DNA of 36,824 nucleotides from Candidatus Hydrogenedentota bacterium (GTDB lineage: Bacteria; Hydrogenedentota; Hydrogenedentia; Hydrogenedentales; JAEUWI01): the NCBI GenBank assembly GCA_016791475.1, contig JAEUWI010000067.1, positions 1 through 36,824 of the forward strand. The letters are read 5' to 3'. This document shows, piece by piece, positions 1 to 36,824 of this stretch (its first letter is position 1; each line of letters starts with the position of its first letter). A model generated the notes under the pieces. That model saw nothing but the letters and a program-made list of their open reading frames with translations, was not told the origin of the DNA and ran no database searches. The position numbers and the translations under genes are program-made.

Positions 1-129
1 AGAAAATATCGGACGCCGTGGATGCACTCAAAATACTGGCCACCGCACAGGCTGCACCAAACTGGGGATAGCTCAGCCCCCGGTCGGGACGGGGTGGCAC
101 CGTCCGAGAACAGTCTCAGCGGCGGCGTC
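1..129. other. Gene-free left edge
   Basis: This short stretch lies downstream of the chemoreceptor. I see no coding region, RNA gene or clear terminator in it. Confidence 0.4.
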
Positions 130-2067
130 CTACGCCCGTACTGGCGTCGAAAGCCCCTCGGGCGACACACGGGCGGGTCTGCCCTCGACAAGATGAGTCA
201 GATCCTCCACAAGATCTTCAAGCTGTCTCGCCTGTCCGGACAGTGTTTCGCTCGCGGCGGCGGATTTCTCGGAATTCCCCGCATACTGGTGCACAATATC
301 GCTCATTTCCGACAGGACGACGTTGATCTCGCGTATCCCTTCCAATTGAAGTCGACTCATGGAACCCACCTCGGCGACAATCGCCTCCACCTCATCGGTC
401 GCCCCGCCGATCTGTTGCAGGTGTGCGGCGACATCTCCGTGAACTTCGACTCCCGTCCGGGCGCTTCCCCGCACACGCTCAATCATGTCGGCGGTGTCTT
501 TGGCCGCCGCCTCACTCCGCAGCGCCAGGTTTCGCACTTCATCCGCCACGACGGCAAAGCCGGCGCCGGCGGCTCCCGCGCGCGCCGCCTCGACGGCCGC
601 GTTGAGCGCAAGAAGATTGGTCTGGTGGGCGATGTCGTTTATGGAGCGCACGATGGTCGCCGTTTTTTCCGAGGCGGTCTGGATATCATTGACGGCACAG
701 GTTAGACGCGACATCTCCTCCTGGCATGCTTTCGCAGTATTCTGGGCTGTTCGGGCGCAGTGTACGGCCCGGTCCGCCCCCCGAGCGTTCTGCTCGGAGA
801 TGTTGGTTATTCTGCGGAGTGCTTCCGAGGTTTTCTCGGCGCAAGCCGACTGTTCGGATGCGCCTTCGGCGATCCGCCTGCCCGCGCCGGACAGCGCATC
901 GGAGGCGTCTTCTATTTCCACCGACGCGAGGATCAGGTCGTGAGCGATGGAACGCACACCCATGCTCACCCCGAGAACAATATAAGAGAGCACGGCGGCC
1001 AATAGCGCCACAATGAGCGCGGATCCGCCCGCGATTCCCCAATTCAGGCGCCGGAGCGCCGCATTGCCCTGTGCTTCCACATTCTTCACCGAAGCCTGAA
1101 ACTCACTTACATTCTGCGCCAGAAGATTTACCCCAACCGGACGGCCCGAGTAGTCGATCACCGGAAATGCGGTGAGATTCCAGTGTCCGGCCGTTTCGGA
1201 AACCCGCCCCGCCAATCCGTCTTGGAGGATGGACGGAGTAACCAGTTGGCCCAGCAGCTCGTCGTTCGTGGAGGCGCAGCGGACGAAGGACTCGCCCACG
1301 CGGGGATAGAGAGTCTCATCGGCGAGTTTGGGCGCGATATCCAGATACTTTGTTTCCATATAGGTCGCGAGTTCATTGCTCTCCGACTCTTTGAGAAGGT
1401 CCAGCAATGGCGTAAAGGAGAATATGATCTCGTTCGTGCCCAGTATCGTCCCGTCACCCGCCACTATAGGGCAGACACCCCGGAGCGCGAACCCGCCCCG
1501 ACCGATTTCCATTCCCTTGACCGACTTGCCCGTCGATCTTGCGTCGCCAATGGTCTCGCGAAATCCGGATATGTCATCGGACACGTCCAGTTTCTGCCCG
1601 TCCCGCACAATCTGCCAGCCTTTCTGCCAGAGCCGGACCAGACTGCGCTCCGTCGGCAGGTGAAAATGCAACTGAAGCTCGGGGAGACCGGTTCGAGCAC
1701 AGTATCCGGCAACGTAGGGGCCCAGGGCGGTGCGAAGGAGTTCGCGGGCGGACTGACAACTCGGGTCGTTCTCATCGTCCATGTTTCCCTGGCCAGCCAG
1801 GCGGTAGGCATCCTGAACCACGGGGACCTCGGTGAAGAGCGACGCAATCTGTAACGCCCGGTCCTCAATGGCCGATTTATAGGTCTCGTACTGCGCGATT
1901 TTCGTCGATGCGTTGGCGAAGATGCGCCGGTCGGAGGCGTGGCGCGCCGACTCCACCTGTACATCGATCAGGCCCCGCACGGTCGAGAGAACCGCGAAAT
2001 AGGTGAGAACGCCGGCACCGCAAAGAACCAGCACACTTGGGAATAAAATGCGGAATCGCAGGCTCAT
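130..2067 (-). CDS. Methyl-accepting chemotaxis protein with periplasmic dCache-like sensor
   Basis: Transmembrane chemoreceptor that senses a ligand outside the cytoplasmic membrane and would signal through CheW/CheA. Of 645 residues, an N-terminal membrane anchor spans about 5-28, a periplasmic sensor about 30-335, and a second membrane span about 344-366. The sensor contains [17 protein letters not shown] (131-147), the pattern of the dCache_3-type double Cache family. The cytoplasmic part is coiled coil with the conserved hairpin tip at about 475-520 ([20 protein letters not shown], then [13 protein letters not shown]). No clear HAMP domain follows the second span; the sequence runs almost directly into signalling helices. 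A GGAGG at 2079-2083 precedes the ATG by 11 nt. No che genes are adjacent, so this is an orphan receptor. The ligand cannot be named. Family call is secure. Confidence 0.93.
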
Positions 2068-2377
2068 GGCAGGTAGTCCCTCCAGTGATGAACCTTTGCA
2101 AAATTAGAACCCCGTGTACCAATAGTCTAGCATAACTAGTTCAAGAGCGCGAGCCTGATTTCGGGCTCCCATCGACCGACCGAGTCCGGCGTTTATCGGC
2201 GCTCCGCATACACCATCTTGACCCGCATTCCAGTGTATCCCGTGCGGTCGCCACCGGCGGAAGCGACGCGGGACAAGGGAACCGGGGTCGAAGACTGGTG
2301 TTCAATCCATCGATTGCGAAGCGTCGAATGCTCGACTTTGCTTCTTTTTCCCGAATTTGTGACTCGGAGCGTATCAG
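2068..2377. other. Divergent intergenic region, 310 bp
   Basis: The gap lies between the starts of the chemoreceptor (minus) and the hydrolase (plus), so it must hold both promoters. I see no convincing sigma-70 pair. An imperfect hairpin is possible around 2238-2275. No supported ORF is present. Confidence 0.4.
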
Positions 2378-3382
2378 ATGTTTACCCATACAGCCTTGCG
2401 CGCGCTAGCCCTGACTTTTCTCCTTCTGCCCGGTGCCCTGGCGCGTGTCGCCGCCGAAGCGCCCGCGCCCTATGATCCCCTGGCGGCGCCCGGCATCGAC
2501 ACCGTGTCCACGAAGGACTTCACCATCACGGATCAGGCCCGCAGCCGCGATATACCCATCCGAGTTTACGCATTGCCCGAAACCCAGAATGCACCCCTGG
2601 TCCTCTTCAGTCATGGTCTGGGCGGCTCGCGGGAAAACGGCGCCTACCTCGGTAATCACTGGGCGGCCCGGGGCTATGTCTGCGTTTTTATGCAGCACGC
2701 GGGCAGCGACGAGTCCGTCTGGAAAGACGCGGGCCGGGGGCAGCGGCTGAATGCCATGCGCGATGCCGCCAGCGGCGAAAACCTCATGCTGCGAATCAAG
2801 GACGTGCCCGCCGTAATCGATCAGCTCACCGTTTGGAATCAGGAACCGGGACACGTCCTGGCGGGCCGCATGGACCTGGCGCACATCGGCATGTCGGGCC
2901 ATTCCTTCGGCGCGGTGACGACTCAGTCCGTGAGCGGCCAGGTGGCGGCCCGGGGCTTGATCAATGGCACCGATCCCCGCATCCAGGCCGCCTGCGCCTT
3001 CAGCCCGAGCAGCCCCCGCGCGGGCAGTGTCGACGCGGCCTTCGGCAGTGTCCGGATCCCCTGGATGCTGATGACGGGCACGGAAGACGTCTCACCCATC
3101 GGCGGGATCGATGTGCCGTCGCGGCTGGCCGTGTTTCCGGCACTGCCTGCCGGCGGAAAGTATGAGGTGGTGCTCTTCGGCGCGAAGCACGGCGCCTTTG
3201 GCGATGGTTCCCAGCGACGTCTGGACGGGGCGCGCAATCCCAACCACCACAAGGTCATCCTCGCGCTGAGCACGGCCTTCTGGGATGCTTACTTGAAGAA
3301 GGATGAGTCCGCGAAGGCCTGGCTCGATGGCGACGGGCCGAAAAGCGTGCTGGAGGAAAAGGACCGCTGGCAGCGAAAGTGA
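2378..3382 (+). CDS. Exported alpha/beta-hydrolase (dienelactone hydrolase / PAF-acetylhydrolase-like)
   Basis: Serine hydrolase expected to act on an ester or amide outside the cytoplasm; the substrate is unknown. A signal peptide covers about residues 1-26 of 334. An oxyanion-loop motif [11 protein letters not shown] lies at 77-87. The nucleophile elbow is GHSFG (174-178, Ser176). Likely Asp237 (in TGTEDVSP) and His271 (in AKHGAFGD) complete the triad. The fold pattern resembles the PAF-acetylhydrolase/chlorophyllase-like group. A GGAG at about 2366-2369 supports the ATG at 2378. The gene is convergent with hicBA, with only 9 bp between the stop codons. No neighbour points to a particular substrate. 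Confidence 0.85.
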
Positions 3383-3391
3383 TATCTGAGT

Positions 3392-3634
3392 TCAGCGGTA
3401 AAAGTGTGGTTGAAGGTCTTCCGCTGAAATATAGCGGCTTGCTTGCCGGATGATGGCGCGGAGCGTTCCCGTGTCAAGTTCTGAGTGATCGGGAATGACG
3501 AGCGTTTCGCGTTCTCCACCCTGTCCAGTCCGTCTCAGTTTTATATGGCTTCCCCGTTGTGAGACTTCTTCAAATCCGAAGTCACGCAGGACGGATATGA
3601 CCTCCCGCCCTGACATCCGTTTCAGGCCAGGCAC
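3392..3634 (-). CDS. hicA: HicA-family toxin (mRNA interferase)
   Basis: Small RNase toxin with a double-stranded-RNA-binding-like fold that cleaves mRNA when free of HicB. The 80-residue protein opens with MPGLKRMSGREVISVLRDFG, the usual HicA/YcfA start. It carries the catalytic histidine in QRGSHIKLRR (His30) and the family ending PDHSELDTGTLRAIIRQA. The ATG at 3634 overlaps the end of hicB by 13 nt, which implies translational coupling. Gene order is antitoxin first. A second in-frame ATG (Met7) would remove the overlap, but family alignment favours the first. Nothing suggests inactivation. Confidence 0.9.
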   Translation of the reverse strand: MPGLKRMSGREVISVLRDFGFEEVSQRGSHIKLRRTGQGGERETLVIPDHSELDTGTLRAIIRQASRYISAEDLQPHFYR

Positions 3635-3858
3635 GCTGTTTCGAGCTCGATTGTGACGACGACGGTGGGATTGGGGGCAAGGCCAAGGGAAGCCAGATCT
3701 TCACCGTCAAGGTAGAGATCGGCAGCCTCTTTCAAATTGCGGACCGTTTCGTCCAAAGTCATACCCTGAGTCACAATCGGCACTTCCAGGCACTCGGCCA
3801 CATAACCCGACTGGTCACCGGGCCGAACCGATGCCATGATGATGTGCTTAAGGCGCAT
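3622..3858 (-). CDS. hicB: HicB-family antitoxin
   Basis: Partner of the downstream HicA. The 78-residue protein has the partial RNase H-like HicB fold: a strand-rich start, GYVAECLEVPIVTQGMTLDE at about 18-37, then a helix with NLKEAADLYLDG. It ends soon after this domain. I see no clear C-terminal ribbon-helix-helix or helix-turn-helix segment, so DNA binding is uncertain. GGAG at 3867-3870 is spaced 8 nt from the ATG. The 111-bp gap upstream (3859-3969) must hold the promoter of the pair; it contains a short gcatc/gatgc inverted repeat at 3931-3944 of unknown significance. Confidence 0.88.
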   Translation of the reverse strand: MRLKHIIMASVRPGDQSGYVAECLEVPIVTQGMTLDETVRNLKEAADLYLDGEDLASLGLAPNPTVVVTIELETACLA

Positions 3859-3969
3859 TACATTATCTCCATGCGTTCTTCTTACGGGCCTGAAGTAAGT
3901 CTAACACAACGGCTGTTTCTGCAAGACGTTGCATCTAAGGATGCGAGTGAAGACACCCTGCAGAATCCA

Positions 3970-5019
3970 TCAATCCCCCGCCGCCCGGAGCACGGTCCGC
4001 TGCACGGTGTAATCATGCCCGTAGCTGTAGGGGAACGGCCGTTCGCCCCGAATTGATGCCGCAAGCTCGGCCAAGTCCAGTACGTGGCGCTCGAGATCGG
4101 GGAACGCGATATCCGTCACGCCCGCCTTGTGCTCCCCGTGGGCATTGCGCAGGGCGAGGCGCGCCGTCGCGGGTTCCAGCGGCTCCAGCGTGATGGTTCC
4201 ATTCGAGCCGGCAACCTTGAAGCGACGTCCCCCGCCCGCCTGGGGCTCGCGCGCGGCGCACTCCACCACGGCCATGGCGCGATCATACTCCAGCACCGCG
4301 AGCGTGTTGTCGGCCAGCGTGTCGTCAATATCCGTGTCATGGCGGATGAAGGGTGTCACCGTCTTTGGCTCGCCCAACAGCAGCACGATCATGTCGATAA
4401 GGTGGCAGCCCAGCTCCAGCATGATCCCGCCGGGATGGATGTTGATGCCGTTGCGCTTCTCCCGCGTCAGATCGGTGCACATGCTGGCGTGGATGGAATG
4501 GACATGGCCCAGGGCGCCTTCCGCGATCATCTTGCGGACGAAGTCGAAACCGGGGTTGTAGCGAAACATGTAGCCCATCTGCACGAGTAGCGACCGGCCC
4601 TTCGCCGAGTCCAGCAGGCCGCGAAACTCGCTCAGATTGGTGCCCGCCGGCTTGTCCATATGCAGGTGCTTGCCCGCGTCCACGACCGCCCGGCCAAAAG
4701 GCACAAGACGCGTCACATTGCTCTCGACCGCCACCATTTTGATGTCGGGATTGCCGAGCAATTCCTCCTGCGAAAGCCACGTCACGCCTTGCAGTGCTTC
4801 CTCGCCGGCGTATCGCGTCCGCATCGCCTCGTCCGGCTCGCACACGCCAGCCAGAGTGAAATCGGGCGACGCCCGCAACACCTTCACAATATCCATGGCG
4901 TGCGCATGGCCCAAACCAAGCACGGCGCAGGGCATTGGTGATTTCGCAATGCCCTGTGCAATGACTTGCGTTGCCAATAGCGCGCCCGTCGCGCCGCTGA
5001 TAAATTCACGTCGGTTCAT
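3970..5019 (-). CDS. Tat-exported Gfo/Idh/MocA family oxidoreductase
   Basis: NAD(P)-dependent sugar or polyol dehydrogenase-like protein. The twin-arginine leader MNRREFISGATGALLAT indicates export of a folded, cofactor-loaded protein. Of 349 residues, the Rossmann segment at about 31-65 has AVLGLGHAHA in place of the usual GxGxxG spacing. The family EKP motif reads MDKPAGTNLSEF (121-132), so Glu is Asp. The catalytic-region histidine lies in LELGCHLIDMIVLLLG (about 201-216). AAGGAG at 5028-5033, 8 nt upstream, fixes the start. It sits downstream of the propeller gene on the same strand, but the two are separated by a 194-bp inverted-repeat element. The substrate cannot be predicted. Confidence 0.88.
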   Translation of the reverse strand: MNRREFISGATGALLATQVIAQGIAKSPMPCAVLGLGHAHAMDIVKVLRASPDFTLAGVCEPDEAMRTRYAGEEALQGVTWLSQEELLGNPDIKMVAVESNVTRLVPFGRAVVDAGKHLHMDKPAGTNLSEFRGLLDSAKGRSLLVQMGYMFRYNPGFDFVRKMIAEGALGHVHSIHASMCTDLTREKRNGINIHPGGIMLELGCHLIDMIVLLLGEPKTVTPFIRHDTDIDDTLADNTLAVLEYDRAMAVVECAAREPQAGGGRRFKVAGSNGTITLEPLEPATARLALRNAHGEHKAGVTDIAFPDLERHVLDLAELAASIRGERPFPYSYGHDYTVQRTVLRAAGD

Positions 5020-5056
5020 TGGGAATACTCCTTTTCCCGCTCAAAGGTGTCGGAAA

Positions 5057-5250
5057 TCGTGCCGCGCGATCCGGCAACGCCGGTTCGTGTGCCAATTGTG
5101 ACGAGTGCTTGATAACGCCGACACTGGCCTGGGCGAGCGCCGCACTCCTTATCATCTCGCATTCCCGACGCTCGTTTTGGCTTTCAAACATTACTCGAGG
5201 TTCCTCCCCGACGGGCACACGAACCGGCGTTGCCGGATCGCGTGGCACGA
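5057..5250. repeat. 194-bp element with 37-bp terminal inverted repeats
   Basis: The left arm (5057-5093) and the right arm (5214-5250) are reverse complements at 36 of 37 positions; the one mismatch is at 5243. The 120-bp interior holds a smaller cgagcg/cgctcg pair (5134-5139 and 5169-5174) and no convincing ORF. It fills most of the gap between two minus-strand genes. I see no obvious target-site duplication. It could be a MITE-like miniature element, or a very strong RNA hairpin in the leader of the gene starting at 5019. Confidence 0.8.
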
Positions 5251-5291
5251 CCTGAAGTGCCTCCTCTCACCAATTTATTCGCCAGCCCCGG

Positions 5292-7202
5292 TTATGGATT
5301 CGTCGTTGGCAGCCCGTAGCTGTACAAGTGCGAACCGCTGCCGAAGAAAATGCGGCCGTTCAGCATATCGCCACCCGGACCGATGGGCACCGGGGATTCG
5401 GCGATCAAATTCAGGGCATGGCTGGCCAGATCCACTTGCACGATGCCCTTTTGAAACAGCATGTACAGCGCGCCATTCGGTGCTGGGACGAAGACCCGAG
5501 GGCCCTGATGCGATATCGTGGAGCCCACCGTTTCTTTCGTGTCGAACTGATGTAGAAAGGTCCGGGTTGCCGGGTCGAACAGGAAGAAATAGCGCTGATC
5601 CGCCACGCCATAAACGAGCCCTTTGTCGGTGGTGTACAGGTCCGTATAGCTCTGCGCGCCGGGGATGAGCGGGGCGTGCCACTCCACCGCTTTGGTGGCC
5701 ATGACCATGATGTACAACTCCGCCACCTGGGCCTTCTGTTCGCCGCCCGTGCCCGCGCTTGTTGTGGTACCGCCGAGGAGCTTGCCGCCCGGCAAAGCCG
5801 CCAGACTCATGGTCGAATGCTCCGGCAGGATGGCGCTGTGCTCCACCAGCACCTGCTCCTTCGTGGCGCGGTTCCAGAAGAGGAGTCCGCCGCCCGTGTA
5901 GCCATAGCCCGGCGTGCCCGCAAGCACGAGCTGGTTGCCGTCCGGGTGCGCCAGCAGATCGTGGGGGCGGTGAATGGCCGGTGACACTTCGGTGAGGTAT
6001 TCGGGATTCTTGCCGGTTTCGCCCTTCACGGTGGGAATCCACTCCGCCGCCGGATTCCATTCGAGCAGGAATCCCCCGCCATAGCCGCCCACGAAAAATC
6101 GGTCGCCCTGCCGCACAACGGTATTCCACTGACCGTAGCTTTCCCGGTTTACCCACTGGTCCGTCTCCGGGTTGTAGCTGAAGAAGCGCATGGGAAAGGC
6201 CGTGCCGCCCGCGATGGTGTTGTCCGGCGCCGTGGCGATGCCCATGATGTGGGCGCCTTCGCTGGTGTAGTCGAACGTATGCTTCGTGACCGAGCCCGTT
6301 GCCGGATCCTCGATCTCCAGGATGCGCTCCACCGTGTCGCAGGTCTTCAGCACTTTCCCATCGGGGAAGTTGCGATGAAACAAAGACTGACTCTCCGTGA
6401 TGATTGGCTTCGGGTTAATCGTGGGCTTTGCGATGGGTGTGGCGACGCCCTTGTACAGTTCATACCAGAGATCCGCCGGGCCGCCATTGCCGTACACCTT
6501 GCCGTTCACATCCCGCACCACGGTTCCGGCGCCGGTAATGCGCCTGTCCTCCGGGACGATGGGTGTTGCCGCGCGCGTCACCGGGTCAAAGGCAATGATC
6601 TGACTCGCGGTGCTGCCGATGCCAAAATAGAGCCTGCCCGCGTCGTCCGCCGCCACGGTCCTCTGATATTGACGCCAGTTCTGCTTGTATACGTGGCCGT
6701 AGTCCGTGAAAGTGTCGGTGGCCGGGTCGAAGGACACCACCCCGCTGTCGGGGTAGGTCACCGACCAGATCACGCCCTTGTCGTCCTCCGTCATGCCCAT
6801 GGCCATCTGGGGGGCCGTCTGGGTGTGAAAGGTGAAGGCCCGCGCCGCCGGATCAAATTCCGCGAAGTAGCCGTTGAAGTGGGTGTAGAATTTGTTCTTG
6901 CTTGACAATATAGAGGCGTAAGGGCAATCGCCGCCGGGGGGAAAGGGCATGGGGTACTGTTCGGCTTTGCCCGTGGCCGCGTCGATCATGAGCAGCGCGT
7001 AACCGCCCGTGTGGTCAAAGAGCCACACCAGCACCACGTTCTTTCCCTCGCCATCCACCGTGGCCACCGTGCCCCGGTGATTGCTCACGGGCGTGGCCAC
7101 GCCGTGATCCAGGAAGCCATTCCCCAGATCGACGGGCGCGCCGACGGCAGACAGGGCGAGCAGGGCCAACAAGGTGGCAACGAGCAGCAGAGAAATTTTC
7201 AT
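5292..7202 (-). CDS. Secreted beta-propeller protein of unknown function
   Basis: Of 636 residues, a signal peptide (MKISLLLVATLLALLALSAVG) is followed by a long run of strand-rich repeats such as GVVSFDPATDTFTDYG, IIAFDPVTRAATPIV, FFSYNPETDQWVN, LLEWNP, LLFWNRATKEQ and FLFDPATRTFLHQF. This is the pattern of an SMP-30/YVTN or NHL-like propeller of perhaps two propeller units. No catalytic motif is recognisable. The frame is open up to 7322, but the first signal-peptide-like start is the ATG at 7202; a GGAG lies about 12 nt upstream, so initiation looks weak. It is on the same strand as the Gfo/Idh/MocA gene and may bind or process carbohydrate. Function unknown. Confidence 0.75.
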   Translation of the reverse strand: MKISLLLVATLLALLALSAVGAPVDLGNGFLDHGVATPVSNHRGTVATVDGEGKNVVLVWLFDHTGGYALLMIDAATGKAEQYPMPFPPGGDCPYASILSSKNKFYTHFNGYFAEFDPAARAFTFHTQTAPQMAMGMTEDDKGVIWSVTYPDSGVVSFDPATDTFTDYGHVYKQNWRQYQRTVAADDAGRLYFGIGSTASQIIAFDPVTRAATPIVPEDRRITGAGTVVRDVNGKVYGNGGPADLWYELYKGVATPIAKPTINPKPIITESQSLFHRNFPDGKVLKTCDTVERILEIEDPATGSVTKHTFDYTSEGAHIMGIATAPDNTIAGGTAFPMRFFSYNPETDQWVNRESYGQWNTVVRQGDRFFVGGYGGGFLLEWNPAAEWIPTVKGETGKNPEYLTEVSPAIHRPHDLLAHPDGNQLVLAGTPGYGYTGGGLLFWNRATKEQVLVEHSAILPEHSTMSLAALPGGKLLGGTTTSAGTGGEQKAQVAELYIMVMATKAVEWHAPLIPGAQSYTDLYTTDKGLVYGVADQRYFFLFDPATRTFLHQFDTKETVGSTISHQGPRVFVPAPNGALYMLFQKGIVQVDLASHALNLIAESPVPIGPGGDMLNGRIFFGSGSHLYSYGLPTTNP

Positions 7203-7533
7203 GGCAGGGCAAGACTCCGTGGATGCAAGGCTACGCAGACAAGTCATCTTAGCGGACCCCGGGCCAAAAAGAAAACCGCCTGCAGGCAGGGGAAACGGAG
7301 CCACAAAGAACGCAAAGCGCACAAGAAGAGGGTGAGTGTTTGTGCTTCTTGAGGGTACCCAGTTCTCCTGCCTTCTTGATTCGCGTTAATTTGCGTCCGT
7401 TCGCGGTTCCTGCCCTCTTCCCGCTGTCCCCCGGGAATTCTTCTTGATCGCACCGCGTCTCCCGGCATAGAGTGATCGGGATTGTCCCAGGAGAGATTCC
7501 CGCGCTATACGCGGGTTGAGCAAGGAGATTATG
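7203..7533. other. Divergent intergenic region with repeat-like sequence, 331 bp
   Basis: The gap separates the propeller gene (minus) from the ThuA cassette (plus). It contains the palindrome gcctgcaggc near 7280 and a low-complexity purine-rich block (about 7290-7330, cacaaagaacgcaaag type). An inverted pair caagaag/cttcttg lies at 7322-7328 and 7345-7351, and a pyrimidine-rich block follows at about 7400-7440. It looks like a dispersed non-coding repeat. Both promoters must lie here but I cannot place them. Confidence 0.45.
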
Positions 7534-8421
7534 ATGCGTTACCTCATTGCCGCCGTTGCGGCCCTCTATCTGTCCGCCGCGCTGATGCCTGCGGCGTCCG
7601 CCGCCGAGAAAACCAAGATTGTCTTTATCGCGGGGAAACCCAGCCATGCGCCGGGCGACCACGAGCACCGGGCCGGCTCCATGCTGCTGGCCAAAGCGCT
7701 GAACGAGAGCCCGCTCAATATCGACGCCCAGGTCACGTATTACGGGTGGCCGGCGGATGCCAGTATCCTCGAAGGCGCCGCCACCATTGTTGTCTATTGC
7801 GACGGTGGCGAGGGCCATCTGCTCAATGACCACTTCGCGGAATTCCAGCCCCTCATGGACAAAGGCGTGGGCCTCGTCTGCCTCCACTATGCCGTGGAAA
7901 ACACCAAGGGCGAGCGGGGCGACAAGTTCCTCGAATGGCTCGGTGGTTACTTCGAGCCCCATTGGTCCGTGAATCCCCACTGGGACGCCGACTACAAATC
8001 CATGCCATCGCACCCCATCACCTCCGGCGTGCCGCCCTTTCCGATCAACGACGAGTGGTACTTCCACATGCGCTTCCCCGAGGGTATGAAAGGCGTCACG
8101 CCCATCCTCACCACCCTGCCGCCCGCGTCCACCATGGAGCGCCCCGACGGCCCGCACAGCGGCAATCCCGACGTGCGCAAGGCCATCGCAAACGGCGAAG
8201 AGCAGCATATGGCCTGGGCCTTCGACCGGCCCAACGGCGGTCGCAGCTTCGGCTTCACCGGTGGTCACTTCCACCGCAACTGGCAGAACGACCACTTCCG
8301 CACCCTCGTGATGAATGCCATCGTGTGGACGGCCAAGCTCGATGTGCCCGAAGGCGGCGTGCCGTCGAAGACCCCGACGGATGACGAGATGAAAGCCAAT
8401 CTGGACGACAAGAAAAAATAA
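7534..8421 (+). CDS. Secreted ThuA-domain protein
   Basis: Member of the ThuA (trehalose-utilisation) family, a class-I glutamine-amidotransferase-like fold. Rhizobial ThuA works with a ThuB dehydrogenase in oxidising disaccharides to 3-keto forms. Of 295 residues, a signal peptide covers about 1-24. Family motifs visible are GDHEHRAGS (41-49), GVGLVCLHYAVE (111-122), HPITSG (160-165), INDEWYF (171-177) and RSFGFTGGHFHRNW (237-250). AAGGAG at 7522-7527 lies 6 nt before the ATG at 7534. An ATG at 7531 and a TTG at 7516 are in frame but worse placed. It heads a same-strand cassette with a cytochrome lipoprotein (93 nt on) and a Gfo/Idh/MocA oxidoreductase. The substrate is unknown. Confidence 0.87.
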   Translation: MRYLIAAVAALYLSAALMPAASAAEKTKIVFIAGKPSHAPGDHEHRAGSMLLAKALNESPLNIDAQVTYYGWPADASILEGAATIVVYCDGGEGHLLNDHFAEFQPLMDKGVGLVCLHYAVENTKGERGDKFLEWLGGYFEPHWSVNPHWDADYKSMPSHPITSGVPPFPINDEWYFHMRFPEGMKGVTPILTTLPPASTMERPDGPHSGNPDVRKAIANGEEQHMAWAFDRPNGGRSFGFTGGHFHRNWQNDHFRTLVMNAIVWTAKLDVPEGGVPSKTPTDDEMKANLDDKKK

Positions 8422-8513
8422 GGCCCGCAGCAGGCCTGCGCTTCTAACGCTGTTCGTACGGATGTTCCGTCGCAGCAATCCACAGTTCCCTGTCAATTGA
8501 AGGAGCCGACTGA

Positions 8514-8918
8514 ATGATCTCTTCGAAATTCTTCTGGATGCCCATGATCGCCGTTGTACTGGCCGGCTGCTCCCAGCCCGCTCCCAGTGCCCCCGAATCC
8601 GCGGGTGGCGCTGCGACGGGACCCGCCCCCGCCGCACAGGCCACGTTTGCCGCCGCAGTGCAGCCTATCGTGGCCCAGCGCTGTGCCAAGTGTCACGTGG
8701 AAGAATCGAAGGGTCAGTATTCACTGGCGTCGCTGGAATCGGCGCTGGCGGGCGGAAAGAACGGCGCCGCGGTGGTTGTCCCCGGTAATGGCGAAGGCAG
8801 CCTCTTGTACCAGATGGTCGCCGGGACGACCGAGAAGCGTATGCCCCCCAAAGGCGAGCCCCTCTCGGCCGAGGATGTCGCCACCATCAAGAGCTGGATC
8901 GACAGCGGCGCACATTGA
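8514..8918 (+). CDS. Mono-haem c-type cytochrome lipoprotein (PSCyt1-like)
   Basis: Small extracytoplasmic electron carrier or acceptor. The 134-residue protein has a lipoprotein signal with lipobox LAGC (acylated Cys about 19). An Ala/Pro-rich linker to about 42 precedes one cytochrome domain with haem motif CAKCH (57-61). The C-terminal pattern KRMPPKGEPLSAEDVATIKSWIDSGA gives Met110 as the probable distal ligand and matches planctomycete cytochrome C domains. It lies between the ThuA protein and the Gfo/Idh/MocA oxidoreductase, all co-directional with gaps of 92 and 63 nt, so co-transcription is likely. A role in taking electrons from sugar oxidation is inference. The start follows a GAAGGAG. 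Confidence 0.9.
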   Translation: MISSKFFWMPMIAVVLAGCSQPAPSAPESAGGAATGPAPAAQATFAAAVQPIVAQRCAKCHVEESKGQYSLASLESALAGGKNGAAVVVPGNGEGSLLYQMVAGTTEKRMPPKGEPLSAEDVATIKSWIDSGAH

Positions 8919-8981
8919 ACGCGCCGAAGGGTTAGCGCACCCGTCCCAGGGGCGGCCGTGCAAATTGGAGAGAGCAATCCC

Positions 8982-10352
8982 ATGAGCAGTCACGATCAAT
9001 CAAAATCGCCAACGTCCGCCGTCGGCCAGCCCCGGCGCACTTTTCTGAAGTCTGCCGCCATCGGCGCGGGCCTGCTGATCCTCCCCAGCGGCACCCGCAC
9101 CGGCGCCGCCGCCCCGAGCAACAAGCTGAACATCGCCCTCATCGGTGCCGACGGCCGCGGCCGCGCCCACTACGAGGCCCTGCTCGAAGAGAACGTCGTC
9201 GCCATCTGCGATGTGGACGAAACCCATCTCGACTTCGCCGCCCAGACCTTTCCGGACGCCAAACGTTATGTAGACTGGCGGGAGTGCCTGAGCCATCCCG
9301 AGCTGGACGCCATTGTTTGCTGCACGACGGACCAGACCCACGCCTTCATCGCCAATTGGGCCCTGAAGCGTGATTTGCACGTGTACTGCGAAAAGCCCCT
9401 CGCGATCAGCGTGGAGGAAGCCCGGCTTGTCCGCGATACCTATCGCACGAAAAAAGGCAAGCTGGCCACGCAGGTCGGCATGCAGCGCCACGCCTATGAC
9501 AATTTCAACCGTGTCCGGGAAATGATTCTGGACGGCGCCATCGGTGAATTGAAGGAAGTGGACGTGTGGGGCAACCGCCAGATACCGAAGCCCGGTTATC
9601 TGCCCGCCGCCGGCGATCCGCCGAAGACCCTGCACTATGATCTCTGGATCGGGCCAACCCCCTTCCATCCCTACAACCCCGAGTATTTCTCCGGGAAGCC
9701 CGGAGCAAACTGCCTCCAGTGGAACATGTACTGGGACTTCGGCGCCGGTCAGGTGGGCGATATGGGCAGCCACATCATGGACCTCGCGTGGAATGCCATC
9801 GACGCCACCCTGCCCACCTCCGCGCTCGGCGTGGGGGAGGCCTTCAATCCCGACGTGACCCCCGTCCGCATGACCTCCACCTTTGAACACCCGGCCAACG
9901 ACTGGCGACCCGCCATCCAGGTCAAGTGGCATCAGGGCGGTGACATGCCCAAATCTCCCATCGAGTACGTGGATTTGAACAAGATCAACCATGGCGTCAT
10001 GTTCCGCGGGGAAAGCGGTTACCTCATCGCCGGCTTCGAAAACCGGATCCTGTATCCCTCGGGCGCCAAGGACGGCCTCACCTACTACAAACCCCGCAAG
10101 GAGGAGGATCTCCTCCCGCCCCTGGGCCACTTCCAGAAACAGTGGCTCAACGCCTGTCGCGGCGACCTCAAGACCTCCTGCGACTTCGAATACAGCGCCA
10201 ACATGATTGAGCAGTTGCTCCTGGGTCTCGTGGCCTACCGCCACGGCGAAAAGGTCGATTACGACGGCGCGACCGGGCGAATCACCAACAACGAAGCGGC
10301 CAACAGCCTGCTCAAGCGCACCTATCGCGACGGCTGGACGCTGGAAGGGTAA
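8982..10352 (+). CDS. Tat-exported Gfo/Idh/MocA family oxidoreductase
   Basis: Second oxidoreductase of this family in the window, 456 residues, larger than the minus-strand one. The Tat signal is [13 protein letters not shown] (18-30). The Rossmann motif reads [14 protein letters not shown] (51-64), the family motif is [17 protein letters not shown] (136-152), and the catalytic-region histidine is in [14 protein letters not shown] (259-272, His264). The C-terminal part is typical of planctomycete-type exported members. GGAGAG at 8967-8972 places the start at the ATG 8982; an in-frame GTG at 8958 lies upstream of that site and is rejected. It is third in the ThuA-cytochrome cassette. Glucose-fructose oxidoreductase shows that exported members can hold NADP tightly; whether this one passes electrons to the neighbouring cytochrome is untested. 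Confidence 0.92.
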
Positions 10353-10387
10353 GGCGGTCCCGCCAAGCGGGTCTCGCGGCGGTGAAG

Positions 10388-10512
10388 GTCGAAGGACCTA
10401 AGGGACCGAAGGGACTTAAAGGACCAGAGGGACTGAATCACAACGATTCAGTCCCTCGGCCTTTCGGTATCTCCGCTTTTCTCTCGTCCCTTATGTCCTT
10501 TATGTCCTCAGT
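10388..10512. repeat. GGGAC-type intergenic repeat with perfect 12-bp hairpin
   Basis: Between the oxidoreductase and HAD genes the sequence alternates GGGAC/GGACC blocks on the left with GTCCC/GTCC blocks on the right. At the centre is a perfect stem, gagggactgaat (10427-10438) with attcagtccctc (10446-10457), and a 7-nt loop. No T-run follows at once, so it is not a classical intrinsic terminator, though it may act as one. Similar blocks occur near 22514-22566 and 25254-25326. Confidence 0.65.
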
Positions 10513-10590
10513 CCTTCAGACCCGTCAAAGCGCTTCCAGTGCGCATAGTCTTGGGCACAATCAGGTACAGTACCCAAAAGGAACCCCAAC

Positions 10591-11424
10591 GTGACCCCAG
10601 AGACCTTCCCGTACCGCCTTGCCGCCATTGATATCGACGACACCCTCGTAGGGCGCGACAAGCAGATTAGTTCGGAAAACAAAGCCGCAGTTCATACCCT
10701 CCAATCCCTTGGCTGTCGCATTATTCTGGCCACAGGCCGCCGCCATGCCAACGCCCTGTCCAACGCACACCTCCTCGGCCTTGACGATTTCGTTGTTTCC
10801 ACCCAGGGCGCTCGAACCGAGCACACGCGCACGGGCGAAGTCATACACACCGCCACGCTGGAACCAGCCGACGCGCGCTCCCTCATCATCGAGGGCCGCG
10901 AGCGGGGCTTTACCACCCTGCTCTGGCTCAAAGACGAGATTGTCGCCGAAGGCGCGGATCGCTGGATCCAGCACTATTACGACGAAACCCACGACGATCC
11001 CGTTACGCTGGCGGATCCGCTGGACTACCTCGACCAGCCCTTGGAAAAAGTCGTGTGGCTCCAGGAAACGCTTGAAGTGCATGGCGCGCAGGTGGAAATG
11101 GCAACGCGCGCGGCGGGCCGATTCAATGCGCTCATGACGACTAACCACTCCCTGGAGTTTACCGCGCCACGCGCCAACAAAGACGATGGTGTGGCGGCGG
11201 TTGCCCGCTATTACAACATCCCACGGGACGCCGTGCTCGCCTTTGGCGATGGCCACAACGACGTGTCCATGCTTGCCTGGGCCGGACTCGGCATTGCCAT
11301 GCCTCACGGTCGCAATGCCGCCCAGGTCGCCGCCGATCTCGTCGCGCCCGACGGCGATCACCGAAGCGCTCTCGCCCGAGGCATCGGTGAAGTGATCAAG
11401 CGCAGTGGGCTCGCGGTGGCATAG
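10591..11424 (+). CDS. Cof-type HAD-superfamily hydrolase (subfamily IIB)
   Basis: Cytoplasmic phosphatase, probably for sugar phosphates or similar small phosphorylated metabolites. The 277-residue protein shows motif I AAIDIDDTLVG (nucleophile Asp14, acid/base Asp16), motif II ILATGRRHAN (about 45-54), motif III lysine in PRANKDDGVAAV (Lys197) and motif IV FGDGHNDVSMLAWAG (218-232, Asp220 and Asp224). The long segment between motifs II and III is the C2 cap of the Cof class. The start is GTG at 10591, with AAAAGGA at about 10576-10582. It is convergent with the SDR gene. The exact substrate cannot be read from sequence. Confidence 0.9.
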   Translation: MTPETFPYRLAAIDIDDTLVGRDKQISSENKAAVHTLQSLGCRIILATGRRHANALSNAHLLGLDDFVVSTQGARTEHTRTGEVIHTATLEPADARSLIIEGRERGFTTLLWLKDEIVAEGADRWIQHYYDETHDDPVTLADPLDYLDQPLEKVVWLQETLEVHGAQVEMATRAAGRFNALMTTNHSLEFTAPRANKDDGVAAVARYYNIPRDAVLAFGDGHNDVSMLAWAGLGIAMPHGRNAAQVAADLVAPDGDHRSALARGIGEVIKRSGLAVA

Positions 11425-11480
11425 GAGGAACAGGTCCCCACGTGGATGCGCCAAGGTGACCACGATTGCTCCTCGATGTC

Positions 11481-12272
11481 CTAATACAGCCCGTGCCCCG
11501 CGCCACCGTCCAGCGGGATGGCCACGCCCGTAAGAAACGAAGCGCGCTCGGAGGCAAGAAAGGCCACCAGCGCGCCGTACTCTTCGGGCCTGCCCACACG
11601 CCCCACCGGGATCGACGTACCAACGGCGCGCAGCTCCGCCTCCGGCGTCCGTCCCGAAGCCGCCGCGCGCGCCTGGCACAGGGCGTGTAAGCGGTCCGTT
11701 TCGAAAGCGCCCGTGCACACACTGTTCACCAGCACGCCCTCGCTTGCAACCTCGCCCGAAAGCGTCTTCAGATACCCGGTGAGCCCCGGCCGCATGATGT
11801 TTGAAAGCACCAGATTGGGAATCGGCTCCCGGACCGACTGGGACGTCACCGCCACAATACGACCCCACCTGCGCTCGCGCATCCAGGGCAGCACCGTGGT
11901 AATGGCGCGTACGGCCGATTTCAGCGTCAGCGCGTAGGCCTGATCCAGCAGTTCCATGGTCACGTCCGCCGCGCGCCCGGCCGGGGGGCCGCCCGCATTG
12001 GTCACCAGAATATCCACCGCACCGAAGTGCTTCCGAACCCCATGCAGGTGGGCCGCCACCGCATCACCGTCGGAGACGTCCAGAGCCTCCCCCATGATAT
12101 GGTCGCCAAAGCGCTCCCCCAGTTCGTCCAGCGTGCTCCGGAGCCTGCCCGGGTCGCGACCCGAAAGGGCCACCCGCGCGCCCTCCTCCGCCAGCGCCGT
12201 GGCCACCGCGCGGCCCAGTCCGGCGGAAGAGGCCAGCACCACGGCACAGCGTCCCTCAATCCCAAGATCCAT
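11481..12272 (-). CDS. SDR-fold protein with degenerate catalytic tetrad (BKR-like)
   Basis: Short-chain dehydrogenase/reductase fold, 263 residues. The nucleotide loop reads VVLASSAGLGRAVA (11-24), without the usual first glycine of GxxxGxG; NAGG is present at 92-95 and Ser144 lies in VTSQSV. Where YxxxK should stand the sequence is LVLSNIMRPGLTGYLK, giving Ser157 and Arg161 in place of Tyr and Lys. The C-terminal half (PVGRVGRPEEYG, FLTGVAIPLDGG) is normal for the fold. Known BKR-like SDRs also lack the motif, so this is a subfamily trait rather than decay. GGAGG at 12281-12285 is 8 nt from the ATG. It is divergent from the GH106-like gene. Reaction unknown. Confidence 0.88.
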   Translation of the reverse strand: MDLGIEGRCAVVLASSAGLGRAVATALAEEGARVALSGRDPGRLRSTLDELGERFGDHIMGEALDVSDGDAVAAHLHGVRKHFGAVDILVTNAGGPPAGRAADVTMELLDQAYALTLKSAVRAITTVLPWMRERRWGRIVAVTSQSVREPIPNLVLSNIMRPGLTGYLKTLSGEVASEGVLVNSVCTGAFETDRLHALCQARAAASGRTPEAELRAVGTSIPVGRVGRPEEYGALVAFLASERASFLTGVAIPLDGGAGHGLY

Positions 12273-12425
12273 GCTCCATTCCTCCCGGCCTGGACGTGTT
12301 GTCCGCCATTCCGTCGAAAAGACTCAATGCAGGGGATATGCTACCATTCATGGTCCGGCGCGGGATACTTCGCGGTTCCCGCCCCTTCACGGGAAGGGAG
12401 GCACGGCCAGACTGGGAGAGATTCG

Positions 12426-15400
12426 ATGAACCTGCGTATCCACACTGCATTAATTCGAAACGCATGCCTCGCCGTCGCTCTGGTGGCCCTGGCCGACCCG
12501 GCACCCGGCGCCCCACTGGACCGCGAGGCCTTCGCCAATCCCCCCACGGACTGCCGTCCCCAGACGCGCTGGTGGTGGCATGGAAATGCCCTCACCAAAG
12601 ACGATATCTCTCGCCAGCTCCGCGAAATGAAGGCCCAGGGCCTCGGCGGCGCCGAACAGATTACCATGGACGAGGTCTATGAAAAGGGCAACATGCTCTA
12701 CCTCTCGCCTGAGTATTTTGAGCTTGTCAAACATGCCGTGGCCGAGGCCAAATCCCTCGGCATGACCCTCTCCCTCAACTTCGGCGGTCCCGGCTGGATC
12801 TGGGGGGGCGACTGGGTGCCGGAATCGATGCGGACGCGATGTCTCCTGGCCAGCATGGTGAATGTTTCAGGCCCGGCCCGCTTCGACGCTCCGCTGTCGC
12901 TGGAGGCGGCGGTTAACCCTCGAGATCTTCCCCGTTCCTTCCCCGAGATTCTCCCCGAAGATAAGCTCGTAGCCGTGGTCGCGGGCCGCGTGGCCCACGG
13001 CGTGTTGGATCCCGACACGTTCCAGATCCTGACCGACCGCGTACAGGATCGCCAGCTCACGTGGGAAGTCCCCGAAGGCGACTGGCGCATCATGGCTTTC
13101 TGGTCCACCATTCCCGAGGGCAGCAACGCCGTGAACCATCTCGACACGGAGGCCATGAAATTCTACGTCGAAACCCTCGGCCAGCACTTCGTCGACGCTC
13201 TGGGGCGCGAACTGGGCGCCACGGTGGAATCCCTCTTCGGCGACAGCTTCGAGGTCCCCATCCACCGTAATGGCATCTACTGGGCCGATTCTCTGCCCGA
13301 GCAGTTCAAGGCGCGCAAAGGTCAGGATCTGATCCCGCTCCTGCCCGCCTTGTGGTGGGATGCGGGGGAGAGGACCGGCGGTGCGCGCTACGCGGTGAAC
13401 GAAATGCTCCACCACCAGGGCATGGTCGCCTTCTTCAACACTTTCAACGCCTGGTGCCAGGCCCACGGCGTCAAGAGTCGCATCCAGCCCTACGGCTTCG
13501 TCACCGACAACCTCGAGGGCGCGGGGCATTCTGACATACCGGAGATGGAGATCACGGCGGGGGAGAAGGACGCCGTACCCTGGTTCGACACGCGCATCGG
13601 ACCCCGCGAATACGTCGCCTCGGGCGCCCACATCTACGGGCGCAACATCGTCTCCGTCGAGGCCTACACCTATCTCCACTGGGAACCCTACCGCGCCACG
13701 CTGGAAGAGCTGAAAATCACCAGCGACACCTTTCTCCGCGCGGGCGCGAACCGCTTCAATAACCACGGCTTCATCGCGTCGCCCGAACGCGATATCGCGC
13801 CCACGCGCGGTTTCTACGCGGCCATTCACATCAGCCCGGACAACGTGTGGTGGCCGTACTATCACCACCTCAGCGACTACATCGCGCGAAGCTGTTATCT
13901 CCTGCGACAGGGGCGGCCTGTGGCCGATATCGCGATCTATGCCCCCACGGCGAGCCAGTGGACGAAAGACGCCCTCAACGCACGAAGCTGGACCCGCAGC
14001 TTCGACTGGGGTGAGCTGGGTCGGCTCCTCGTGAGCAATGGCTATCAATTCGACCTGGTGAACGACGAAGTGCTGCAGCGCAGGGCCGAGTTCGTTGGAC
14101 CCGCCCTGCGCATCCAGAACAACGACTACCGCGTGATCATCCTCCCGAATATTGAAGCGATGCCGCTGGCGAGTCTGCGGCGCGTGGAAGCCTATGCGGA
14201 GCAGGGGGGCACGGTGATCGCCCTGGAACGTGCGCCGGAGGCGGCCTGCGACACTTTAAACGCGCCCGAAGAAAGTGTCGCGCTTCGCGCGGCGGTCTCA
14301 ACGCTCTTCAGAAAATCCACGGGCCGAGACAATCTCGGACTGGAAGGGCCCTCAAGTAGGATGGCCTACGGCGCGGGCACGACCTACTGGCTCGAAAAAG
14401 TCATGGACCGGAGCAACATCCTCGACAGGCGCAGCGGTTCGCTGGATCCCTTTCTCCGCGCCCTAAACCGTCATGTGGCCCCCGACATGGCCATCGACTT
14501 TGTCCGCGAGGACCTGCGCGAAAACAACGGTCTGACCTTCACCCACCGCCGCATGGAGGGACGCGACCTCTACTTTGTCACAAACATCCAGGACCGTCCC
14601 ATCGATATGCCCGTCGGCTTCCGCGTGACCGGTGCCGCGCCTTCGCTCTGGGATCCGATCTCGGGCAATGTCACACCGCTGCACCTGTGGGAAGAGCGCG
14701 ACGGCGCCACCTGGCTGCCCCTGCGACTCGCTCCGTACGCGTCTACATTCGTCGTCTTTGAGGCGGGCGCGTCTCTGCCGCACGCCACCAGCACCACCCT
14801 CGATTCGGTTATTGATATCGACACCGAGTCGGCGGTCGGATGGACCAGCCGCGCGGGAGAGCACCGCGCGCGCCTTGCCAGTGGAGAAATGCTCCGGGCC
14901 AACGTGACGGGCGTACCCGCGCCCCTCGCGATCTCCGGCCCGTGGGAACTGGTTCTTTCGAGCGATTCGTTCACACCGTGGCGGACGGATCTGGAGGAAC
15001 TCGAGTCGTGGACCGAGATTCCCGAAGCCCGGCATTTCAGCGGCACGGGGCGCCATGTGACGGCCTTTACGCTGCCCGAAGGTTACGAAAGCGACGATAT
15101 CCGTCTCGAACTTGATCTTGGCGATGTGGGCAACGTCGCCGAGGTGGTAGTCAACGGAAAATCCGCGGGTGCCGTCTGGATGCGGGGCCAGTGCCTGGAC
15201 ATTACCTCGCTCGCGGTGGAAGGCACCAATCAACTCACTGTTCGCGTGACCAACACGCTCATCAACCGCGTTTCCGGATTGAAAGAATTTCCCCCCGTGC
15301 CCGAAGAGCTCCGCGAGCGCCTGGGGCGCGGTGTGCAGGACGATAACTCACCCGCCCATGCCCTCCTCGGCTACACCCCCCTGCCGCGCTCAGGCCTCCT

Positions 15401-15449
15401 GGGTCCGGTAGAAATTCGGGCATACAAGCGGGTGACGCTGCGGCGCTGA
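12426..15449 (+). CDS. Secreted GH106-like glycoside hydrolase (alpha-L-rhamnosidase family)
   Basis: Large exported enzyme, 1007 residues, probably removing terminal alpha-L-rhamnose from plant or algal polysaccharide; the substrate is a family-level inference. The signal peptide spans about 1-29. GH106 hallmarks follow in order: TRWWWHGNALTKDDI (47-61), MKAQGLGGAEQITMDEV (68-84), LNFGGPGWIWGGDW (117-130), SLFGDSFEVP (269-278), SRIQPYG (351-357), DIPEMEIT (370-377) and GRNIVSVEAYTYLHW (405-419). The acidic residues in the last three blocks are catalytic-site candidates. A C-terminal jelly-roll (LGDVGNVAEVVVNGKSAGAVW and following) resembles GH2-type sugar-binding domains. GGGAGAG at 12414-12420, 5 nt before the ATG, fixes the start; upstream codons in the same frame overlap the divergent SDR and are rejected. 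Confidence 0.85.
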   Translation: MNLRIHTALIRNACLAVALVALADPAPGAPLDREAFANPPTDCRPQTRWWWHGNALTKDDISRQLREMKAQGLGGAEQITMDEVYEKGNMLYLSPEYFELVKHAVAEAKSLGMTLSLNFGGPGWIWGGDWVPESMRTRCLLASMVNVSGPARFDAPLSLEAAVNPRDLPRSFPEILPEDKLVAVVAGRVAHGVLDPDTFQILTDRVQDRQLTWEVPEGDWRIMAFWSTIPEGSNAVNHLDTEAMKFYVETLGQHFVDALGRELGATVESLFGDSFEVPIHRNGIYWADSLPEQFKARKGQDLIPLLPALWWDAGERTGGARYAVNEMLHHQGMVAFFNTFNAWCQAHGVKSRIQPYGFVTDNLEGAGHSDIPEMEITAGEKDAVPWFDTRIGPREYVASGAHIYGRNIVSVEAYTYLHWEPYRATLEELKITSDTFLRAGANRFNNHGFIASPERDIAPTRGFYAAIHISPDNVWWPYYHHLSDYIARSCYLLRQGRPVADIAIYAPTASQWTKDALNARSWTRSFDWGELGRLLVSNGYQFDLVNDEVLQRRAEFVGPALRIQNNDYRVIILPNIEAMPLASLRRVEAYAEQGGTVIALERAPEAACDTLNAPEESVALRAAVSTLFRKSTGRDNLGLEGPSSRMAYGAGTTYWLEKVMDRSNILDRRSGSLDPFLRALNRHVAPDMAIDFVREDLRENNGLTFTHRRMEGRDLYFVTNIQDRPIDMPVGFRVTGAAPSLWDPISGNVTPLHLWEERDGATWLPLRLAPYASTFVVFEAGASLPHATSTTLDSVIDIDTESAVGWTSRAGEHRARLASGEMLRANVTGVPAPLAISGPWELVLSSDSFTPWRTDLEELESWTEIPEARHFSGTGRHVTAFTLPEGYESDDIRLELDLGDVGNVAEVVVNGKSAGAVWMRGQCLDITSLAVEGTNQLTVRVTNTLINRVSGLKEFPPVPEELRERLGRGVQDDNSPAHALLGYTPLPRSGLLGPVEIRAYKRVTLRR

Positions 15450-15559
15450 GACGCACGGCACCTGCTTCAACGACACTGCAGGGTTCGCCCCGACGAGCCA
15501 AAGGTCAATACACGACAAGTCGATCAATCCACGCCATTTCAGAAATCACTTTCGGCGGT

Positions 15560-15565
15560 TATACT
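15560..15565 (+). promoter_or_regulatory. Possible -10 box before the 15612 gene
   Basis: TATACT matches the sigma-70 -10 consensus at 5 of 6 positions and lies 46 nt before the start codon. A partial -35 (TTCAGA, 15538-15543) is 16 nt upstream. Weak prediction. Confidence 0.25.
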
Positions 15566-15611
15566 CACCAAGTCAGTTTTTGTGTCCAACCGAGAAAAGA
15601 GAGTTCCGATC

Positions 15612-17246
15612 ATGTTCGTCCCGCTCATATTCCGCGCCACATTGGCTATCGCCCTTGCATCGCTCTGCGCGTCCTCGGTCCACGCCGAAGACCGGCTCAT
15701 GAAGCTCCAACCGACGCCATGGAGCATCGACGGACAGCCCATTCTCGGCACCTACGGCGCGGAGCGGGTGGAGGACCTCGAAAAAGTGCACGCCGTGGGT
15801 ATGAATGTGATCCTCGCTGGCAAGACCGAGCTCGACATCACCTCGCCGGCTGGAAAGTACTGCTTCGAAAAGGGCATCAAGGTGCTGCCTCACCTCACTT
15901 CCCATATCTACCACGGCGTGCGCCTGCGCGAACCCGTCGACGCCGACCAGAAGGACATTCCCCTTCACTTCAGCGGCGGCCTTCCGAAATGGGAATCGCG
16001 GGTCATCGAGCTTGATGGCGAACTCATCCGCTACGAATCCATGAACGAGTCCGGACTCGTTGGTTGCGAGCGTGGCTTCAACGGCACCACGCCCGCAGAG
16101 CACCGCGAGGGCACCATCCTCTTCTGGCCCGAAGAATGCCGCGCGGAAGTCCAGGCCATCAAAGACTCGCCCAACCTCTTCGGCTACTACGTACTCGACG
16201 ACAGCCCGGGCGACGCGCGCTCCGCCCTCCAGGCCATGTACAAAGTGCTGAAGGAGGTTGATCCCGTCCGGCCCGTCTGCGCGGGCTTCGGCGACGCCGG
16301 TTCCATCACCAATTTCGCGCCCGGCGTCTGCGATATCCTCTTCATCTACTGGTATCCCGTCAGCACCAACCGCTACCACCGCGAGCGCACGGCCCAGGAA
16401 GTCCAGCACATGCTCTCCGCCGCCCGCAGCCGGGTGCCTGGCGTGCCCTTCGTCGGGATCTACCATGCCTTCGACGGACGCCCCGCAAAGACGGGCCAGG
16501 GTCTGCCCACGCCCGAGCAGCTTCGCGAGCAGCTCGAAGACTTCGTCCGTGAAGGCGCCAGTGGCCTCGTCTCCTTCATCTGCCACAACGAAGTCGTTCC
16601 CGGCTGGGCCGACATCCCCTCGCTGGAGCCGCCGGTTACTCAGGCCATGAAAGAAATCCGCGAGACCGGCGGGCTCATGGTGCGCCCCGAAACCGAGAAT
16701 ATGGCCGCCCTTCGCCTACAGCCCCAGGGACACTGGGAAAAACCCAATCCCCTGCCCGGCTTTGTCCCCGCATGGCACGTCGCCGCACCCTTCGACGCCA
16801 CCGGAACGCTCCTCGACACCCCCGTGTCCCCGGAAAAGGGTATCGATCCCAACGCAGTCTTCGATGTGCGCAACGGCAAAGCGAAATGGCGCGTGCACCC
16901 CACCACGGCGGGCACCCTCGGTTACTCAAACATCTACGGTGTCGAAAAGGAGGCCATCGCCTACGCCTGGTGCGACGTCACCAGCCCCACAGAGCAGCAA
17001 GTCCAGCTTCGCTTCTGCAGCGACGACGACGCCTGGGTCCGCGTCAACGGCAACGAAGTCGCCCGCTACACCGGCGTCAATGGGCTCGATTTCGACAAGG
17101 AGATCATCCCCATCACGTTGAAGAAAGGCGCGAACCGCATCGAAGTGAAAAACTGCAACCGCGCCGGCATGTGGGGCATATTTGCGCGGATTACCGACGT
17201 GGAGGGAAAAGCGCTGGAGGGGCTGGAGTTTTCGCCGGAGCGGTGA
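15612..17246 (+). CDS. Secreted putative carbohydrate-active protein (TIM-barrel-like plus C-terminal PA14-like domain)
   Basis: The 544-residue protein has a signal peptide (about 1-24). The central region of about 350 residues reads like a TIM-barrel glycosidase: GMNVILAGKTE, KGIKVLPHLTSH, NLFGYYVLDDSPGD, VCDILFIYWYPVS, VPFVGIYHAFDG and GASGLVSFICHNE resemble successive barrel strands. The C-terminal 130 residues contain VQLRFCSDDDAWVRVNGNEV and LKKGANRIEVKNCN, the pattern of a PA14-like sugar-binding domain. I do not recognise the exact family and assign no catalytic residues. A purine-rich AAAAGAGAG (15595-15603), 8 nt upstream, supports the ATG at 15612 over the GTG at 15582. It follows the GH106-like gene after 162 bp, so a shared polysaccharide substrate is plausible. 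Confidence 0.7.
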   Translation: MFVPLIFRATLAIALASLCASSVHAEDRLMKLQPTPWSIDGQPILGTYGAERVEDLEKVHAVGMNVILAGKTELDITSPAGKYCFEKGIKVLPHLTSHIYHGVRLREPVDADQKDIPLHFSGGLPKWESRVIELDGELIRYESMNESGLVGCERGFNGTTPAEHREGTILFWPEECRAEVQAIKDSPNLFGYYVLDDSPGDARSALQAMYKVLKEVDPVRPVCAGFGDAGSITNFAPGVCDILFIYWYPVSTNRYHRERTAQEVQHMLSAARSRVPGVPFVGIYHAFDGRPAKTGQGLPTPEQLREQLEDFVREGASGLVSFICHNEVVPGWADIPSLEPPVTQAMKEIRETGGLMVRPETENMAALRLQPQGHWEKPNPLPGFVPAWHVAAPFDATGTLLDTPVSPEKGIDPNAVFDVRNGKAKWRVHPTTAGTLGYSNIYGVEKEAIAYAWCDVTSPTEQQVQLRFCSDDDAWVRVNGNEVARYTGVNGLDFDKEIIPITLKKGANRIEVKNCNRAGMWGIFARITDVEGKALEGLEFSPER

Positions 17247-17330
17247 AGTGATGGGCGGTGCATGGCTCACCCTTTTTTGCGGGCTTTCGTGTACACTAAG
17301 GGAAAGGCCCACGGCGGAGACCAGAGTGCG

Positions 17331-17555
17331 ATGAAATCGATTACGGTGCAGTTAGACGAACGTCTCATTGAGGCGGCGGAGGCGCGCGCGCGAAGCGAGC
17401 AAACGACACTGGATAGGCAGATCGAAATCTGGCTGGCGGACTATGCCGGGGAATCCCATCGCGCCCAGCAGGCGATGGCCGTCGTGGCTGCACTCCAGAG
17501 TAAATTGCGCACGGGTGGACGCAAGTTTACCCGGGATGAGATGAATGAGCGTTGA
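17331..17555 (+). CDS. Ribbon-helix-helix antitoxin (VapB-like)
   Basis: The 74-residue protein begins MKSITVQLDERLIEAAEARA, a short beta strand followed by a helix typical of ribbon-helix-helix DNA-binding proteins. The mid-part EQTTLDRQIEIWLADYA is the second helix; the basic C-terminus (LRTGGRKFTRDEMNER) would clasp the toxin. The start at 17331 is preferred over an in-frame ATG at 17262 because homologous folds begin at this strand; GGAG lies about 11 nt upstream. It overlaps the PIN-domain gene by 11 nt, the usual toxin-antitoxin arrangement. It would neutralise the toxin and repress the operon. Confidence 0.78.
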   Translation: MKSITVQLDERLIEAAEARARSEQTTLDRQIEIWLADYAGESHRAQQAMAVVAALQSKLRTGGRKFTRDEMNER

Positions 17556-18045
17556 CTTCTTTGATGCCAACATCTTCATCTACCTATTTGATGAAACAGA
17601 CGCAGGAAAACGCCGGATCTCGGAGAATATCCTCGCGGAGGCGCTCATTCACGACACTGGGGCCATAAGTTTTCAGGTGGTCCAGGAAACCTTGAATGTC
17701 ATTACGACCAGGCTGAAAGTCCCGGCCTCTACTGGAGACGCACTCCAATTCCTCGAAAAGGTCCTGACACCGCTTTGGAGGATAATGCCCAGTCGGGTGT
17801 TGTACTCCAGTGCTATCGCGATCCAGTCTCGCTATCGCTACAGCTTCTACGACGCACTCATCATTGCCGCGGCCCTTGAAGCAGGCTGCGCGCGGCTCCT
17901 GACCGAGGACATGCAGCACGGGCAGAAGATTGAGGGGCTGGTCATCGTTAATCCGTTTCTGGAGGCCGTTTTATCGGGTGATTTTGCCAGCATCGTGGCC
18001 CGGAATAATTCCGGGGTGATAAGCGACGTCAATGTGGTGAGATAA
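17545..18045 (+). CDS. vapC: PIN-domain ribonuclease toxin (VapC-like)
   Basis: Metal-dependent RNase of the PIN family. Acidic residues are visible: Asp7 (VDFFDANIFIYLFDET), Glu48 (QVVQETLNVI), Asp103 (SFYDALIIAAALEAGC) and Glu121/Asp122 (LLTEDMQHG). At 166 residues it is longer than typical VapC (about 130-140); the excess is a tail after VIVNPF. The ATG lies inside the end of the antitoxin gene, so translation is probably coupled. All the acidic positions are intact, so the toxin should be active. The RNA target is unknown. Confidence 0.85.
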   Translation: MSVDFFDANIFIYLFDETDAGKRRISENILAEALIHDTGAISFQVVQETLNVITTRLKVPASTGDALQFLEKVLTPLWRIMPSRVLYSSAIAIQSRYRYSFYDALIIAAALEAGCARLLTEDMQHGQKIEGLVIVNPFLEAVLSGDFASIVARNNSGVISDVNVVR

Positions 18046-18116
18046 CTAAGTGAGAGAGGGGGGCTCGATATGCATTCACCAGAGCTTCGCCCAAATCCAT
18101 AAATCCTCGAATCGTG

Positions 18117-18145
18117 TTGCATTTTTCCCCAAAACTCGCTTAGAG
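18117..18145 (+). promoter_or_regulatory. Weak candidate promoter of the PSCyt/DUF1553 gene
   Basis: TTGCAT (18117-18122) and TTAGAG (18140-18145) are 17 nt apart and end 7 nt before the start codon. The -10 is poor and such a short leader would be unusual. Low confidence. Confidence 0.15.
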
Positions 18146-18152
18146 TGATTCC

Positions 18153-21100
18153 ATGGCTACAACACGCTCCTGCTCCATCGCGAAAATCGTGTCTTTTCGT
18201 TTTCGTGCGTACGCGCTGTCGTGCGCGCTGGCCCTGTGTGTGTCGAGCGTGCTCGCACAGTCCGCACCCGTGGATCCCGGCTCCGTGTTTATCGCGTCCG
18301 CCGAGGGCGTGAGCGTCTTCGACCGCGACGGCGCCATGTCCTTCGGCCATTTCGTCACATCGCTCACTGACGGCAAGCCCGGTCCCGTCGAGTGGGACGA
18401 CATGGTCTACGACGGCTGGCGGCTGCCGTCGGGCAACTACCTGTGCTCGTCCCACCGCTACGTGCGCGAACTGGATCCCCAGGGCAACACGCTCTGGGAG
18501 TATCGCCTTGAAGCGCCCAGTGAATTGAAGACCTGCGTGCCCCTGCCCAATGGCGACGTGATGACCGTGGACGCAACGCGCATGGAGCTGGTGCAAATCG
18601 CTGCCGGGGGCAAGGGCGAGGTGAAGCGCATCCCCGTGCCCACCACGCCGACGGCGCCGGAGCATGAACGCTATAACCTCCTGCGCCGCACGCCCGCAGG
18701 CACCTTTCTCCTTGCCCTGCGCCATGAGAAGGCCTTCATCGAAATCGATGAGACGGGCAAGGAACTCTGGCGTCATCCCGTGCCGGAATTGCCCGTGGTG
18801 GCGGAGCGCCTGGCCAACGGCAACACGCTCATGAGCTGGAAGAGCGGATTGATCGAAGCCGCGCCGGATCATACCGTCGTGTGGGAGTTGAAGGCCACCG
18901 ATATCACCGACTTCCCGGTCATCATCACAGGAGGTTTTCACCGCTTCGAAAATGGCAATACGCTCATCGCCAATTCCGACTGGCACTACAAAGCCGAAGG
19001 AGAAAACCGCGTCCAGCTATTCGAAGTAAACCCGGATAAAAAAGTCGTCTGGACCATGGGCACCGACGCCTTCGCGGAGAAGAAGCCCGGCTCGCTGGAG
19101 CCTTCCACCGGCCTGGTGGAGCAGCGCATTATTGGCATCCATTGGCTCCCGGAGGAGAAGGAGGCCACCGCTAGCGAAGATTTCTTCCAGGCCAAAGTTC
19201 AACCCATCCTCGCGGCGAATTGCTTTGAATGCCATTCCCATGATCAGAAGATCAAAGGGGGCCTTGCACTGGATTCACGATCCGGCATATTGAAAGGCGG
19301 GGAGGGCGGAGTCATCCTCGTGCCCGGCAAGCCGGAGGAGAGCCGCCTGATCACGGCGGTGCGCCATGTCGACAAAGACTTTCAGATGCCTCCGAAGAGC
19401 AAACTCTCCGAAGCGGATATTGCCGTGCTGACCGAGTGGATTGCTCAGGGCGCGCCCGATCCCCGCGACGACGCGGAAACACCGCAGGTCGCTGAGAAGA
19501 AGGAATGGGACGAACTCTACAAGGAGCGCCTTGGCTGGTGGAGCCTCCAGCCCGTGGCCGATCCATCGGTGCCCGCGGTGAAAGACGCCGCCTGGCCGCG
19601 CAACGACGTGGACCGCTTCCTTCTCGCCGCGATGGAGTCGAAGGGGCTCGCCCCCGTGTCCGAGGCCGACCGCCGCACCCTGGCGCGCCGCCTGAGTTTT
19701 GCGCTCACGGGTCTGCCGCCGAAACCGGAAGAGGTGGAGCGTTTTGCTGCGGATGATTCGCCCGGGGCCTACGATGCCCTCGTCCAGTCCCTTATGGACA
19801 GTCCCCACTTCGGCGAGCGCTGGGCCCGCCACTGGATGGATGTGGTCCATTACGCAGACACCCACGGCTATGAGTGGGACACCCCCGCGAAGAACGCCTG
19901 GATGTATCGCGACTATCTCGTGCGCGCCTTCAATCAGGACATACCCTTTAATCGATTGATACTGGAGCAAATCGCGGGTGATCTCATCGAACCGCGCGTG
20001 GACCCGGATACCGGATTGAACGAGGCCCTCATCGGCACCAGCGCCATGCGCCTGGGTGAGCGCCGCCACGGCGACAACGCCGACGCCGAAGGCGTGACGC
20101 AAGAGGCCGTGGCCAACATCATCGATACGGTTAGCAAGGGCTTCATCGGCACCACCGTGGCCTGCGCCCAGTGCCACGATCACAAGCTTGATGCCGTGGC
20201 CCAGAAGGATTACTACAGCCTCGCGGGCGTGCTCATGAGCTCCCGGTGGATTTCGCGGCCCGCCGACGCGTCGGATCCCAACGGCCCCGTCATCGAGGAA
20301 CTGCGCGGCATCAAATCGGAGTTGCGCGCGGCTCTGTCGTCCTACTGGCTCGCCGCGGGGGAAGAAGTGACGAAGCGAATCGCCGAGACCCCCATCGAGG
20401 ATCCGCCGCCGCCCGCCGATGCGAAGAAGCCCGCAAAAGCGAAGCCCGCCGAAGCCCCCAAATTCCCCGAATCGGCCAAAGCGATCTGGCGCCACTTGAA
20501 CAAGGCGGCCCAGGCCGAGGGCGCGACGTTGGAATCGGCGTGGAGCACCCTCGCGGGAGAATTCAAGCCTGTACATGCGGTACGCCAATCGGAGAATCGA
20601 AAGAATCTTCAGGTGCTCGCCGATCTCACCCGTGAGGAACTGCCCCCCGGCTGGCGCATTGATGGCCTCGGCATGAAATACGGCCTGGTGAAGCACGATG
20701 GCGAGTTGGCGGTCAGTAGCGATGACAACGCCATCGTGGCCCAGTTGCTCCCGGCGGGCCGCTGGTCCAATGTCTGGTCCGAGCGCCTCGCGGGCGCACT
20801 TCGCAGTCCATTGTTCTCTCAGGATCCAGCCCCGATTGTTTCCGTGGAGTACGGTGCGGGGCGCTTCGCGGCCGGCACCATGATCGTGGAGAACGCCTTC
20901 CACAGCGAGCGCGTGAAGTTTCTCAAGCAGTCGCCCGCGGGCTGGCTGACACTACCGGCGGGAAACTTTGTCGCCTTGGCCGGCGGCAATGATCCCACCC
21001 CGCGCCACGCCTATCTGGAGCTGGTCACCAAGTCGCTTAACAATTATTTCCCGCCGCGCTATGGTCTGGGCGGCGTGGCCGAGGCCGACGAAGTCGATCC

Positions 21101-22439
21101 CCGCTCCTGGTTTGGCGTCTCACGGATCTATGAACACCCCGAAGGCAAAGCCCCCGGCGACGAGCTTGCGCGCTATGCCCCCCTCTTCGAAGGCACCGCC
21201 CCGAAATCACCGTCCGAGCTTGCGGCGCGCATGGGTACCTTGATTATTGCCGCCGTGGAACGCTGGAGTGCCGGGGATTGCACCACGGAAGACGTGCGCC
21301 TTCTCAACGAAGCCATCTCGCTCAACTGGCTCCCCAATGATCCCGCAGCGAATCCGGACCTCGCCGCCATCGCCGCGCGTTACCGCGATACCGAAAAGCG
21401 GCTCCAGCCCGACCGTGTTATCGGCTCCGTGGACGACTGGTATGAAGGGCGCGACGAACGTATCGGCGTGCGCGGGTCTTACACGGTCTTTGGCGACGTT
21501 GTTCCCCGAGGCACCATCAGCTTCCTCGGCGGCCCCGGCGCCCGCGCCTTTGGTGCAGCCAGTGGACGGCTGGACCTCGCGCGCAACATCGCCAGCGACG
21601 CCAATCCCCTTACCGCCCGGGTCTACGTGAACCGCGTCTGGCACCACCTCTTCGGCGCGGGTATTGTGCGCACCCCGGATGACTTCGGCCATCTCGGCGA
21701 GTTGCCGTCACACCCGGAATTGCTCGACTGGCTCGCGCGCCGTTTCATGGCCGAAGGCTGGTCCACGAAGAAGCTCATCCACATGCTGGTGACCTCCAGT
21801 GCCTGGCGACAGCGCAGTGTTGCCAATCCCGACGCCGTGACGATCGATCCCGAGAACCGCCTGCTCCATCACATGCCCCTGCGCCGCCTGGAGGCCGAGT
21901 CCATTCGCGACGCCATGCTCGCCGCCTCGGGCCGCCTGGATGATACGCTATACGGCCCGCCCATCAACCCCTTCCGCGTGGCCGAAGACAAGAACAAGCG
22001 TCTCCACACCGGTCCCCTGGATGGCGATGGTCGCCGCAGTCTCTACCTGAAAATGACCATGATGGAGCCGCCCCGATTCCTCGGCACCTTCAACCAGCCC
22101 CTGGCCAAAGTCACCGTGGGCCGTCGCGATGCGACCAACGTGCCCAACCAGGCCCTGGCCTTGCTGAACGATCCCTTCGTCGTCGCCATGGCCGGGCACT
22201 GGAGCCAGCAGGAAGTGACCCGGCAGGACGCCACACCCGACTCCCGCGTGGAGCGTATGTTCAGCGCCGCCTTCGCCCGTCCGCCCCAACCGGAAGAGAC
22301 GGCCCGATTCGTGGCCTTCGCGCAGGAGAGCGCCAAACTCCGTGGCGTAGATCAAGCCGCCTTTATGAACTGCCAGCCGGTCTGGCAGGATGTGGCCCAT
22401 GCGATTTTCAATCTAAAGGAATTTATTTACGTGCCATAA
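18153..22439 (+). CDS. Propeller-PSCyt1-DUF1549-DUF1553 multidomain secreted protein
   Basis: Very large exported protein (1428 residues) of the planctomycete cytochrome/PSD1 class, whose biochemical role is not established. A signal peptide ends near residue 36. Residues about 40-335 form a WD/PQQ-like propeller (VRELDPQGNTLWEY, EIDETGKELWRHPV, EVNPDKKVVWTMG). A PSCyt1 domain follows with CFECH (357-361) and QMPPKSKLSEADI (411-423). DUF1549 spans about 480-700 (FGERWARHWMDVVHYADTHG, then a second haem-type motif CAQCH at 671-675). A linker rich in Ala/Lys/Pro and a strand-rich insert of about 350 residues lead to DUF1553 (NPLTARVYVNRVWHHLFGAG, PSHPELLDWLARRF). The DUF1501 partner gene lies downstream. 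The ATG has a weak upstream GAG only. Confidence 0.92.
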   Translation: MATTRSCSIAKIVSFRFRAYALSCALALCVSSVLAQSAPVDPGSVFIASAEGVSVFDRDGAMSFGHFVTSLTDGKPGPVEWDDMVYDGWRLPSGNYLCSSHRYVRELDPQGNTLWEYRLEAPSELKTCVPLPNGDVMTVDATRMELVQIAAGGKGEVKRIPVPTTPTAPEHERYNLLRRTPAGTFLLALRHEKAFIEIDETGKELWRHPVPELPVVAERLANGNTLMSWKSGLIEAAPDHTVVWELKATDITDFPVIITGGFHRFENGNTLIANSDWHYKAEGENRVQLFEVNPDKKVVWTMGTDAFAEKKPGSLEPSTGLVEQRIIGIHWLPEEKEATASEDFFQAKVQPILAANCFECHSHDQKIKGGLALDSRSGILKGGEGGVILVPGKPEESRLITAVRHVDKDFQMPPKSKLSEADIAVLTEWIAQGAPDPRDDAETPQVAEKKEWDELYKERLGWWSLQPVADPSVPAVKDAAWPRNDVDRFLLAAMESKGLAPVSEADRRTLARRLSFALTGLPPKPEEVERFAADDSPGAYDALVQSLMDSPHFGERWARHWMDVVHYADTHGYEWDTPAKNAWMYRDYLVRAFNQDIPFNRLILEQIAGDLIEPRVDPDTGLNEALIGTSAMRLGERRHGDNADAEGVTQEAVANIIDTVSKGFIGTTVACAQCHDHKLDAVAQKDYYSLAGVLMSSRWISRPADASDPNGPVIEELRGIKSELRAALSSYWLAAGEEVTKRIAETPIEDPPPPADAKKPAKAKPAEAPKFPESAKAIWRHLNKAAQAEGATLESAWSTLAGEFKPVHAVRQSENRKNLQVLADLTREELPPGWRIDGLGMKYGLVKHDGELAVSSDDNAIVAQLLPAGRWSNVWSERLAGALRSPLFSQDPAPIVSVEYGAGRFAAGTMIVENAFHSERVKFLKQSPAGWLTLPAGNFVALAGGNDPTPRHAYLELVTKSLNNYFPPRYGLGGVAEADEVDPRSWFGVSRIYEHPEGKAPGDELARYAPLFEGTAPKSPSELAARMGTLIIAAVERWSAGDCTTEDVRLLNEAISLNWLPNDPAANPDLAAIAARYRDTEKRLQPDRVIGSVDDWYEGRDERIGVRGSYTVFGDVVPRGTISFLGGPGARAFGAASGRLDLARNIASDANPLTARVYVNRVWHHLFGAGIVRTPDDFGHLGELPSHPELLDWLARRFMAEGWSTKKLIHMLVTSSAWRQRSVANPDAVTIDPENRLLHHMPLRRLEAESIRDAMLAASGRLDDTLYGPPINPFRVAEDKNKRLHTGPLDGDGRRSLYLKMTMMEPPRFLGTFNQPLAKVTVGRRDATNVPNQALALLNDPFVVAMAGHWSQQEVTRQDATPDSRVERMFSAAFARPPQPEETARFVAFAQESAKLRGVDQAAFMNCQPVWQDVAHAIFNLKEFIYVP

Positions 22440-22448
22440 GGACGGGAG

Positions 22449-22489
22449 CGCGGGTTTTCCTACCCGCGTATGTGCAACGAAGTTGCACA
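22449..22489. repeat. Two consecutive hairpins after the PSCyt/DUF1553 gene
   Basis: cgcgggt (22449-22455) pairs with acccgcg (22462-22468). tgtgcaac (22471-22478) pairs with gttgcaca (22482-22489) across a 3-nt loop. They begin 10 nt after the stop codon. The following sequence is agtttgatt rather than a clean T-run, so a termination or mRNA-end role is possible but not certain. Confidence 0.5.
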
Positions 22490-22513
22490 AGTTTGATTGC
22501 CGAGGCCTTGCAA

Positions 22514-22566
22514 AGACAGCAGGGAAATCAGATTCCTGTCGTCCCTGAAGTTCCTGTTGTCCCTGC
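22514..22566. repeat. Degenerate copy of the GGGAC-type intergenic repeat
   Basis: agacagcaggga and gtccctgaag / gtccctgc blocks match the order and spacing of blocks in the stronger copy at 25254-25326. It lies in the leader between the DUF1553 and DUF1501 genes. Confidence 0.45.
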
Positions 22567-22622
22567 ATCAATCGAGGGTGTCTATTCCCTTATCGTGCTA
22601 TTCCAAGTTCGAGGTCAATTCC

Positions 22623-24068
22623 ATGGCAAACCATAACAGCCCAATACGCCACTCCGTGAATCCCCTCTGTCCGGGTCGCGACCACCCGGCCTTTACCCGG
22701 CGCGATTTTCTCAAGCGCACCAACATGGGCTTCGGCATGCTGGCCCTCTCGGGACTCGCCAGCCACTGGTCCGCCGCCGCGCCCGCGCCCCAGTTCGCCC
22801 CCCGTGCGAAGCACGTCATCTTTCTCTTTATGGACGGCGGTGTCTCCCATGTGGATACCTTCGATCCCAAGCCCGAGCTGAACAAGCGCCATGGACAACA
22901 GGCGGAGTGGGTGGCCGACAAAGGCTCCCAGGCCATCAGCCCCTCCCGCAAATGGCTTAAGGGCCTGTGGGATTTCAAGCAGCGCGGCGAATCCGGCCTT
23001 TGGGTGAGCAACCTCTTTCCACATGTTGCCAAAGTGGCCGACGAACTCTGCGTCGTGCGCTCGGTAGTGGGGGAGACGCCCCTCCATGGCGCGCAAAACC
23101 TCTTGCTCCATACCGGCCGCAGCATCGGCGCGGCGCCAAGTTTCGGCGCCTGGGTGTCCTACGGCCTCGGCACGGAAAACGAGCAGCTCCCCGGCTACGT
23201 GTTGCTCAACAACGACTGGGTTCCCAACGGCGGCTCCCAGAACTTCGCCAGTTCCTTCCTGCCCGCCACCCACGAGGCCGCCGTCGTACGGGCCAAGGGC
23301 ACGCCTGTGGATAACATCTCGCCCGCCGATCCCCAGGCCCTGCAACAGGCCAAGCTAGCCTTCCTGGCCCAGCAGGATGGCGCCGTGGCCCTCGCGCGCG
23401 GCGGCTCCAGCGACATCGAGGCCGCCATCCGCAACTACGAGACCGCCGCCCACATGCAGACCCTCGTGCCCGAACTCTGCGACGTCAGCGGCGAAAGCGA
23501 GGCCACCCTTCGCCTCTACGGCGTCGATCGCAAGGACGACTTCGATCGCTTCTACGCGCTGCAATGCCTCCGCGCCCGGCGCATGGTCGAGGCCGGCGTG
23601 CGCTTCATCGAGATCACCTGCCCTCTCACCCACAACAACAACGCCCCCTGGGATCAGCACGGCGAACTCAAACTGCGCCACGAAGAAAACGCCCGCATCA
23701 CCGACCAGCCCGTTGCCGCCCTGCTCATGGACCTCAAAGCCCGGGGCCTCCTCGACGAAACCCTCGTCCTCTGGGCCGGCGAAATGGGCCGCACGCCCCA
23801 TTCCGGCGGCGACGACGGCCGCGACCACCACGTCAGCGGCTACACCATCTGGATGGCCGGCGGCGGCCTGCGCGGCGGCATGACCTACGGCGAGACCGAC
23901 GAAATGGGCATGTCCGCCGTCGAGAACATCGTCAACATCCACGACATCCACGCCACCATTCTCCACCAGCTCGGCATGGACCACGAACGCCTCACCTACC
24001 GCTTCGGGGGAAGGGACATGCGCCTTACGGATGTCCATGGGCATGTGATCACGCCGCTGCTGGCGTAG
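22623..24068 (+). CDS. DUF1501 (sulfatase-like fold) protein, Tat-exported
   Basis: The 481-residue protein belongs to DUF1501, related to the alkaline phosphatase/sulfatase superfamily and commonly encoded beside PSCyt/DUF1553 proteins. The Tat leader is FTRRDFLKRTNMGFGMLALSG (about 24-44). The metal-site-like start motif is HVIFLFMDGGVSHVDTFDPK (64-83). Later blocks are VRSVVGETPLHGAQNLLLHTG, VRFIEITCPLTHNNNAPWDQH and LVLWAGEMGRTP followed by DGRDHH. No formylglycine-type CxPxR sulfatase motif is visible, so sulfatase activity should not be assumed. GAGG at 22611-22614 is 8 nt before the ATG at 22623. It lies 183 bp after the partner gene, consistent with an operon. Confidence 0.92.
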   Translation: MANHNSPIRHSVNPLCPGRDHPAFTRRDFLKRTNMGFGMLALSGLASHWSAAAPAPQFAPRAKHVIFLFMDGGVSHVDTFDPKPELNKRHGQQAEWVADKGSQAISPSRKWLKGLWDFKQRGESGLWVSNLFPHVAKVADELCVVRSVVGETPLHGAQNLLLHTGRSIGAAPSFGAWVSYGLGTENEQLPGYVLLNNDWVPNGGSQNFASSFLPATHEAAVVRAKGTPVDNISPADPQALQQAKLAFLAQQDGAVALARGGSSDIEAAIRNYETAAHMQTLVPELCDVSGESEATLRLYGVDRKDDFDRFYALQCLRARRMVEAGVRFIEITCPLTHNNNAPWDQHGELKLRHEENARITDQPVAALLMDLKARGLLDETLVLWAGEMGRTPHSGGDDGRDHHVSGYTIWMAGGGLRGGMTYGETDEMGMSAVENIVNIHDIHATILHQLGMDHERLTYRFGGRDMRLTDVHGHVITPLLA

Positions 24069-24082
24069 GTCATACCACTGGC

Positions 24083-24700
24083 ATGAGAGAGATAGTCGTA
24101 CAGTTCAGCAAGACAAAGACCCTTCTGATGGTTGCCTTGTGTTGGGTGCTCGTCGCCGCTGACATAGCTTTGATCTATGCTTATCCACTTTCGCGCGAAT
24201 CGATACCACATTCAGTAAACGCTCTCATCGTTCACGGTGTTGGATGGGTTGGATTGGTGTTTTTTGGGGGTGGCAGTTTGCTTTTGCTGGCCAGGATATT
24301 CAGTTGCCGTCCTGGGTTTATACTCGACAGTCGAGGAATACTGGAAGATGCAAGCTTGTTCCCCATTGGGATGACTTTCTGGAATGAGATCTCTGGATTT
24401 CGCCTCATCAGTTTTCAGCACCAAACTTTTCTTGTGGTTTGTCTTGAAAGTCCAGACGCATTTATTGCGCGACTTCATCCGGTGTGTCGAATTCTATGCC
24501 GATACACCACGAATCTTATTGGAACTCCAGTGGCTTTCGGTACAAGTGGATTGCGGATATCGGCGGAAGAACTCCTGCGATTGTGCACGGAACATCTAGA
24601 GCACCATAGGCAAGCGGCAGGAAATGGGGTTGTACAATGCATTCTCCGAAATACCATGTCGCATTCACGACACACAGGGGTATATTCTATTGTAGGTTGA
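24083..24700 (+). CDS. Small membrane protein, STM3941-like
   Basis: A 205-residue protein with two hydrophobic spans: about 12-33 (TLLMVALCWVLVAADIALIY) and about 46-70 (VHGVGWVGLVFFGGGSLLLLA). The cytoplasmic-looking domain starts CRPGFILDSRGILEDAS and continues GMTFWNEISGFRL. This organisation matches the STM3941 family of uncharacterised proteins with a PH-like tail; the match is from memory of the pattern. It starts 15 nt after the DUF1501 stop. Base composition is lower in GC and codon use differs from the DUF1501 gene, and the same holds for the hic locus that follows, so 24.08-25.2 kb may be a transferred segment. No good ribosome-binding site is visible. Confidence 0.6.
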   Translation: MREIVVQFSKTKTLLMVALCWVLVAADIALIYAYPLSRESIPHSVNALIVHGVGWVGLVFFGGGSLLLLARIFSCRPGFILDSRGILEDASLFPIGMTFWNEISGFRLISFQHQTFLVVCLESPDAFIARLHPVCRILCRYTTNLIGTPVAFGTSGLRISAEELLRLCTEHLEHHRQAAGNGVVQCILRNTMSHSRHTGVYSIVG

Positions 24701-24704
24701 CGCC

Positions 24705-24956
24705 ATGAATCGGCATAAATTACTACGGAAGGTCCTTGCGGGCCCGAACAACATTTAGTTCACGGAGATGGTGAATCTGCTTGCAGGATTCGGGTTTGTA
24801 CTTTCGCGAACTTCGGGAAGCCATCATATTTTTGAATGCCCCGGTGTTCCCGAGCTCGTAAACATTCAGAACGTCAAAGGGCAGGCGAAGCCCTATCAGA
24901 TACGTCAGTTCCTCAAACTGGTTGAAAAACACAATCTTCAACTGGAGGAAGAGTAA
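24705..24956 (+). pseudogene. hicA: hicA-type toxin gene interrupted by an in-frame TAG
   Basis: Reading from the ATG at 24705 gives MNRHKLLRKVLAGPNNI, then TAG (24756-24758), then FTEMVNLLAGFGFVL and on to the natural TAA at 24954-24956. Together this is a full-length HicA of the SGSHHIF / NVKGQAKPYQIRQFLKLVE subfamily; the stop stands where relatives usually have arginine. The catalytic region (SGSHHIF) is intact. Restart is possible at the ATG at 24768 (62 residues), but its GGAG (24764-24767) abuts the codon with no spacer. The stop overlaps the hicB start as TAATG. So this is a broken toxin, an N-terminally shortened one, or a sequencing error. Confidence 0.75.
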
Positions 24957-25180
24957 TGCCCGACTATCACATCAACATCTTCTATTCCGATGAAGATGGT
25001 GGTTACATCGCCGACATCCGGGATCTTCCCAATTGCTCCGCATTTGGAGAGACCCCGGAAGAGGCGTTGCGGGAGCTCCAGATCGCGAAATCGTTGTGGC
25101 TCTCCGTGGCGACCGAGGGGGGAAAGCCCGTACCACCACCCGCCTATCGGCCCGTCATCTACCAGGCGATTGCCGGGTAG
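24956..25180 (+). CDS. hicB: HicB-family antitoxin
   Basis: The 74-residue protein has the standard short HicB domain: YHINIFYSDEDGGYIADIRD, then NCSAFGETPEEALRELQIA and LWLSVATEGGKPVPPP. It is intact and overlaps the preceding hicA by one base (TAATG), implying coupled translation. Order here is toxin then antitoxin, opposite to the hicBA pair at 3.4-3.9 kb, and the two HicB proteins are of different subtypes. If the toxin gene is dead, this is an orphan antitoxin. Confidence 0.9.
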   Translation: MPDYHINIFYSDEDGGYIADIRDLPNCSAFGETPEEALRELQIAKSLWLSVATEGGKPVPPPAYRPVIYQAIAG

Positions 25181-25253
25181 ACAGCGTTAAAGCAAATAGA
25201 TTGGTCTGCGGCCCTGAAGTATCTCCCTTCGGGGACGGGTATCGCTCCGACTT

Positions 25254-25326
25254 GCAGGGACGGCAGAGACAGCAGGGACGACAGATTTTCCCCTCCTGAA
25301 GTCCCTGCTGACTCTGCGGTCCCTGC
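25254..25326. repeat. 26-bp near-perfect inverted repeat (GGGAC-type intergenic repeat)
   Basis: The left arm (25254-25279) and right arm (25301-25326) are reverse complements at 24 of 26 positions, around a 21-nt loop containing gattttcccc. It lies 74 nt after hicB. The arms consist of cagcagggac-like units. No T-run follows. It may form a strong RNA hairpin and belongs with the repeats at 10388-10512 and 22514-22566. Confidence 0.75.
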
Positions 25327-25402
25327 GGACTCCTTCGTTGCCACCCTGCGAGGGGAGTATTTCTGACGGCGGGTATTGCCCAGAGCGGTTCCTTCCCAAA
25401 TG

Positions 25403-25431
25403 TAGACAAACAACACGCCATGCGGTATACA
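25403..25431 (+). promoter_or_regulatory. Candidate sigma-70 promoter of the PilZ gene
   Basis: TAGACA (25403-25408) matches the -35 consensus at 5 of 6 and TATACA (25426-25431, within TATACAAT) the -10 at 4 of 6; the spacer is 17 nt. The start codon is 73 nt downstream. Confidence 0.4.
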
Positions 25432-25504
25432 ATACCCCAGTGTGTTCCAAATCTGGCAATCACGCCGGTGTTCCGCCGGCGAAACGGGTACCGGGAGATT
25501 AACC

Positions 25505-26155
25505 ATGAACGCTTCGGCGGATTCCCATTCACAGGACCATCTGTTCGCGACGGGCAACCGGTGCCTCCTTCTCATCATGGGGCAGCGCTTTCTGGTCAGC
25601 ATCCAGCGGGTCACCGACACCACGATCGAAGTCAGTTTCCCCGTTCGCGATTTTCCCATCGAGGGCATGCGGGTGGATCTGGAATTCCACGACATGGAGG
25701 GCTTCACCCGATTCGAGTCCGAAGTGCTCACCGCCCCCCGGGCTTTGGGCGATTTCCTCGTGATCCGCCGCCCCCCGGCCTACGTCCGCAACTACCACCG
25801 CGGCTCCTGGCGCGTTCCCGTGGATTTCAAAGCCGAGCTCAAGGGCCATGTCCACCCGCGACGCATCCACGTGCCCGTGGTCAATCTCAGCACCGGCGGC
25901 ATTCTAGTTCTGACCGACAGCGAGTTTGTCGTGGACGATATGCTTGAGGCGGCCTTGCCGATCCCCGAGCTCGCCGGTGAAAAAATGACTTGCAAGGTGG
26001 TTCACCGCGCCGCGGAATCCCAGAGCGTGGATGGTCTCGTGCAGATGGGCTGCACCTTTGTGAGTCCCGATCCCACAACCCTGAAAGCGATCGCCACCTA
26101 CATCTCGAATCGTCTGAAGGAACTGGGGCCCGAATACTCGCCCATCGGCGCCTGA
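25505..26155 (+). CDS. PilZ-domain c-di-GMP-binding protein (YcgR-like)
   Basis: The 216-residue cytoplasmic protein has an N-terminal YcgR-like beta-barrel (about 12-92) and a C-terminal PilZ domain (about 95-210). The c-di-GMP motifs are both present: RGSWR (Arg99 and Arg103, the RxxxR motif) and NLSTGG (127-132, the [D/N]xSxxG motif). It should therefore bind c-di-GMP and act on a partner. GGGAG at 25493-25497, 7 nt before the ATG at 25505, fixes the start. It lies 85 bp upstream of the first amidase on the same strand. In other bacteria such proteins brake flagella or control envelope functions; no flagellar genes are seen here. Confidence 0.88.
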   Translation: MNASADSHSQDHLFATGNRCLLLIMGQRFLVSIQRVTDTTIEVSFPVRDFPIEGMRVDLEFHDMEGFTRFESEVLTAPRALGDFLVIRRPPAYVRNYHRGSWRVPVDFKAELKGHVHPRRIHVPVVNLSTGGILVLTDSEFVVDDMLEAALPIPELAGEKMTCKVVHRAAESQSVDGLVQMGCTFVSPDPTTLKAIATYISNRLKELGPEYSPIGA

Positions 26156-26240
26156 GTCCGACGGCGGTCCCGGATAGTATCTGGACCATCCGGCGATGCC
26201 ATGGTCCTTGCGCCCCGTAGTGTTATTTGAAGTGCAACCC

Positions 26241-27932
26241 ATGGCAGGTGGTATGACAGCGGAACGACCAATCAGACATTGTTTTTTTCAAACCCTGGTT
26301 TACCGTTGCGCTGCAAGTGCCGTCCTGTTTGTGCTGCTGTGCCTCGCGCCGATGGCACAGGCCGCCGAGCCCATCCGCCGTCCGCTGGAGGAGGGTGTCA
26401 CGATCATCGCCCATGAAGGGCGCGCCCTCTATCTGGAATGCCAGCTCCCCAAACGCACCGCACGCGCCAACTTTTTGAAGCGCAATCTCGTCGATGACAG
26501 TACACGAAAATTTTACCAGAAGCTGAAACTGTTTCATCTCGCCTTCGACGAGCTGAAGCCCGAAACCCAGCGCCGTGTCATCGAGAACCTCTTTCCCAGC
26601 GACTACGCCGACGAAGCCGGCTGGTGGCACCGCGTGACCTACCAGGATACGCCCGGTTTTGAATCCTGGTGGAATCTCGCCGACTGGCTTACCGGGCGCG
26701 GCCGCAACTACAACTTCCTCGAACCTATCGCCGAAAACAAAGATTTCGTCGGAAGACCCCGGAACGGGCAGATTCTCTTCATTCCCCGTGACCTGCTGAA
26801 AGACGTTTTCAAAGCCCCCTCGCCCGCCCGGCCGGGTCGAGAACCCCTCCGACCCGTCACCATCGGCGACCTCCGTTACGGCGTCGACAGCGAAGGCGAA
26901 TACGCCGCCTACCACATGAAACAGGGCGAGACCATTCACGTCAACGTGATCGGCCGATTCACTGAATTGCGTGGTGAGGCCGCCGTGGACAACGCAGTCG
27001 CCCGCGTCCTCGATCGAAACGCTATCACCGATCCGCGCCGCGTCATGCCGGGCCAGGAAATCCGGATCCCCGTGGACATGCTCGCCCCGGCGTACCAGCC
27101 CCGAGGCGGCAGCGGCCTGGAAGGCATTGTGATCATCCTTGATGCCGGTCATGGCGGCGGCGACCCCGGCAAGGAGCACGGCGACGTCTTCGAGGACGAA
27201 ATTACCTACGATATCGTCCTCCGTATCAAGCAGCGGCTCGAAAGCACCACCCGGGCGCGGATTCATACCACCGTGCTCGATCCCGATCATGACGGAAAGC
27301 CCAGCACGGCCAGCAGCTTCCTTCACGACCAGGATGAACTGCTCCTTACGACGCCCAACTACAACCCGACCAACACCACCATGTCCGTCATCATGCGCGC
27401 CTTCCTCGTCAATCATCTCTTCCGCGAGGAGGTGAAGGCTGGCACGCCGAAAGAAAACGTATTCTTTGCCTCCATTCACGTGGATTCATTGCCGGAGCGG
27501 CTTTCCGGCACCATGGTGTACATTCCCGGCGCCGCCCATCGCGGTGATGTGGAAACCTTCGACAACCCCGTCTATCAGCAGTACAAAGAGGCGCAGGGCT
27601 TCGAATCCATTACCATTACCGCACCCGAGCGGCAGGATGCCGAAGTACGCGCGCGGAAGTTTGCCGAGGGTCTCCTCCAGAGCCTGCGCCAGCATCAGCC
27701 CCCCATCACCGTCAGCGCCTCCGAAAAGCCCATCCGGGACATCATCATCCAGTCGGCTTCCTCACGCTACATCCCCGGCGTGATCCGCAACACCATCGTG
27801 CCCACCCGTGTCCTCGTGGAAACAGCCAACGTCCAGAACCCCCAGGACCGCGCCAACCTCATCGACCCGGCCTGGCGCCAGGCCTACGCCGAGGCCTTTG
27901 TCGAGGCCGTAATCCAGTATTTCGACCGCTGA
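26241..27932 (+). CDS. N-acetylmuramoyl-L-alanine amidase (Amidase_3), tandem copy 1
   Basis: Zinc amidase that cleaves the bond between N-acetylmuramic acid and the stem peptide in the periplasm. In 563 residues: a signal peptide ending at APMAQA-AEP (about 27-42), an N-terminal domain of about 150 residues unknown to me (with two WW-rich blocks), a LysM-like segment (YHMKQGETIHVNVIGRF to PGQEIRIP, about 224-276), then Amidase_3 (about 296-560). Zinc and catalytic residues: His304 in ILDAGHGGGD, Glu318 region in VFEDEITYD, His413 in FFASIHVDSL, Glu527 in RVLVETANVQNP. The ATG at 26241 has no Shine-Dalgarno; a second ATG (26253) is preceded by AGGTGG and is an alternative. Followed by a strong terminator. 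Confidence 0.9.
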   Translation: MAGGMTAERPIRHCFFQTLVYRCAASAVLFVLLCLAPMAQAAEPIRRPLEEGVTIIAHEGRALYLECQLPKRTARANFLKRNLVDDSTRKFYQKLKLFHLAFDELKPETQRRVIENLFPSDYADEAGWWHRVTYQDTPGFESWWNLADWLTGRGRNYNFLEPIAENKDFVGRPRNGQILFIPRDLLKDVFKAPSPARPGREPLRPVTIGDLRYGVDSEGEYAAYHMKQGETIHVNVIGRFTELRGEAAVDNAVARVLDRNAITDPRRVMPGQEIRIPVDMLAPAYQPRGGSGLEGIVIILDAGHGGGDPGKEHGDVFEDEITYDIVLRIKQRLESTTRARIHTTVLDPDHDGKPSTASSFLHDQDELLLTTPNYNPTNTTMSVIMRAFLVNHLFREEVKAGTPKENVFFASIHVDSLPERLSGTMVYIPGAAHRGDVETFDNPVYQQYKEAQGFESITITAPERQDAEVRARKFAEGLLQSLRQHQPPITVSASEKPIRDIIIQSASSRYIPGVIRNTIVPTRVLVETANVQNPQDRANLIDPAWRQAYAEAFVEAVIQYFDR

Positions 27933-27943
27933 GCGGTCCTATC

Positions 27944-27979
27944 GCCGACCCCGGCATAATCCGGGGTCGGCATTTTTTT
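27944..27979 (+). terminator. Strong intrinsic terminator after amidase copy 1
   Basis: A perfect 11-bp GC-rich stem (27944-27954 with 27961-27971), a 6-nt loop and a run of seven T (27973-27979). It begins 11 nt after the stop codon. It separates the two amidases into different transcription units. Confidence 0.95.
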
Positions 27980-28025
27980 GCGCGCGCCCCCAGCCTGCAT
28001 ATTGTTTGTGAATCTTGGCGAATTT

Positions 28026-28096
28026 CCATATATGGTGTTGCAAAAAGGCAACTTTCTGAGATATGGTGTAGTTCTCGGTAGCACTCCCATATATGG
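28026..28096. promoter_or_regulatory. Paired CCATATATGG palindromes before amidase copy 2
   Basis: The perfect 10-bp palindrome CCATATATGG occurs at 28026-28035 and 28087-28096, 61 bp apart. A half-like site, atatggtgt, lies between them at 28061-28069 and is also part of the first site (ATATGGTGT, 28030-28038). The region is AT-rich in a GC-rich genome and lies just upstream of the start. It is likely to be an operator and promoter region, but no regulator can be named. Confidence 0.55.
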
Positions 28097-28104
28097 TATT
28101 CAGC

Positions 28105-29922
28105 ATGGCAGGTGGTATGACAACGGAACGACGCCTAAACTACTTCTTCGGACGTCTCCCCCTAAGTCTATACGCTAGTTGTATTTGCCTCGCCGTGTTC
28201 GCCCTGTTTGCCCCCATGGCCCAGGCCGCCGAAGCGGTTCGAAAACCCCTCGAAACCGGGGCCACCATCGGGATAAAAGGGGGCCGCACCCTCTACCTCG
28301 AGTGCCAGCTCCCCCGGGGCAACGCCAAGGCGGAGGTCCTCAAGCGCTACCTCGCCGATGAGAACGCCTGGGTGCACTATGACAAACTCCGGGTCGCCTA
28401 CCTTCACTTTCGCGACCTCAAACCGGCCGTGCAGCGCCGCGTTATCGAGACCATTTTTCCCCAGGACTATGCCGACAAGAGCGGCTGGTGGCACCAGGTC
28501 ACCTTTGAAGGCGCCGCCGGCGTGGAATCCTGGTGGAACCTTGCCGAGTGGCTCACCGGGCGCGGCACCAACTACAAGACGCTCGAGGCCATGCCCGAAA
28601 ACCAGGGCTACAAGGGCACGCCCCGAAAGGGCCAGGTGCTCCTGATTCCCCGCGATCTCCTTAAGGAAGCTTTCAAGACCCCCACCGCCGGACTCCCCGG
28701 CCGCACCGGGGTCATGCTCGAACCCGTGGAGGCCGACGATGAAATGGGGGCGAACCCTTCCGTCGAAGACGACTATGAACTCGCCCCCGGCGAGCTTGAG
28801 TACGGTAAGGACGGGAAAGGCGAATACGCGTCCTATGCGATGAAGAAGGGCGAAGCCATCTACACCTCGGTCATCATCCGCTTCACCGATTTTCGCGAGG
28901 TCGAGGCGGTCCAGGAGGCCGCCGCGGAAGTGCTCAAGCGCAACGGGATCACCGATCCCACCCGAATCCACGTGGATCAGGAAATCCGGATCCCCCGAGA
29001 CATGCTCGCCGATCGATTCCAGCCCGAAGGCAGCGCCCTGCGCCAGTCCTACGACGACGTCAACGCCGAGGCCCGACGTCTCCGCGCGGCCCGGGGCGCC
29101 GTGAAGGATCTCGACGGCGTCGTCGTCATTCTCGACGCGGGCCACGGCGGCTGCGATCAGGGCGCTCACCACGAAAAGCTCCTGGAAGATGAGCTGACCT
29201 ACGATTTCGTCATGCGCATCAAGCACGTCCTCGAATCCACCACCCGCGCCCGGGTCCACCTCACCGTGCGCGATCAGAGCAGCAAGGAGAAAACCTCCGA
29301 TGCGCGCAGCTTTACCCACGATGCCGACGAAGTCGTTCTGACCAACCCGCCTTACAGCCCCACCGACACCAGCGTATCCGCCAACCTGCGGTGGTACGTG
29401 GCCAACGACATCTACCGCGCCGAACTCAAGCGGGGCATCAAGCCCGACAACGTGCTCTTTGCCTCCATCCACTGCGACGCCCTCTATTACAAGCTGCGCG
29501 GCAGCATGGTCTACATCCCCGGTGCGGCCCACCGCCTCTCCGACAAGGCCCTGGACGGCCCCGCCTATGCCCCTTACACGAAAAAGGGCAATCGCAGCGT
29601 TTCGACCACACCCGAAGAGCGCCGACGCGACGAGGCCGTCTCCCGTGATTTCGCCGAGACCCTCCTCCAGACCCTGCGTACCCACAAGCCCCCCATCGCA
29701 GTGCACACCACTAGCGATCCCATCCGCAACGTCATCCAGCGCAGCCGCACGGAGCGATGGCTGCCCGCCGTGCTCAAGCACACCCTGGTCCCCACCAAGG
29801 TCCTGGTCGAAACGGCCAACCTGCAGAATCCCGACGACCGCAAATGCCTCGCCGATCCGGCCTGGCGCCAGGCCTACGCCGAGGCCTTTGTCGAGGCCGT
29901 AAAACACCATTTTGGCAAGTGA
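28105..29922 (+). CDS. N-acetylmuramoyl-L-alanine amidase (Amidase_3), tandem copy 2
   Basis: Paralogue of the preceding gene, 605 residues, with the same architecture: signal peptide ending APMAQA-AEA, N-terminal domain (GRTLYLECQLPRGNAK, WWHQVTFEG, SWWNLAEWLTGRG), LysM-like segment (YAMKKGEAIYTSVIIRF to DQEIRIP) and Amidase_3. Catalytic blocks are VVILDAGHGGCDQ, LLEDELTYDFVMRI, LFASIHCDALYY and KVLVETANLQNPDD. It has extra acidic residues before the LysM-like part and an extra linker before the catalytic domain. The first 28 nt of the two genes match at 27 positions and a 46-bp stretch near the 3' end is identical. ATG 28105 is chosen because of that leader match; ATG 28093 and 28117 are alternatives. 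Confidence 0.9.
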   Translation: MAGGMTTERRLNYFFGRLPLSLYASCICLAVFALFAPMAQAAEAVRKPLETGATIGIKGGRTLYLECQLPRGNAKAEVLKRYLADENAWVHYDKLRVAYLHFRDLKPAVQRRVIETIFPQDYADKSGWWHQVTFEGAAGVESWWNLAEWLTGRGTNYKTLEAMPENQGYKGTPRKGQVLLIPRDLLKEAFKTPTAGLPGRTGVMLEPVEADDEMGANPSVEDDYELAPGELEYGKDGKGEYASYAMKKGEAIYTSVIIRFTDFREVEAVQEAAAEVLKRNGITDPTRIHVDQEIRIPRDMLADRFQPEGSALRQSYDDVNAEARRLRAARGAVKDLDGVVVILDAGHGGCDQGAHHEKLLEDELTYDFVMRIKHVLESTTRARVHLTVRDQSSKEKTSDARSFTHDADEVVLTNPPYSPTDTSVSANLRWYVANDIYRAELKRGIKPDNVLFASIHCDALYYKLRGSMVYIPGAAHRLSDKALDGPAYAPYTKKGNRSVSTTPEERRRDEAVSRDFAETLLQTLRTHKPPIAVHTTSDPIRNVIQRSRTERWLPAVLKHTLVPTKVLVETANLQNPDDRKCLADPAWRQAYAEAFVEAVKHHFGK

Positions 29923-30144
29923 GGCACCGGGCCTCCAGCGGCAGTCGGAAACACAGATTTCGCACTTTAGGGCTTATGCGAGCTTGAAACCGGACTTTCA
30001 GGGGTGTAAGATCAGCGGTCTTGGGCTGCGATGCGTTTTTCCCGCCAACCACACGTCACTTGATGGCTGTTCCGGCGGCGCGGAGAAAAGACGACCGGCC
30101 ATGCATCCATCAAAAAGCCAACCTTGCCAAAGGAAGTAGTGTAC

Positions 30145-31320
30145 ATGCAGACCGCCGACCGGCTGAAGAAGATTCCCCCGTACCTGTTCATGACCCTTCG
30201 CAACAAAATCAACGAAGCGAAGGCCAAAGGCATCGACGTGATCAGCCTCGCCATCGGCGATCCGGTGGAGGCCACGCCCCAGCCCATTATCGACGCCCTC
30301 TGCAAGGCCGCCCAGGACCCCGCGAACCACCCCTACCCGACGGACGAAGAGTGGGGCATGCGGGCACTCCGCGACGCCATCGCCCGCTGGTACAAGCGCC
30401 GCTATGATGTGGACCTCGACGCCGCGAAGGAAATCGTTGCCCTCATCGGGTCGAAGGAAGGTTGTCACCACTTCGGCATGGCCGTCATCAACCCCGGCGA
30501 CACCGTCCTCGTAACCGACCCCGGCTACCCCGGCTACAAGCCCGCCATCTGGTTTGCCGGCGGCGAGCCCTATGCCGTCCCCATGAAGTCGGAAGAAAAC
30601 TTTCTGCCCAACTTCGCCAACATCCCCACCGACGTGGCGAAGAAAGCCTCCGCCTTCTTCCTCAATTACCCGAACAACCCCACCGGCGCCGTGGCCACGC
30701 CCCAGTTCCTGAACGAACTGGTCGAATTCGCGAAGAGCAACGACATCGTCGTCTGCTACGACAACCCCTACAGCGAAGTCGTTTTCGGCGTGCCGCGCCT
30801 GAGCTTCCTCAGCGCGCCCGGCGCGAAGGAAGTGGGCATCGAGTTCAACTCCCTGTCCAAGCCCTACAACATGACCGGCTGGCGCATCGGCATGGCGAGC
30901 GGCAATCCCGATATCGTCAAGGCCATTGCCACCTCCAAGGCCAACACCGACTCCGGCATTTTCAATGCCATCCAGTATGCCGGCATCGCCGCGCTGGACG
31001 AGTGCGACAGCCACATCGACGTCATGCTCGAGATCTACGGCCGCCGCCGCAACAAGATCATCGAAACCCTTCGCGCCCTCGGCTGGACCTATGATCCGCC
31101 CAAAGGCGCCTTCTACCTCTGGGTGCCCGTGCCCCAGGGATTCACCTCGGCGTCCTTCTGCGATCACCTCCTCGAAACCTGCGCGGTGGTCGTGGCGCCG
31201 GGCGCGGGCTATGGCGTCAACGGCGAGGGCTTTGTACGCTTCTCCCTCACCGTGACCGACGCGCGCCTCGACGAGGCCCTCGCGCGCATGCGGGAACGCC
31301 TTCCCGTATTCACATTCTAA
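30145..31320 (+). CDS. dapL: LL-diaminopimelate aminotransferase-type PLP enzyme
   Basis: Class I/II aminotransferase, 391 residues, best matching the DapL family, which makes LL-diaminopimelate from tetrahydrodipicolinate in one step for lysine and peptidoglycan synthesis. Visible blocks are VISLAIGDPVEATP (32-45), HPYPTDEEWGMRALRDAIA (62-80), FFLNYPNNPTGAVATP (171-186), YDNPYSEV (205-212) and FNSLSKPYNMTGWRIGM (234-250) with PLP-binding Lys239. Arg in EGFVRFSLT would hold the carboxylate. AAAGGA at 30129-30134 supports the ATG at 30145. A related aminotransferase function cannot be fully excluded, but a location after two peptidoglycan amidases fits. It is followed 24 bp on by an EIIA-type gene. 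Confidence 0.82.
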   Translation: MQTADRLKKIPPYLFMTLRNKINEAKAKGIDVISLAIGDPVEATPQPIIDALCKAAQDPANHPYPTDEEWGMRALRDAIARWYKRRYDVDLDAAKEIVALIGSKEGCHHFGMAVINPGDTVLVTDPGYPGYKPAIWFAGGEPYAVPMKSEENFLPNFANIPTDVAKKASAFFLNYPNNPTGAVATPQFLNELVEFAKSNDIVVCYDNPYSEVVFGVPRLSFLSAPGAKEVGIEFNSLSKPYNMTGWRIGMASGNPDIVKAIATSKANTDSGIFNAIQYAGIAALDECDSHIDVMLEIYGRRRNKIIETLRALGWTYDPPKGAFYLWVPVPQGFTSASFCDHLLETCAVVVAPGAGYGVNGEGFVRFSLTVTDARLDEALARMRERLPVFTF

Positions 31321-31344
31321 AACACCGCAAAGGAGTTCGTGCGC

Positions 31345-31827
31345 GTGGTTGAAGCTGCCCGCCGATTAGTAGTGCATATGAGCGCATTCGGAATCGAAAT
31401 AGCCAGAGAACAGATTTGCGTGGTGCCCGATGGCTCCACCAAGCACGATGCCCTCGAAGCATTGATCGAGGCCGTGAGCACCAATCCCGTCGTGAAAGAT
31501 ATCGCCGCCTTCCGGCGCGCCGTCTATGAACGCGAAGGGATCATGAGCACCGGCATCGGCGAAGGTATCGCCATTCCCCATGTGCGCATCCCCGAAATCA
31601 CCGAGGCCACCCTCGGCGTCGGTATCGCCCCCGGCGGCATCGATTTCGACACCCTGGACAACAAGCCCGTTCATGTGCTCGTACTCTTCGCCACCCCCGC
31701 CGGTTCGGACAAGGAGTATCTGCGCCTGCTGGCCCAGGTCATGCTCTCCCTCCGTGACCGGGAGCTTTTCCATGCCCTCGTCGCCTGCCAGACGCCGGAC
31801 GAAGTCTACGCGGTACTGAACGGCTGA
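31345..31827 (+). CDS. PTS EIIA type-2 (PtsN-like) domain protein
   Basis: The 160-residue protein is a single phosphotransferase EIIA domain of the mannitol/fructose type. The phospho-accepting histidine lies in GIGEGIAIPHVRIPEI; other family blocks are FRRAVYEREGIMSTG, KPVHVLVLFATPAGSDKEYLRLLAQ and a C-terminal helix. No EIIB, EIIC, HPr or EI gene is nearby, so a regulatory (nitrogen-PTS-like) role is more likely than sugar uptake. AAAGGAG at 31329-31335 gives 9-nt spacing to GTG 31345 and only 3 nt to GTG 31339; an ATG at 31378 would trim 11 residues. It is probably co-transcribed with dapL. Confidence 0.85.
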   Translation: MVEAARRLVVHMSAFGIEIAREQICVVPDGSTKHDALEALIEAVSTNPVVKDIAAFRRAVYEREGIMSTGIGEGIAIPHVRIPEITEATLGVGIAPGGIDFDTLDNKPVHVLVLFATPAGSDKEYLRLLAQVMLSLRDRELFHALVACQTPDEVYAVLNG

Positions 31828-31883
31828 CCCAGGGGTCGAACTCGCGTTAGACGGGAAGAAATCAGTACCCCTGAGCAGTGTCC

Positions 31884-32067
31884 CCGGGGTGCCACCCGTA
31901 CGCGGAGGAGCGCAGCGGGGGAGCTTACGGGTGAAGGGGCTTCATCCCTAGCGGGTCACCAGACTTCTCCACGTTGTACTCGGCATCGAGGTGTCCGATA
32001 CTATACCGCGACACCGCACCCGTAAACTCGGTCGCTTGGGCTCCCGCGTGTACGAGTGGCACCCCGG
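31884..32067. repeat. Inverted repeat pair in the gap before the membrane protein
   Basis: ccggggtgccacccgtac (31884-31901) is the reverse complement, at 17 of 18 positions, of 32050-32067. A nested hairpin pairs cacccgta (31893-31900) with tacgggtg (31926-31933). The whole 291-bp gap (31828-32118) holds no supported gene. Confidence 0.6.
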
Positions 32068-32118
32068 AGTCTTTAATTGGTAGCGCAGCGTCATCCGGTA
32101 AAGGTAGTGACCGATAGC

Positions 32119-34227
32119 ATGTCGCGTCGAGAAATCGCCCCGCGCGCGCTGATTGCCCTGCTCGTATTTCACGGGGTCCTGCAGGTCCTCGTCATCGGCA
32201 CGGGCCTCGTTCAGATTCCCCTTTCCGGTCTCCTCGCGTGGTTCTTCGGCCTGCTCGCCGTGGCCGCGGCGTCGGCCGCCTTTCACTTCGCACCCGCAGC
32301 ACACGCTGGCGCCCCCTCCTGGCCCGCCCGCGCATTCGCACTCCTGGGAGCCCTCATCCTCGGTGTCTACTTCGTCCTGGCCTGGATCAAGATCGATCCC
32401 TCCTTCGACGGCAACTGGTACCACATCCCCGTCATCCACTTCTGGGCCGCGAAAGGTTACGTTCACTGGGTGACCGCCGATCCGCCCGCCGCATGGGCAA
32501 CACTGGCGCTGGACTACATGAACGGCTACCCCAACGCCCACGAGGTGACCAGCTTCTGGCTGGCGCGTCTTCTGGGCGACAGCGCCATCAACGGCGCCAG
32601 CGTGCTCTATCTGCCCCTCGGCGCGTTTGGCGTCTATATCGTCAGCAGCCTCCTCGGCGCGGAAGCGAACTGGAGCGCTTTCGGCGCGCTGCTCTACCTG
32701 CTCCTCCCCGTGAACATCGCGCAGGTTCACACCACCTACGTGGACTCCTCCTTCGCCGCTTGCGTCGTTGGATTGCTCGCTTTGATGGTGCTGCTGCATG
32801 AAATGTTTGCAAGAATTCCCCCCGGGCCCGGAGAGAGTCGCCGATCGATTTCGTGCCACACTATCTCGTCGACAGTCCGCGAGGTCGGATTAGAGTGCGC
32901 CGAGCCGCGTTTATTCCAATTGATCGAATCGGACTCTGCCCTTTCCCTTTGCCCTCCCGGACAAAATGATCCCAGCGAAAAAGTACCGCTACACGGTAGC
33001 TTAAATGAATCGGAACAGGAGCCCTCCTCGCACTCTAACCCGCTCGACGACGAAATTCTATGGCACGACTACAGGATTTCACCCGCCCTAAGCGCAGCTA
33101 TCGGCATTGCCCTCGGACTCATCGTCGGCATCAAAGGCAACGGCCCCCTCGTCGCCATGATCGCCGGCCTCTTCATCGCCGGGAATCTTTTGCTCGCCCT
33201 GCGCAGTCTCAAATCTCGTGAGCGTCGCCACAATCGCGTGACCGTATCAGGGCTGTCCCTGATCATCCTCGCCGCCCTCCTCACCTGCGGCTACTGGAAT
33301 ATCCGCAACTGGGTCATCGGCGGCAGCCCCGTCTATCCCATCGGGATCACCCTCGGCGGCGTGGAGATCTTCCCCGGCGAACCCTTCGAGAAAATCGTCA
33401 ACACCCGCGGCCAGACCCCGCCCGAGATGCGCGACTGGCCCGCCTGGAAACAAGTCGGCCACACCTGGCTCCAGGGCCAGAGCATGAAGCGATGGCACGG
33501 CGCCCTCGGTGAATACGCCTCCCGCTTCGGCGGCCTCAGCTTCCTATGGCTACTCGGCGCGCTCCCCGCGTCGATCGCCCTGGCGACCAGCGCCCTGCTT
33601 CGATACGTGCGGAAACGAAGTGGGGGAGATCGTGACGGACTCTACCTCTACCTCTTCACTTTTGTCGCGCTCCTGTTCCTCACCACGCCCAACAACTGGT
33701 GGGCCCGCTACACCGTCTGGATCTTCGCCATCGGCCTGCCCGCCTTCATCTACTGCGCATCTCGCCCCATGAAGCGCCCCGGCCTCTCCATGCTGAAATG
33801 GTGCTGGACCCTCGCCTGCTGCGCGGTTTTCTTCTACGAAGCCGGCGTGGCCTTCACCACCGTTGCCGACGCCAAGCCGCCCTTCTGGAAGCCCACCGAT
33901 GGCACCACCTATTGGAAGCCCGCAGACGACAGCCCCTACGCCCGCATGCTCGCCGAGCCCGGGGCCCCCGTGGCGCTCTATAAGCTCATCACCCGACGCC
34001 AGTCCATCCTCGGCACCCTCTGCCAGCCCATCGGACGTCGGCCCGTCTACTTCCTCAGCGAAACCACCGCCGCCGATGCCGAGGCCCTCGCCCAGTTCGT
34101 GAAAGAGCACAACATCCGATACCTCATCACCGGCGAAAAAGGCGCCCAGCCCCAAGGCATCCAGCAACTCGCCGACGGGAAGCAGCACGCAAAGACATGG
34201 AATGTTTTTCTGTACCCGATCCAGTGA
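32119..34227 (+). CDS. Polytopic membrane protein, GT39/ArnT-like, with hydrophilic insertion
   Basis: About 702 residues with around ten hydrophobic spans, arranged like lipid-linked-sugar glycosyltransferases of the ArnT/PMT class. After the first spans comes the loop KIDPSFDGNWYHIPVIHFWAAKG with acidic and aromatic residues of the type that forms the catalytic loop in that class. Other spans include FALLGALILGVYFVLAWI, ALLYLLLPVNIAQV, AAIGIALGLIVGIKGNGPLV and FLWLLGALPASIALATSALL. A soluble C-terminus follows (FKEHNIRYLITGEKG-like). Between two spans (about 32806-33075) lies a hydrophilic stretch of about 85 residues with unusual codon use. ATG 32119 is chosen over TTG 32077; the ribosome-binding site is weak (AAAGG). 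Family assignment is moderate and the donor and acceptor are unknown. Confidence 0.6.
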   Translation: MSRREIAPRALIALLVFHGVLQVLVIGTGLVQIPLSGLLAWFFGLLAVAAASAAFHFAPAAHAGAPSWPARAFALLGALILGVYFVLAWIKIDPSFDGNWYHIPVIHFWAAKGYVHWVTADPPAAWATLALDYMNGYPNAHEVTSFWLARLLGDSAINGASVLYLPLGAFGVYIVSSLLGAEANWSAFGALLYLLLPVNIAQVHTTYVDSSFAACVVGLLALMVLLHEMFARIPPGPGESRRSISCHTISSTVREVGLECAEPRLFQLIESDSALSLCPPGQNDPSEKVPLHGSLNESEQEPSSHSNPLDDEILWHDYRISPALSAAIGIALGLIVGIKGNGPLVAMIAGLFIAGNLLLALRSLKSRERRHNRVTVSGLSLIILAALLTCGYWNIRNWVIGGSPVYPIGITLGGVEIFPGEPFEKIVNTRGQTPPEMRDWPAWKQVGHTWLQGQSMKRWHGALGEYASRFGGLSFLWLLGALPASIALATSALLRYVRKRSGGDRDGLYLYLFTFVALLFLTTPNNWWARYTVWIFAIGLPAFIYCASRPMKRPGLSMLKWCWTLACCAVFFYEAGVAFTTVADAKPPFWKPTDGTTYWKPADDSPYARMLAEPGAPVALYKLITRRQSILGTLCQPIGRRPVYFLSETTAADAEALAQFVKEHNIRYLITGEKGAQPQGIQQLADGKQHAKTWNVFLYPIQ

Positions 34228-34318
34228 ACGAGGACGTCGCGGCGAAGGGTTGGGGAGATTTGGACCACGGCGACACGGAGGCGCGGAGAAAAAGGGGAGG
34301 ATTAAATCCAAGCTAATC

Positions 34319-34335
34319 CACCGGCTCTGCCGGTG
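34319..34335. repeat. Short perfect hairpin caccggc/gccggtg
   Basis: A 7-bp stem with a 3-nt loop. It resembles the longer hairpin at 34678-34698, which shares the CCACCGG/CCGGTGG core. Confidence 0.6.
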
Positions 34336-34448
34336 AGAATTCAACAGGCTCCGCCGTTCCGCCTTTACATTGGTCGCTGTGACAATGCGTGGGACATGAA
34401 TCGGGACGGGTTCCGCAGTATCAGCTCCGCAGGAGCGGCAGTCAGTAG

Positions 34449-34468
34449 CCCGGGGCGTAAGCCCCGGG
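34449..34468. repeat. Perfect hairpin cccggggc-gtaa-gccccggg
   Basis: An 8-bp GC stem with GTAA tetraloop, extendable by a G-T and an A-T pair. The motif resembles GC-rich dispersed repeats I recall from planctomycete-type genomes. No T-run. Confidence 0.65.
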
Positions 34469-34491
34469 TTGACGATCCGCAATTCGTTTGA

Positions 34492-34548
34492 ATCCGCGAA
34501 GCGGATGGCAGAGCAACACGACGCGAATCTGCCATCCGCTTCGCGGAT
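34492..34548. repeat. Perfect 21-bp inverted repeat
   Basis: 34492-34512 and 34528-34548 are exact reverse complements around a 15-nt loop. Each arm itself contains a small palindrome (atccgc-gaa-gcggat), so cruciform or clover-leaf forms are possible. Confidence 0.85.
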
Positions 34549-34677
34549 AGGTAACATTGCGGTCCTGAGTAGCAGGCCAGAAATCGAGTCGCGTGCTTCA
34601 CCCGGATGAACCCCATAGACCTTGGCGAGCGAAACGTTTACCTGGACTAACCGGCCCCTTTCAGGGACCTTCTTCAT

Positions 34678-34698
34678 ACCACCGGTTCTGCCGGTGGT
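34678..34698. repeat. Perfect hairpin accaccgg/ccggtggt
   Basis: An 8-bp stem with a 5-nt loop (ttctg). It shares its core with the hairpin at 34319-34335. Confidence 0.65.
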
Positions 34699-34749
34699 TA
34701 CTGATTGCACCGGCACCGAGTCATGATACGCGTACATTCGAAAAAAAGT

Positions 34750-35260
34750 GGTTCATCCGGTTTGAGCGTACGTTCTCCTTTGTGGCCAGCTCCGCAAGGA
34801 TTTGAAAGTACTTGCTTGACGAATGCGTTGGCCCCGGAGGGGCCGCGGAACTTAGCCCAGGGTGGAGCGAGGTACGAGCGGAACCCTGGGATCTCGATTG
34901 AAAGCGCACTCCAGCCCCCGAAGGGGGCGACGGAAACCACGCAAGAGGAATAATGATACATGCGATTGGGACACTTTCAAAGAGCCGCGCCAAGTAACGA
35001 GAATACTTCGCTTTGCCAAAATCTACGTCACCCCCTCCGGGGGTTTTAGACTATGGATATTCCAGATCCCAGGGTTCCGCTTAGGCTCCATTCGCCGCGG
35101 CGAACTAAGTTCCGCTGCCCCTCCGGGGCAAAGAGTGAAAATGAAATCCAATCACGCGTGGTGACTTGCTCTTGATGCAACTCCCTGACTCGCAAAGAAG
35201 CAAAGAATTCCGAGAGTATTTCCAGTCCGAACGAGAATGTACGCTCAAACCGGATGAACC
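34750..35260. repeat. 511-bp nested inverted repeat
   Basis: Outer arms: 34750-34777 and 35233-35260 are reverse complements at 27 of 28 positions. Inner arms: a 103-bp unit (34831-34933) and a 104-bp unit in the opposite orientation (35026-35129). The units share gccccggaggggc-x-gcggaacttag, then agcggaaccctgggatct, then a cccccg-x-aggggg-x-gacg end, separated by diverged stretches. No transposase or ORF is present. A third copy of the outer core CCGGATGAACC lies at 34602-34612. Confidence 0.82.
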
Positions 35261-35703
35261 GAAAAAGTCTTTCCAATTCCTCTCCCACTTATCTTCTCGG
35301 TGCCTTCGTGCACTCCCTGGTCCAACGGGATTCAACGCACGAAGAAGTAGAGGCAGCCACCTGTATTCAGGTGTGAAGGCGGACTCCATCGGCATCACCA
35401 GGAAAACTCGGATCACCCCGCATTGCCCCCCGAGTCTTTCCCAGGTCCTCGCGGTGGAGCGGGCCCTGGGGACGGACCCGCGCCGGGGCCCCTGGGCGGG
35501 TGGGGGTGGCTGAGGTGTCCGTCCGTGTCTCCAACGGGTCAAAGTGTTCGTCCGCGCGCGGGCCTGTCCCAAGGGATGTAACGCAGCGTCGCCTACGCGC
35601 CCCAAAGACTCCATGTCCCTATTGACGGAACGACCGCCCCCTGCTATCCTGAGTCAGCGGCCCGGTGGCCGTCCAGCAAAGGGGCTGGGGAAGGGGTATT
35701 GCA

Positions 35704-36824
35704 ATGGCAGATGTGGCATTCGCACCAACACACAGCTTCACCATGGACACCAACAAATCCGTCACGGCGAACTTCATTGCGGGCGTGAAGATCACGGTCA
35801 ACAAGAACGGCCAGGGCACGGTTTCTCCCGGCACGGGGGTCTATTTCGCCTCGGCGAATCTTCGACCCATGGGCGGGACGAAGACCTTCACCGCCACCCC
35901 GGCGTCGGGCTGGCGCTGGAGCCATTGGGAGGGCAACCTCGACGGCGCGGATGGCGGCGACCCCTCGCTGGACCTGCCTATGGACCAGGCGCGGACGATT
36001 ACGGCGGTGTTCGTCGAGCAGGTGACGCTGACGATGGTGAAGGAGCTCATCGGCAATCTCCCGGCGGAGGGCGGCTCGGTGTCCCCCGCCGTGGGCGAGA
36101 CGCTCCACGACAAGGATTCCGTGGTGAATCTCGTGGCCACGCCCGAAGTGGTCGCAGATCCGCCGCAGGCGGGCTGGCGCTTCAAGCAGTGGAGCGGTGC
36201 CGCCTCCGGGACCAACCCGAGCACGACGGTCACCATGAGCGGCGATAAGACCGTCACCGCCACCTTCATCCAGGTGCATACCGTGACCACCGAGGTGATC
36301 GAGCAGGGCGTCATCGAGCCCGAAGGCGGGACCTACGACCACGGCGCATCCCAGAGCTTCTTCTTCGACCGCCAGAACGGCCACCAGTTCCACCACTGGG
36401 CGGGCCTGCCCGATTCCTTCTCCACCCCCGCATGGGGCCCCGGCACCAGCACCAGCAACCCGGTCAACGTCACCATCGAGCAGAGCCTGCAGATCATCGG
36501 CTACGACGACGAAATCATCTACACCCTCACCGCCGATGTGGCCGCCGAGGGCTGCACGGGCTGTACCGTGGACCCGCCGGTAGCCGAATACATCGAGGGA
36601 ACCCCGGGCACCGTCACCGCCACCCCCGGCGAAGGCTGGGGCTTCGTCCGCTGGGAGGGCAACGTCCCTGCGGAGATGGTGGAAGACAACCCGCTGATCA
36701 TGCCGATGAACGGAGACAAGGCGGTGACGGCGGTGTTTGAAGAGGGTGGTGAAGGTGAAGGTGAAGGTGAAGGTGAAGGTGAAGGTGAAGGTGAAGGTGA
36801 AGGTGAAGGTGAAGGTGAAGGTGA
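35704..36824 (+). CDS. InlB-type repeat protein with Gly-Glu tract, runs off the window
   Basis: At least 373 residues are in frame with no stop before the window ends. The sequence consists of divergent InlB/Flg_new_2-like repeats, each with a TFTATPASGWRWSHWEG- or WRFKQWSG-type core and ending in KTVTATF-like strands; about four repeats are visible. From 36748 the frame enters a (Gly-Glu)n tract. AAGGGG at 35691-35696 is 7 nt before the ATG and an in-frame TGA at 35650-35652 bounds the frame. The protein lacks a signal peptide and begins in the middle of a repeat (HSFTMDTNKSVTANF), suggesting loss of its 5' part. Such proteins are usually secreted or surface-bound. Confidence 0.8.
   Translation, partial: MADVAFAPTHSFTMDTNKSVTANFIAGVKITVNKNGQGTVSPGTGVYFASANLRPMGGTKTFTATPASGWRWSHWEGNLDGADGGDPSLDLPMDQARTITAVFVEQVTLTMVKELIGNLPAEGGSVSPAVGETLHDKDSVVNLVATPEVVADPPQAGWRFKQWSGAASGTNPSTTVTMSGDKTVTATFIQVHTVTTEVIEQGVIEPEGGTYDHGASQSFFFDRQNGHQFHHWAGLPDSFSTPAWGPGTSTSNPVNVTIEQSLQIIGYDDEIIYTLTADVAAEGCTGCTVDPPVAEYIEGTPGTVTATPGEGWGFVRWEGNVPAEMVEDNPLIMPMNGDKAVTAVFEEGGEGEGEGEGEGEGEGEGEGEGEGEG
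36748..36824 (+). repeat. Hexanucleotide tandem repeat (GGTGAA)n encoding (Gly-Glu)n
   Basis: At least 12.8 perfect copies of the 6-bp unit run to the window edge. A 6-bp unit keeps the frame, so copy-number change alters only the length of the Gly-Glu linker. Confidence 0.97.

Follow-up and report, generated by a model that had tools for sequence, protein, structure and literature searches.

The locus and its surroundings

The element described here occupies positions 34750–35260 (511 bp) of a 36,824-nucleotide stretch of Candidatus Hydrogenedentota DNA (contig JAEUWI010000067.1), called the window below; the source genome (G000) comprises 7.7 Mb in 529 contigs. Longer ORFs lie on either side of the element, which itself contains no convincing gene: the ORFs across it overlap one another, appear spurious and reach about 100 aa or less, with no transposase gene among them. 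Downstream, an ORF at 35665–36822 contains repeated segments and a long Glu-Gly run at its end, which is also the end of the contig. Just upstream, at 34303–34709, stands a second dispersed repeat, which has CCACCGG...CCGGTGG palindromes close to its ends and encloses an Acido-Lenti-1 unit (34423–34468); copies of the repeat are found at C6, C2, C12 and C13 of G000, with many end pairs in genome G004.

The 511 bp are built from three nested pairs of arms, of which the outer arms are complementary over 94% of their 31 bp, the inner pair (34828–34855 with 35105–35132) over 93% and the innermost pair (34877–34897 with 35061–35081) over 95%. Alignment of the left half with the reverse complement of the right half gave a score of 57.5, the maximum over 300 dinucleotide-preserving shuffles being 26, and the nested inverted repeat that the initial annotation had placed here, with correct coordinates and arms, is far above chance. 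Its features are collected in Table 1.

Table 1. Features of the element and its immediate flanks, in window positions.
Feature	Position	Strand	Evidence or remark
Left target-site duplication, 8 bp, AAAAAAGT	34742..34749	.	7/8 identity with right flank; sister copies C14, C24 8/8
Left outer terminal inverted repeat, 31 bp, ISL3-type transposon end (most likely)	34750..34780	+	
Left three-hairpin unit: H1, TTAG foot, H2, spacer, H3	34828..34935	+	BLAST/nhmmer copies in own genome and congeners; DNA fold
Left-unit H1 hairpin GGCCCC-GGA-GGGGCC	34830..34844	+	DNA fold
Left-unit TTAG foot, immediately 5' of H2 (GTAG in related units)	34852..34855	+	TAG invariant, 48-unit alignment
Left-unit H2 hairpin CCCAGGGT...ACCCTGGG	34856..34890	+	Covariation
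Left-unit H3 hairpin GCCCCC-GAA-GGGGGC, then GACGGAA	34914..34928	+	Alignment, covariation, DNA fold
Right three-hairpin unit, opposed to left, H2 altered	35025..35132	-	
Right-unit H3 hairpin ACCCCC-GGA-GGGGGT	35030..35044	-	DNA fold
Right-unit surviving H2 arm (CCCTGGG on -, CCCAGGG on +), partner lost	35068..35074	-	
14-bp palindrome TTCGCCGCGGCGAA at expected position of H2 arm CCCAGGG	35091..35104	.	
Right-unit TTAG foot (CTAA on +)	35105..35108	-	
Right-unit H1 hairpin	35116..35130	-	DNA fold
Right outer terminal inverted repeat, 31 bp	35230..35260	-	
Right target-site duplication, 8 bp, GAAAAAGT	35261..35268	.	

Structure of the three-hairpin units

In each inner unit, about 104 bp long, H1 is joined to H2 by a linker whose last four bases are TTAG (or GTAG, in a sister family), and a variable spacer separates H2 from H3. 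Unit copies were gathered by nhmmer and BLAST and then aligned, the misaligned H1 of the CCAC-type units being left out of the counts, and throughout the 48 aligned units the foot is TTAG or GTAG. Pairing over H2, its inner helix and H3 together extends to 97.2% of the cells, as against at most 48.7% for slid partners, and changes on both sides of a pair were counted in 42 cells, compared with 9 in shuffles. For H2 alone the paired fraction rises to 99.7%, with both-side changes in four of its eight pairs and with CCCAGGGT/ACCCTGGG and CCTGGGGT/ACCCCAGG as alternates. This covariation argues that a single-strand structure has been maintained across the unit family. Inverted pairs of units are also met without any outer shell, at C18 and C32 and by the dozen in G004. 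Rfam microRNA models matched below cutoff and were rejected as chance matches to a long inverted repeat.

The initial annotation had described three conserved blocks, and the blocks are indeed hairpin-based, three within each unit, although a separate 31-bp transposon end lies outside the units. The pairing it had proposed for the left copy, CCCAGGGT (34856–34863) with ACCCTGGG (34883–34890), is borne out, and the compensatory-change test that it suggested gave the H2 figures above; an absence of pairing from other copies, which it had named as the damaging outcome, did not occur. Its wider statement, that structure is kept while sequence changes, holds for H2 over the 48 units but not for the palindrome of the right copy. 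There, as it had noticed, the arm adjoining the TTAG foot is swapped for TTCGCCGCGGCGAA and the opposite arm is left unpaired; this is not a compensatory change, since the long H2 hairpin is destroyed, the change is a single inherited event and TTCGCCGCGGCGAA has 19 genomic sites, several of them in other repeat contexts.

The TTCGCCGCGGCGAA palindrome

Exact TTCGCCGCGGCGAA sites number 19 in the source genome (11 in hairpin units, seven in GTGGAC/GTCCAC-type repeats and one elsewhere) and seven in the congener G003 (six of them in GTGGAC/GTCCAC-type arrays), with none in G004 or G005. In the arrays of G000 and G003 (L153, L154, L257–L263), which are built of GTGGACnnn or GTCCACnnn, the palindrome stands between GTGGA and TGGAC or between GTCCA and TCCAC. 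In the hairpin units that were compared it directly follows the foot, replacing either one CCC(A/T)GGG arm or the whole of H2. No mention of this palindrome was found in the papers searched.

Five copies related to the element at 34750–35260 have TTCGCCGCGGCGAA in common, which points to one inherited change in that family; to judge from these copies, the replacement in the right unit arose once, before the family spread. C31 (in each of its two units), C66/C4, C13 and C20 appear to represent additional replacement events, and at C29 another palindrome, TCCGCCGCAGGCGGA, occupies the same position after GTAG. Such recurrence in several lineages is what would be expected under the idea of the initial annotation, in which selection acts on an active exchange of hairpin modules; what counts would then be a foot followed by any hairpin, the stem being swapped. 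We consider this unlikely, because within the family of the element a single inherited change accounts for the palindrome, because H2 is lost when the right unit is folded as DNA, and because the presence of TTCGCCGCGGCGAA in GTGGACnnn arrays of G000 and G003 suggests that what is seen may be the spread of a sequence and not the retention of a structure. The replacement may have come about through joining at the foot by a Y1 enzyme or through template switching. A stronger form, in which the HUH/Y1 enzyme that recognises the units would cleave at the TTAG/GTAG foot and attach another short hairpin there, so that stems would pass physically from one repeat family to another and TTCGCCGCGGCGAA would serve as an interchangeable module, is in our estimation a long shot.

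Y1 transposase genes flanked by the units

At C5 of the source genome, convergent units (C5:120780–120887 and 121434–121542) flank a 150-aa IS200-like gene (120995–121336) whose product matches Pfam Y1_Tnp with 84 bits. The same unit-flanked layout recurs at G004 C330 (protein 82% identical), G004 C625, G005 C279, G005 C276 and G003 C4, and a relative with 37% identity lies between inverted H1-TTAG-H2-H3 units on a Persicobacter plasmid (Bacteroidota). The Y1 relative of a Bernardetia plasmid was found to have no flanking unit pair, and a search of viral contigs and phages for the Y1 protein returned nothing. G000 has another Y1 gene of the type described here at L159 (C66, 36300–38900); behind it comes a long series of hairpin units, among them three with the TTCGCC palindrome or a form of it that differs by one base.

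The proteins (about 150 aa) have Y1_Tnp as their only Pfam match and lack a C-terminal HTH domain; nine of them show the motifs D-H-V-H and Y---Q--HH. The NCBIfam model REP_Tyr_transpos gives 29 bits against a cutoff of 80; this score and the Y---Q--HH motif place the protein outside RAYT class 2. The Y---Q--HH motif defines Y1 subclass 1.2, which is described as occurring mostly in Cyanobacteria and Bacteroidetes, in few copies and as a rule with no typical terminal structures (PMC6006769); the proteins described here have the motif of this subclass but, unlike its description, their genes lie between hairpin units of which many dispersed copies exist. From this arrangement we infer that the convergent inner pair of the element is a REPIN-like doublet of IS200-like HUH/Y1 element ends.

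Relation to Acido-Lenti-1

The Rfam family Acido-Lenti-1 (RF01687) matches the minus strand of H1-TAG-H2. With 26.4 bits (E 0.0012) the left unit (34830–34890) falls short of the gathering cutoff, 37 bits, which the sister unit on the minus strand at 34423–34468 exceeds with 53.3 bits; related units in the window and in congeners reach 38–55 bits, and one unit of the Persicobacter plasmid scores 35.7 bits. RF01687 matches lie beside 9 of 13 Y1 loci of the subclass-1.2 type, often on both sides and convergent, and beside none of 16 further Y1 loci from these genomes; the line between the two groups, a Pfam score of at least 59.9 bits, was drawn once the hits were known. Fisher's test gives p = 7e-5, a figure that overstates independence because the genomes share ancestry.

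Acido-Lenti-1 was listed in its 2010 source only as a probable RNA (PMC2864571), a 2026 paper describes little as known of it, and it is still interpreted as possibly regulating protease genes (PMC13298647). One may ask whether the units are primarily structured RNAs, either Acido-Lenti-1 sRNA genes or 3'-UTR/terminator elements, that are repeated by happenstance; the scores above the gathering cutoff speak for this, and compensatory changes would suit RNA equally with single-stranded DNA. Happenstance sits poorly with units that converge around one type of Y1 gene and not others, and that are found inside MITEs, as doublets and in dozens of copies in G004, and we regard a primary role as RNA as rather improbable. 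That the units are minus-strand relatives of Acido-Lenti-1 makes transposon-end DNA the more likely identity of that family, and their placement suggests that Acido-Lenti-1 is a DNA hairpin end of Y1 elements and not a dedicated RNA gene; the units may also be transcribed.

Copies of the element and its outer shell

At least six copies of the element, itself included, are present in this genome, and the family is found across the genus. Full-length copies at C14, C8 and C24 are 89–91% identical to it, and those at C3 and C58 have diverged; outside their 31-bp arms and 8-bp duplications, the copies lie in unrelated sequence. The terminal repeats begin with GGTTCATCCGGTTTGAGCGTAC, and in the source genome the terminal-repeat family surrounds interiors of 248 to 636 bp. 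Target duplications of 8 bp are exact (8/8) at 20 elements from five genomes: three in the source genome (C14 ATTAAGAA, C24 CCAAAGAC, C12 ATCATTTC), ten in G003, where about a dozen elements of some 500 bp share the layout, five in G004 and one each in G069 and G070. Duplications of 7/8 accompany the element at 34750–35260 itself and those at C8, C20 and C7. The 20 exact cases include elements in two Planctomycetota genomes, with the duplications CCAATTGG and TCATTTAT. With up to three mismatches the end sequence occurs in 16 of 68 genomes of the phylum, and its reversed control almost nowhere. An orthologous empty site was sought and none was found, the flanks matching only repeats in congeners; viral contigs searched for the terminal inverted repeat, and plasmids searched for the L172 end, gave nothing. 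At L106 (G000 C58, 150–1100) two left ends (C58 238 and 415) precede a single right end (1021), apparently one MITE inserted within another.

HUH/Y1 transposition is not known to create target duplications. The exact 8-bp duplications at 20 elements therefore largely refute the view that the whole 511 bp are a REPIN or TIRtron spread by a Y1 transposase alone, with the 31-bp outer repeats as its longest ends. The inner units do flank Y1 genes, and inverted pairs do occur without the outer repeats, as this view would have it; yet the outer repeats surround quite different interiors and are absent from the Y1 locus at C5, so that we rate it as very unlikely. An assembly artefact, conceivable in a fragmented metagenome assembly of 529 contigs, is refuted by relatives in independently assembled genomes, and the copies lie on several contigs with differing flanks and target duplications.

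The transposase behind the shell

In two other genomes of the phylum, terminal repeats related to those of the element directly adjoin the ends of ISL3 transposases, which makes an ISL3-type MITE, mobilised in trans, the most likely identity of the outer shell. In G041 an ISL3 C-terminus (PF01610, 35.4 bits, E 1e-8) is immediately followed by the repeat GGTTCATCCGACTAGAGCGTAC, and in G020 a terminal repeat adjoins an ISL3-like C-terminus with a weak and short Pfam match (15.7 bits). These ends, which lie beside ISL3 transposase fragments, are related to the terminal repeats of the element at 19 of 22 bp, and the tie to its exact terminal-repeat family is a putative one. One end of the G020 element reads ...RRAYGFRDMEFFKLKILALHEAKIKLVG-stop and the other MSTHLLYHAFCIRGY..., which we take to be ISL3 transposase signatures (C-terminal and N-terminal, respectively), with weak Pfam support for the C-terminus only. 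Most of the twelve terminal-repeat matches in G020 (L386–L392) lie about 100 bp from a contig end, within a near-identical ISL3-type element, which suggests many recent copies there. ISL3 insertion creates 8-bp target duplications.

A search for a complete ISL3 element with exactly these terminal repeats found none. The only ISL3 trace found in the source genome is a 70-aa remnant (54.9 bits); this remnant, on C29, has no GGTTCATCC ends. Versions of 1.9 kb in G003 were considered as the autonomous transposon and rejected: three of the four were typed (L207 at 489–2349, L208 and L220; the insert of L222 was left out), and these are the MITE with an IS4-family insertion sequence in its hairpin, in both orientations and with an 11-bp duplication, GGGCAACGCCC. 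The hairpin of the MITE may be a hot spot for insertion.

Interpretation

We read the locus, with a probability of about 0.8, as a gene-less, non-autonomous ISL3-type MITE that holds a mirror-image pair of three-hairpin repeats, the unrelated mobile doublet of Y1 ends nested inside it, the reading of Acido-Lenti-1 given above being included in this estimate. An ISL3 transposase acting in trans would cut at the 31-bp ends and insert the 511-bp unit with an 8-bp duplication. A Y1 enzyme would recognise foot and hairpin on single-stranded DNA and spread the unit pair, which the MITE shell would then have captured; the H2 of the right copy would have been replaced once, and the altered form inherited by the copies of this MITE. 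The initial interpretation is upheld in part: the REP-type Y1 transposase that it proposed to look for elsewhere in the genome is present, with units on both its flanks, while the movement of the whole 511 bp as an ISL3-like MITE with 8-bp duplications had been missed.

The kinds of component, a MITE and REP-like Y1 repeats, are known, and in the literature compared the nested arrangement was not found described. Two chemically unrelated transposition systems would be stacked here, an ISL3-type shell around a single-strand hairpin doublet, and a REP-like repeat system would be added to Y1 subclass 1.2. The main yield is a testable re-reading of an Rfam family: Acido-Lenti-1, listed since 2010 as an sRNA whose function is unknown, can now be given a candidate identity.

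Comparison with known systems

The shell resembles ISL3 insertion sequences and MITEs in its terminal inverted repeats, its 8-bp duplication and the presence of related ends by ISL3 termini in G020 and G041; it is unlike them in that the element is non-coding and its interior is a foreign hairpin-unit doublet that differs between members. With REPs and REPINs and their RAYTs (Nunvar 2010, PMC2817692; Bertels 2011, PMC3116915) the inner units share a hairpin with a GTAG/TTAG foot, inverted doublets, extragenic dispersal and a repeat-flanked Y1 gene, whereas the unit here is a three-hairpin one of about 104 bp and the enzyme has the motif Y---Q--HH (subclass 1.2, PMC6006769) in place of the RAYT one. 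TIRtrons and TIRYTs (Di Nocera 2013, PMC3733652) likewise have long inverted repeats that flank a Y1 gene and are also dispersed as single and dimeric families, and their GGGGWSAS fits some H3 ends of the units, which read GGGGTGAC; most TIRYTs, however, belong to subclass 2.1 and have extra HTH domains (PMC6006769), in contrast to the proteins of about 150 aa with another Y motif found here. Acido-Lenti-1 (RF01687; Weinberg 2010, PMC2864571), finally, has two hairpins and a linker starting with CUA, as the minus strand of H1-TAG-H2 does, but it is filed as an sRNA of unknown function, whereas the units described here flank a Y1 gene, travel as MITE cargo and have a third hairpin beyond the Rfam model.
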